From assembly GCA_019637395.1 (NCBI GenBank), contig JAHBVR010000033.1, forward strand, positions 1-43,306: a DNA stretch of 43,306 bases, given 5' to 3'. Made by a program: the position numbers and the translations under genes. The notes under the pieces are model-generated. The model made no database searches. It saw nothing but the letters and a program-made list of their open reading frames with translations, and was not told the DNA's origin. Origin of the DNA: Vulcanimicrobiota bacterium. GTDB lineage: Bacteria > Vulcanimicrobiota > Xenobia > Xenobiales > JADMJV01. Positions 1-43,306 of the stretch are shown piece by piece. The stretch's first letter is position 1; each line of letters opens with the position of its first letter.

Positions 1-371
1 GATGCTTGTTCATCACCCCTGGTGTGCGGGAGAGAACCCCTTTGGAGGGTTCCAGGTCCGTCCAGAAGACGCTCGACGTTATCGGACAGGTAAGCGGGAC
101 TGCCGCCGAAGCAGGCATAGGCTCGGACCGGTTGGAAGGCTCAAGGTGCGGAAAAAAGTGGGCGGCGTCAAAACAGTCAAAGGCACGAACATCCACCTGG
201 GCCGTCCGCCGGCCGTGCAAAGCCGGTTTCCCCAGGCTTCGCTGCAGTGGCTTAAGGCGGTCTCCCCATTGGGAAAGGGGCCTGGTGCGAGAAGGCTTTC
301 AGTACATCGACCTGACGGCTTCCTGCCGAGGATTTCAGATTTTCTTCACCCGCCCGTTCTACCCTGAGACC
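1..371. other. Non-coding leader region upstream of the M61 peptidase
   Basis: No convincing gene is seen here. An open frame runs into the downstream peptidase without a stop, but its translation (Arg/Ser-rich, no hydrophobic core, no recognisable motif) looks like chance in GC-rich DNA. Several short complementary segments are present, for example GAACCC (34-39) with GGGTTC (47-52), and GGTCCG (55-60) with CGGACC (125-130). The region could hold a structured leader or simply the promoter. The left edge of the window may cut a larger element. Confidence 0.4.
18..56 (+). other. Hairpin candidate in the leader
   Basis: CCTGG (18-22) can pair with CCAGG (52-56) around an inner stem of GAACCC (34-39) and GGGTTC (47-52) with a 7-base loop. 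C52 is shared between the two stems, so they cannot both form completely. No T-run follows, so it is not a typical terminator. Function unknown. Confidence 0.25.
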
Positions 372-2270
372 ATGGACCAAATCAGCGCCGGGATTCGCTA
401 CCGCCTCGACCTCAGCGATACCAAGAACCGCCAGATTGGCGTGGAGATGCAGGTCGAGCGCCAGGGTAACGAGCCTCTGGATCTGGTGATGCCGCAGCTT
501 TCGCCAGGATCCCCTACCAACAGCCTTAATCAACCCGCCCGTCTCAACAGTCTGAGTGCCTGCGATGGAGCCGGCCAGGCGGTGGAACTCAAGAAGACCG
601 AAGCCGGTCACTGGCGCGTCGAGGCCGAATCGTGCGGGCCCATCATCGTGCGCTACCGGGTCAAAGCCGATGAGTTTTCCCACGTGCGCAGCTATCTGTC
701 TGACAAAATCAGCTATGTGAACGGTCCTTCCGCGCTCATGTTCGTGCAGGGACGACAACATGAACCCGGCCTGGTCGAGCTGCGCGGCTACCCATCGGCC
801 GAGTGGAAAACCAGCTCGACGCTGGAGAGCGTACCCGGCCACCCCGAACTGTTTTACGCGTCGAGTTACGACGACATTGCCGACAGCAACGTGCTGGCGG
901 GGAAATTCCAGCAGGTGAGCGCGCGCCAGGGTGGGACCTTGTTGCAGATCAATCAGAACGGCACTCCGCCCTGGAAAGACCTGAAAGTCAATGGTGCCAC
1001 TCCGGAGCAGAGTCTTGAAGATTTGCAGCAACTTTACGCCACTTTCACCAAGGAGTTTGGAGAGTTTCCGCGCCAGCGCCGCGAGGACGCTGGCCCGTTG
1101 CCCGCCCGGCTGGCCGGCCAGGACGACAAGTATGTGGTGACCAAGCATTACTTGCACGGCCAGGGTCCGAACGCCGGCGGCTATGAGCATTACCATGGTC
1201 ACGAACTGTTGCTGCATAAAGCCGCTCAGGCCGGCATCGAGCGGCGCTTTGACGGCGACGGGCGGGCTCACGAACGCCATATCATGGCCCACGAGTTGAT
1301 GCACAAGTTGCTGGCCAAGTTCGTGCGCCACGAGGGCATCGATTCGGCCGATCTCTCCCACGTTCATTGCAGCGATGGCCTCTGGCTGAGCGAGGGCGGC
1401 GTCGAGTGGGCGGCCATGGAATTGCAGCGCAAGAGCGGCCAGATGAGCGAGGCCCAGTATATCAAGATGCTCCAGGATCAGTTCCGCGGTTACCAGGCTG
1501 CCTACGCTCAAGACCCCAGCAATGCTCGTGAAAACAGTCTGGACGCTCACCTCGGCAACAGCGGGTTTTACAACAAAGGCGCGGTGACCTGCGCCTTGCT
1601 GGACCTGGAGATCAAAGCCGCCACCGGCGGAGAGAAAGGGATGTTTGACGTCCTCCGCTGCATGAAGGACGAGTTTGGCGGCCGCGATCATTTTTGGAGT
1701 GTGCAGGACGTGGAGCGTCTGGCGCTACGGACGGCCGCCGGCAGCCAGCGGGTGGCCGCGTTTTTCCAAGATTATCTCTACGACCACAAGCCTTTTGACT
1801 TCGATGGCATTCTGGCTCAGGCGGGGATGCGCTGGCAGGAGCGTGGCGATCGCTTCTCGGCCGGAGAGTTGCAATTGAGCGGCGGCCAGTTGCTGACCAG
1901 CGACGCTCGGGCTGAGGTGAAATGCGGCCCTGGCGGCGCTCTGGCACCGGCGGCCGGCAGTCTGGCTTTGCCCGCCTTCGGCGTGACGCTGGCGCAGGAT
2001 AACCAGGGGGCTCTCAAACTTTCAGCCGTCAGCGCCGGTGGCAGTGGTGCCGCCGCAGGCCTGGGCGCCTACGTGGGCCAGCCCGCTCGGCTCATCGAGG
2101 CCGCCTCCACTTCTCTAAAGCTGGAAGTACAGGCCCCTGATCCGTTTACCGGAGAGCTGGAAAAGCGGGAAGTGGAGGTTTCAGCGAGGCCGGCCAGGCA
2201 AGCCTTTCTAGAAGAGGCACCGGGGGCTTCTCCTCAGGCCGTAGCCTTGCGCCAGGCCTGGTTGTCCTAA
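372..2270 (+). CDS. M61 (glycyl aminopeptidase)-type metallopeptidase with C-terminal PDZ-like domain
   Basis: Predicted zinc peptidase of 632 aa. The zinc site is visible as HELMH (H307, E308, H311), followed 33 residues later by the LSEGG segment whose E341 is the expected third ligand. This matches the order in family M61. The N-terminal third is beta-rich and M61_N-like, including a segment on a tyrosine/aspartate-rich loop before an LAGKF motif. The last 120 residues contain a weak PDZ-like segment. I chose ATG 372 because the M61_N domain begins there, whereas the in-frame extension back to base 6 looks non-coding. No signal peptide is seen, so the enzyme is probably cytoplasmic, as for many M61 members. 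Substrate unknown. It is the first gene of a + strand cluster running to 7475. Confidence 0.8.
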   Translation: MDQISAGIRYRLDLSDTKNRQIGVEMQVERQGNEPLDLVMPQLSPGSPTNSLNQPARLNSLSACDGAGQAVELKKTEAGHWRVEAESCGPIIVRYRVKADEFSHVRSYLSDKISYVNGPSALMFVQGRQHEPGLVELRGYPSAEWKTSSTLESVPGHPELFYASSYDDIADSNVLAGKFQQVSARQGGTLLQINQNGTPPWKDLKVNGATPEQSLEDLQQLYATFTKEFGEFPRQRREDAGPLPARLAGQDDKYVVTKHYLHGQGPNAGGYEHYHGHELLLHKAAQAGIERRFDGDGRAHERHIMAHELMHKLLAKFVRHEGIDSADLSHVHCSDGLWLSEGGVEWAAMELQRKSGQMSEAQYIKMLQDQFRGYQAAYAQDPSNARENSLDAHLGNSGFYNKGAVTCALLDLEIKAATGGEKGMFDVLRCMKDEFGGRDHFWSVQDVERLALRTAAGSQRVAAFFQDYLYDHKPFDFDGILAQAGMRWQERGDRFSAGELQLSGGQLLTSDARAEVKCGPGGALAPAAGSLALPAFGVTLAQDNQGALKLSAVSAGGSGAAAGLGAYVGQPARLIEAASTSLKLEVQAPDPFTGELEKREVEVSARPARQAFLEEAPGASPQAVALRQAWLS

Positions 2271-2325
2271 AGGACACAACCCGGTAAACAATTGAGCCGA
2301 GCGCCGCGGTTAAGATGACCGCATT

Positions 2326-3177
2326 ATGATGATTACACAGAGAACTCGCAGCCGCCCCAACCAGCCCCCGGCCAATCCTCCGGCCCAGCCCGCCCCCCCC
2401 GCTCAGCAGCCCTGGTCGGCTTTACAGCAGGCCGCCACCGATTTGGGAACGACGCCCGACGGGCTGACCCACCTGGACGGCGTGCGCTGGGACATCGAGA
2501 ACCAGCCTAATGGGGAGTGTATTGAAAAAGGCGTTTTCTCCGACGCGTTCTTCAATCCCAATAAAGTCAAGGACGTTTTCCTGTGCATCAAGCCGTTCAC
2601 CGATCAGCCGATGAACGCCCCCGGTCATGCGCTGCTCAAATTTGAATTCGAAGCTGACTCGCCGGTCACCAACAGCCAGGGGCAGACCGACTCGGGCCTG
2701 GCTATTTCGGTCGAGCAGCATTTCCATCAGGGCGAGGGCTATGATCCCAACGCCAAGAACCCGACCATCCACCAGTTAGGCACCTGGACCGATGCCCTCG
2801 AGAAGGCCAACGTCAACGATCATTACCCCTTGCAGGTCTACCGCCTGTTGCTCAACCACGATCAGCAAGTGGCCTTGCTCAACGACCGCGTGGCCGAAGC
2901 CGTCAAAGATCATCAGAACTCAATGTATGACGCCATCAACAACTCGTGTCTCTCGAATCTGATCGACGGCGTCAACAAGCAGGTGCCGGAGGAGCAGCAG
3001 ATTCCCAAAACCCAGCCCGACGGTTCGCCCGACCCGGCCGCGGTGGTGCCGATTTTCTGCCCCAACAACTTCGCCGCGCATAACCTGATTAAGCGCGACA
3101 AGCCCGAGGTACATCCGGCCAAGCCGAAGCCTCCAGAGAACCCGCCGGCCAATCCTCCCACCCTGCTCATGGTTTAA
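2326..3177 (+). CDS. DUF4105/Lnb-like putative cysteine hydrolase
   Basis: A 283-aa protein with proline-rich ends (about residues 11-28 and 259-279) around a globular core. The core has a GHALLKFEF segment with H101, and later a YDAINNSC segment with C208, after a predicted helix beginning PLQVYRLLLNHDQQ. This His, then helix, then Asn-x-Cys order is what I know from the DUF4105 (Lnb N-terminal) branch of the NlpC/P60-like fold. That is a motif-level inference. No signal peptide is visible, which is odd because known members act outside the cytoplasm. The stop codon TAA directly abuts the GTG start of the next gene, so the genes are probably co-transcribed. Confidence 0.5.
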   Translation: MMITQRTRSRPNQPPANPPAQPAPPAQQPWSALQQAATDLGTTPDGLTHLDGVRWDIENQPNGECIEKGVFSDAFFNPNKVKDVFLCIKPFTDQPMNAPGHALLKFEFEADSPVTNSQGQTDSGLAISVEQHFHQGEGYDPNAKNPTIHQLGTWTDALEKANVNDHYPLQVYRLLLNHDQQVALLNDRVAEAVKDHQNSMYDAINNSCLSNLIDGVNKQVPEEQQIPKTQPDGSPDPAAVVPIFCPNNFAAHNLIKRDKPEVHPAKPKPPENPPANPPTLLMV

Positions 3178-4212
3178 GTGCTCACCCTCGACGGCGTGCT
3201 GGAGTCTTTGCAGCCATTGCTCGAGCAGTTCCGAACGGCCGCCGCGGAGACCGACCGCAGCGGTCGTTTGCCGTTGTGGCACCTGCGCGAATTGGGTCGA
3301 GCCGGCCTCTACCGCCTGGCTGTTCCTTTGGAACGCGGTGGTTTGGCGGCTGCACCGGAACTGGTCTGGGAAGTCCATGAGAGCCTGGCGGCGGCCTGTG
3401 GTTCCACTCACTTCGTGCAGGCCCAGCATCAGGGAGGCCTGGGTTTTCTCCTGCGGGGCAATCCCGATTTGCTTCAGGAAGCCTACCTGACCGGTGAGCG
3501 CCTGTGCGGGGTGGCCTTTGCCCACCTGCGCCGTCCCCAGTCGCCGGTGACCGTGGAAACCACCGCGGATGGCTGGATTTTCCGCGGCGAAGCGCCCTGG
3601 TTCAGCGGCTGGGGCTTGCTGGACGAGGTGGTGCTGGCCGGTCGCGACGAGCGCGGACAGGATATCTATGCCCTGGTTCCGCTGGCCCAGCCGAGTATCG
3701 AGATGCGGGAGTGCCCGCAGCTTTCGGCTATCCAGGCTTCGGCCACCGTCTCGCTGCGCTTGCACGAGCTGGTGGTGCCAAAGGCCGCGCTGGTACTGAC
3801 TCAGACATTGGAAGAAATGGCGCGCCGGGATTTTCGCTCCCAGTTGGGCTATACGGCTCTGCCTCTGGGTCTGGTGCGCGAGGCCGCCACCTTTGTGGCC
3901 GACGAGCGGATCCGCCGTTGCCTGGAGGAGCGAGGGGCCGAACTGCGCCAGCGCGCTCTGGCCTGGGTAGATGATCCGGCTGAAGCGCTGGAAATCCGCG
4001 CCAGCGCGAATCTGCTGGCTCTTCAAGCGGCCCAGGCCGCGGTGATTAGCTGCGGGGGGCAGGCAAATCAGCTACAACATCCCGCCAATCGCCTGTTGCG
4101 CGAATCCTCTTTCTACTTTCTAACACAGCTCAACGCGCCGCTCCGTGCGGTGGCTTTGGAAAAGTTGGTACCGAGTTCAAGAGAGCAGGACTGGGGACGG
4201 GCTTTCGCATAA
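3178..4212 (+). CDS. Acyl-CoA dehydrogenase-like flavoprotein
   Basis: A 344-aa protein starting at GTG directly after the preceding stop. The N-terminal half has the helical layout of acyl-CoA dehydrogenases (the segment LRELGRAGLYRLAVPLERGG is typical). This is followed by a beta domain (VETTADGWIFRGEAPWFSGW) that in the family contacts flavin and substrate, and then a C-terminal helical domain. It is somewhat shorter than the usual 370-390 residues. It may act as a dehydrogenase or as a flavin monooxygenase-type relative; the sequence does not decide. The neighbouring MDR oxidoreductase 9 bases downstream suggests a shared redox pathway. Substrate unknown. Confidence 0.7.
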   Translation: MLTLDGVLESLQPLLEQFRTAAAETDRSGRLPLWHLRELGRAGLYRLAVPLERGGLAAAPELVWEVHESLAAACGSTHFVQAQHQGGLGFLLRGNPDLLQEAYLTGERLCGVAFAHLRRPQSPVTVETTADGWIFRGEAPWFSGWGLLDEVVLAGRDERGQDIYALVPLAQPSIEMRECPQLSAIQASATVSLRLHELVVPKAALVLTQTLEEMARRDFRSQLGYTALPLGLVREAATFVADERIRRCLEERGAELRQRALAWVDDPAEALEIRASANLLALQAAQAAVISCGGQANQLQHPANRLLRESSFYFLTQLNAPLRAVALEKLVPSSREQDWGRAFA

Positions 4213-4221
4213 GATCCGGTC

Positions 4222-5202
4222 GTGTCCACCCTGACTCGCCAATCCGTGGTTTTTGCGTCGCCTCGCACCATTGAGATTCACAGGGACACGCTGGTCAGTC
4301 CGGGCGCCGGACAGGTGCTGGTCCAGGCGGAGATGTCGGCCATCAGCGCCGGCACCGAGCTACTCGTCTACCGAGGTCAGATGAACGAGGAAATGGGCTC
4401 GGAAATGGACGCTATTTTCGGCTTCCCGACCAAGTTTGGCTACTCTATGGTGGGCCGCGTGCTGGAAACCGGATCGGGGGTATCCTCAACCTGGAAAGGC
4501 AAGCGAGTATTCGCTTTCCATCCGCACGAAAGCCATTTCTTGGCCAGCCCCAAGGATTTGCTCTTGCTGCCTGACGACGTGGAGCCCGAGAGCGGCGTTT
4601 TTCTGCCCAATCTCGAGACCGCCGTCAATCTGCTCCAGGATGGACGCCCCATGATTGGAGAACGCGTGGCTGTCTACGGACAGGGCACCGTCGGCTTGCT
4701 CACGGTGGCGCTGTTGCGACGCTTTCCGCTGGCCGAATTGGTGACCTGCGATCCGATCGAATTCCGCCGCCGGCTTTCGTTGGAATGGGGGGCTCAGCAC
4801 AGCCTGGACCCTGACGATGCCGGCGAGCTCCGTAACTGTGACCTGACCTACGAATTGAGCGGCCAGCCCGGCACTTTGACGCTGGCCATTCAGGCAACCG
4901 GCTTCAGCGGCCGCGTGGTGATCGGGTCCTGGTACGGTACCAAGCGGGCCGAAGTGGAGTTGGGCGGAAGTTTTCACCGCAACCGTATTCATATTCTCAG
5001 CAGCCAGGTGTCGGGTATCGAGCCGCCTTTGTCGCACGGCTGGACCAAGGAGCGGCGCATGCTGGTGGCCACCAGTCTGCTCGAGGTGGTCCGACCGCAA
5101 CGCCTGATTACACACCGTTTCCCCGCCTCGGCGGCGGCCGAAGCTTTTGATCTGCTCGACCGGGAACCGGCCGAAGCCTTGCAAGTCGTGCTAACCTACT
5201 AA
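4222..5202 (+). CDS. Medium-chain dehydrogenase/reductase family oxidoreductase
   Basis: A 326-aa MDR-type protein with GTG start. It has a GroES-like N-terminal half (PGAGQVLVQ, then a SAISAGTELLVYRG segment) and a Rossmann half with the nucleotide-binding pattern GQGTVG. The usual Cys/His catalytic zinc ligands are not apparent, so it is probably a zinc-independent or atypical member. The S-A-G-T-E-x-L motif recalls the BchC-like branch of MDR enzymes, but no pigment genes are nearby. Likely NAD(P)H-dependent oxidation/reduction of an unknown alcohol or ketone. It sits in the same operon as the acyl-CoA dehydrogenase-like gene. Confidence 0.7.
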   Translation: MSTLTRQSVVFASPRTIEIHRDTLVSPGAGQVLVQAEMSAISAGTELLVYRGQMNEEMGSEMDAIFGFPTKFGYSMVGRVLETGSGVSSTWKGKRVFAFHPHESHFLASPKDLLLLPDDVEPESGVFLPNLETAVNLLQDGRPMIGERVAVYGQGTVGLLTVALLRRFPLAELVTCDPIEFRRRLSLEWGAQHSLDPDDAGELRNCDLTYELSGQPGTLTLAIQATGFSGRVVIGSWYGTKRAEVELGGSFHRNRIHILSSQVSGIEPPLSHGWTKERRMLVATSLLEVVRPQRLITHRFPASAAAEAFDLLDREPAEALQVVLTY

Positions 5203-5222
5203 TATTGAAGTTGGGGGATTCC

Positions 5223-6236
5223 ATGAGAAAATCTTGGGCGCGCTGGTTCGTCCTGGCCGGACTGATCACGGGAGGATTCGCTTCTTGCGGTGCGCGTGGA
5301 CCGGCCTTTCAGGTGGTGGTGCTGGGCTGCGAAGGAGGCCTGGCCGAAGGCAATCTATCCTGCTATCTGCTCACCCGTCCCGGCTCGGGTGCATACGTGG
5401 CTCTGGACGCCGGCACCGTGCTGGGCGGCTTGCGCCAGGCGGTGGCGCGCGGCAGTCTGAACGACTGCAAACCGGCGCGCGGCAGCAACCAGAGCCACGA
5501 AGGCTGGGTTTTGCGCGAAGGCATCAAGGCCTATCTGGTCAGTCACGCCCATATCGATCACGTCAGTGGTCTGGTTATCGACTCCACCGATGATAAACCC
5601 AAGCCGCTGCTGGGCCTGAATCCGACCATCGACGATTTGCGTGATCACCTCTTTAATTGGAAAACCTGGCCTAATTTCGGTAGCGAGGGAGAGCGCCCCC
5701 TCCATCAATACCACTACCAGCGCCTGGCCGAAGGGGAAAGCCGGGCCATCGAGTCCACCGATTTTCAAGTCCAGGCCTTTACTCTCAGCCATTCCAACCA
5801 TTATCCGTCCAGTGCTTTCCTGATTCGCAGCGGCGAACAGTATTTGCTTTATTGCGGCGACACCGGTCCCGATGAAGTGGAGAAAAGCGACGGGCTGCGA
5901 CGCCTCTGGGCAGCCAGTGCGCCGCTGATTCGCGATGGGCGCTTGCGGGGCATTATGCTCGAGTCGTCCTATCCCGACGGGCGCGAGCCGGGTCAGCTTT
6001 TCGGACATCTCACTCCGGAATGGTTGATGAAAGAGTTGCGTCGTCTGGCCCGGCTGGTGGATGCCAATCAACCGCAGCGCGCCCTGACCGGCTTGAAGGT
6101 GGCCGTTACCCACATCAAGCCCAGTCTGGAAAAGGGCAAGCCGCCGCGCCAATTGGTGGAAGAGCAATTGCGCCAGCACAACGACCTGGGGGTTGAGTTC
6201 GTCTTCCCGGGGCAAGGTCAGAGGCTGGATTTTTAA
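5223..6236 (+). CDS. Class II 3',5'-cyclic-nucleotide phosphodiesterase, exported lipoprotein
   Basis: A 337-aa metallo-beta-lactamase-fold protein of the PDEase II family. SHAHIDH (H108, H110, D112, H113) is the di-zinc motif. Other family-like features are the N-terminal VVVLGCEGG strand, LDAGTVLGG and the later YCGDTG segment. ATG 5223 is chosen over an upstream TTG (5205) because GGGGG lies 5 bases before it and the protein then begins with a signal peptide. The FASC sequence (C22) is a plausible lipobox, so the enzyme is probably a periplasm-facing lipoprotein. It could degrade extracellular or periplasmic cAMP/cGMP. The next gene starts at the base after its stop. Confidence 0.8.
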   Translation: MRKSWARWFVLAGLITGGFASCGARGPAFQVVVLGCEGGLAEGNLSCYLLTRPGSGAYVALDAGTVLGGLRQAVARGSLNDCKPARGSNQSHEGWVLREGIKAYLVSHAHIDHVSGLVIDSTDDKPKPLLGLNPTIDDLRDHLFNWKTWPNFGSEGERPLHQYHYQRLAEGESRAIESTDFQVQAFTLSHSNHYPSSAFLIRSGEQYLLYCGDTGPDEVEKSDGLRRLWAASAPLIRDGRLRGIMLESSYPDGREPGQLFGHLTPEWLMKELRRLARLVDANQPQRALTGLKVAVTHIKPSLEKGKPPRQLVEEQLRQHNDLGVEFVFPGQGQRLDF

Positions 6237-7475
6237 ATGGGGTGGAAGCAAAGTCGCCGCGAGATTCAAATGCGGCTGCTCTATCGGCAGAACCGGTGGT
6301 TGTTACAGCTTCTGCTGGGCTGGCTGCTCTTCTCTTTCGGCGTGCTGGTTTTAACCGGCCATTCCGCCATGGACGCGCTGGAGATTCTCTTCTTTCTCGA
6401 GGAAGACCATTCTCACTTTGGCTACTTCTATGCCAGCATGACCGACTTTGTCATTTTCGGTCTGGTCATCTCGGTCATTCTGGTGGATATGCAGCGCCAG
6501 GTCCGGCCTGAGGCCACCTGTCGGGTGATGGCCGAAGAATTGCATCGTCACGCCATTATTTTCCATTTTTCCAATTTGGGACGGCGAACCTGGCAGCTTT
6601 TCGTGGACAATGATATTCCCGTAACCGTGGTCGATCCGGAGGCGGCCAATCTGGAGGAGTTGATCCGAGATGGCTATCCCTGCCTGGTTGGGAGCGGGCG
6701 CGCAGCCGCCGACCTGGACGCGGTCAATGTTAAAGACGCCCGTTTTGTGATGATCTGCAGCGACCACCTGGAGAGCGCGGCCGTTATCTGCAGCCTGGTG
6801 CGGCAGCGCAATCCCAAGTGTGAGTTGGTGGCTCGCTGCGCCGATGACGACATTGGAGAAGTACTGGCCAGGCGCTACCAGGCCACCGTGGTTTCCACCA
6901 GCCGGGTCGCTTCCCAGTTTTTGCACGAATATCTGACCAAGAACAAAGTAAATCGGTGCGTGCTGATCGGGGGCGGACAGCTAGGCCGCCGCATGATTCC
7001 TATTGTGGAGGAGTTGGAACACGAGTTTGCAGTGGTAGCCGCTCACGATCATGAGGTGGCCGACTTGCTTGATAAGAGCCATTATATCGTCGGCCGTTTT
7101 ACCGATGACCGGATATTGGAACAGGCCGGCGTGGTCGACACCGAACTGGTGCTGTTCACCGAGGATGACTTCAGTCTGGCCATGGCCACCATCGATCGCG
7201 TGCGCGGATTGAACCACAAGTGCCGAATCGTCTGCCGAGTCTTTATGGACGATGCGGCCGACTTGCTACACGCGGAGCCCTTCAACTGCGATATCTTCTC
7301 CACCAGTCGGCAGGCCGTGGAGCAGTTGCGCCAGCAGGGAGTCTTTAAGGTGCTGGGTCTGCTCGGCAACAGCAAGGGGGCGGCGTTGGTGCCCGGCTCT
7401 GAAATCCGCGCAGCCAAAGGCCATTCTCATCACGATCCCAAGCCCCATATCAAACAAAAAATCGGCTCGCGCTGA
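6237..7475 (+). CDS. Membrane-anchored protein with two TrkA-N (RCK) domains
   Basis: A 412-aa protein with two N-terminal hydrophobic segments (about residues 22-45 and 62-85) followed by two tandem TrkA-N/RCK Rossmann domains. The second domain has a canonical IGGGQLGRR nucleotide loop. The first has FHFSNLGRR in the same place and so lacks most glycines. Family role: ligand-gated control of K+ channels or transport. No TVGYGD selectivity filter is visible between the hydrophobic segments, so it may be a regulator rather than a complete channel. ATG 6237 abuts the previous stop; ATG 6270 is an alternative start with the same fold. The last codons lie inside a 21-bp inverted repeat. Confidence 0.75.
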   Translation: MGWKQSRREIQMRLLYRQNRWLLQLLLGWLLFSFGVLVLTGHSAMDALEILFFLEEDHSHFGYFYASMTDFVIFGLVISVILVDMQRQVRPEATCRVMAEELHRHAIIFHFSNLGRRTWQLFVDNDIPVTVVDPEAANLEELIRDGYPCLVGSGRAAADLDAVNVKDARFVMICSDHLESAAVICSLVRQRNPKCELVARCADDDIGEVLARRYQATVVSTSRVASQFLHEYLTKNKVNRCVLIGGGQLGRRMIPIVEELEHEFAVVAAHDHEVADLLDKSHYIVGRFTDDRILEQAGVVDTELVLFTEDDFSLAMATIDRVRGLNHKCRIVCRVFMDDAADLLHAEPFNCDIFSTSRQAVEQLRQQGVFKVLGLLGNSKGAALVPGSEIRAAKGHSHHDPKPHIKQKIGSR

Positions 7476-7497
7476 ACCGATTTTTTGTTTGATATGG
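7445..7497. terminator. Perfect 21-bp inverted repeat, likely bidirectional terminator
   Basis: Arms 7445-7465 and 7477-7497 are exact reverse complements, separated by 11 bases. The arms contain an A6 tract on the left and a T6 tract on the right, flanking a CGG/CCG core. It lies between two convergent genes, which fits termination from both sides. The left arm is inside the end of the TrkA-N gene, whose TGA is in the loop. Confidence 0.75.
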
Positions 7498-7518
7498 ACC
7501 GGGGTCATCAGTGGGGGG

Positions 7519-7986
7519 TCACTGAGGAATGACAGCCTTCCAGGGAGTGCCGGGAACGTCTCCCATGTCCCTCTGAGGCTGCTGGGGCTGGGGCGGCTGG
7601 TGAAACCGGGGCTGGCAGTTGGCGTTATTGTTGTAGTAATAGCCGCCGTTGTTGTAGTAGTTGTTGCCGTAGAAGCCGTTGTTGCCATAGCCATTGTAGC
7701 CGTAGCCGTAAGCTCCATTGCCCTGGGCGGCTGCCGGGGCCGAGGCAGCAGCGGGAGTGCTGGGCGCGGCGGCGGGTGCGCTGGAAACGGTGGGAACGGC
7801 CGCCGGCGGGGTGGGCAAGGGGACGTAGTAGCCTACAAAGAAACCCTTAGAGTCCTCGATAACCCAGCGCGAACCGATCCTGGTTACGTGCCAGGTGGGA
7901 TCGGCGATGGTGTGATAGACATTGTCGTTGGGAGCGGCCCAGACGGCGGCGGTGGTCAGAGCGAATGCGATCAAGGTCTTCTTCAT
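7519..7986 (-). CDS. Secreted Gly/Tyr/Asn-rich low-complexity protein
   Basis: A 155-aa protein with a clear signal peptide (MKKTLIAFALTTAAVWA, cut near residue 18). A short ordered part includes WHVTRIGSRWVIEDSKG. A Pro/Ala linker follows, then about 40 residues dominated by Gly, Tyr and Asn (YGYGYNGYGNN type), and a Gln/Pro tail. Function not recognised. Gly-Tyr-Asn-rich secreted segments occur in adhesive or surface-coat proteins, but that is only an analogy. The reverse strand carries a long open frame that I take to be a shadow. It converges on the TrkA-N gene across the 7445-7497 repeat. Confidence 0.7.
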   Translation of the reverse strand: MKKTLIAFALTTAAVWAAPNDNVYHTIADPTWHVTRIGSRWVIEDSKGFFVGYYVPLPTPPAAVPTVSSAPAAAPSTPAAASAPAAAQGNGAYGYGYNGYGNNGFYGNNYYNNGGYYYNNNANCQPRFHQPPQPQQPQRDMGDVPGTPWKAVIPQ

Positions 7987-8051
7987 AAAACGAGTTTAAC
8001 AAATCTTCCCGGCCGCGTCATTACAGGTTGGTTACGACTTTGGACCTGTTT

Positions 8052-8999
8052 TTAGGATGGCTCTTTGCCGATGGCCACTTTGAATAGCCCTTTAGAGTCG
8101 GCTACGCCTCGAGACATCCCGGGGGTATTGAAATGCATGACCCACTCGCCCTTGCGGTTGAGGGCGATGACGCCGCCCACGTCATCGGGTAGTCCGTCAG
8201 CAAAGGTTTGGCGCACCGATTCCGGCAGGCTCACGCCGGTGAGTCGAATGCGCTGGGAGATCTGGCCGGCTACCTGGTGGCGAATGAACTCTTCGCCCAC
8301 GCCGGTGCAGGAAACGGCGCAACTGCGGTCGTCGGCAAAGGTGCCTGCGCCGATTACCGGACTGTCGCCGACGCGGCCGGGGCGTTTGTTGGTCAGGCCA
8401 CCGGTGGAGGTGGCGGCGGCCAGGTGGCCCTGGCGGTCCAGGGCCACGCAGCCCACCGTTCCTTGTTTCTTGCGTAAAGCGCGGCGGGCTCGTGCGGTGA
8501 TGAAATATTCGGGATCGACGATTTCCAGGCCGCTTTCCTGGCCGAAGCGATCAGCGCCGGGACCGACCAGCAGCACGTGAGGGGTCTTTTCCACGACCCA
8601 GCGGGCCAGCGTGATGGGATTCTTGACGCGGCGCACGTCGGCCACCGAGCCGCAACGCAGGTTGGAGCCGTCCATAATGGCCGCGTCCAGCTCGGCTTCG
8701 CCGTCGGAATTGAGAGCCGCCCCTCGGCCGGCGTTGAACCAGGGGTCGTCTTCTAAAGCGCGGACGGCTTCCTCCACCACCCGCAGAGCCGAATGGCCGC
8801 CTTTCAGTTGCTCGAGCCCACGACTGAGGACCTCGGTGATACGGGCCTTGACTCCCTCGATCTCCTCAGCTTCCATCTGGGCCGGGTCGGCGCCCGCCCC
8901 TCCGTGCACCACCAGGGCGTAGGGCTGCTGAGCCCCAGCCCTTTGCTGACAAACCCAGAAGGCCAGAAGACTGATGACCCAAACAACCCACTTTTTCAT
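8052..8999 (-). CDS. Plant-type L-asparaginase / isoaspartyl peptidase (Ntn hydrolase), exported
   Basis: A 315-aa precursor of an N-terminal nucleophile hydrolase. Signatures: LVVHGGAG near the start, NAGRGAALN, and the autocleavage site QG-TVGCVALD, where T181 becomes the nucleophile of the beta subunit. TSTGGLTNKRPGRVGDSP and TGVGEEFIR match the substrate pocket region of the family. ATG 8999 gives a good signal peptide (MKKWVVWVISLLAFWVC to AGA), so the enzyme is probably periplasmic; an upstream in-frame TTG (9014) is less likely. It would hydrolyse isoaspartyl dipeptides or asparagine. It stands alone on the - strand, divergent from the transglutaminase gene. Confidence 0.9.
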   Translation of the reverse strand: MKKWVVWVISLLAFWVCQQRAGAQQPYALVVHGGAGADPAQMEAEEIEGVKARITEVLSRGLEQLKGGHSALRVVEEAVRALEDDPWFNAGRGAALNSDGEAELDAAIMDGSNLRCGSVADVRRVKNPITLARWVVEKTPHVLLVGPGADRFGQESGLEIVDPEYFITARARRALRKKQGTVGCVALDRQGHLAAATSTGGLTNKRPGRVGDSPVIGAGTFADDRSCAVSCTGVGEEFIRHQVAGQISQRIRLTGVSLPESVRQTFADGLPDDVGGVIALNRKGEWVMHFNTPGMSRGVADSKGLFKVAIGKEPS

Positions 9000-9100
9000 G
9001 AGCCAGAGATGCAAGTCGGGCCCGCAAATTCCCTGCGCATGACCAGGGCAATTTGTTGGCCGGATGGGAATTGGGGCGAGACGGTCGAACGGGGGATTCC

Positions 9101-10084
9101 ATGCGGGTCGTTCTGTTAGCTCTCTTGCTTTGGGGTCTTGCCTGGGCGCGCGGACCCGAGGCTGCTCTGGAGGTCCCCCTCCAGTATCAGCAGGACCATA
9201 ACAAATTAGCGGACTACCTGACCGGTACCGCCAATACGCCCCGCTTGAAGGCGGAGCGGATCTATAACTGGATCATCTCCAATATCAACTATGATCTTTA
9301 CATGCTGCGCTCTCCCAAGAGCGTGGGGCGCGATTGCTCGCCGGCTACGGTGCTGCAACGGCGCCAATCGGTCTGCCAGGGTTACGCCACTCTCTATGAA
9401 GCCATGGCCAAACGGGCCGGTTTGAAAGTGGAGATCGTCGTGGGAGTCGGTCGCAGTCAGGAGGGGGGTAAGGCCGAGTCGCACGCCTGGAACGCGGTGA
9501 TGCTCGATGGCGAATGGAAGTTGCTGGACTGTACCTGGGGAGCCGGGTTCGTGAACGGCAACGACTACCATCGAAGTCCCTCGGACTTCTACTTTTGCGC
9601 GGACCCGAAGGAGTTCCTGACCAGCCACTTCCCGGATGATAGCAAGTGGCAGTTAGTGGACGCGCCCATCAGCCGGGCCGATTTCGATCAGTTGAGCCCG
9701 CTCAAGGCGCCCCGCGGGGGTATGGGCACTATCATTCCGATTCACGACTACTCGGGAATTCCTGCCCCAACTCCCGGTTCCACTGAGAGTGCCGGGCTGG
9801 CCAGCCCCCGCCGCCTGGCCTCCTTCGCCTACCGCGGCGCTCGCCTGGTCAAGCCCGAACAGGGCACGCTACGCAGCGGTGGCGTGGAGTTCCACCTGGA
9901 AGTTCCACTGGCTGACCGTGTGCTGGTCACCACCGGCGGCACTGCTTACGCCCTGGTGGGCGTACCCGGTAAAATCAGCCAGTTCCGCTCGCTAGTTCCG
10001 ATCTCGCCCGGTCAGGTCAAGGTGCTGGCCGAGTTCGGCTCCAGCGGTCGTCTCGAACCTCTCCTGGAATACGAGGCCCGCTGA
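9101..10084 (+). CDS. Exported transglutaminase-like protein
   Basis: A 327-aa protein with a signal peptide (MRVVLLALLLWGLAWARG). The transglutaminase-like core has its catalytic triad in the expected order: C92 in SVCQGYATLYEAM, H128 in SHAWNAV and D143 in LLDCTWGAG. This layout matches bacterial and kyphoscoliosis-type transglutaminase-like domains, which may act as peptidases or cross-linkers. The C-terminal 120 residues form a separate beta-rich domain. ATG 9101 is chosen because of the signal peptide and the GGGGG 5 bases upstream. The same GGGGGATTCC leader precedes the phosphodiesterase gene at 5223. Probably acts in the periplasm. Confidence 0.85.
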   Translation: MRVVLLALLLWGLAWARGPEAALEVPLQYQQDHNKLADYLTGTANTPRLKAERIYNWIISNINYDLYMLRSPKSVGRDCSPATVLQRRQSVCQGYATLYEAMAKRAGLKVEIVVGVGRSQEGGKAESHAWNAVMLDGEWKLLDCTWGAGFVNGNDYHRSPSDFYFCADPKEFLTSHFPDDSKWQLVDAPISRADFDQLSPLKAPRGGMGTIIPIHDYSGIPAPTPGSTESAGLASPRRLASFAYRGARLVKPEQGTLRSGGVEFHLEVPLADRVLVTTGGTAYALVGVPGKISQFRSLVPISPGQVKVLAEFGSSGRLEPLLEYEAR

Positions 10085-10186
10085 GGGAGCTCTCGCCTTA
10101 AAGGACCGTTAAACGCCGAGGAAGCATGTTGACGGATTGGTCGGGAATTCGTAAGGATTGGCAAACTCCTGGACAAGTGGGCCGGT

Positions 10187-10192
10187 TAGAAT
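10187..10192 (+). promoter_or_regulatory. Possible -10 element for the 30-codon ORF
   Basis: TAGAAT matches the sigma-70 -10 consensus in 5 of 6 positions and lies 35 bases before the ORF start in an A/T-rich stretch. No -35 hexamer is seen at proper spacing; TTGGCA (10158-10163) is 23 bases away, which is too far. Confidence 0.3.
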
Positions 10193-10227
10193 AAATGTGT
10201 AAAACAAACAACAAACTCGGAGGGCGT

Positions 10228-10320
10228 ATGAACAATCAGAATTTTCAAGATGCTTGCCAACCTCACACCCAGTTGGCCCGTGAACTGCTGCTACTCCTGC
10301 TCGCCCAGTCCGAGCGTTAG
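10228..10320 (+). CDS. 30-aa ORF with six consecutive Leu codons, possible leader peptide
   Basis: A short ORF (30 codons plus stop) with a strong ribosome binding site, GGAGG, 5 bases before its ATG. The peptide is polar at its start (MNNQNFQDACQ) and ends in RELLLLLLAQSER. The Leu codons at 10285-10302 include CTA and CTC as well as CTG. A terminator-like hairpin follows 30 bases after the stop, and the next gene starts directly after that hairpin's T-run. This is the architecture of an attenuation leader, although the downstream gene is not a leucine gene. Alternatively it is an independent small protein with its own terminator. Confidence 0.55.
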   Translation: MNNQNFQDACQPHTQLARELLLLLLAQSER

Positions 10321-10350
10321 ATAAAAAGCATTTCTAAGACTTTCGAGAAG

Positions 10351-10376
10351 GCTCTCCGCCGAGGGGAGCTTTTTTT
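10351..10376 (+). terminator. Rho-independent terminator or attenuator hairpin overlapping a ribosome binding site
   Basis: GCTCTCC (10351-10357) pairs with GGGGAGC (10363-10369), allowing one G-T pair, with a 5-base loop and a T7 run directly after. The 3' arm contains GGGGAG, the only Shine-Dalgarno candidate for the GTG start at 10377. The hairpin could therefore both terminate transcription and mask translation initiation. Confidence 0.75.
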
Positions 10377-10877
10377 GTGTTCAAAAGACTTTCAGTAGTA
10401 TTGGCGCTGGCTGCCGCGGTGTCGGCCGAGCACAGTTATCACAGTCAGGGCCTGACCTTTCAGTTGCCCGTCGAGTTCAGCCAGCCGGCCCAAGCCGGTT
10501 TGGGCGCCGAAGAGCTGCATTTTCCCGCCGGCCGGAGCCCGGCCGAGGCCGAGATCATCACCTTCGTGGCCAAGGCCGAGCAGGTCAAAAGCATGGCCGA
10601 GGCGGGGCAGAGCATCAACCGCTATTTCGCCAGTACCTATCTGGGACTGGACTGGCAGCCCGAGCAGATCAACAAAGCCATAATCGGCGACCTGGGAGGC
10701 CGCCACCTGGTCTTTCATTCCAAGCTGGACCGACCGTGCCGCGTTGACATCTATGAGCGCGACCTCAAAGATGGTGGTTATTTTGGGATCGCCTTACGAA
10801 CCTATGAGTCGGTTGGCGAGAAGCAGCGCATCGAAATCGGCGAGAGACTGCGCAAATCGATCAAGCTCGACAAATAG
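10377..10877 (+). CDS. Small secreted protein of unknown function
   Basis: A 166-aa protein starting at GTG 10377 with a signal peptide (MFKRLSVVLALAAAVSA). The mature part begins HSYHSQGLTFQLPVEF and resembles PsbP/DcrB-type exported proteins in its plan: an LTFQLP strand early, a central GGRHLVFHSK strand and a C-terminal helix EKQRIEIGERLRKSIKL. This is a weak resemblance, so I assign no function. No other in-frame start keeps the signal peptide, which supports this start even though it lies immediately after a terminator T-run. The last 17 bases overlap the end of a convergent small gene. Confidence 0.75.
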   Translation: MFKRLSVVLALAAAVSAEHSYHSQGLTFQLPVEFSQPAQAGLGAEELHFPAGRSPAEAEIITFVAKAEQVKSMAEAGQSINRYFASTYLGLDWQPEQINKAIIGDLGGRHLVFHSKLDRPCRVDIYERDLKDGGYFGIALRTYESVGEKQRIEIGERLRKSIKLDK

Positions 10878-11055
10878 CCCGCAGGTCTGGAGCCGACGGC
10901 TGTTCCAAGGTTGGATCGCGCGGCACGAAGACGTCCCGCGGCTCCGGCCCCAAAGGTGAAATGTCGGCCTGGGAGATAAACAGCTCGGGCCGTACCGTGA
11001 GCGTCTGGGTCGGTTGATTTTGCTGCAGGTTGCGGCGAAATTGAGCGTTGAGCAT
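10861..11055 (-). CDS. 64-aa hypothetical protein
   Basis: A 64-aa protein beginning MLNAQFRRNLQQNQPTQ, with no signal peptide or membrane segment and a Pro-rich second half. ATG 11055 is preceded at 8 bases by GGGGGA, a good ribosome binding site; the longer frame to 11160 lacks this support. The TTAAACGGGT motif 69 bases upstream is also found upstream of the LysM-protein gene. The 3' end overlaps that of the convergent secreted-protein gene by 17 bases. Not recognised. Confidence 0.5.
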   Translation of the reverse strand: MLNAQFRRNLQQNQPTQTLTVRPELFISQADISPLGPEPRDVFVPRDPTLEQPSAPDLRAICRA

Positions 11056-11156
11056 GGATAGATTCCCCCTGTGATTGCCCGTTGTCGTGCAGGGCTTTAT
11101 TGCCATGGTTTTACGCCCTGGATTTAAACGGGTTATGACCGGAATGTTGCTACTTC

Positions 11157-13076
11157 TCACCTGGGCTTCGGTTGGGGTTTGCCATCCAGGTGGATGATGA
11201 CTTCATCTTTGTTGGGCAGGATATCCAGGAAGGTGGGGACCTTGTTAGACTCGCCGGTGAGGAAGCTCTTGATCGGTCCCCAGTGCTCGTAGACGGTGAC
11301 GCCGACCGTGCCGGCCACGCCGATGGCTCCCAGAATGGGAGGAGCTTCCGGCCCGAGCAGGGCGCTCACCACCATCAGTCCGCCCAGGCCGATTTTCATC
11401 GTGCCCACGCGTACTTTCTTGTCGGCTTGCTTATCGAGCTGGTCCATTACCTTCATGACCTTGTCGTAGTCATCCTGGACGGCCACGCGGTCGGCTCCGG
11501 TCATCACCTGGGACCAGCGTTCCATGCTGTTTTCGGTGACGGCGCGGGCGCCCTGAATGAGGGCCCGGTCGCCCTTGCCTTCCTTGATGTTCATCACGCC
11601 GTTGACGATTTCCAGGGCCCCGCCGACACCGGCCAGCACGCGGGCCAGGTTGGCGGATTTCATGGCCTTGCCGCCGGTACGGATGGCGTTGTCCTTGGCG
11701 GCGTTGGCTTGAGCGGCGAAGTTCTGGGCGTCCTGGGCCAGTGAAGCGGCCTGGGCCAGATTGCCCGCGGCCGCTTGCGCCTGGGCAGCGGCTTTGGCGG
11801 CCAGCGCGGCCGCGCCCAAAGCGCGAGCGCTGTTGGCCATGTTGATGGCGGTCGCTTCCAGGCCGAGGGCGGTGACCGTTTTGGCACCAGCCGAGGTGGT
11901 GGCCAGCAGGGTACCCGCCTGCATAAAGCCGGTGTTCTGGTGGTCGTCGGTGAGCAGGCGCGGGTTGGCTGCCGCGTACTGCAGCACTTCGGCCACAATC
12001 GGGTGTTTCTGCTCGAAGCCCGGCTCCACTTGTTCCAACTGAGACATCACGTCCTGATAGCGAGCTTTGGCTTCGTCCAGCAGTCTCTGATCGTTTACAT
12101 TCATGCGGTCGCGGTCTTTGCCGCCCAGGAAGGTGGTGCCGTCGCGAATGATGGTGGCGTCCCGGAGGCCTTTTTTGCCGTCGATGTTGATGATGGTGCC
12201 GCTCTCGGAGCGGGTGCTGGTGGTCTCGCCGGCCGAGCTGATGGTGGTGAGGGAGCCGTCCGCTTTCAAAGAGGAGCCGGCAAAGGCGCGGTTGTTCTCG
12301 ATGACGCGAATCTCGCCCTCGGAGCGCATGATGTTGATGTCGGCCTTGCCCGCGCGCTGGATGCGTGTGAACATGCCGTCCTGGCGGATGGTATAGCGAT
12401 CTTTCTGGGTGGTTACCGAGATGCTGCCGTCGTTCATCCGCTCGAAGACGGTCTTGCCGTGCGGGCCGGTGAGGGTGGTCTTGGCGCCCGACTCCGAGTA
12501 TATCTCACGCTTGGTGGAAGACTCGGAGAATTGGACGGTACCGCCGAAGCGCTCGATCGACTGGCCTTTGACTCCCATATCGACGCGCTGGAAGTCACTG
12601 GCTTCGACGTTCCAGTCATAGGCCAGGTAGGGCACCACCGACAGGTTGCCGTGAGTGTCCTGGAAGAGGCCGTTGCCCAGGTCGAGACCGACCTGGCTAT
12701 AGTCTTTGGGGTCGACATCGCGGTTAATGCCGCGTTTGCCGGCGTTGAAGATGTCCAGGCGGGGCGTGTTGTTGGGCAGCACGATGACGTTCAGGCCATT
12801 GCTGGGTTTGGGCTGCATCTGCACCAGGGCGGATACGGCCGCGTGGGCTGAGGGAGCCAATCCGGTGAAGGCCGAGACGGCCAGGCTGGTGCCGATGACA
12901 GCTTTGGTCAGCCGGCTGGTGCCGGCTTGACGAGTGGGTTTGCTGGCCTGGATTTCCTGGGTATCGCCGCTGGGAGTGAAGCCGTCTTGGGGCTGGGCTT
13001 CTCTGGCGGCAGGGGGACGGTTGACGGGGGAGAGGCGGCTAAAAGCGCGGCCTTCGTTGATGGAAGCGAGCGTCAT
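11157..13076 (-). CDS. Large envelope-associated protein with beta-repeat, Ala-rich helical and hydrophobic regions
   Basis: A 639-aa protein of unknown function. Residues 1-55 are polar; a hydrophobic segment (about 57-79) ends in SAHA-A, like a signal peptidase site, so the export signal would sit unusually far from the N-terminus. Residues about 180-300 are short beta repeats (GPHGKTV, ISVTTQKDRYTI). Residues about 400-470 are extremely Ala-rich with helical periodicity. Gly/Ala-rich hydrophobic stretches follow (about 480-495 and 565-600). The tail is charged and ends KPQPKPR. Part of the beta repeat resembles the protein at 37540-38241. It lies 18 bases downstream of the LysM gene, presumably in one transcript. 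Confidence 0.7.
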   Translation of the reverse strand: MTLASINEGRAFSRLSPVNRPPAAREAQPQDGFTPSGDTQEIQASKPTRQAGTSRLTKAVIGTSLAVSAFTGLAPSAHAAVSALVQMQPKPSNGLNVIVLPNNTPRLDIFNAGKRGINRDVDPKDYSQVGLDLGNGLFQDTHGNLSVVPYLAYDWNVEASDFQRVDMGVKGQSIERFGGTVQFSESSTKREIYSESGAKTTLTGPHGKTVFERMNDGSISVTTQKDRYTIRQDGMFTRIQRAGKADINIMRSEGEIRVIENNRAFAGSSLKADGSLTTISSAGETTSTRSESGTIINIDGKKGLRDATIIRDGTTFLGGKDRDRMNVNDQRLLDEAKARYQDVMSQLEQVEPGFEQKHPIVAEVLQYAAANPRLLTDDHQNTGFMQAGTLLATTSAGAKTVTALGLEATAINMANSARALGAAALAAKAAAQAQAAAGNLAQAASLAQDAQNFAAQANAAKDNAIRTGGKAMKSANLARVLAGVGGALEIVNGVMNIKEGKGDRALIQGARAVTENSMERWSQVMTGADRVAVQDDYDKVMKVMDQLDKQADKKVRVGTMKIGLGGLMVVSALLGPEAPPILGAIGVAGTVGVTVYEHWGPIKSFLTGESNKVPTFLDILPNKDEVIIHLDGKPQPKPR

Positions 13077-13094
13077 CTTACGTAAAACTCCTTA

Positions 13095-14186
13095 CTATTT
13101 CTGGCTGGCGGCCTGGCGCTGAGCGAGCAGACGGGCTTTGATGGTGGCCTCGTCGATCTGGTGGTTGACGAACTGGTCGTAGAACTGACCACCCTGTTCG
13201 TTCTGTTGGGCCCGGAAGCGGGCGGCGGGGTCGGGGGAATCGCCACCGGCGAAGGTGACTTTGGCTTTATCATCCGCCAGGAAGCGGGCGTACATCGAAC
13301 CGTATTGCTGCTGCACCTGAGAGAGCTCCACCATTTGCTCCGGCTTGAAGCCGTCTTTGGCATACTGCGAGCGCAGTTCGGTGTACTGGTTGGCGGTGGC
13401 GTTAAGAGCCATGAATTCGTTGCGGTTGAACTTGCCGTCGGTGACGCCCTTCATCAGCATGTTGACTTCCGAAGCTTCGGCGGCGGCGATGCTGGCCGGG
13501 TCGGTGCCGGGTTCGCTGGAGGGAGCCGGAGGATTCTCGGCGGCCGGAGTGGCCGGTTGATTTGCCTGCGGGGGCTGGGCGGGGGCTTCAGGCTTGTCCT
13601 TTTTGCCGAACCAGAGGAAGCGGTGGCGCTTCTTGGGCTTGGCCGAGGCCGGCTCTTCGGCCTGGGGGGCCTCGGGCTTGGACTCTTCGGCCACCGGCGG
13701 CTTGGGGGCCTCGGACCCGGGCTCTTCCCCCACGGGTTCAGGAGCTTCCGGCTTGGGCTGCTCGACGACCGGCTTGGGAACTTCGGCCTTAGCCTCGGGC
13801 TTATCTTTGACCGGGACCATCAGGCCCTTTTGTCCGGGGCGGATGAGGTTGGGGTCTTTCAAGCCGTTGGCGGCGGCCACGCGCTGAATGAGGCTCTGGC
13901 CGTTCTTGTCTTTCTTGTAAATCTCGTTGGAAGAATATCCCTGGTTGCGCAGGATGTGTTCAATGGAGTCGTTCGGCCCTTTGCGCCAGCGGTCCACGGT
14001 CACACGGGTGAAGTCGTCGGCGAAGCCCTCGTAGGGATTAACGTCTCCGTTCATCTGGACGCGATCAGCGCGGGGAGCCGCGGCCGGCTGGGCCACGGGA
14101 GCGGCTGGTCTGGCCGCGGGTTGGGGAACAACTCTAGGATGACCGCCAGCAACTTCTTGCTGGGGAGCGAACGCGATGGTATTCAA
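13095..14186 (-). CDS. LysM-like domain protein with Pro/Glu-rich linker
   Basis: A 363-aa protein. Residues about 55-110 form a LysM-like unit (DSIEHILRNQGYSSNEIYKK, then NLIRPGQKGLMVP), suggesting binding to peptidoglycan or another glycan. Residues about 110-220 are a low-complexity linker rich in KPEAP repeats, including a basic KPKKRHRFLWFGKK segment. The C-terminal 130 residues are helical and polar. The start is TTG at 14186, preceded by AGGAGG 4 bases upstream; no other start fits. No signal peptide is seen. An ADRVQMNGD segment near residue 42 resembles motifs in other small proteins of the window. Likely envelope-related. Confidence 0.75.
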   Translation of the reverse strand: MNTIAFAPQQEVAGGHPRVVPQPAARPAAPVAQPAAAPRADRVQMNGDVNPYEGFADDFTRVTVDRWRKGPNDSIEHILRNQGYSSNEIYKKDKNGQSLIQRVAAANGLKDPNLIRPGQKGLMVPVKDKPEAKAEVPKPVVEQPKPEAPEPVGEEPGSEAPKPPVAEESKPEAPQAEEPASAKPKKRHRFLWFGKKDKPEAPAQPPQANQPATPAAENPPAPSSEPGTDPASIAAAEASEVNMLMKGVTDGKFNRNEFMALNATANQYTELRSQYAKDGFKPEQMVELSQVQQQYGSMYARFLADDKAKVTFAGGDSPDPAARFRAQQNEQGGQFYDQFVNHQIDEATIKARLLAQRQAASQK

Positions 14187-14261
14187 TTGCCCTCCTAAAG
14201 ACTCAGCCCCATTCGATGTATGTTTGTAAGCTGGCCTTGAGGAGAATTTACCGGGTCGCCC

Positions 14262-14271
14262 TTAAACGGGT
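14262..14271 (-). promoter_or_regulatory. Shared upstream motif (ACCCGTTTAA on - strand)
   Basis: The 10-mer lies 76 bases upstream of the LysM gene start and is followed by GGGCG. The identical 10-mer at 11124-11133 lies 69 bases upstream of the 64-aa gene, also followed by GGGCG after 5 bases. It is a candidate promoter part or regulator site; two copies are too few to define it. Confidence 0.3.
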
Positions 14272-14282
14272 CTGAAGAAATT

Positions 14283-14612
14283 TTACGATTTTCTCCTTTT
14301 TCGTTCCAACGCGATCAAGCGCAGGTCGGTGTTGATTTGCGAGGTCTCCAGGTTGGTGACGCGGCCACGCAGGTTGCCGGTCTCACGGTTGAACTCGGAG
14401 ACGCGCTCGGCCACCAGGCGCATGGTGTCCTCCAGGCTTTCGAAGCGCAGATGGAGGCCGCGAATTTCGTCCTTGAACTCCTGGTGGAATTCGTCCAGGC
14501 GGCATTCGAGCTTGTCAAAGCGGCGATCATGCTCGTCGAAGCGACGGTCGTGCTCTTTCAAGTGATTGGTGTGCTCACTGAGCTGGCGTTGGATTTCGGC
14601 GTAGTGGTCCAT
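14283..14612 (-). CDS. Coiled-coil protein
   Basis: A 109-aa, highly charged protein with continuous heptad periodicity. It includes a tandem EHDRRFD-EHDRRFD repeat near residue 20, then LECRLDEFHQEFKDEI and a long helix through residue 105. There is no signal peptide or hydrophobic segment. GAGGAA 5 bases before ATG 14612 supports the start. Probably oligomerises as a coiled coil in the cytoplasm. Function unknown. Confidence 0.7.
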   Translation of the reverse strand: MDHYAEIQRQLSEHTNHLKEHDRRFDEHDRRFDKLECRLDEFHQEFKDEIRGLHLRFESLEDTMRLVAERVSEFNRETGNLRGRVTNLETSQINTDLRLIALERKRRKS

Positions 14613-14705
14613 GAAAAGTTCCTCGCTTTCTCGTTCTCTGCAGCCAGTATAAGTCCGCTCAAGACCCGGGTGGTGAACTCAGCATGTCCAAAGTTATGCG
14701 TTTTG

Positions 14706-15218
14706 TTAAAGTCCGCGGACGTCCAGGAAGGTGCCGGCCGAATCGTTGGTTTCGACTTTATCGAGCTCTTCCATGAGAATGGCGCAAGCGCCGCAACCGA
14801 TTTTGAAGAAGTCGGTGAGCAAATCATCAGCCTGGGCGAAATCGGCGTCGCTACCCGTTTCCAAGCATTGGTCCAGGCACTGCAGAGCTTCTTCCAGCCG
14901 ATCGAGGGCCTGGTCCAGTTCGGCCACACCGGTTTGGTAGCGCCCCTTGAGCTCGAGGGGCAGTCCGTCCACCAGTCTGGTCTGCGCGTCGCCCCGCCAG
15001 CGTTGTTGGAAATTAAGCCCCAACTCCGCGAAGCGACCGTAGATTTCGGCGAATTGTTCAAGGTCGAGCTGGCCTGCCTGACTCCGGCGCAGGGCTTGTT
15101 GCAGTTGGGCCACGTGGTTGCAGCGCACATAAGGCGGAAAGACGGCAAATGGCTGCCGGCAGCTCGAACATTGCTCGACTTCGCCTGTTTGTTCCTGGCC
15201 GCACTGCAGACAGATCAT
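14706..15218 (-). CDS. Zinc-ribbon helical protein
   Basis: A 170-aa protein starting with a zinc-ribbon knuckle pair, C3-x2-C6 and C17-x2-C20 (MICLQCGQ, EQCSSCRQ). A long helical region follows in which Leu and Gln/Glu alternate, with a late GCGAC motif. ATG 15218 overlaps the stop of the upstream 55-aa gene as ATGA, and GGAGG lies 10 bases upstream. The longer frame to 15431 is discarded because its extension is shadow-like. Function unknown. It is the last gene of a - strand operon that begins with the secreted protein at 17176. Confidence 0.65.
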   Translation of the reverse strand: MICLQCGQEQTGEVEQCSSCRQPFAVFPPYVRCNHVAQLQQALRRSQAGQLDLEQFAEIYGRFAELGLNFQQRWRGDAQTRLVDGLPLELKGRYQTGVAELDQALDRLEEALQCLDQCLETGSDADFAQADDLLTDFFKIGCGACAILMEELDKVETNDSAGTFLDVRGL

Positions 15219-15382
15219 GGAACGTCGACCTCCATCCCCACCAGTTGATTCAGCCATTCGTCCACCAATTGGCGGATTTTCTCGCGCTGCTGGGCCGGAG
15301 AACGGCGCGCCGGAGCTTCCTGCTCGCCGATCAGCTTCTGGAAATCCGCCAGCAGGTCGCGCAGAGCATGGGAATCCAACAT
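15215..15382 (-). CDS. 55-aa helical protein
   Basis: A short gene between the phosphoesterase and the zinc-ribbon gene, starting at ATG 15382. The product (MLDSHALRDLLADFQKLIGE, then a polar stretch, then IRQLVDEWLNQLVGMEVDVP) has two amphipathic helices joined by a Pro/Arg hinge. Its TGA overlaps the next gene's ATG, which strongly suggests translational coupling. It starts 30 bases after the phosphoesterase stop. No function is recognised; a small partner of the zinc-ribbon protein is possible. Confidence 0.6.
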   Translation of the reverse strand: MLDSHALRDLLADFQKLIGEQEAPARRSPAQQREKIRQLVDEWLNQLVGMEVDVP

Positions 15383-15411
15383 GGGCCAACCGTTCGGTTT
15401 GTGGGCAGCCC

Positions 15412-15882
15412 TTACCTGGGTCCCAGATCATGGATGCGCAGGGCTTTCACGCGGCGTTCCTGGACTTCGAAGGTGAGCATGGTTTTCACCAGATGGAAGC
15501 CCTGCCGGCCGCAAGCGCCGGGATTGAGGTGAAAGACTCCCAGTTTGTCGCGCTCGGCTTTGATCACGTGGGAATGCCCGTAGATGAGCAGGTCGGGTTT
15601 TTCCGTTTTAAGCTGCTTCTTGACCTGTGGTGAGAAGATGTGGGTCAGCCAGATGCGCACGCCTTCGCGTTCGAAATGAACATGCTCGGGGTAGGCCGCG
15701 CGCATCTCCGAATCGTCGATATTGCCATAGCAGGCTACCAGGGGAGCCCAGGCCCGGAGGCCCTGGGTGACCGCAAAGCTGCCGATGTCCCCGGCGTGCC
15801 AGATCTCGTCACGGTCCCCCAAGATCGAATGCCAGCCGGGATCGAAGTGGCCGTGGGTGTCGGAGAGGAGACCGATTTTCAG
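15412..15882 (-). CDS. YfcE/MJ0936-type metallophosphoesterase, apparent CTG start
   Basis: A 156-aa calcineurin-like phosphoesterase. Starting at CTG 15882 the protein reads (M)KIGLLSDTHGH and supplies the metal ligands D8 and H10. GD (31-32), GN (about 53-54), TH at about 80-81 and GHSH (about 102-105) complete the set. The nearest canonical start, TTG 15822, would remove the essential D-x-H motif. The CTG overlaps the stop of the EcsC gene as CTGA, the same coupling geometry as the ATGA overlaps elsewhere. An upstream in-frame stop two codons before CTG excludes a longer form. Family substrates are phosphodiesters; the real one is unknown. Confidence 0.8.
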   Translation of the reverse strand: MKIGLLSDTHGHFDPGWHSILGDRDEIWHAGDIGSFAVTQGLRAWAPLVACYGNIDDSEMRAAYPEHVHFEREGVRIWLTHIFSPQVKKQLKTEKPDLLIYGHSHVIKAERDKLGVFHLNPGACGRQGFHLVKTMLTFEVQERRVKALRIHDLGPR

Positions 15883-16739
15883 GGTTCTTTACGTTCCTGG
15901 CGCTGCTCGGCCAACTGGCGCAACCGGCGCAACCGATAGGCGTGGAAAGCGGTCGTGCCTACATCGGAAACCAGAGCGGCGTTCACGCCGGCTCCGATCA
16001 CGGCACCCACGATCATCAAGGTTTGGGCCAGTTTACGTTGCACCAACCGGCTGCTCAACTGGCGCGACAGGGTTTGCAGGCTCTTGGCCACCACCGTACG
16101 CTCTAAATCCTTGACGGGGGCGCCCCGGCGCAGCATGTCGTCCATCGACTCGATTTCCAGCATGCCTTTGCGCTTGTTATTGCTCTCCAGGTAGTGGCCG
16201 ATATCCACCACTTTGAGAACCAGATCCCGCTCCTCTTCGGAATCGGCCGGAAATCCGTAGCAACAAGCAATTTCTTCCACGCAGCGGAATACCAGAAAAT
16301 AGAGAGAGGGAATATCGGCCACCAGCCCCGGCAGGCCCGCCGCTCCCGTCACTCCGCCCTGGACCAGGGCCAGTTGGCGGTGTGCCGAAAGCACTTTGTC
16401 GGCCGCCTGGTCCAACACTTTCAGAGGTTGGCGGGCCAGGTTGCGGCTGTCGCTTACGTCGATGCCGACCTTTTGGGAGATACTGTCATAGATCGCTTGT
16501 CGGCGTACCGTATCCCTGGAGTGATCGCGCACTTGCAGCAAGACCTGGTAGAGGGTCTGGCTGATTCGCTCTTTCAAGGCTTCCGGCACCATCTTGTAGG
16601 CGAAGTCGACGGGCTTACCGATCAGGCCCATGCCTTTGCCGAGGATGCCTTCCGGGGCCTGGATCCAGTCCTGGGTCCGCTGATACTGCTTCTGCTCTTC
16701 CTGGTCAAGCTGGGCCAGCCAGTCCGGCTCTAGCGTAAT
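15879..16739 (-). CDS. EcsC family protein, non-canonical start likely
   Basis: An EcsC-family protein (PF12787-like) recognised by GGVTGAAGLPGLVADIPSL, VEEIACCYGF and the Gly/Ala-rich hydrophobic helices near the C-terminus. The first ATG in frame (16631) gives 250 aa. The 36 codons before it encode a plausible family N-terminus (DWLAQLDQEEQKQYQ, then WIQAPEGILGKG) with no ATG, GTG or TTG. ATT 16739, 4 bases after GGAGG, or CTG 16718 could start translation. EcsC proteins are poorly understood peripheral membrane proteins. The gene overlaps the 3' end of the upstream secreted-protein gene, and its stop overlaps the phosphoesterase start. Confidence 0.8.
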   Translation of the reverse strand: MTLEPDWLAQLDQEEQKQYQRTQDWIQAPEGILGKGMGLIGKPVDFAYKMVPEALKERISQTLYQVLLQVRDHSRDTVRRQAIYDSISQKVGIDVSDSRNLARQPLKVLDQAADKVLSAHRQLALVQGGVTGAAGLPGLVADIPSLYFLVFRCVEEIACCYGFPADSEEERDLVLKVVDIGHYLESNNKRKGMLEIESMDDMLRRGAPVKDLERTVVAKSLQTLSRQLSSRLVQRKLAQTLMIVGAVIGAGVNAALVSDVGTTAFHAYRLRRLRQLAEQRQERKEP

Positions 16740-17176
16740 TTGGCCTCCATGACCGGCTTCATCTCACCGCTCAGGTCTTCCTTGCCGTCGGTGTGTTGGT
16801 AAAGCACGATTTTGCTCCATTTGGCACCCAGTGGCTCGGTCAGGCGCAGGGTATACTTGGCTTCTCCCACGGCGCTGGTCCGCAAAGTCGGCTCCTCGCC
16901 CAAAGTTTGCTTGTCGGCTCCGTTCTCGAAATAGACGGTATAGAAGTTCTCCGGAGAGAGGTGATTGGCGCCCAGCGTCAGGGCGTCGGCGCTGATACGA
17001 ACCCAACCGTAGGTATGGGTGTCTTTTTCGTCCAGCGGGAGCATCTTGATCTTGCGCACGGTCTCGCCGGCCGTGTCGGGCTCCTGGCCGGCGCCGCCCA
17101 GCGCGCTGACCGGTGTGAGATGGATCAGCAGGGCCGCGGCGGCCGCTGAAAGTGCAAGGAACCAGCGAGTTTTCAT
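16730..17176 (-). CDS. Secreted protein of unknown function
   Basis: A 148-aa protein with a signal peptide (MKTRWFLALSAAAAALLIHLTPVSA). The mature domain is beta-rich (YGWVRISADALTLGAN, NFYTVYFENGA, AKYTLRLTEPLG), like a small immunoglobulin-type or jelly-roll domain. ATG 17176 is preceded by AGGAG at 4 bases. It heads a - strand operon with the EcsC, phosphoesterase, 55-aa and zinc-ribbon genes, and is divergent from the response-regulator operon. Not recognised. Confidence 0.7.
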   Translation of the reverse strand: MKTRWFLALSAAAAALLIHLTPVSALGGAGQEPDTAGETVRKIKMLPLDEKDTHTYGWVRISADALTLGANHLSPENFYTVYFENGADKQTLGEEPTLRTSAVGEAKYTLRLTEPLGAKWSKIVLYQHTDGKEDLSGEMKPVMEAKLR

Positions 17177-17229
17177 GATACTCCTACGTGCTAAACTGTT
17201 GAGGAGTCTTTTTCAATTCAGGGAAATAG

Positions 17230-17291
17230 CCTCCTGCAGACCGCTCCAAGGGGCCGAAGGGGGCGGGGGCGAACGCGGTCTGCTTTGGAGG
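17230..17291 (+). promoter_or_regulatory. Hairpin that can mask the ribosome binding site of the response-regulator operon
   Basis: GCAGACCGC (17236-17244) and GCGGTCTGC (17275-17283) form a perfect 9-bp stem. CCTCC (17230-17234) can pair with GGAGG (17287-17291), the Shine-Dalgarno site of the GTG start at 17299, leaving small bulges. The G-rich loop is 30 bases. It could be a translational switch; as DNA it could equally be a palindromic regulator site. Confidence 0.55.
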
Positions 17292-17298
17292 GTCTGTC

Positions 17299-19509
17299 GT
17301 GCGAATCTTGTTAGTGGAAGACGATGAAACGGCTCTGGAGGTGTTCCGTGAGGCGCTGACCGAGTACGAGTATGAAGTGGTCACCGCCCGTAACGGCGAG
17401 GATGCGCTGCAGAAAGCCCGGCAACAATCGTTCGACCTGGTCGTCACCGACATTCGCATGCCCGGGACGGACGGTTTGCAGGCCCTGGAGGAGGTTAAAG
17501 CCCTCAACCCGGACACCAAAAGTATCGTGGTCACCGGCTACGCCTCCGAGGCCGAAACCTTGAAAGCCATGCAAATCGGCGTGGGTGAGTACCTGAAGAA
17601 GCCGTTTCGCCTTTCGGAACTGCTCCAGGCCGTCAAACGCCAGCTCGAACGCACCAAAGTCGACGAACGGGAACGCTCCCGGGAACGAGCCCTGCGCGCC
17701 ACTCTCATGTGGGCTCTCAAGATGTTTCTCGGAGAAAGCCGGCTGACGCGCGCATCCTGGGTGCAGGAATCCGGCAAATGGGCGATTACGCTGGGGCGCC
17801 AACTGGGGCTGCCCGAAGAGGAAGTCGAATCGCTCAGTCTGGCCACCATCCTCTTTGCGCTCAACAAGACCGCTCCGGATGCCCTGCCCGCTTTCGTAAC
17901 CTCGAGCCTGCCCGATTCCGTGAAGGCATTGCTGGAACTCGGTGTCGAGGCCAATGTCAATCCGGAGGCCCGGCAGGTGATGGAGGCGGCGCAGCGTCTG
18001 GCCCAGTCCAGCGTGGCTCCGGAACAGGCTCGGGAAGCCTCCGATGACTATGCTTCGCGGCGCGGCATGTTGCATGTGGCCCTGTCGCTGGAGGCGGCTG
18101 GCGATTGGGAGAACGCCTCGGTGGCCCTGGCTGAGCTGTCTCAATCAGGCGTCAACCGCGAAGCCGTGCTGGCCTCTTTGGGAGCGGCCCGGGTGGCCTG
18201 GAAGTCCGGCAAAGCCGATCAGGCGCGTGATCTGGCCCGTCAGGCCTACACTCTGGCCCGTTCGGTGGGCCCCATGGCTCAGGCGGAAGTCGTGGTCGAA
18301 GCCGGTATTTTGTTGGCTCTGGTCAAAGCCGACGAGGCCCGCGGCTGGCTGGCCGAAGGCAAGAAGATCTGCGAGGGGCTGGGCATGTCCACGCGCGTCA
18401 GTCTGGCGGCGTTGGCCGAGGCTCTCTTTTTCGAAGCCGGTCCCTTGCCGTCCAGTTTGCGCGAAGCCCATCTGGCTCTGACACCGCGCGATCTGGTCGA
18501 GCAGGGCTACTGGTTGCTGCCGGCCATGGTGCATTCCCAGGCCGCCCGCGCCTGCCAGGAGATCTATCCGCTGCTGACGGCGCTGGTTTCCAGCTCTCCA
18601 GGTCGAGCGCAACGCTTCTTGCGTGATCCCAAAGTCCAGGCCCTGGTCAAAGAACTCTGCCAGCGCAACAGCGACCCGGAATTTCTTAAAGCCATGGGCT
18701 ATCAGGACGCGGGCATGGACCAGACGGCCGAGCTGGCCACCCTGCCCACCGGCCACAGTCTGCGCCTCTTTGGCCTGGGCAAAATGGAATTTTTCGTGGA
18801 CGGACGACCCCTGGCCGAGGCGGCCTGGAAACGGAACCAGAAAGCCAAGCTACTGCTTTTCCGTCTGGCCCTCGATCCGCAGCGCAGTTATACCGACGAA
18901 GTACTCATCGAAGAACTCTGGCCCGGCCAGGAACATGCCAACAAGGCCAACCTCAACGCCCTGCGCGCCACGTTGCGCTCGGCTTTGCGCGGCGGTGAGG
19001 CCGGCGACGGATTTGAATACATCGTGCGCGAAGGCAAAGGCACGCGCATCCACCCTGAGTGCAAGGTGGTGCTGGACGCCCGCGACCTGCAGGAGGCTGT
19101 CCAGCGCGCCCGCCAGTCGAAAGGCGAACCCTTCGAGCGCCTGCATCTCACCAAAGTGGTGGAGCTCTACACCGGGCCCTTCCTGGAAGCTTGCTACCTG
19201 GAATGGGCTGTTTCCACCCGCAACGGACTGGAGCAGTCGGTCTTGGAGTCGCTCAATCGCCTCTGCCAACTGGCCGAAGAAGGTCAAAATCATGACCAGG
19301 TGCTGGAGTGCTCCACGCGTATTCTGCAGTTGGATCGCTGCAATCAGGAGGCCTACCGCCTGGGTATGCAGGCCTACCTCAACAGTGGCCGGCCCGAGCA
19401 GGCGGTGCGCCTCTTTGAACGCGGTCAGCGCGTGCTCAAGACGGAACTCGAGATGGAGCCGAGCATCGAATTGTTGTCACTTTATCACAGGGCCAAGCTC
19501 AGTATCTAA
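17299..19509 (+). CDS. Response regulator with TPR-like region and SARP/BTAD output domain
   Basis: A 736-aa regulator. Residues 1-120 form a receiver domain with acidic pair EDD (7-9), phospho-acceptor D51 in VVTDIRMPG, a switch VVTGYAS and KKPF. Residues about 230-420 are helical repeats resembling TPRs. Residues about 488-570 (RLFGLGKMEFFVDGRP to LRATLRSALR) form an OmpR/SARP winged helix, followed by a BTAD domain to the end (VVELYTGPFLEACYLEW). It is likely a DNA-binding transcription factor activated by phosphorylation. The GTG start has GGAGGG 6 bases upstream inside a hairpin. It heads the pilin/two-component operon, whose kinase is encoded at 25290. Confidence 0.85.
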   Translation: MRILLVEDDETALEVFREALTEYEYEVVTARNGEDALQKARQQSFDLVVTDIRMPGTDGLQALEEVKALNPDTKSIVVTGYASEAETLKAMQIGVGEYLKKPFRLSELLQAVKRQLERTKVDERERSRERALRATLMWALKMFLGESRLTRASWVQESGKWAITLGRQLGLPEEEVESLSLATILFALNKTAPDALPAFVTSSLPDSVKALLELGVEANVNPEARQVMEAAQRLAQSSVAPEQAREASDDYASRRGMLHVALSLEAAGDWENASVALAELSQSGVNREAVLASLGAARVAWKSGKADQARDLARQAYTLARSVGPMAQAEVVVEAGILLALVKADEARGWLAEGKKICEGLGMSTRVSLAALAEALFFEAGPLPSSLREAHLALTPRDLVEQGYWLLPAMVHSQAARACQEIYPLLTALVSSSPGRAQRFLRDPKVQALVKELCQRNSDPEFLKAMGYQDAGMDQTAELATLPTGHSLRLFGLGKMEFFVDGRPLAEAAWKRNQKAKLLLFRLALDPQRSYTDEVLIEELWPGQEHANKANLNALRATLRSALRGGEAGDGFEYIVREGKGTRIHPECKVVLDARDLQEAVQRARQSKGEPFERLHLTKVVELYTGPFLEACYLEWAVSTRNGLEQSVLESLNRLCQLAEEGQNHDQVLECSTRILQLDRCNQEAYRLGMQAYLNSGRPEQAVRLFERGQRVLKTELEMEPSIELLSLYHRAKLSI

Positions 19510-19548
19510 CAGGCCAGCCGAACGGAAGCGGTGAAGTAACGACCACCC

Positions 19549-20439
19549 ATGAGTTCGCAAGCTCGGATTCTCGTCTTGGAGGACGATTCCATCATGCTGG
19601 AATTGCTCTGTGAGGCCTTGGAAGGCGCCGGCTACGAAGCACGCGGAGCGGGCCGTCCGGAATTGGCCGTGGAGATGTCCAGTAAGATTCCCTTCGACAT
19701 GGTCATTTCCGACATTCGTATGGCCGGTCCCACCGACGGATTGGGCGCCATTGCCGGCATCAAGAAGTTCCAGCCTAACGTCAAAGTGGTGATGATCACC
19801 GGTTACGCCAGCGATGACTGTCCCCGCCGGGCTATCGAGTTACAGGTCGATGACTATGTACATAAGCCTTTTCGCGTTCCCGCCATGCTTGACGTGGTCC
19901 GGCGCACGCTCCACCGGCGTAGCGGGATCCTGGCCCCGCTGCTGGGCTTGCGTAATTTATTGACGGCGCCGCTGCGCATGATGGGGCAGTCCAACAGCAA
20001 GCGGGTGGCTCAACTGGTGGTCTTACTGGAGCAGGAGAAGCAAAAAGTCCTGCAGGGGTTCTTCGTGGCCTTGCGCTCCAAGGCTATCAGTAAATCGGCC
20101 GCGCTGGATACCTGGGACCAGTTGGAGCGGTTGGAGCAGATGTCGGCGCGCCTGACCGAGCAACCCACCGAAGCGGCCGTCCAATCGGTGGGCGCCGCCT
20201 ATCGCAAAATCTATGAGCGCATCGGTTACTATGAAAAGACCGGCCACGTGGCCAGCGCGACTCCGCGCCAACCAGGTCAGGTTTCGCGGCCCGGATTCGG
20301 GGTGGTCATCGACAAGGTCCAGGCCGGTCTGATCGGTCTGGAGGAATTGGTGCAGTTGCTGTTAGTGCGCCAGGAACCGAGACGCCAGGCCGAACTGAGC
20401 CCACCTGTACGGGAGCTTTACCGGGGACTTACCGGTTGA
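19549..20439 (+). CDS. Response regulator with uncharacterised helical output domain
   Basis: A 296-aa protein with an N-terminal receiver domain (LEDD near 10-13, D55 in VISDIRMAG, MITGYASDD, HKPF). No DNA-binding or enzymatic domain is recognised. Residues about 125-215 form a helical region (LLGLRNLLTAPLRMMGQ, LVVLLEQEKQKVLQGFF), and a flexible Pro/Gly-rich link precedes a final helical segment. It may act by protein contact, perhaps on the secretion-platform protein encoded next. The platform gene starts at TTG inside this gene's stop (TTGA), which indicates translational coupling. Confidence 0.8.
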   Translation: MSSQARILVLEDDSIMLELLCEALEGAGYEARGAGRPELAVEMSSKIPFDMVISDIRMAGPTDGLGAIAGIKKFQPNVKVVMITGYASDDCPRRAIELQVDDYVHKPFRVPAMLDVVRRTLHRRSGILAPLLGLRNLLTAPLRMMGQSNSKRVAQLVVLLEQEKQKVLQGFFVALRSKAISKSAALDTWDQLERLEQMSARLTEQPTEAAVQSVGAAYRKIYERIGYYEKTGHVASATPRQPGQVSRPGFGVVIDKVQAGLIGLEELVQLLLVRQEPRRQAELSPPVRELYRGLTG

Positions 20440-21656
20440 AGCGCTATTTTTATTCGGCGCAGAGTGTCGAGCGGGGGTCGCTGGTCAGCGGCACCGTGGA
20501 AGCCGCCAATGAACATGACGCCCGCCTGATCTTGTCCAAGCGTGGTCTGGAATGGGCGCAACTCCGTCCGGAACGGGATTTGAGTTCGTGGATCACCCGC
20601 CTCCGTCTGCTTTCCCCGCCCAGCTTGATCGATCTGGCGCTGGCCACCCGCCAGTTGGCCGTCATGCTCAACTCGGGCATTGATGTGGTGCGCTCTCTGG
20701 ACGTACTACAAATGGCCGATTACGGGCCGCGCCTGAATCTGGCCTGGAGCGATTTATCCAACAGCGTCAATAAAGGCTATTCCTTGAGCCGCGCTATGGG
20801 CCGCCATCCCGGCGTGTTTTCTCCCGTTTTCGTCGGACTGGTCAAAGCCGGCGAGAGCAGCGGTAGTTTGGTGGCCAACCTCAACTCCCTGGCCGACCAC
20901 CTGGAACGGGAAGTGCGCCTGCGCCAGAAACTCAGCTCGGCCCTGGTTTACCCGGCCTTCGTCTTTCTCATTTGCTGTCTGGCTGTGTTGTTTCTCACCC
21001 AGAAGGTGCTGCCCACCCTGATTAACGGCGTTTTTAAAGAAACCGGCACCGAACTGCCCTGGATTACCCAGAGTGTCGTCTATGTGGGCAACCTGCTCAA
21101 TTCGGCCTGGTTCTACCACATCGTGCTGCCGGCCACGCTCTTTGGCCTGCTCTTCTCGGTGCATTACGCCCGCACCCCGGGCGGCCGTTATCGCCTTCAA
21201 TGGATTCTCAAACGCATTCCGGGCGTCAATTTGGTTTTACGGGCTGCCTGCGCTGCCCGATTCAGTCGCACCATGGGGGCCCTGAACGCGTGCGGCATCG
21301 GCCTGGTGCATAGTTTGGAACTGACCGACATGGTGCTATCCGATTACGAGACCTCGAGAGCGATCGATAAGATCATTGCGGGCGTGGAAGAAGGCGAGTC
21401 CTTTCCTGAACTATTACGCCAAAGTGAAGCTTTCCCCGCGATTGTCATCGGATTTACCGAACTGGGCGAAGAGACCGGGCAACTGAGCAGCGCCTACAAG
21501 CATCTGGCCGAGATGCTCGAGGAAGAGATCGATCTGCTCTTGAATACTCTCATGTCCGCGTTGGAACCGTTGATGATCGGCGTCATGGGAGGAATCGTGG
21601 GTTATGTGGTCATCGCGATGTTTTTACCGCTCTACCAGATGTTGAACGGGGTGTGA
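20436..21656 (+). CDS. Type II secretion/type IV pilus platform protein (GspF/PilC-like)
   Basis: A 406-aa inner-membrane protein with two T2SSF domains. The first (about 65-190) includes LATRQLAVMLNSGIDVVRSLDVL and GLVKAGESSGSLVANLNSLADHLE; the second (about 270-395) includes FSRTMGALNACGIGLVHSLEL and FTELGEETGQLSSAYKHLAEM. Three hydrophobic segments lie at about 170-195, 225-245 and 375-400. Family role: the platform on which pilin subunits are assembled by a PilB/GspE ATPase. TTG start overlapping the upstream stop. The ATPase, prepilin peptidase and secretin are not in this window and must be elsewhere if the machine is complete. Confidence 0.9.
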   Translation: MKRYFYSAQSVERGSLVSGTVEAANEHDARLILSKRGLEWAQLRPERDLSSWITRLRLLSPPSLIDLALATRQLAVMLNSGIDVVRSLDVLQMADYGPRLNLAWSDLSNSVNKGYSLSRAMGRHPGVFSPVFVGLVKAGESSGSLVANLNSLADHLEREVRLRQKLSSALVYPAFVFLICCLAVLFLTQKVLPTLINGVFKETGTELPWITQSVVYVGNLLNSAWFYHIVLPATLFGLLFSVHYARTPGGRYRLQWILKRIPGVNLVLRAACAARFSRTMGALNACGIGLVHSLELTDMVLSDYETSRAIDKIIAGVEEGESFPELLRQSEAFPAIVIGFTELGEETGQLSSAYKHLAEMLEEEIDLLLNTLMSALEPLMIGVMGGIVGYVVIAMFLPLYQMLNGV

Positions 21657-21659
21657 CGC

Positions 21660-24089
21660 ATGAGACCGGTTATACGATATAGGGGTTTTGTTCTGGCGGC
21701 GGTGTTTTTCATCATGGTGGTGCTCATCCTGTTGATCGCTTCACTGTTTCGCCTGGTTCCTCAGGAAGTGCGCTGGACCGGTGACCACCGCCGCGAAACC
21801 TTCGCCTACTACGCCTGCACCGGTGGCGTGAAGCACGCGCTCTCTTACTTGCGTCAGGTGCGCACCGGCGGAGCCGGCCAGACCGACCCGTTTAAACGCA
21901 CCAGCACCTCCGATCCTTATGAAGTGATTCAGGTGAGTCGACCCGACCTGGGGCCACTGCGGCTGAAACCGTCCAGCGATATGGGCCCGACGACACTGGA
22001 CACCTACTTCCCGCCCAATATTCCCGCCTTGCATAGTCGGCCGGGACGCATCCGGCTGGGCGAGGATTGGAGAGCGGAAGTGTGGGTTTTCCCGGACAAG
22101 AATACCAGCCCTCACCCTTTTCTGTTGGGGAAGGCGGGTAAACTGCCGCCTTGCTACACCATTGTTGCGGCTGCCTTTCGCGACATCAATAACAATGGGG
22201 TCTGTGACCTTTCCTCGGGTGAAAATTATGTGCTGCGGGCCGAGAGTTCGATGGTGGAGCGGACTTTCGCTCGCTATGCCTACTTTGTGGACCTGTGGAA
22301 AGACCAGGGAGCGGACACCACCGCTTTGCGCGTTCAGAATTCGCTGCGCACGCCCATCTTTGACGGACCCGTACACTCCAATGATACTCCTGTCATCGAG
22401 GTGTCTGGCGGGCTAAGTTTTTGGCAAGAAACGGGGTTTCCGGCGCCTTTTGGAGCCGAACTCTCCTTCGCTGGCGATCTGATCCCTCCGCTCAAGGCAG
22501 CCGGCAGTTACGACGGAGTCGCTTATCTAGGGGGGAATTTTCGCGGTGATTCCGCTTCGTTTCGCCCTTATGAAGGGGAGCGTCCGCCTTTCCGGGCCAA
22601 TGAAGAGCGTTACAAGCGTCTCTTTCGTAGAGGGCAGGGGGCGATTCAGCGGACTTCCCGGCTGGAACTGCCTGAAGATTGGTCTCGATTGGCGGCCGCA
22701 GCCTGGGGAGCCGAGGCGGGCCGCGAGGTGGACGTCGAAACCGCTCCCGCCAATAGAGTGTTCGTGAATACCGAGGATCTTGGTATCGTCTCCACAGGAG
22801 CCCTTCGAGAACTTCGCCTGGATATCGTGGACAATACCGGCCGTTCGACCGTCTTCAACAACGACCTGGAAGTCACCAGCACGGCTTCAGCCGGGCATCA
22901 GGTCGTCAACCTGCAACAACTACAAGAGATCACGTATCTTACTCAGGAAACCGTTACCCGTGAGGTCACGGTCACCGAAACCGGGCCCTACACCATGGAG
23001 ACGACCCTGGTTTCGGATACTCCCCAGCCCGGCTACTCACCTCAGGACTACTCGGCCAGCATCGACACCACTACCGCGGAGGTGCAGCGCTACGTCATTA
23101 CAGGCTATGAAACGGTCACCGACCCTCCGGGCGGGGGAGGGGCCGGTCCCGCCAATGCGGGTGCGGGTGGCAATGTGCTGATTCCCAGATATGCGGCCAC
23201 CACGGTCACCATCAACGTGCCCGTCTTCGAGCAGCGGACGCGGTATGTTCAGGTGACCACCGTCACTGGCGATGGGCCCCATGACGTGGCCAGTTCCACC
23301 ACCGGTCTTGAAGACGTCACCCATTACTATGCTCCACAGGACGCCATTGTGGCGGCTGTTGACGCTCCGGTAAAGTTTCCCGTCAACTATTTCCTGCCGC
23401 GCAATTTGAGCGAACAACCGCCTCAGGATCAATTCCCGATTTTTAGCGGCACCACCGATACGCTTGACATCACCGTACCGCGGGGGAAATCTCTGGTGGT
23501 GCACCAGGACCGTGAGACGGGACGCACTTTCGACTACAAGATCCTCGATGGCGTCCCGAGCGGAGTGGTGGGCGTGGGCGGCAGGATCAACTCCTTGCGT
23601 GGAGTCAATCGTGGAGCCAAGACCGTTTTTGCCCTGGACCCGGACACCCCGCGGCTCGCTCCCACAGCGCTGGCCAATGTAACCCTTACGGATCACTTGC
23701 TTCAATTCAAAACTCCGCTGGGAAGTCTTCCCACCAGCGGCGATCACTCGTTGGGAGTCATCGGAGCCAACATCAGCTTGAATGCCAGCAACGATCTGGT
23801 TGGGCGCCACACCTCCGAGGCCCACCCGCTCTACCTCTATGCTTCTATTTTTGCTGCTCAGGGCAGTTTCGCCGCCACCAACCTGCCGAAACCCCCGTCT
23901 CCGGTTCTGCTGGGAGAAGTGCGCATCGTGGGCGGGGTCCTGCAGAAAGTGATCGGCCCGCTCATCTCCGGCGCCAGAGGCTGGTCGAGCGGCTATCTCT
24001 ACGATAACTTTTTGAGGATCAATCCCCCTCCGATTTTTCCACCCGACGGCCGCTTTGACGTTACCTTTTATCGGATTACGGCGCCGTGA
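21660..24089 (+). CDS. Very large PilX/GspK-like pilus-associated protein
   Basis: An 809-aa protein starting 3 bases after the platform gene. The N-terminus has a short basic part, then G-FVLAAVFFIMVVLILLIAS, a pilin-type helix lacking the usual Glu at +5, as in GspK-like subunits. The body is mostly beta structure. One segment (FDGPVHSNDTPVIEVSGG) resembles large PilX-type proteins with a DUF4900-like region, a comparison from memory. Residues about 430-560 are Thr/Val-rich with tyrosines (VTREVTVTETGPYTMETT, GYETVTDPPG) and a Gly-rich patch, perhaps an insertion. Probably a tip or minor subunit. Far longer than typical PilX (about 200 aa). Its stop overlaps the next start as GTGA. Confidence 0.75.
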   Translation: MRPVIRYRGFVLAAVFFIMVVLILLIASLFRLVPQEVRWTGDHRRETFAYYACTGGVKHALSYLRQVRTGGAGQTDPFKRTSTSDPYEVIQVSRPDLGPLRLKPSSDMGPTTLDTYFPPNIPALHSRPGRIRLGEDWRAEVWVFPDKNTSPHPFLLGKAGKLPPCYTIVAAAFRDINNNGVCDLSSGENYVLRAESSMVERTFARYAYFVDLWKDQGADTTALRVQNSLRTPIFDGPVHSNDTPVIEVSGGLSFWQETGFPAPFGAELSFAGDLIPPLKAAGSYDGVAYLGGNFRGDSASFRPYEGERPPFRANEERYKRLFRRGQGAIQRTSRLELPEDWSRLAAAAWGAEAGREVDVETAPANRVFVNTEDLGIVSTGALRELRLDIVDNTGRSTVFNNDLEVTSTASAGHQVVNLQQLQEITYLTQETVTREVTVTETGPYTMETTLVSDTPQPGYSPQDYSASIDTTTAEVQRYVITGYETVTDPPGGGGAGPANAGAGGNVLIPRYAATTVTINVPVFEQRTRYVQVTTVTGDGPHDVASSTTGLEDVTHYYAPQDAIVAAVDAPVKFPVNYFLPRNLSEQPPQDQFPIFSGTTDTLDITVPRGKSLVVHQDRETGRTFDYKILDGVPSGVVGVGGRINSLRGVNRGAKTVFALDPDTPRLAPTALANVTLTDHLLQFKTPLGSLPTSGDHSLGVIGANISLNASNDLVGRHTSEAHPLYLYASIFAAQGSFAATNLPKPPSPVLLGEVRIVGGVLQKVIGPLISGARGWSSGYLYDNFLRINPPPIFPPDGRFDVTFYRITAP

Positions 24090-24589
24090 GGTCTCGACGT
24101 CTTGGTCTCAGCGTGGTGGAAATTCTGGTGGCCATGGTGTTGCTTGCAACCGGTGTCGTCTTCGCCCTGAGCGCTGTTTCCTACGCGACCAAGGCTACGG
24201 CCGGCACCACCCAGTCGACGGAGGCTACCGCTTACGCCCGCAAAATTTTGGAATTAATGCTGGGTGGAGGTCCCAAATCAGCCTGTCTTTCCGGAGCGGT
24301 CAACCCGGCCTATACGTCCGGAGTTTTTCAGCCGCTTTACGGCCCGGATGGCGTGGTTCCACCTTTTGAAGAAGCGGACTTCACCCTTGCCAATAACCCC
24401 TCCGAGGCAGCTCAGTTCCGGGAATCGGCCCGTCAGTTCGAAGTCAAATTCCTGGTTCAACCCTATATCGACCCGGGCCCGCCGCCCCTGCCCATGGAGG
24501 GCCTTTACAGCGTTGACGTGCAGTTGCGTTGGAGAGATCGTCTGGGTTTGCGGGTCACTTCTTTCCCTGGATTGTATCGGCAGGAATGA
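24086..24589 (+). CDS. Prepilin (PilV/GspI-like)
   Basis: A 167-aa type IV pilin-like protein. The prepilin peptidase site is RRLG-LSVVEILVAM: cleavage after Gly, with Glu at +5 and a hydrophobic helix to about residue 28. The globular part is short and Pro-rich near its end. GTG start overlapping the previous stop (GTGA); its own TGA overlaps the next start (ATGA). Probably a minor pilin of the same assembly. Leu rather than Phe at +1 is tolerated in the family. Confidence 0.85.
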   Translation: MRSRRLGLSVVEILVAMVLLATGVVFALSAVSYATKATAGTTQSTEATAYARKILELMLGGGPKSACLSGAVNPAYTSGVFQPLYGPDGVVPPFEEADFTLANNPSEAAQFRESARQFEVKFLVQPYIDPGPPPLPMEGLYSVDVQLRWRDRLGLRVTSFPGLYRQE

Positions 24590-25293
24590 TGCGGCGCGGC
24601 TTCTCGTTGGTCGAGATCCTCTTCAGCCTGGGCTTGAGCGTGATTGTGCTGGCCGGGCTTTTCCTGCTTTTGCGCGGCTCCACCCGGCAGTTCGAGTTGA
24701 GCAGCAGCCAGGTTTTTTTGGGGCAGAGCACGCGCATGGCGGTGGAAGACAGCCTGGCCTTCGCGGCCTCAGCCGTCAGTCCGGTGATCGTCAACGCCCA
24801 GTCGATCTACTCACCTACCGCCGATTGCTACGAAAACGATACTCAGTTTCCTAACATCTATTGCCTCGATTTCGCCTCCTGCTGCGATTATCTCGATCCC
24901 CGTTTCAGCAGTCAACCGGAGCTGACCGGCGGTTACCTCAATCGGCGTGGCGGGGGGATCTACCGCTATCGCATTCGCTACGACCCGACCAGGCAGCAAT
25001 TGCTGCTCGAACGTCTCAAGCCCGGCACCGCCGCCGATCTGCCCGAAGTGGATCCCACCGCTAAATCGCAAGTGCTGGCCAGCGGTCTGGAACGAGTGAC
25101 TTTCGCGGCGGTGGGAGACACCATTCACCTGAATGTGGCCACGGCCACGGTGAAGAAGAATGGGGAACTGCAGGGAGGTCTGCAGGTCACCGATGGCCGG
25201 CGTTCGCTCGACCCCAATGACCCGGTACAGCGGCAGGCCAGGCGTCTGCGCCTGTTCACGGTGCTGACCATTCCCTCCCGGACGGCTCGTTGA
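24586..25293 (+). CDS. Prepilin (PilW/GspJ-like)
   Basis: A 235-aa protein with classical prepilin N-terminus MMRRG-FSLVEILFSLGLSVIVLAG: Gly before cleavage, Phe +1, Glu +5, then a hydrophobic helix. The globular domain is about 190 aa and contains a cysteine-rich loop (DCYENDTQ, DFASCCDYLD), with several Cys that could form disulfides. ATG 24586 overlaps the preceding stop and is adjacent to ATG 24589; the frame extending to 24529 is discarded because it would bury the prepilin signal. Likely minor pilin. Confidence 0.85.
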   Translation: MMRRGFSLVEILFSLGLSVIVLAGLFLLLRGSTRQFELSSSQVFLGQSTRMAVEDSLAFAASAVSPVIVNAQSIYSPTADCYENDTQFPNIYCLDFASCCDYLDPRFSSQPELTGGYLNRRGGGIYRYRIRYDPTRQQLLLERLKPGTAADLPEVDPTAKSQVLASGLERVTFAAVGDTIHLNVATATVKKNGELQGGLQVTDGRRSLDPNDPVQRQARRLRLFTVLTIPSRTAR

Positions 25294-27602
25294 GACGGAC
25301 AAGCCTCGAGGAGGATGAAGACGACCGGGCCCTTACCACTCCGGTTGTGCCTCTGGCCGCCCTGGTGCTCAGCCTGCTGCTGGCTCTCGGCCAGATGGGG
25401 CCAATCGCGCCCTCCCAACTGCAGGGGGTGGGGCTGATGGCTCCGATGCTGGGCTACCTCGGGGCCGAATTGGTAGCTCCCCGCCTGGCCGGTTTCGGGC
25501 GCTTCCCCTTATCCGCCAGCGCGCTTCTGATTACGGTTGGCTGTGCCTCCTTGGGACGGGCTCCCTGGCTGATGCTGTTGGGCGCCGGATTGCTGATTCG
25601 TTTTGCGCGTGCCCGCATGCGTTCCGAATCACTGCTCAGCTTGCTCTCCGACGGGTTACCGGAACTCTGGGCCGGCCTGGCCGCCTGGAGCGCCCCGGAG
25701 TCAGCCCGGCCTTTCGCGGCAGGGCTGGTCTATTTTCTGGCCTGGCAGTTTCTGCCCGGCTTGTTTGCCCAGGCCGTCCCGGCCCGCCAACTGTCGCTTT
25801 GGACGCTGGCGCGCGAACGCAGCGCCACCGCTGTCCTTTTCCTCAGCGTGTTAGGCGGCGTGCTCTCGGGCCTGGCGGCCCAGAACCCGGTTGCGGTAGC
25901 CTGGCTGTTGGCGGCGGTACCCTTACTGACGGTGACCGTGGCCGCCCAGATTCAGGTGCTGGCCGCCGAAGCCGAGGGGCGCAAGCAGGCCCGCGTGGAG
26001 CGCCGTCAGGAGCGAGCCGGCCAGGAGTTAAACAAACTGCAGAATCAGGTCGAAATGCAGCGTCTGGAGGTAGAGCTTCAGCATCGCGTACTGACACTGG
26101 TAGGCGAGCTTTTTATGGAGACCGCTCTGATTCAAACTCCGGCCGATCTGCGCCCCGCTTTGCTCGGCTTCGTGCGCCGCGCCATTCCTTGTAGTCGCAT
26201 CACTCTCTATGAATTGGAGCAGGGGATGTTGAGGCCCAGCGCCGGCTTTGGGCCCGACGAGCTGCAACCGGCCCGCGAATTGCTCGACGAAATGGCCAAC
26301 GAGCGCTTCAAAGCCCAGGAAATCAGTGCTCAGGGAGTTCACCATCTGGCCGCCCATATCCCCGAGCGCGGCCTGCTGGTGGTGAGCGATACCCAAACGC
26401 GTTGGGAGCAGTCTCATCATCACTTGCTGCTGCGCCTGGCTCATCACTTGCCGATGTGTCTGGATGCCGTGCGTTATCGCGAGATGCAGTCACGCGTGCT
26501 GGCCGACGAGCAGACGCGCCGTTACGAATTGGATCAGCTGGCTTCGCGCCTGACGGCCACGCTGGATCTGCTGGGACAGTTGGTTTCTTGCCGCAGCGTC
26601 GAGGAGTTGGTGGAAACGACCCGGCAGCGGCTGCCCGAATTGGTGCCGGGATTCCGTGTGGAGGTGTGTTGGCGGGAGCAACTCTACGCTGCGGGACTGG
26701 CCCACACTCCGCCTCGCTATACCTTTCCATTACACGCGGGCACGATGGGGGAGGGACAGTTGTTGCTGCTGGGGGACGCTCCCAAGCCGCTGTCGTTGGT
26801 GGATAACGAGTTGCTGCGCCTGTTTTCCGTTCAGTTCGCCTGCCTGCTCGAGGGGGCGGAGCTCAACACCCGGTTGGTGGCCGCCCTGGAGCAAGTGAAG
26901 ACTTCACAGGCCCAGGTTGTGCAGTCCTCCAAGCTGGCCGCCATCGGTCAGTTGGCGGCCGGCGTGGCTCACGAGTTGAACACTCCCCTGGGGGCGGTGT
27001 CGATCGCGGTCGAGCTCTCGATCGAGACGATGAGCGACAGCCCGGAAAAGTCCCGCAAGCGCCTGGAGAAGGCGCTGGAGTCGATCGAGCAGATGCGCGG
27101 CATTATCTCCAAGTTGCTCTTTTACAGCCGGGACAGCCGCGGGGTGCGCGCTCGAGTGGATTTGCACAAAGTCATGGATGACAGCTTTCAACTGGTGGCG
27201 CATACCCTGAAGCTGACCGGAATCGAGGTCGAAGTCGCGCCCGGGCCCCCGGTGGTGATCGAGGCTAATTCCAACGAACTGCAGCAGGTCTTCAGCAATC
27301 TGCTGATCAACGCCAAAGACGCCTGCGGCACCCCCGGAGCCCAGCTCAAGCGCATCGAAATGTGGCTGGAAAAGAAGAACGAGCAGGCCCTGATCCATGT
27401 CAAAGATTATGGTTGCGGCATGAACGAAGAAACGCGCCTGCGTATCTTCGATCCCTTCTTTACTACCAAAGCCATCGGGGAAGGCACCGGACTGGGTCTG
27501 TCCACTTCCTTGGAATTGGTGAAACAGCACGGCGGCACCCTCAGTTGCTCCTCCGAACCCGGCCAGGGCACCCACTTCATCGTCACCTTGCCTCTAGGGT
27601 GA
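25290..27602 (+). CDS. Membrane sensor histidine kinase
   Basis: A 770-aa kinase. Residues about 17-215 contain six or seven hydrophobic segments forming a membrane sensor. A coiled-coil link (about 220-260) leads to a GAF-like region (about 265-400), a second helical/GAF-like region, then HisKA with H561 in AAGVAHELNTPLG. The ATPase domain follows, with N box NLLINAKDAC, G1 DYGCGMNEE, FFTTK and GEGTGLGLS. TTG start overlapping the prepilin stop as TTGA. The partner regulators are very probably the two encoded at the beginning of this operon (17299 and 19549). The signal is unknown. Confidence 0.9.
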   Translation: MRRTSLEEDEDDRALTTPVVPLAALVLSLLLALGQMGPIAPSQLQGVGLMAPMLGYLGAELVAPRLAGFGRFPLSASALLITVGCASLGRAPWLMLLGAGLLIRFARARMRSESLLSLLSDGLPELWAGLAAWSAPESARPFAAGLVYFLAWQFLPGLFAQAVPARQLSLWTLARERSATAVLFLSVLGGVLSGLAAQNPVAVAWLLAAVPLLTVTVAAQIQVLAAEAEGRKQARVERRQERAGQELNKLQNQVEMQRLEVELQHRVLTLVGELFMETALIQTPADLRPALLGFVRRAIPCSRITLYELEQGMLRPSAGFGPDELQPARELLDEMANERFKAQEISAQGVHHLAAHIPERGLLVVSDTQTRWEQSHHHLLLRLAHHLPMCLDAVRYREMQSRVLADEQTRRYELDQLASRLTATLDLLGQLVSCRSVEELVETTRQRLPELVPGFRVEVCWREQLYAAGLAHTPPRYTFPLHAGTMGEGQLLLLGDAPKPLSLVDNELLRLFSVQFACLLEGAELNTRLVAALEQVKTSQAQVVQSSKLAAIGQLAAGVAHELNTPLGAVSIAVELSIETMSDSPEKSRKRLEKALESIEQMRGIISKLLFYSRDSRGVRARVDLHKVMDDSFQLVAHTLKLTGIEVEVAPGPPVVIEANSNELQQVFSNLLINAKDACGTPGAQLKRIEMWLEKKNEQALIHVKDYGCGMNEETRLRIFDPFFTTKAIGEGTGLGLSTSLELVKQHGGTLSCSSEPGQGTHFIVTLPLG

Positions 27603-29455
27603 GAGGTCCCCACTGGGCGTGGCCGGTGCTTGTCTTTTGGGTGGCATTCGCGGTCTATGGGTGGACGGCGGCCCCTTCGGTGGCACCGGGGCATGATAGC
27701 GGGGAGTTGACGGTAGCAGCTTATTGCCTGGGGGTGGCTCATCCGCCGGGGTATCCGCTGTTTGTACGCCTGGCTCACCTGTGGGGGCAACTGTGGGGCG
27801 GGGACTATGGGTGGCGGATTAACCTTTTCAGTGGAGCCTGCGCCGCCCTGGCCGCCGCTTTGCTGGCCGACCTGATTCGGCGGGCGACCCATTCGGCTCC
27901 GGCCACGCTGTTGGCCGGATTGGGATTGGCCTTCTTAGGTTCTGTCTGGCGGCAGGCGGTGATCGCCGAGGTTTTCGGACTGCATTTCGCCCTGACCGCC
28001 GGGCTGGGCTGGCTGGGTTGGAGAGTGCTCGAGAACTCTGGGGACAGGCGCAGGATCTGGGCCTTCTATACCTGGTTAGGGCTGGGCCTGGCTCATCACC
28101 ATACCGTCGTACTGGCCCTGCCGGGGCTGTTGTGGATGGCCTGGCCGCAGTGGCGGCGGGTCCTGTTGACGCGTGCCTGGCTGGCCACCGTGCTGGTAGT
28201 GGCGGCCTTTTATATCGACCTGTGGTGGCGGGCCCAGCAACAGCCTGCTCTGAATTGGGGAGGCCTGCACAGCTTCCAGGATGTGATCGCTCATTTCTTG
28301 CGCCGTTCCTACGGTACCTTCCGCCTGACCAGTAAAACCGACTCATTGGAGCACGGCGTGGTTCACGGCCTGGCTTATCTGCTTTTCACCTACGCTCGCC
28401 AGGCTCCGCTGGTCTGGATGCTGGTGGCCGCCTGGGGGACCTGGATCGGTCGCCTGCGCCAGCCCAAGTTGTGGCGCTTAGCCTGGGGCTGGCTGGTCGC
28501 TTTCGGACCCTTCTTCGCCGTCATCGGCCGGCAGCGACTGGATACCTTTCACCTGGATATGCTCGAGAGATTCTATGCCAGCTCATACCTGGGACTGGCT
28601 CTCCTGGTTGGAATCGGAGCGGCCGATCTGGCCCGGCGGTTACGGCCCGGATGGGCGGCCGGCTGCACCGTAGCCTTACTCGGCTGGCAGTTTGTCCTGA
28701 ACTTGCCCGCCTGCCGGTTGGATCAGCGCGAATTGGTGGCCAGCTACGCCCATCAACTCCTGGATAGTTGCCCGCCCGGGGCGCTGTTGATCGTGTCGGG
28801 GGACTTGCCGGTGGGGGCCCTGGCCTATGTCCAGCAGGTAGAGGGCTACCGCACCGACGTTCCCGTCGTCTGCAACGGTTTATTCGGCGCCGCCTGGTTT
28901 CGCCGCTCCCTGCCGCACTGGGTGCAGCCCTACCTGGCCGGCCGACCCAAAGTGCAGGACCTGGCCGAGGGCTTTCACCAGGGAGGCCTGCCGGTCTTCA
29001 CCACGCTGCGAACCGAGTTGAAAGGCGAGACCAGGCCGCGCCGGCTCTGCTGGGAGTGGCTTCCCGCCGATGGAACCGGGAACGCCGAAGTGGAAAGCCT
29101 GCGTTCGGAGCTGGCTGACGCTCAGCGAATCCGCCCGGGCCTGGGCAGGGAAGGCCGTTTCTGGCCGCTTTACTTGATTTCGGCGCGTATCAACCATTTG
29201 CGGGCATTGGCCGGCGCCGTGCACCAGCAAAAACCGGAACTGGCGCTGGCCGCTCTGGATCTGGCGCTCGAGCTGGGCGAAGAGCGCAGCCTGGACCTGC
29301 TCAACCGGGGATTGCTCCGCCAGCGCCTGGGTCGGCACCGGCTGGCCATCCAGGATTTCCGCAAATGCCTGGAGCTCTCACCGGAAATGGAGTTGGCCAA
29401 CGTGGCTCTGATTTACTCCCAGACTTGTCTGGCGCTGGCCGAGATCAAGATTTAG
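27599..29455 (+). CDS. DUF2723 family multi-spanning membrane protein with C-terminal TPR-like tail
   Basis: A 618-aa protein. GTG 27599 overlaps the kinase stop (GTGA) and gives an N-terminus directly before the first membrane helix. The segment SVAPGHDSGELTVAAYCLG with HPPGYPLF is the signature of DUF2723, thought to be related to GT-C/protein O-mannosyltransferase-type glycosyltransferases. About 10 hydrophobic segments follow to residue 400; the C-terminal 200 residues are soluble and end in a TPR-like pair (LDLLNRGLLRQRLGRHRLAI). It may glycosylate envelope proteins, possibly the pilins encoded upstream; that link is inferred from the operon only. Confidence 0.75.
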   Translation: MRGPHWAWPVLVFWVAFAVYGWTAAPSVAPGHDSGELTVAAYCLGVAHPPGYPLFVRLAHLWGQLWGGDYGWRINLFSGACAALAAALLADLIRRATHSAPATLLAGLGLAFLGSVWRQAVIAEVFGLHFALTAGLGWLGWRVLENSGDRRRIWAFYTWLGLGLAHHHTVVLALPGLLWMAWPQWRRVLLTRAWLATVLVVAAFYIDLWWRAQQQPALNWGGLHSFQDVIAHFLRRSYGTFRLTSKTDSLEHGVVHGLAYLLFTYARQAPLVWMLVAAWGTWIGRLRQPKLWRLAWGWLVAFGPFFAVIGRQRLDTFHLDMLERFYASSYLGLALLVGIGAADLARRLRPGWAAGCTVALLGWQFVLNLPACRLDQRELVASYAHQLLDSCPPGALLIVSGDLPVGALAYVQQVEGYRTDVPVVCNGLFGAAWFRRSLPHWVQPYLAGRPKVQDLAEGFHQGGLPVFTTLRTELKGETRPRRLCWEWLPADGTGNAEVESLRSELADAQRIRPGLGREGRFWPLYLISARINHLRALAGAVHQQKPELALAALDLALELGEERSLDLLNRGLLRQRLGRHRLAIQDFRKCLELSPEMELANVALIYSQTCLALAEIKI

Positions 29456-29460
29456 TTCTA

Positions 29461-29538
29461 CTTATGCTCAAAGTGTTGACAAATGCTTATGCTCAAAGTT
29501 AGGATAACGGGGTAAAAGATATGCTCTGATTGAGTATA
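29461..29538 (+). promoter_or_regulatory. nad operon promoter with repeated operator-like sites
   Basis: CTTATGCTCAAAGT occurs exactly at 29461-29474 and 29486-29499. A third partial copy, TATGCTC (29520-29526), forms an imperfect palindrome with GAGTATA (29532-29538). TTGACA (29476-29481) is a perfect -35; TAGGAT (29500-29505) is a fair -10 at 18-base spacing. The first repeat lies just upstream of -35, the second fills the spacer and the third lies downstream of -10, so a bound repressor would block transcription. Confidence 0.6.
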
Positions 29539-29560
29539 AGAAAAACAGAGGAATCCAAAG

Positions 29561-30559
29561 ATGGCCACACTCACCAGCAAGAGCAAGCTCGAAGAAATCT
29601 ACGACCGCATCAAGACGCATGTCCCCGCGCTCGAATGGGCCACCATGATTCCCCTGATCGAGCGCATCTGGCAGCTCAAGGCCGAGAAGAAGGCCGTCAT
29701 TCTGGCCCACAACTACCAGACCCCCGAGATCTACTACGGCGTGGCCGATTTCACCGGCGATTCGCTGGCCCTGGCCCAACAGGCCGCCGGCAGCTCGGCC
29801 GAAGTCATCGTGATGGCCGGCGTTCATTTTATGGCCGAAACCACCAAATTGCTCTGCCCGAGTGCTACCGTGCTCATTCCCGACGCCCGGGCCGGCTGTT
29901 CGTTGGCCGAATCCATCAGCGGCGCCGACGTGCGCAAGTTGCGCGCCCAATACCCGGGAGTGCCGGTGGTGACCTACGTCAATACCAGCGCCGAGGTCAA
30001 GGCGGAAAGCGACATCTGTTGCACTTCAGGTAATGCCCTCAAGGTGGTGGAGTCCCTGGGCGTTCCCCGCGTCATCTTTATCCCCGACCAGTACCTGGCG
30101 GCTAACGTGGCTCGTGAAACCGGCGTGGAAATCATCACTCACCCGGGCAGTTGCATGGTTCACGAGCAGTTCACGCCGGGCGATTTGCGTGAGCTCCGCG
30201 TGCTCAACCCGGGCGTCACGTTGGTGGCTCATCCCGAGTGCCCGCCGGAAGTTTGTGATGAGGCCGATATGTCCGGCTCCACCGCTGGCATGGTCGAGTT
30301 TCTCAAGCGCGAGCGCCCGGCTAAGGTGGCCCTCATCACGGAGTGCTCCATGAGCGATAACCTGGTCTCGCAGTTCCCGCAGACCGAATTTATTCGTCCC
30401 TGCAATCTGTGCCCGCACATGAAGCGGATCACTTTGCAGAAGATCGTGCGCAGCCTGGAAACGATGCAGGTTCCCGTGGAAATCGAGCCGACCCTGGCCG
30501 CGCGCGCTCGCACAGCCGTCGAACGTATGTTGGCGGTGGGCAGACAGGCAGGCAAGTGA
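29561..30559 (+). CDS. nadA: Quinolinate synthase NadA
   Basis: A 332-aa enzyme condensing iminoaspartate with dihydroxyacetone phosphate to quinolinate, step two of de novo NAD synthesis, using a [4Fe-4S] cluster. The three cluster cysteines fit C113 (ARAGCSLAE), C227 (HPECPPE) and C284 (NLCPHMKRI). Other family motifs: ILAHNYQTPEIY, VHFMAETTKLL, SGSTAGM. Full length for the family. AGAGGAA precedes ATG 29561. Its stop overlaps the nadB start (TGATG). Confidence 0.95.
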   Translation: MATLTSKSKLEEIYDRIKTHVPALEWATMIPLIERIWQLKAEKKAVILAHNYQTPEIYYGVADFTGDSLALAQQAAGSSAEVIVMAGVHFMAETTKLLCPSATVLIPDARAGCSLAESISGADVRKLRAQYPGVPVVTYVNTSAEVKAESDICCTSGNALKVVESLGVPRVIFIPDQYLAANVARETGVEIITHPGSCMVHEQFTPGDLRELRVLNPGVTLVAHPECPPEVCDEADMSGSTAGMVEFLKRERPAKVALITECSMSDNLVSQFPQTEFIRPCNLCPHMKRITLQKIVRSLETMQVPVEIEPTLAARARTAVERMLAVGRQAGK

Positions 30560-32115
30560 TGTCTGATCGTTTTGATGTTCTCGTGATCGGCGCCGGCGTG
30601 GCCGGCATGTCGGTTGTTCACAGTCTTTTACACTCGGCCCCCAGCCTCAAGGTGGGGTTGGTCACCTTGCAGGTTCCGGGCCAGGCCGGAGCCACTCCCT
30701 GGGCTCAGGGCGGCGTGGCCGTGGCCTGGGGGGAGGACGATAGTCCCGCCTTGCATACCCAGGACACGCTGGCGGCTGGTGCCGGGCTGTGCCGTCCCGA
30801 GGCAGTGGATGTGCTGACGAGCGAAGGGCCGCAGCGCATTCAGGAATTGCTGGACATGGGGGCCCGCTTTGACACTCGTTCGGACGGAACTCTCGAGTTA
30901 ACTCGGGAGGCCGCTCATCAGCGGCGGCGCGTGGTGCACGCCGGCGACGCCAGCGGACGGGAAATGGCTCGCGCCCTGGCTCGCGCCCTGCCCGCCTCGG
31001 TGCGATTGATCTACGGGCAATTGACGAGCATTCTCACCCAGGGGTCGCGGGTGGTGGGCGTGCAGCTCGACGGCCAGCACAGCCTGGCTGCTCCCCAGGT
31101 GGTATTGGCCAGCGGCGGGGTTGGTCAGCTGTTTGCGGCCACCACCAACCCGGCCGGAGCCGAAGGTCAGGGCCTGGCCCTGGCTTTCGAAGCCGGCGCC
31201 CACCTGCGCGATCTGGAGTTTGTACAGTTTCATCCGACGGCCCTGGCTGGCGGGGCTAACGCCTCCAATCTGCCGCTGTTGACCGAAGCCTTGCGCGGAG
31301 AGGGGGCCCGGCTCATCGACGAAACGGGGACAGCCTTCATGGCCCAGTATCACCCGGCCGCCGAACTGGCTCCTCGCGATGTGGTGGCTTTTGCTCTCTG
31401 GCAGCATCGCCAGCGTGGTCACCAGACCTTGCTGGATGCTCGCGCTCTGCCGGTGGCTGAACGTTTCGCCCAGGTTCACGCTCTGTGTGTGACGGCCGGT
31501 TTCGACCCGGCCAGGCAGCCGCTGCCGGTAACCCCGGCCGTCCACTACCACATGGGTGGAGTGGCGGTGGATCTGTGGGGACGCACCAACGTGCCGGGGC
31601 TGTGGGCCTGCGGAGAGGTTTCCAGCACGGGTGTGCACGGAGCCAACCGGCTGGCTTCCAATTCGTTGTTGGAAGGGCTGGTTTTCGGGTACCGCGTGGG
31701 CCAGGCACTGACCGGCGTTGACTTCCGCCAGGCTGGCTGTCTGCCCGCCGTTCCGCAGTTGGAACTGCGCCAGGATCCGCTGGCCATGGCCCGTGTGCGC
31801 GAAATTCTCTGGTCTGGTCTGGGTCTGGCTCGTTCCCAGCAGGGCATGGAGAAGGGCCTGGCCGCTCTCGAGCGCCTGCGCGCCCGACTCTCCGCCTGCG
31901 GGTCGACCGCCCACACGGTGGCTTCGCTGATGCTCAGCTCCGGCCTCTTCCGCCAGGAAAGCCGCGGCGCTCATCGCCGCCTTGACTACACCCAGACCAG
32001 CCCGCATTGGGCCGGCCATACCCTGCTGGTGCCTGGACAGGCGGTCCGGATGCAGCCCCTACAAACCACTTTCGCTCAGGAGTTTAGAGAAGATGTTGTT
32101 CGCACTTCAGTATGA
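30559..32115 (+). CDS. nadB: L-aspartate oxidase NadB
   Basis: A 518-aa flavoenzyme converting L-aspartate to iminoaspartate, the substrate of NadA. It has the FAD dinucleotide motif VIGAGVAGMS at the N-terminus, WAQGGVAVAWG, LASGGVGQLFAATTNP, FVQFHPTAL and the family hallmark GVHGANRLASNSLLEGLVFG. ATG 30559 overlaps the nadA stop; the frame extending further upstream is spurious because it lies inside nadA. The 3' end overlaps nadC by 23 bases. Confidence 0.95.
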   Translation: MSDRFDVLVIGAGVAGMSVVHSLLHSAPSLKVGLVTLQVPGQAGATPWAQGGVAVAWGEDDSPALHTQDTLAAGAGLCRPEAVDVLTSEGPQRIQELLDMGARFDTRSDGTLELTREAAHQRRRVVHAGDASGREMARALARALPASVRLIYGQLTSILTQGSRVVGVQLDGQHSLAAPQVVLASGGVGQLFAATTNPAGAEGQGLALAFEAGAHLRDLEFVQFHPTALAGGANASNLPLLTEALRGEGARLIDETGTAFMAQYHPAAELAPRDVVAFALWQHRQRGHQTLLDARALPVAERFAQVHALCVTAGFDPARQPLPVTPAVHYHMGGVAVDLWGRTNVPGLWACGEVSSTGVHGANRLASNSLLEGLVFGYRVGQALTGVDFRQAGCLPAVPQLELRQDPLAMARVREILWSGLGLARSQQGMEKGLAALERLRARLSACGSTAHTVASLMLSSGLFRQESRGAHRRLDYTQTSPHWAGHTLLVPGQAVRMQPLQTTFAQEFREDVVRTSV

Positions 32116-32974
32116 CGAAATTTTGGTCAACGCCCTGCGTGAAGACCTGGGACGGGCCGGTGATCTGACCAGCAATTTGACGGTGCCGGCGGCGGCTCGC
32201 TGCCAGGCCAACCTGGTGGCTCGCCAGGCCGGCACGGTAGCCGGGATGGAAGTGGCCGCCCGCGTTTTCCGCTTGCTCGACTCCGAGATTCAGGTGGAGC
32301 GCAGGGTGGAGGAAGGGGCCCGGGTCGAGGCCGGCACCGTGCTGGTTGAGGTTTCCGGTTCGGCCCGCACCATTTTGGCCGGCGAACGTACCGCCCTCAA
32401 CTTCCTGGGCCGCATGTCGGGGATTTCCCAGGCCACCGCCACCGGCGTGGCCCAACTCAACGGCACTCGCGCCCGGCTGGTGGCTACCCGCAAAACCACT
32501 CCCGGTCTGCGCATGCTGGAAAAGTGGGCCGTGCTCAGCGGAGGCGGGGAAAGCCACCGCTTCGGTCTGGACGATGGTATTCTCATCAAGGACAATCATG
32601 TGGCTCTGGCCGGTGGCGTGGTGGAAGCTCTGAAGCGAACGCAGCAGGGCGCACCCCACCTGATCAAAATTGAGCTGGAAGTAGACCATCTACAGCAAAT
32701 GGAGGAGATTCTCCAGGTGCTGCAGGCCAACCCCTCTTTGCGCCTGGATGCGATGCTGCTGGATAACTTCACGCCGGCCCAACTACGCCAGGCGGTGGAG
32801 CGGGTGCAAGGACGCTTTATTCTGGAGGCCTCAGGAGGATTGACATTGGATCGACTCAGTGAAGTGGCCGCCAGCGGCGTCGACTTGATCAGCCTCGGAG
32901 CCCTGACCCACAGCGTGCGCAACTTCGATGTGGCGCTGGACGTGGTGGAGTCGCGCCAGCCGTCGAAGCGTTAG
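32093..32974 (+). CDS. nadC: Quinolinate phosphoribosyltransferase NadC
   Basis: A 293-aa enzyme converting quinolinate and PRPP to nicotinate mononucleotide. Hallmarks: ATRKTTPGLR, HRFGLDDGILIKDNH, IELEVD, MLLDNF, EASGGLTLD and SLGALTHS. ATG 32093 lies inside the end of nadB, with AGGAG about 10 bases upstream. The gene completes the nadABC set in one transcript, so the whole route from aspartate to NaMN is encoded here. Its end overlaps the convergent gene by 4 bases. Confidence 0.95.
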   Translation: MLFALQYDEILVNALREDLGRAGDLTSNLTVPAAARCQANLVARQAGTVAGMEVAARVFRLLDSEIQVERRVEEGARVEAGTVLVEVSGSARTILAGERTALNFLGRMSGISQATATGVAQLNGTRARLVATRKTTPGLRMLEKWAVLSGGGESHRFGLDDGILIKDNHVALAGGVVEALKRTQQGAPHLIKIELEVDHLQQMEEILQVLQANPSLRLDAMLLDNFTPAQLRQAVERVQGRFILEASGGLTLDRLSEVAASGVDLISLGALTHSVRNFDVALDVVESRQPSKR

Positions 32975-33417
32975 AGCGGAGGAGTGGGCGGCATCCCCTG
33001 GATCTGCATCAAGCCGGCGTAGGAGCCGGCCAGGGGAGCGGCCATGGCCTGGAAATTGTCGGCGGCCCCGCCGGCCAGCCCACCGTACATATAACGCAGC
33101 GGCGATTCCAGCGAGGTCAGGTCGGAAGCGAAGCCCGGCGAGCCCATGGTCATCGCCATATACTGCGTGGAGAGAGCCGCGCCCAAGGAATTGAGCGAGC
33201 CGTCTCCGATGCCCAGTCCGCTGCCGATGCCGATCCAGCCGGCCGACATGGCCACCAGCGCCTGCAGCGCCTGTTGCGATTGATCCAGGGTGGATTGAAT
33301 GCTGCCAAAGTTGGTGCCGGCAATCTGGGCTTGCTGTTGGGCCGCGGCCGCTCCGGTGGACCCGGTCAGTTGGGCCGTGATGGAGACATTGGGGAGATTC
33401 GGTTGGATGGTTGCCAC
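32971..33417 (-). CDS. Ala/Gly/Gln-rich hypothetical protein
   Basis: A 148-aa protein starting at GTG 33417 (GAGG 9 bases upstream). Residues 1-60 are polar and rich in Ala, Gln and Thr (TGAAAAQQQAQIAG); residues about 58-80 are a Gly-rich hydrophobic stretch (AGWIGIGSGLGIGDG); the rest contains Met/Tyr/Ala patches and a Pro-rich end. No signal peptide. Function unknown. A start of the form MATIQPN resembles other small proteins of this island. It overlaps the 3' end of nadC by 4 bases. Confidence 0.6.
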   Translation of the reverse strand: MATIQPNLPNVSITAQLTGSTGAAAAQQQAQIAGTNFGSIQSTLDQSQQALQALVAMSAGWIGIGSGLGIGDGSLNSLGAALSTQYMAMTMGSPGFASDLTSLESPLRYMYGGLAGGAADNFQAMAAPLAGSYAGLMQIQGMPPTPPL

Positions 33418-33547
33418 GGTGTGTACCTCGCTAAAACTTTTTTGAAACGCGATACCTTAGTTTAGCGCAGTTGCTAACGGTTTGTAACCATTTGGATGTT
33501 AAAAAAAGATCTTGCGCCGTTCACATTTGGCGAGCTATGGTAGGTAC

Positions 33548-33826
33548 ATGATCGGGCGCATGTTCATGCTGGCGGCTATGATGAAGGGCGTCCAGAGCTA
33601 CCAGAAGCCTCTTTTCTGGGCCGTCATCTACCTGCTTTACTTGCTCGGCGGAGAGCATCTTTTTGACTTGATGCTGGGTCATTGGCAGGCTCCATTGTGG
33701 AAGAGTGCGCTCGGCTTTGCCGTATCCTACGCTACCTTTTGGGTCATGAAGGAAAGTCAGGACGGGCCGATTTACTGGGCTTTTTTCGCCAGCGGTTTCT
33801 TGATCATGACGGTCCTTTTGCCCTGA
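33548..33826 (+). CDS. Small membrane protein
   Basis: A 92-aa protein with about three hydrophobic helices (FWAVIYLLYLLGG, SALGFAVSYATFWVM, IYWAFFASGFLIMTVLLP). ATG 33548 is the best start; a TTG at 33512 and ATGs further on are alternatives. No ribosome binding site is strong, only TAGG at 3 bases. No function recognised. It stands alone, between two small-protein genes. Confidence 0.5.
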   Translation: MIGRMFMLAAMMKGVQSYQKPLFWAVIYLLYLLGGEHLFDLMLGHWQAPLWKSALGFAVSYATFWVMKESQDGPIYWAFFASGFLIMTVLLP

Positions 33827-34096
33827 AGGATATATCGTGCTGTGGCTCTGTTGCTTGGACCAGAGAACCGAAGTCTCGCTGTAGGAGAGGAGGCTACTCG
33901 AGCGTTTCATGTCCCGCACCTGGACATAGCCCTGGCGGCCGCTCTGGGGTGTCGGCCCTGCGCTGCTTGGACTTCACGGATTTAGTCGGATGTTCACATT
34001 TTGACAACATGATTCACGAACTTGTTACTTCCCGAGTGGTTTTCAGCTTGCCAGATACGCTATCCTGAAAAAAATCTGAATGAGGGAGTCCATTCT
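33827..34096. other. Intergenic region upstream of the repeat-protein/radical SAM operon
   Basis: No convincing gene in 270 bases. It holds a perfect -35-like TTGACA (34001-34006) with a weak -10, a second -10-like TATCCT (34061-34066), and a small hairpin ATGTCC (33909-33914) with GGACAT (33922-33927). Promoter(s) for the downstream operon probably lie in the last 100 bases, where the DNA becomes A/T-rich. Confidence 0.4.
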
Positions 34097-34561
34097 ATGC
34101 AGATCGATAGCAGCGTATCCGGTTCCAAGCAGGTCCTGCCCAAGCGCCCCGCCGCTGGCCGCTCCGAGCAGGTCAAGAAGGCCGCCGGCAATGCCAACCG
34201 GACTTACGGATTTCGCAACAAGGCCATGGATTCGGTGAATCTGTCTCGCGATCTGAAAGATTGGGGCAAGGTTGGGCCCAATCTGGCCCAACCCGTCTAC
34301 GGCGCTCCCATGCCTTCCGAGCCAAGAGGAGGCGCTCAACCGGTCTACGGAGCCCCCATGCCTTCCAGCCCGGGTATTGCCCAGCCGGTCTACGGCGCTC
34401 CGATGCCCTCCAATCCCTTCGATCCGAAGGGTAGCAGTCCGGCTCAGCCGGTCTACGGTGCCCCCATGCCTTCCAATCCTTTTGAGCCGAGAGGAGGCGC
34501 CCAACCGGTCTACGGTGCTCCCTTCAACCCGGGGCCTGACTTCGGGGCAGCCTTCCAGTAA
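34097..34561 (+). CDS. Putative multi-core RiPP precursor with five AQPVYGAP repeats
   Basis: A 154-aa protein. Residues 1-63 are a polar, lysine-containing leader-like part with DSVNLSRDLKDWG near its end. Residues 64-142 carry five AQPVYGAP units (at 64, 80, 95, 116 and 135), four continuing with MPS, separated by short spacers such as NPFEPRGG. There is no signal peptide or membrane segment. It ends 6 bases before a radical SAM/SPASM gene, the classic setting for a radical SAM-modified peptide. The V-Y-G tripeptide resembles the X-Y-G site of known splicease substrates. ATG 34097 has GAGGGAG upstream. Alternatively it is a structural Pro-rich repeat protein; the RiPP role is inferred. Confidence 0.65.
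   Translation: MQIDSSVSGSKQVLPKRPAAGRSEQVKKAAGNANRTYGFRNKAMDSVNLSRDLKDWGKVGPNLAQPVYGAPMPSEPRGGAQPVYGAPMPSSPGIAQPVYGAPMPSNPFDPKGSSPAQPVYGAPMPSNPFEPRGGAQPVYGAPFNPGPDFGAAFQ
34286..34522 (+). repeat. Five tandem AQPVYGAP-coding repeats
   Basis: Five degenerate copies with start-to-start spacing of 16, 15, 21 and 19 codons. The Gly-Ala-Pro codons differ at third positions between copies (GGC GCT CCC, GGA GCC CCC, GGC GCT CCG, GGT GCC CCC, GGT GCT CCC) while the amino acids stay fixed. The peptide rather than the DNA appears to be conserved. Confidence 0.85.
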
Positions 34562-34567
34562 ACTTTT

Positions 34568-35869
34568 GTGACCGTAGCCCAGGAACTCGCCAACGACGCC
34601 GGTGTCGTGCGTCGCACTCATTCCTATGCGGTTTGGGAAATCACCCTGAAGTGCAACCTGGCTTGCGGTCACTGTGGCTCGCGAGCCGGTAGCACTCGCG
34701 TTAAAGAACTGACCACCGAGGAATGCTTCGATCTGGTTCGCCAGATGGCCGAAGTCGGTATCACCGAGGTCACATTGATTGGAGGCGAAGCTTACCTGCG
34801 GCGTGACTGGCTGGAAATCGCCAGGGCCATCACCGACCACGGCATGATCTGCAGTATGACCACAGGGGGCTACGGCATTTCCCGAGCGGTGGCGGGCAAG
34901 ATGCGGGAAGCAGGGTTGAGCACCGTCTCGGTTTCGGTGGACGGTATGCAAGCCACCCATGACGAGCTGCGCGGGCGCAAGGGTAGCTGGGAGGCATGTT
35001 TCCGGACTCTGAATTTTCTGCGTGAGGAAGGCATCTACACCGGCGCCAACTCTCAGATCAACCGGTTGTCGGCCCGAGAGTATCCGATGCTTTATGAAGA
35101 ACTCTACAAAGCGGGTATTCGCGGCTGGCAATGGTCGATGACCGTGCCCATGGGCAACGCGGTGGAGAACAACAAGATCTTGCTACAGCCCGCCGAGCTA
35201 CTCGACGTCTTCCCTATGCTGGCACTGGTAGTGCAGCAGGCTGCCCGCGACGGAGTCTCCGTGCAGCCGGGCAATAACGTCGGATATTATGGCCCCTACG
35301 AGCGGTTGCTGCGCAACATCGGCAATCCGCTGGGAGATTTTCTCTGGCAGGGCTGCAAGGCCGGCCTCAGCACCATCGGCATCGAGGCGGACGGCGCCAT
35401 CAAAGGTTGTCCCTCGCTGCCCACGGCTGCCTACAAGGGCGGGAACATTCGAGAGCGCAGCCTGTACGACATCGTGACCCGCGCGCCTCAGTTGAACATC
35501 AACGAGCACGAGGGCACCCCCGAGGGAGTCAAGCATCTCTGGGGATTCTGCCAGAGTTGCGAGTACGCCGAGACCTGCCGGGGCGGTTGCACCTGGACCA
35601 GCCACGTGTTTTTTGACAGGCCCGGCAACAATCCATATTGCCATCACCGGGCTCTGGTGCATGCCGAACAGGGGCTGCGCGAACGCGTAAAACAGATCCG
35701 AGGTGCCAGCGGACTGCCTTTCGACAACGGGGTTTTCGAACTGCGCACCGAACCGCTGGAGGCCGAGTGGGAAGGCGACGACGAACTCCACTTCACCTGG
35801 GAATCGGTGCGGTGGCCGGAACGGTGGGACCCTACCCGACAGCAGCCTGAGGAAGAAGTATCGAGCTAA
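34568..35869 (+). CDS. Radical SAM/SPASM peptide-modifying enzyme
   Basis: A 433-aa radical SAM protein. The SAM-binding [4Fe-4S] motif is C29-x3-C33-x2-C36 (CNLACGHC); TLIGGEAYLR is the following GGE-type motif. A SPASM domain supplies C263, C281, C328, C331, C337, C341 and C358, enough for two auxiliary clusters. Such enzymes modify ribosomal peptides (thioether, C-C or C-O links, epimers, tyramine excision). GTG start, no clear ribosome binding site, so probably coupled to the upstream repeat-protein gene. The 115-aa gene starts at the base after its stop. Predicted substrate: the YGAP repeats. Which chemistry it performs cannot be read from the sequence. Confidence 0.9.
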   Translation: MTVAQELANDAGVVRRTHSYAVWEITLKCNLACGHCGSRAGSTRVKELTTEECFDLVRQMAEVGITEVTLIGGEAYLRRDWLEIARAITDHGMICSMTTGGYGISRAVAGKMREAGLSTVSVSVDGMQATHDELRGRKGSWEACFRTLNFLREEGIYTGANSQINRLSAREYPMLYEELYKAGIRGWQWSMTVPMGNAVENNKILLQPAELLDVFPMLALVVQQAARDGVSVQPGNNVGYYGPYERLLRNIGNPLGDFLWQGCKAGLSTIGIEADGAIKGCPSLPTAAYKGGNIRERSLYDIVTRAPQLNINEHEGTPEGVKHLWGFCQSCEYAETCRGGCTWTSHVFFDRPGNNPYCHHRALVHAEQGLRERVKQIRGASGLPFDNGVFELRTEPLEAEWEGDDELHFTWESVRWPERWDPTRQQPEEEVSS

Positions 35870-36217
35870 ATGGAAAACGTCTACCTGCTCAAGTTGGGCG
35901 AAGACCCTAACCTGATCAAGACCGTGTTGCAGCGGCTTTGTTTGAAGGATGCCCCCTACTACGTGCGCGTGGCCACGCTGGCCCCGATCAGCAACTTCGG
36001 TTATCCGGAAAGCGCGGAAGGAGCGCTGCTGGCCCTGACTCCCGAGGGCATCACCTTCGGCGTGCAGAGCGATCCCCACATCCCCCGCTCTTTCATTCCC
36101 TGGCAGAACGTGGCCTATGTGGCTGACGGCGACATGATGAAAGACTACTCGGACTTCCGCGCCGAATATCCCGACGCCAGTTGGGAAGAGTTCTTAGCTT
36201 CCCAAGAAGCGAGCTAG
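35870..36217 (+). CDS. 115-aa accessory protein of the radical SAM operon
   Basis: A 115-aa protein whose ATG directly follows the radical SAM stop. Early part MENVYLLKLGEDPNLIKTVLQRLC looks like a strand and a helix; the central part (ALLALTPEGITFGVQSD, then FIPWQNVAYVADG) looks like a small beta barrel; the C-terminus is acidic. No cysteine motif or membrane segment. A peptide-binding (RRE-like) or chaperone role would fit its place, but I do not recognise the family. Confidence 0.75.
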   Translation: MENVYLLKLGEDPNLIKTVLQRLCLKDAPYYVRVATLAPISNFGYPESAEGALLALTPEGITFGVQSDPHIPRSFIPWQNVAYVADGDMMKDYSDFRAEYPDASWEEFLASQEAS

Positions 36218-36250
36218 CCGAGGGTTACTTTGGCAGCGGTTGCTGTACCT

Positions 36251-36778
36251 TTAACCGTTGGTCATTTTCCAACCGACCACCCCTGCGGCCGCGGCTCCTA
36301 TGGCGGCACCGGCGGGTGCGAAGAGAAAGGCCGCCAAGGCGTCCGGTCCTTGCATTCCCATGGCTGCCAGGGCCACGCTGCCCACCGCGCCAACGCCGGC
36401 ACCCACGGCGGCCCAGCACACGGCGTTGAGCAATTTTCGGCCGACCGAAGGGTTTTCTACACCGCAATTCTTCCAACCCGCGACCGCGCCCGTCGCCAGT
36501 CCCACCGGGCCGCCGATCATGACGCCCAGAACAGGTGCGCCCAAGGCATCCGGGCCGTGCGCTGCGGCAGCGATCACAGCGGTGGCGACGACCGTTCCCA
36601 ATGCCGCCCCGCCGGCTGAGTTGACCGCCGTATTAACCAACTTCTTCCACACCGGCGTGGGCTCAGGTGGTGTGCCACCGGGCTCGAAGCCATGCTTGGT
36701 GGCGGGTTGATGGAGCTTCGGGCCTTTGGCCAGAGTCTTCGGGGAAGTGGTTGGGTGATTCAGCGCTGGAAGTTTCAT
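36251..36778 (-). CDS. Glycine-zipper protein with internal duplication
   Basis: A 175-aa protein. Residues 1-44 are polar and Pro/Lys-rich. Then two homologous units of about 60 residues follow (about 45-103 and 114-171). Each begins KKLVNTAV/RKLLNAVC, runs through Gly/Ala-rich hydrophobic helices and contains GPDAL and a final GWK. The helices have glycine-zipper spacing and could insert into membranes. ATG 36778 is chosen because the longer frame (to 36961) adds shadow-like sequence. It lies convergent to the radical SAM operon. Possibilities are a membrane pore, an immunity factor or a structural protein; unknown. Confidence 0.6.
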   Translation of the reverse strand: MKLPALNHPTTSPKTLAKGPKLHQPATKHGFEPGGTPPEPTPVWKKLVNTAVNSAGGAALGTVVATAVIAAAAHGPDALGAPVLGVMIGGPVGLATGAVAGWKNCGVENPSVGRKLLNAVCWAAVGAGVGAVGSVALAAMGMQGPDALAAFLFAPAGAAIGAAAAGVVGWKMTNG

Positions 36779-37074
36779 AACCTGACCATAGGCGGCAGAA
36801 TGGCGTTGACCTCTCAGTTCGCAACCATGGTCGAGGGCGCTGGCGGCCAGGTAGGCGTCATTAACCAGAGGACCAGGCGATTTCTCCTGAAGGTAAGGAT
36901 ACACTGGCACCAGCGCGAGCCGCCGGAAAAAATATGAAAGTTGTGTTGCGTCAATAAACATTTGGCGAAAGTGGTTCTGTGTGACGGCGTGTTAACACTT
37001 TGGTAACAAATGACGGTTGTCTCATGGAACATACTGTCAGCGAAGCAAACTTCGCCAACCAGGAGGCAATATCA
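36779..37074. other. Divergent intergenic region
   Basis: No gene is supported in these 296 bases. The right half (36930-37020) is locally A/T-rich and should hold the promoters of the two divergent genes. A perfect 10-bp palindrome lies at 36989-36998. Confidence 0.4.
36989..36998. promoter_or_regulatory. Palindrome GTGTTAACAC
   Basis: A perfect 10-bp palindrome 77 bases upstream of the gene at 37075, within the A/T-rich part of the divergent region. It could be an operator; one copy is seen, so this is weak. Confidence 0.25.
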
Positions 37075-37485
37075 ATGGCTAGTTCTATCGGTGGTAATTT
37101 CAATGTTCCGGGCAACAAACAGATTCAGCCCAACCGCCACACCGGCGCTAAACCAGCCCAGAATGAAGTAGCCGCACCCGGCGATCAGGTACAGCTCAGC
37201 GGGCCACAGGCTCCCGCTGTCGAGAAGCAGACCCGCTCTCTTCAGGCCGACCCCGCTTCGGTCCCTACCGGGGGCTTCGAAATCGCCATTCGCAGCGAAA
37301 AGCCCGGGGTGCAGAATTCCCCCGACCGCCTGCTCATGAGCGGCGTTCAGGAAATCGGTGGCTATACCCCTCCCGCCGACGGCAGCGGCGTCACCGGTCT
37401 GAACTCCATCAACTCGGTGGTCAGTTCCGGAATGTTCCAGGGCCTCAACGGCCAATACGGCCAGCGCAGCCTCTTCGGCGCCTGA
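37075..37485 (+). CDS. Small hypothetical protein with DQVQLSG motif
   Basis: A 136-aa polar protein without signal peptide, rich in Pro, Gly, Ser and Gln. It begins MASSIGGNFNVPGNKQIQPN and contains PGDQVQLSGP near residue 40. A perfect AGGAGG 8 bases before ATG 37075 fixes the start and suggests strong expression. A strong bidirectional terminator follows. Disordered character and the D-x-V-x-L-S motif are shared with other proteins of this window. Not recognised. Confidence 0.65.
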   Translation: MASSIGGNFNVPGNKQIQPNRHTGAKPAQNEVAAPGDQVQLSGPQAPAVEKQTRSLQADPASVPTGGFEIAIRSEKPGVQNSPDRLLMSGVQEIGGYTPPADGSGVTGLNSINSVVSSGMFQGLNGQYGQRSLFGA

Positions 37486-37502
37486 TATATCAAACCCATA
37501 CA

Positions 37503-37536
37503 CGAAAAGAGAGGTGCGCCGGCACCTCTCTTTTCG
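37503..37536. terminator. Bidirectional terminator
   Basis: A perfect 15-bp inverted repeat, arms 37503-37517 and 37522-37536, with a 4-base GCCG loop. The stem has a GC-rich top (GGTGC/GCACC) with A4 and T4 tracts at the base, typical of a terminator used from both directions. It lies between convergent genes ending at 37485 and 37540. Confidence 0.85.
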
Positions 37537-37539
37537 CGT

Positions 37540-38241
37540 TTACTTGTATTCGAGCTGAGGCTGAAATTCTAGGAAGCGGAAGAGGGCATTGTCCGGGTCC
37601 ATCTTGCGGAAGTCGATAAAGACGCCTACTCCGTCGATCGTGAAGGAAGCGCCCCGGTAGAGGCCGGGGTGGCTCATCAGAGGGCCGCCTTTGACTTCGA
37701 AGCCACCGCCCTCCAGAGGAGTATAGCTGTATTCTCCCTTGGGGCTGGTCACATGGTAGTGGCCGTTCTGGTTGCGGATCAGGGTTCGGCCGAAGGGTCC
37801 CACAGCACTGATGTCTTCGCCCTTGTTGGCGTAGTGGTAACTGTCTTTGGGGGTCGTAATTTTGAGGCCGGCTGGAGAGTGGGAGAAGGTATAGACCTTG
37901 TTGTCAAAGGTGACCTTGACCTCGGAGGAACTGCCCTCGACCTTGAGGCTATGCTTGGGACCCACCACATCGTAGGCGCCGATGCCGGCCTCGAAAATTT
38001 TGACTTTGCCGTGTTTACTGGACATTTCGCGCTCGCCGGTTTCGCTATTGCGTGTATAGCGGTAGGTGACCAGTTGGCTGGGGACATAGTAAATGGTTCC
38101 CCAGGCCTCGTCGGCCAGGGTCATGCGGAAGGGTCCCGAGACCTCGTCGGCCCCGGTCTGAATGGACATGCAGGCGAGCAGGCCGGCGAATAAAACAGAG
38201 GAAGCTTTCATGGCCGCGGTTTCGCGCGCGGATATGGGCAT
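37540..38241 (-). CDS. Secreted beta-repeat protein
   Basis: Up to 233 aa. The signal peptide MKASSVLFAGLLAC begins at an internal ATG (38211, giving 223 aa), which is the more natural start. ATG 38241 has GAAGG very close upstream, so the choice is open. LLAC could be a lipobox. The mature protein is built of short beta strands with two similar units, GLKITTPKDSYHY and GHYHVTSPKGEYSY. A 34-residue stretch starting GPFGRTLIRNQNG resembles part of the protein at 11157-13076. Unknown function, probably envelope. It is divergent from the ABC-F gene. Confidence 0.7.
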   Translation of the reverse strand: MPISARETAAMKASSVLFAGLLACMSIQTGADEVSGPFRMTLADEAWGTIYYVPSQLVTYRYTRNSETGEREMSSKHGKVKIFEAGIGAYDVVGPKHSLKVEGSSSEVKVTFDNKVYTFSHSPAGLKITTPKDSYHYANKGEDISAVGPFGRTLIRNQNGHYHVTSPKGEYSYTPLEGGGFEVKGGPLMSHPGLYRGASFTIDGVGVFIDFRKMDPDNALFRFLEFQPQLEYK

Positions 38242-38264
38242 GTCCTTCTAAGAGAAAGCGGTCG

Positions 38265-40181
<1,917 letters not shown>

Positions 40182-41627
40182 TTACAGGCGTGCCAGCGTC
40201 GCGGTCAGCAGTTTCCAGAATTTTTGGACCGAGCTGACCTGGACTTTCTCGTCGGGGGAGTGGGCGCCGTGGATGTTGGGTCCGAAGGAAATCATCTCCA
40301 TGTCGGGATAATTGGCGCCCAGGATGCCGCATTCCAGGCCGGCGTGACAGGCCGTGACTCGCGGCTCTTCGCCAAAGAGTTCGCGGTAGAGGCCGCTCAT
40401 CAGCTTTACGATGCCCGCTTCGGGGCGGGGGGTCCAGCCCGGATAGCCGCCCGAGAAGGTGACTTCCGCCCCCATCAACTCCAGCGGGCAGCGCAGCGCC
40501 GTGGCCAGGTCCATTTTCTCCGAATCGACCGAACCACGGGTCAGACAGGCCAGGAAAAAGCGGCCGTCCTGAACCGACAGCCGGGCCAGGTTGTTGGAGG
40601 TCTGCACCAGTCCGGGAACGTCCGGGCTCATCCGATAAATGCCGTTGTTGACGGTATACACCGTGCACAAAAGTTTGGTCTGGAAATCCCGATCCATCAC
40701 TTTCGAGGGGCCCGGGCGCAGCGCCGAACTCAAGTGGCACTCCGGATCGGTCACCTGATATTCCTTGGCGTAGTGGGCGGATTCCTCGGCCACGTAGGCT
40801 TGAAACTCCTGCAGACGCTTGCGCGGCACCGCCACCACCGCGGACGATTCACGGGGAATGGCGTTGCGCAAGCCGCCGCCGTCGATGCTGGCGATGCGCA
40901 GCCCGAACTTGAGGGTGGCCGCATACAGAAAGCGGTTCATCAGCTTATTCGCATTGGCCCGGCCCTTGTGGATATCCAAGCCGGAGTGACCGCCGGTCAG
41001 GCCCTTGAGACTCACTTCCACGAAGTCGTGCTCTTCAGAAATTTCCGCTTCCTCGTAGCTGCAGGTGGCCTGCACATCCAGGCCGCCGGCGCAACCGATG
41101 GTCAACTCACAGTCGTCCTCGGTGTCCAGATTGAGCATCACCCTGGCCTGCATCAATCCACCCGCCAATCCGCGGGCTCCGGTCATGCCGGTTTCCTCGT
41201 CAATGGTAAAGAGCGCCTCGAGGGGCGGATGAACCAGGTCCTGGGCAGCCAGAATGGCCATGATGGCGGCTACGCCGATGCCGTTGTCAGCTCCCAGGGT
41301 GGTACCCTCGGCGCACACCCAATCGCCCTCCAGACGCATGCGGATCCCCTGACTGTCGAAATCGAAGTCGGTGCCGGTACTCTTCTGGCAGACCATATCC
41401 AGGTGGCTCTGCAGAGCCACCGCGGGCTGCTGTTCGCGGCCGGCGCTGGCGGGCTTCTTGACCAGCACATTGCCGATGGCGTCGGTGCTGTGCTCCAGAC
41501 CCAGCTTCTGGGCGAATTGCTCGATGAAGCGAATGACCCGCTCTTCTTTTTTGGAGGGGCGCGGCACGGCGTTGAGGTCGGAAAAGTTCTGCCAGAGAGA
41601 CTCGGGGGCCAGGGTTGCAATACTCAT
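40182..41627 (-). CDS. pepD: Aminoacyl-histidine dipeptidase (Xaa-His dipeptidase, PepD-like)
   Basis: A 481-aa M20-family metallopeptidase of the PepD type. Visible metal-site motifs in order: QSHLDMVCQ, LGADNGIGVAA, TIDEETGMTGARGL, MLNLDTEDD and, near the end, TACHAGLECGIL, followed by SFGPNIHGAHSPDEKV. Length matches the family (about 485). It would cleave dipeptides such as carnosine-like Xaa-His in the cytoplasm. ATG 41627 is preferred because GGGGGAAG lies about 10 bases upstream; ATG 41648 would add seven residues. The FAD oxidoreductase gene lies 31 bases upstream on the same strand, so the two may be co-transcribed. Confidence 0.92.
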   Translation of the reverse strand: MSIATLAPESLWQNFSDLNAVPRPSKKEERVIRFIEQFAQKLGLEHSTDAIGNVLVKKPASAGREQQPAVALQSHLDMVCQKSTGTDFDFDSQGIRMRLEGDWVCAEGTTLGADNGIGVAAIMAILAAQDLVHPPLEALFTIDEETGMTGARGLAGGLMQARVMLNLDTEDDCELTIGCAGGLDVQATCSYEEAEISEEHDFVEVSLKGLTGGHSGLDIHKGRANANKLMNRFLYAATLKFGLRIASIDGGGLRNAIPRESSAVVAVPRKRLQEFQAYVAEESAHYAKEYQVTDPECHLSSALRPGPSKVMDRDFQTKLLCTVYTVNNGIYRMSPDVPGLVQTSNNLARLSVQDGRFFLACLTRGSVDSEKMDLATALRCPLELMGAEVTFSGGYPGWTPRPEAGIVKLMSGLYRELFGEEPRVTACHAGLECGILGANYPDMEMISFGPNIHGAHSPDEKVQVSSVQKFWKLLTATLARL

Positions 41628-41658
41628 GCCCGGCCCTTCCCCCTGCATCGTGGAAAGC

Positions 41659-43257
41659 CTACAAAGGCTGCAAATCCGGCCACTCCAATTCCACGCCCTG
41701 ACCGCTCAACAGGCGCTGGTATTCCTGCAGGTGGCGGCTCTTCTCCCAGACCTGGCGAGGGGTGGCGCCGCTCTGGCGACAATAGCCGGCCAGCCAGCCG
41801 GCCGCCTCGCCCACGTTCCACTCCACCGGATGCAGTCGATAGCAGCCATTGGTGATATGGGTGGTGGCCAGGTTCTTGCCGCCGGCCAGCAGATTGGTGA
41901 CGCGCTGCGGAATCAGAGCGCCCAGCGGAATCTGGAAGGGCAGGGAACTGACGTCGATGTAGTTGTCGCCGCCGGTGGAGGGATGCAGGTCGATGCGGTA
42001 AGCACCCACGCCGACCGAATCCACGAAGCGCTCGGCGCGCACCTCGCTTTCGGACAGGCCGGTGGCGGCGCAGCGAGCCTCCAGGCCTACGTGCTGCTCA
42101 AGCACGGTCACCAGGCCTTTGATGCGGCGAGATTCGCGGATATAGGGCGCCATGGCCAGGCCGTCGGCCGTTCCTGTGATGTCTCCGCGCAACCCCAGGC
42201 CTTTCCAGCCTCCCACCGTCTGCATCCAGTAGAGCATGGACAGGCTGAGCTGACGGGCGCCCTCCAGGCAGGCGGCCTTTTGCGCGGGAGTACACTCGAT
42301 CGGATTACCATCCAGATAGTCGATCTGGGGCCAGTTGACCAGGACGATATCGCTTTGGTAGCTGCCTTCGATGAAGTTGCGCCGGTCGGCGATGCGGCGG
42401 AACGTCCATAAATCCATGGGGCCCCGCTCCGGTTTCGGATGCACCGGGTCAAAAGTGCGCACCACCGGTTCCAGGGTGATCGGGTGGGTGGCCTGCCAGG
42501 AGAGCAAGGGGCCACCCCAGGACGGCTTCAAAGCCGGAACCAGATCCCGGAAATATTCGTAGCGGGCGGGTTTCTCGATGGTGCGGTCAAGGTCCGGGTG
42601 ATAGTCCAGCACAAAACACCAGGAAATGGCCTGCATGTTGTGCGGCTGAGCCTGCTCGGCGGCGTGGGGCTCGCCCGTCTGCGCCCTGCTCTCGGCGCCG
42701 GTCACGTACTCCACCCCGGCCAGCGGCAAGAGATCTCCGAGTTCGCTGGCGTCGATGAAATAGTCGGCGCTGATTTCGTATTCTCCGACCGTCACCGACA
42801 AGACCCGGTCCCCATCGACCCGGGCCGCGCTGGGCACCATCCGGCGTAAGATCGTCAAAGCCCCGCCGGCCTCGTAGGGGCGCAAAATTTCTTCCAGGGC
42901 CTGCAGGCTGACGCGCGGCTCATGGCAGATGGCGCTGACAAATCCATTACCCGGGTTAAGCCGGGGGTTGAGGCGGGCCTCATGGGTCAGTGGATAACTG
43001 CGCCGGTAGATATCGCGGATGCTCTGGCGCAGCTGGCGATAGCTGGCGGTACAACCGAAGCTTTCGATCCAGGGGTGCTCATCGGGAGGCACCGCCTGCG
43101 AAGTCATCTGCCCGCCGATCCAGGCGAATTCCTCGGTCATGACCACCTTCTGGCCCAGCCGTAAGGCCGCCCAGGCCGCCGCGCAGCCCCCCAATCCCCC
43201 ACCGATTACGGCCACATCGCAGCGAATTTCTTTCATTTTCGTCATGCTGTCTCTCAT
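41659..43257 (-). CDS. FAD-dependent oxidoreductase
   Basis: A flavoprotein of about 532 aa of the FAD_oxidored (PF12831-like) type. Dinucleotide motif VAVIGGGLGGCAAAWAALRLG near residue 13, then TEEFAWIGGQMTSQAVPPDEH, a conserved family segment; later YFIDASELGDLLPLAGVEY and, at the end, LLAGGKNLATTHITNGCYRLHPVEWNVGEAAG. The substrate is unknown. Start is uncertain: ATGs at 43257, 43245 and 43236 are all possible; I use the first. No signal peptide. A small inverted repeat lies just upstream. Confidence 0.88.
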   Translation of the reverse strand: MRDSMTKMKEIRCDVAVIGGGLGGCAAAWAALRLGQKVVMTEEFAWIGGQMTSQAVPPDEHPWIESFGCTASYRQLRQSIRDIYRRSYPLTHEARLNPRLNPGNGFVSAICHEPRVSLQALEEILRPYEAGGALTILRRMVPSAARVDGDRVLSVTVGEYEISADYFIDASELGDLLPLAGVEYVTGAESRAQTGEPHAAEQAQPHNMQAISWCFVLDYHPDLDRTIEKPARYEYFRDLVPALKPSWGGPLLSWQATHPITLEPVVRTFDPVHPKPERGPMDLWTFRRIADRRNFIEGSYQSDIVLVNWPQIDYLDGNPIECTPAQKAACLEGARQLSLSMLYWMQTVGGWKGLGLRGDITGTADGLAMAPYIRESRRIKGLVTVLEQHVGLEARCAATGLSESEVRAERFVDSVGVGAYRIDLHPSTGGDNYIDVSSLPFQIPLGALIPQRVTNLLAGGKNLATTHITNGCYRLHPVEWNVGEAAGWLAGYCRQSGATPRQVWEKSRHLQEYQRLLSGQGVELEWPDLQPL

Positions 43258-43271
43258 TATGTAAGTTCGCC

Positions 43272-43296
43272 TGGAGTTGGCTCTCAGGCAACTCCA
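43272..43296 (-). promoter_or_regulatory. Inverted repeat upstream of the FAD oxidoreductase gene
   Basis: TGGAGTTG (43272-43279) and CAACTCCA (43289-43296) are exact reverse complements separated by 9 bases, 15 bases upstream of ATG 43257. It could be an operator or a leader hairpin; the window ends 10 bases later, so the promoter is not visible. Confidence 0.35.
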
Positions 43297-43306
43297 CACC
43301 TGTCTT

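Follow-up and report, generated by a model that had tools for sequence, protein, structure and literature searches.

A candidate five-site tyramine-splicing operon without PlpY in a bacterium of the phylum Vulcanimicrobiota

The operon and its repeat-bearing precursor

The window analysed here is a stretch of 43,306 nucleotides from a bacterium of the phylum Eremiobacterota, named Vulcanimicrobiota at NCBI. Three open reading frames on its + strand at 34097-36217 form one tight operon that encodes a 154-aa precursor with repeated units (34097-34561), a 433-aa radical SAM/SPASM enzyme (34568-35869) and a 115-aa protein, here called Y2 (35870-36217). The ATG of the precursor gene at 34097 is preceded by a Shine-Dalgarno-like GAGGGAG at 34082-34088 (+ strand, recognised by eye only). 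The enzyme gene starts with a GTG at 34568, 6 bases past the precursor stop, and the Y2 reading frame begins with zero gap on the first base after the TAA of the enzyme gene. This arrangement is as the original prediction described it, including the five AQPVYGAP units of the precursor and, in the enzyme, the CNLACGHC motif with seven SPASM cysteines.

A reading of the neighbouring open reading frames, part of which were scanned against family libraries, revealed no recognisable exporter or peptidase directly next to the operon, and promoter, terminator and Rfam scans returned nothing above chance. Upstream, nadA-, nadB- and nadC-like genes of NAD synthesis (29561-32974) run towards the operon with no evident link to it. 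The protein encoded at 37036-37485, with the C-terminal end NGQYGQRSLFGA, has a D-x-V-x-L-S segment resembling the DSVNLS of the precursor; an export-type N-terminus (D.V.LS) common to the two proteins was considered genome-wide and rejected, as it has no significant relatives in the genome.

The precursor contains exactly five AQPVYGAP units, located on the + strand at 34286-34309, 34334-34357, 34379-34402, 34442-34465 and 34499-34522 and spaced 16, 15, 21 and 19 aa apart, with V-Y-G as the predicted splice site. Six nucleotide columns vary across the five 24-base units, all at third codon positions and with zero amino-acid differences, which indicates that the repeat is kept as protein rather than stemming from a recent duplication of DNA. 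The segment ahead of unit 1 (aa 1-63; 34097-34285), which contains KQVLPKRP, is the probable recognition or leader region. The precursor has no match in NCBIfam and no significant match in Pfam, so that the nitrile-hydratase-type leader, whose absence had been part of the original prediction, and the Nif11 leader are indeed missing as far as NCBIfam can tell. A search of 14 further genomes from the order turned up no homologue, and the precursor was thus found in one genome only.

Family of the enzyme, its relatives and its paralogs

The radical SAM cluster motif (CxxxCxxC; CNLACGHC, 34652-34675, + strand) contributes Cys29, Cys33 and Cys36 of the enzyme, and the SPASM region (35354-35641, + strand) holds seven C-terminal cysteines at residues 263, 281, 328, 331, 337, 341 and 358. 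Both PF04055 and PF13186, the latter matching the SPASM region, exceed their Pfam cut-offs. Among 81 NCBIfam matches the highest is TIGR04103 (nif11-class peptide radical SAM maturase 3), with 665 bits and an E-value of 2.4e-200, followed by a runner-up at 401 bits. The score stays under the curated cut-off of 725 bits, which is reached neither by any congener nor by any genome of the phylum or of two other sampled groups. We take the InterPro entry IPR026482 to correspond to TIGR04103. In a review, the Pleurocapsa tyramine splicease PlpX is assigned to IPR026482 (PMC11002830). PlpX was not among the sequences fetched, and membership therefore rests on the cyanobacterial relatives and on the family statement of the review. 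Judged by its sequence, the enzyme is most likely a PlpX-family splicease, and the likeness to PlpX proposed earlier has become a family assignment to TIGR04103, with close cyanobacterial relatives beside PxYG precursors.

The 80 relatives fetched in a scan of GTDB species genomes are 61-69% identical to the enzyme and nearly all cyanobacterial, with loci from Nostoc, Calothrix, Moorena and others. In 71 of the 80, a Nif11-type precursor with YG sites adjoins the enzyme gene. These precursors carry one to four sites behind the Nif11 leader, mostly of the PxYGVV type (for example PMYGVV or PLYGVV), and three of three cyanobacterial precursors tested matched TIGR03798. Homologues of the enzyme had been expected to neighbour a repeat protein: an XYG precursor does lie beside most of them, but most have only one to four sites and no repeat. 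It is therefore the XYG site, and not the repeat, that is the conserved partner feature of the enzyme family; the motif is constant while all else in the precursors varies. Across the 80 loci, [PA]xYG-type motifs occur at 2.13 per 1000 aa in same-strand reading frames no more than 1.5 kb from the enzyme and at 0.056 per 1000 aa in frames more than 2 kb away, a 38-fold enrichment that leaves chance no serious explanation for the pairing. Proline occupies position -2 in 109 of 176 sites of the relatives, and V, A and P are tolerated at X, +1 and +2, with V at X being rare in the cyanobacterial sites (6/176). The P-V-Y-G-A-P of the window fits these preferences, which support the earlier proposal of each V-Y-G unit as a predicted target.

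Two further splicease loci, B and C, are present in the same genome, each pairing an enzyme with a multi-YG protein; together with the XYG precursors that adjoin the relatives, they bear out the predicted pairing of enzyme and repeat protein. Locus B (L002:1426-3992, C33) encodes a Pro-rich precursor of 293 aa with ten QP[ML]YGVV units, a Y2 homologue transcribed divergently upstream, and a cupin-like gene downstream of the enzyme. This layout is common to two congeners, and the ten YG sites are kept in all three species (L002, L088, L089). Locus C (L003:2725-3102 and 1555-2718, C25) also occurs in the congener G004 (L097) and in another genus of the class (L102). Its precursors have LLPRKSW, LLPRKPW or LMPRAAW near the start and then a probable helix; beyond the helix lie a membrane or lipobox-like segment and the V[YH]G[GA]P sites, of which each precursor has one to three; the L003 precursor combines an LLPRKSW start with the sites VYGGP, VYGAP and a degenerate VHGAP. 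The L003 enzyme lacks the C-terminal ~30-45 residues that other compared spliceases keep, and no ATG, GTG or TTG start lies ahead of its cluster motif. Its start is probably a CTG just past the precursor stop that is conserved with L097. An apparent in-frame TGA within this enzyme gene was actually the precursor stop in the same frame.

In trees, the enzymes of the operon (A) and of locus B are sisters with support of 0.97-0.98, and the C enzymes branch outside the group of A/B and the cyanobacteria. More distant are a second Eremiobacterota group and the Myxococcota enzymes with zinc-ribbon YG-repeat proteins. A single clade of all PlpY-less enzymes had support of 0.66, was lost under wider sampling, and is not retained. 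The Myxococcota enzymes (L118-L134) score about 503-540 bits to TIGR04103 and mostly lie beside sets of proteins, often Asp-rich, in which a Cys4 zinc-ribbon-like N-terminus is combined with a lipobox-like segment and two to five YG[AG]P sites. In the second group of the phylum (L103-L107), the more distant enzyme relative is accompanied by small proteins whose only site, PPYGPxI (or AFYGVI), is N-terminal. Short precursors with a common leader AL.EVE...R.GVRAG and a single C-terminal PxYG were seen at L116:1094-1375, L117:1102-1359 and L085:4736-4951, where the locus has no PlpY and the enzyme has a C-terminal extension.

PlpY, Y2 and the question of a splicing partner

After the enzyme gene, 76 of the 80 relatives have a gene for a small protein in which an LPRsAWns segment is conserved. 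From its position and size we infer that this protein is PlpY, whose reported small size fits (PMC12710340). The four loci without it (L024, L029, L059 and L085) are none of them recorded as cyanobacterial, and L024 and L029 correspond, by identical match coordinates, to the congeners G002 and G004. A search of the operon in the window found no PlpY, and neither did a search of the whole genome (best E-value 1.15), in which cyanobacterial controls were found at 1e-19 and 1e-24. The VLPKRP start of the precursor was considered as a PlpY module in cis and rejected, as its PlpY profile score was equalled by 39 of 300 shuffles; what it keeps is just a short motif likeness to PlpY. At locus C, the PlpY core profile scores 9.4-10.5 bits on L003 and L097, where the best of 300 shuffles each reached 4.7, and 5.0 bits on L102, where it was 2.6. 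Among 4815 reading frames of the loci, L[LM]PR.[AS]W occurs outside the PlpY family in the L003 precursor only (also present as L101). These sequences suggest that, at locus C, substrate and PlpY-like segment are fused in one protein.

Y2 and the B-locus proteins form a family with 38-42% identity. Of 149 genomes of the phylum searched by profile, 3 carry this family, in four copies that each lie beside a type A or B splicease. It was not found in eight other genomes with a splicease, including all six cyanobacterial genomes tested. No sequence relation between Y2 and PlpY was detectable with the PlpY profile, and the PRxxxPWQN..AY segment of Y2, tried as a diverged PlpY, scored no better than shuffles. 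Y2 has no sequence relatives in the PDB. Two AlphaFold runs on only four sequences gave mean pLDDT values of 50 and 70, with disagreement among the five models of the second, and comparison of the models by Foldseek (best E-value 0.74) and VIA-align (Z 3.4) assigned no fold.

The simplest reading of this splicease-linked, lineage-restricted distribution is that Y2 may have taken over from PlpY; the chance that it serves as a splicing partner is about one half. Nearly as plausible is that Y2 is a self-protection, regulatory or carrier protein and that recognition resides wholly in the N-terminus of the substrate. Leader-independent splicing of short tags has been published (PMC10533398), and some relatives appear to lack both proteins, namely L059 and L085, searched for both, and L135 and L136, searched for PlpY; this indicates that enzymes of this type can do without PlpY and, where tested, without Y2. 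The precursors at L059, L135 and L136 have [VIL]LPR near the N-terminus, at which the window precursor has VLPK (shuffle frequency 0.0026). Against a role apart from splicing stand the location of Y2, which occupies with zero gap the position of PlpY after the enzyme, and its retention near the B locus in three species. A wider scheme of partner exchange, in which cyanobacteria use PlpY in trans, A and B use the unrelated Y2, C uses a PlpY-like segment in cis at the front of its membrane-anchored VYG substrate, and A is a five-site PlpY-independent splicease with a new type of partner, is put forward tentatively, as somewhat short of an even prospect.

Proposed reaction and comparison with known systems

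We consider it likely that the operon is a five-site tyramine-splicing system of the spliceotide type, without a classical leader, independent of PlpY, and with recognition through Y2 and/or the N-terminus. Gene structure, enzyme family, the conservation of XYG sites beside the family, the lack of a Nif11 leader and of PlpY, and the linkage of Y2 are established from the sequences; the chemistry, its action at all five sites, what Y2 does and what the product is for are inferred, as follows. The 154-aa protein would be the substrate of the radical SAM/SPASM splicease, which would excise a tyramine equivalent, C8H9NO (135.068 Da), at each V-Y-G and rejoin the chain. Up to five valines would thereby become alpha-keto-beta-amino acids, with a mass loss of up to 675.34 Da in all. 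The enzyme would act without PlpY and would probably recognise its substrate through the N-terminal segment of the latter, through Y2 of the same operon, or through both. The product would be a Pro-rich protein bearing several alpha-ketoamide groups, with protease inhibition as its likeliest use. Elastase-type proteases prefer Val at P1 behind Pro at P2, and a Pro-Val-ketoamide would suit them.

The chemistry of PlpX-type enzymes has been described (PMC11002830, PMC10373908), and inhibition of proteases by spliced products has been reported (PMC10373908, PMC11117315). Splicing without a leader is also established, and works on the short tag GGPIRPGYGLPI (PMC10533398). This tag and the AQPVYGAPMP of the precursor have the same P-X-Y-G-X-P frame which, with the site preferences of the cyanobacterial relatives, makes each of the five VYG units a likely splice site. 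Alternatively, the enzyme may modify the Tyr-Gly units by some other radical SAM chemistry (crosslinking, oxidation or epimerisation) that arose after its split from PlpX. A score below the equivalog cut-off, an A/B lineage that has Y2 instead of PlpY, and the presence among the best PDB sequence matches of SkfB and PqqE, which carry out other reactions, would be in keeping with such a change, but the 61-69% identity to cyanobacterial enzymes adjoining PxYG precursors, and the retention of the XYG motif in precursors otherwise divergent, make it improbable. Although no leader, transporter or peptidase is recognised beside the repeat protein and low-complexity repeat proteins are common, the idea that it is a Pro-rich structural or surface protein placed beside the enzyme by accident is very hard to reconcile with three enzyme-YG-protein pairings in one genome and with the pairing in most of the 80 relatives.

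Spliceases install reactive alpha-ketoamides in proteins and already serve in protein labelling, with PlpY supplied alongside PlpX. If tyramine splicing by the operon is true, a natural PlpY-free enzyme working on five short identical sites would reveal what minimal recognition consists of, and would provide a way to introduce many ketoamides simultaneously. Moreover, with three paralogs in one genome that have differing substrate layouts, the question of how sites are found can be tested by part swaps.

The Plp system of Pleurocapsa sp. PCC 7319 (PlpA/PlpX/PlpY) shares with the operon the enzyme family assignment, an X-Y-G in the precursor and a small accessory protein in the cluster (PMC11002830, PMC10533398). 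In Plp precursors, however, MYG or LYG sites follow a nitrile-hydratase or Nif11 leader, in contrast to five VYG sites and no such leader in the operon. The characterisation of PlpX was done in the presence of PlpY; the genome of the operon has no PlpY, and the unrelated 115-aa protein stands in its place. The cyanobacterial TIGR04103 loci resemble the operon in an enzyme of 61-69% identity and a neighbouring PxYG precursor, and differ in the Nif11 leader, the one to four mostly PxYGVV sites and the PlpY-like LPRsAW protein of 76/80 loci. Locus B (L002, L088, L089) is similar in its sister enzyme clade, its Y2 homologue and its multi-site Pro-rich precursor, and dissimilar in its ten QP[ML]YGVV sites, its divergent upstream Y2 and the cupin-like gene after the enzyme. 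The Myxococcota loci (L120-L131, L133, L134) likewise have two to five sites per protein, mostly [AP]xYG[AG]P and including PVYGAP, but in most of these proteins the N-terminus is Cys4 zinc-ribbon-like and a lipobox-like segment is present, and their enzymes are clearly more distant (407-461 bits against the window enzyme); the repeat idea is thus not unique to the operon. Neither the chemistry, which is already known, nor multi-YG proteins, which other lineages also have, set the operon apart; its apparent novelty lies in joining a five-site substrate that has no classical leader with the lack of PlpY and with a candidate partner specific to the lineage.
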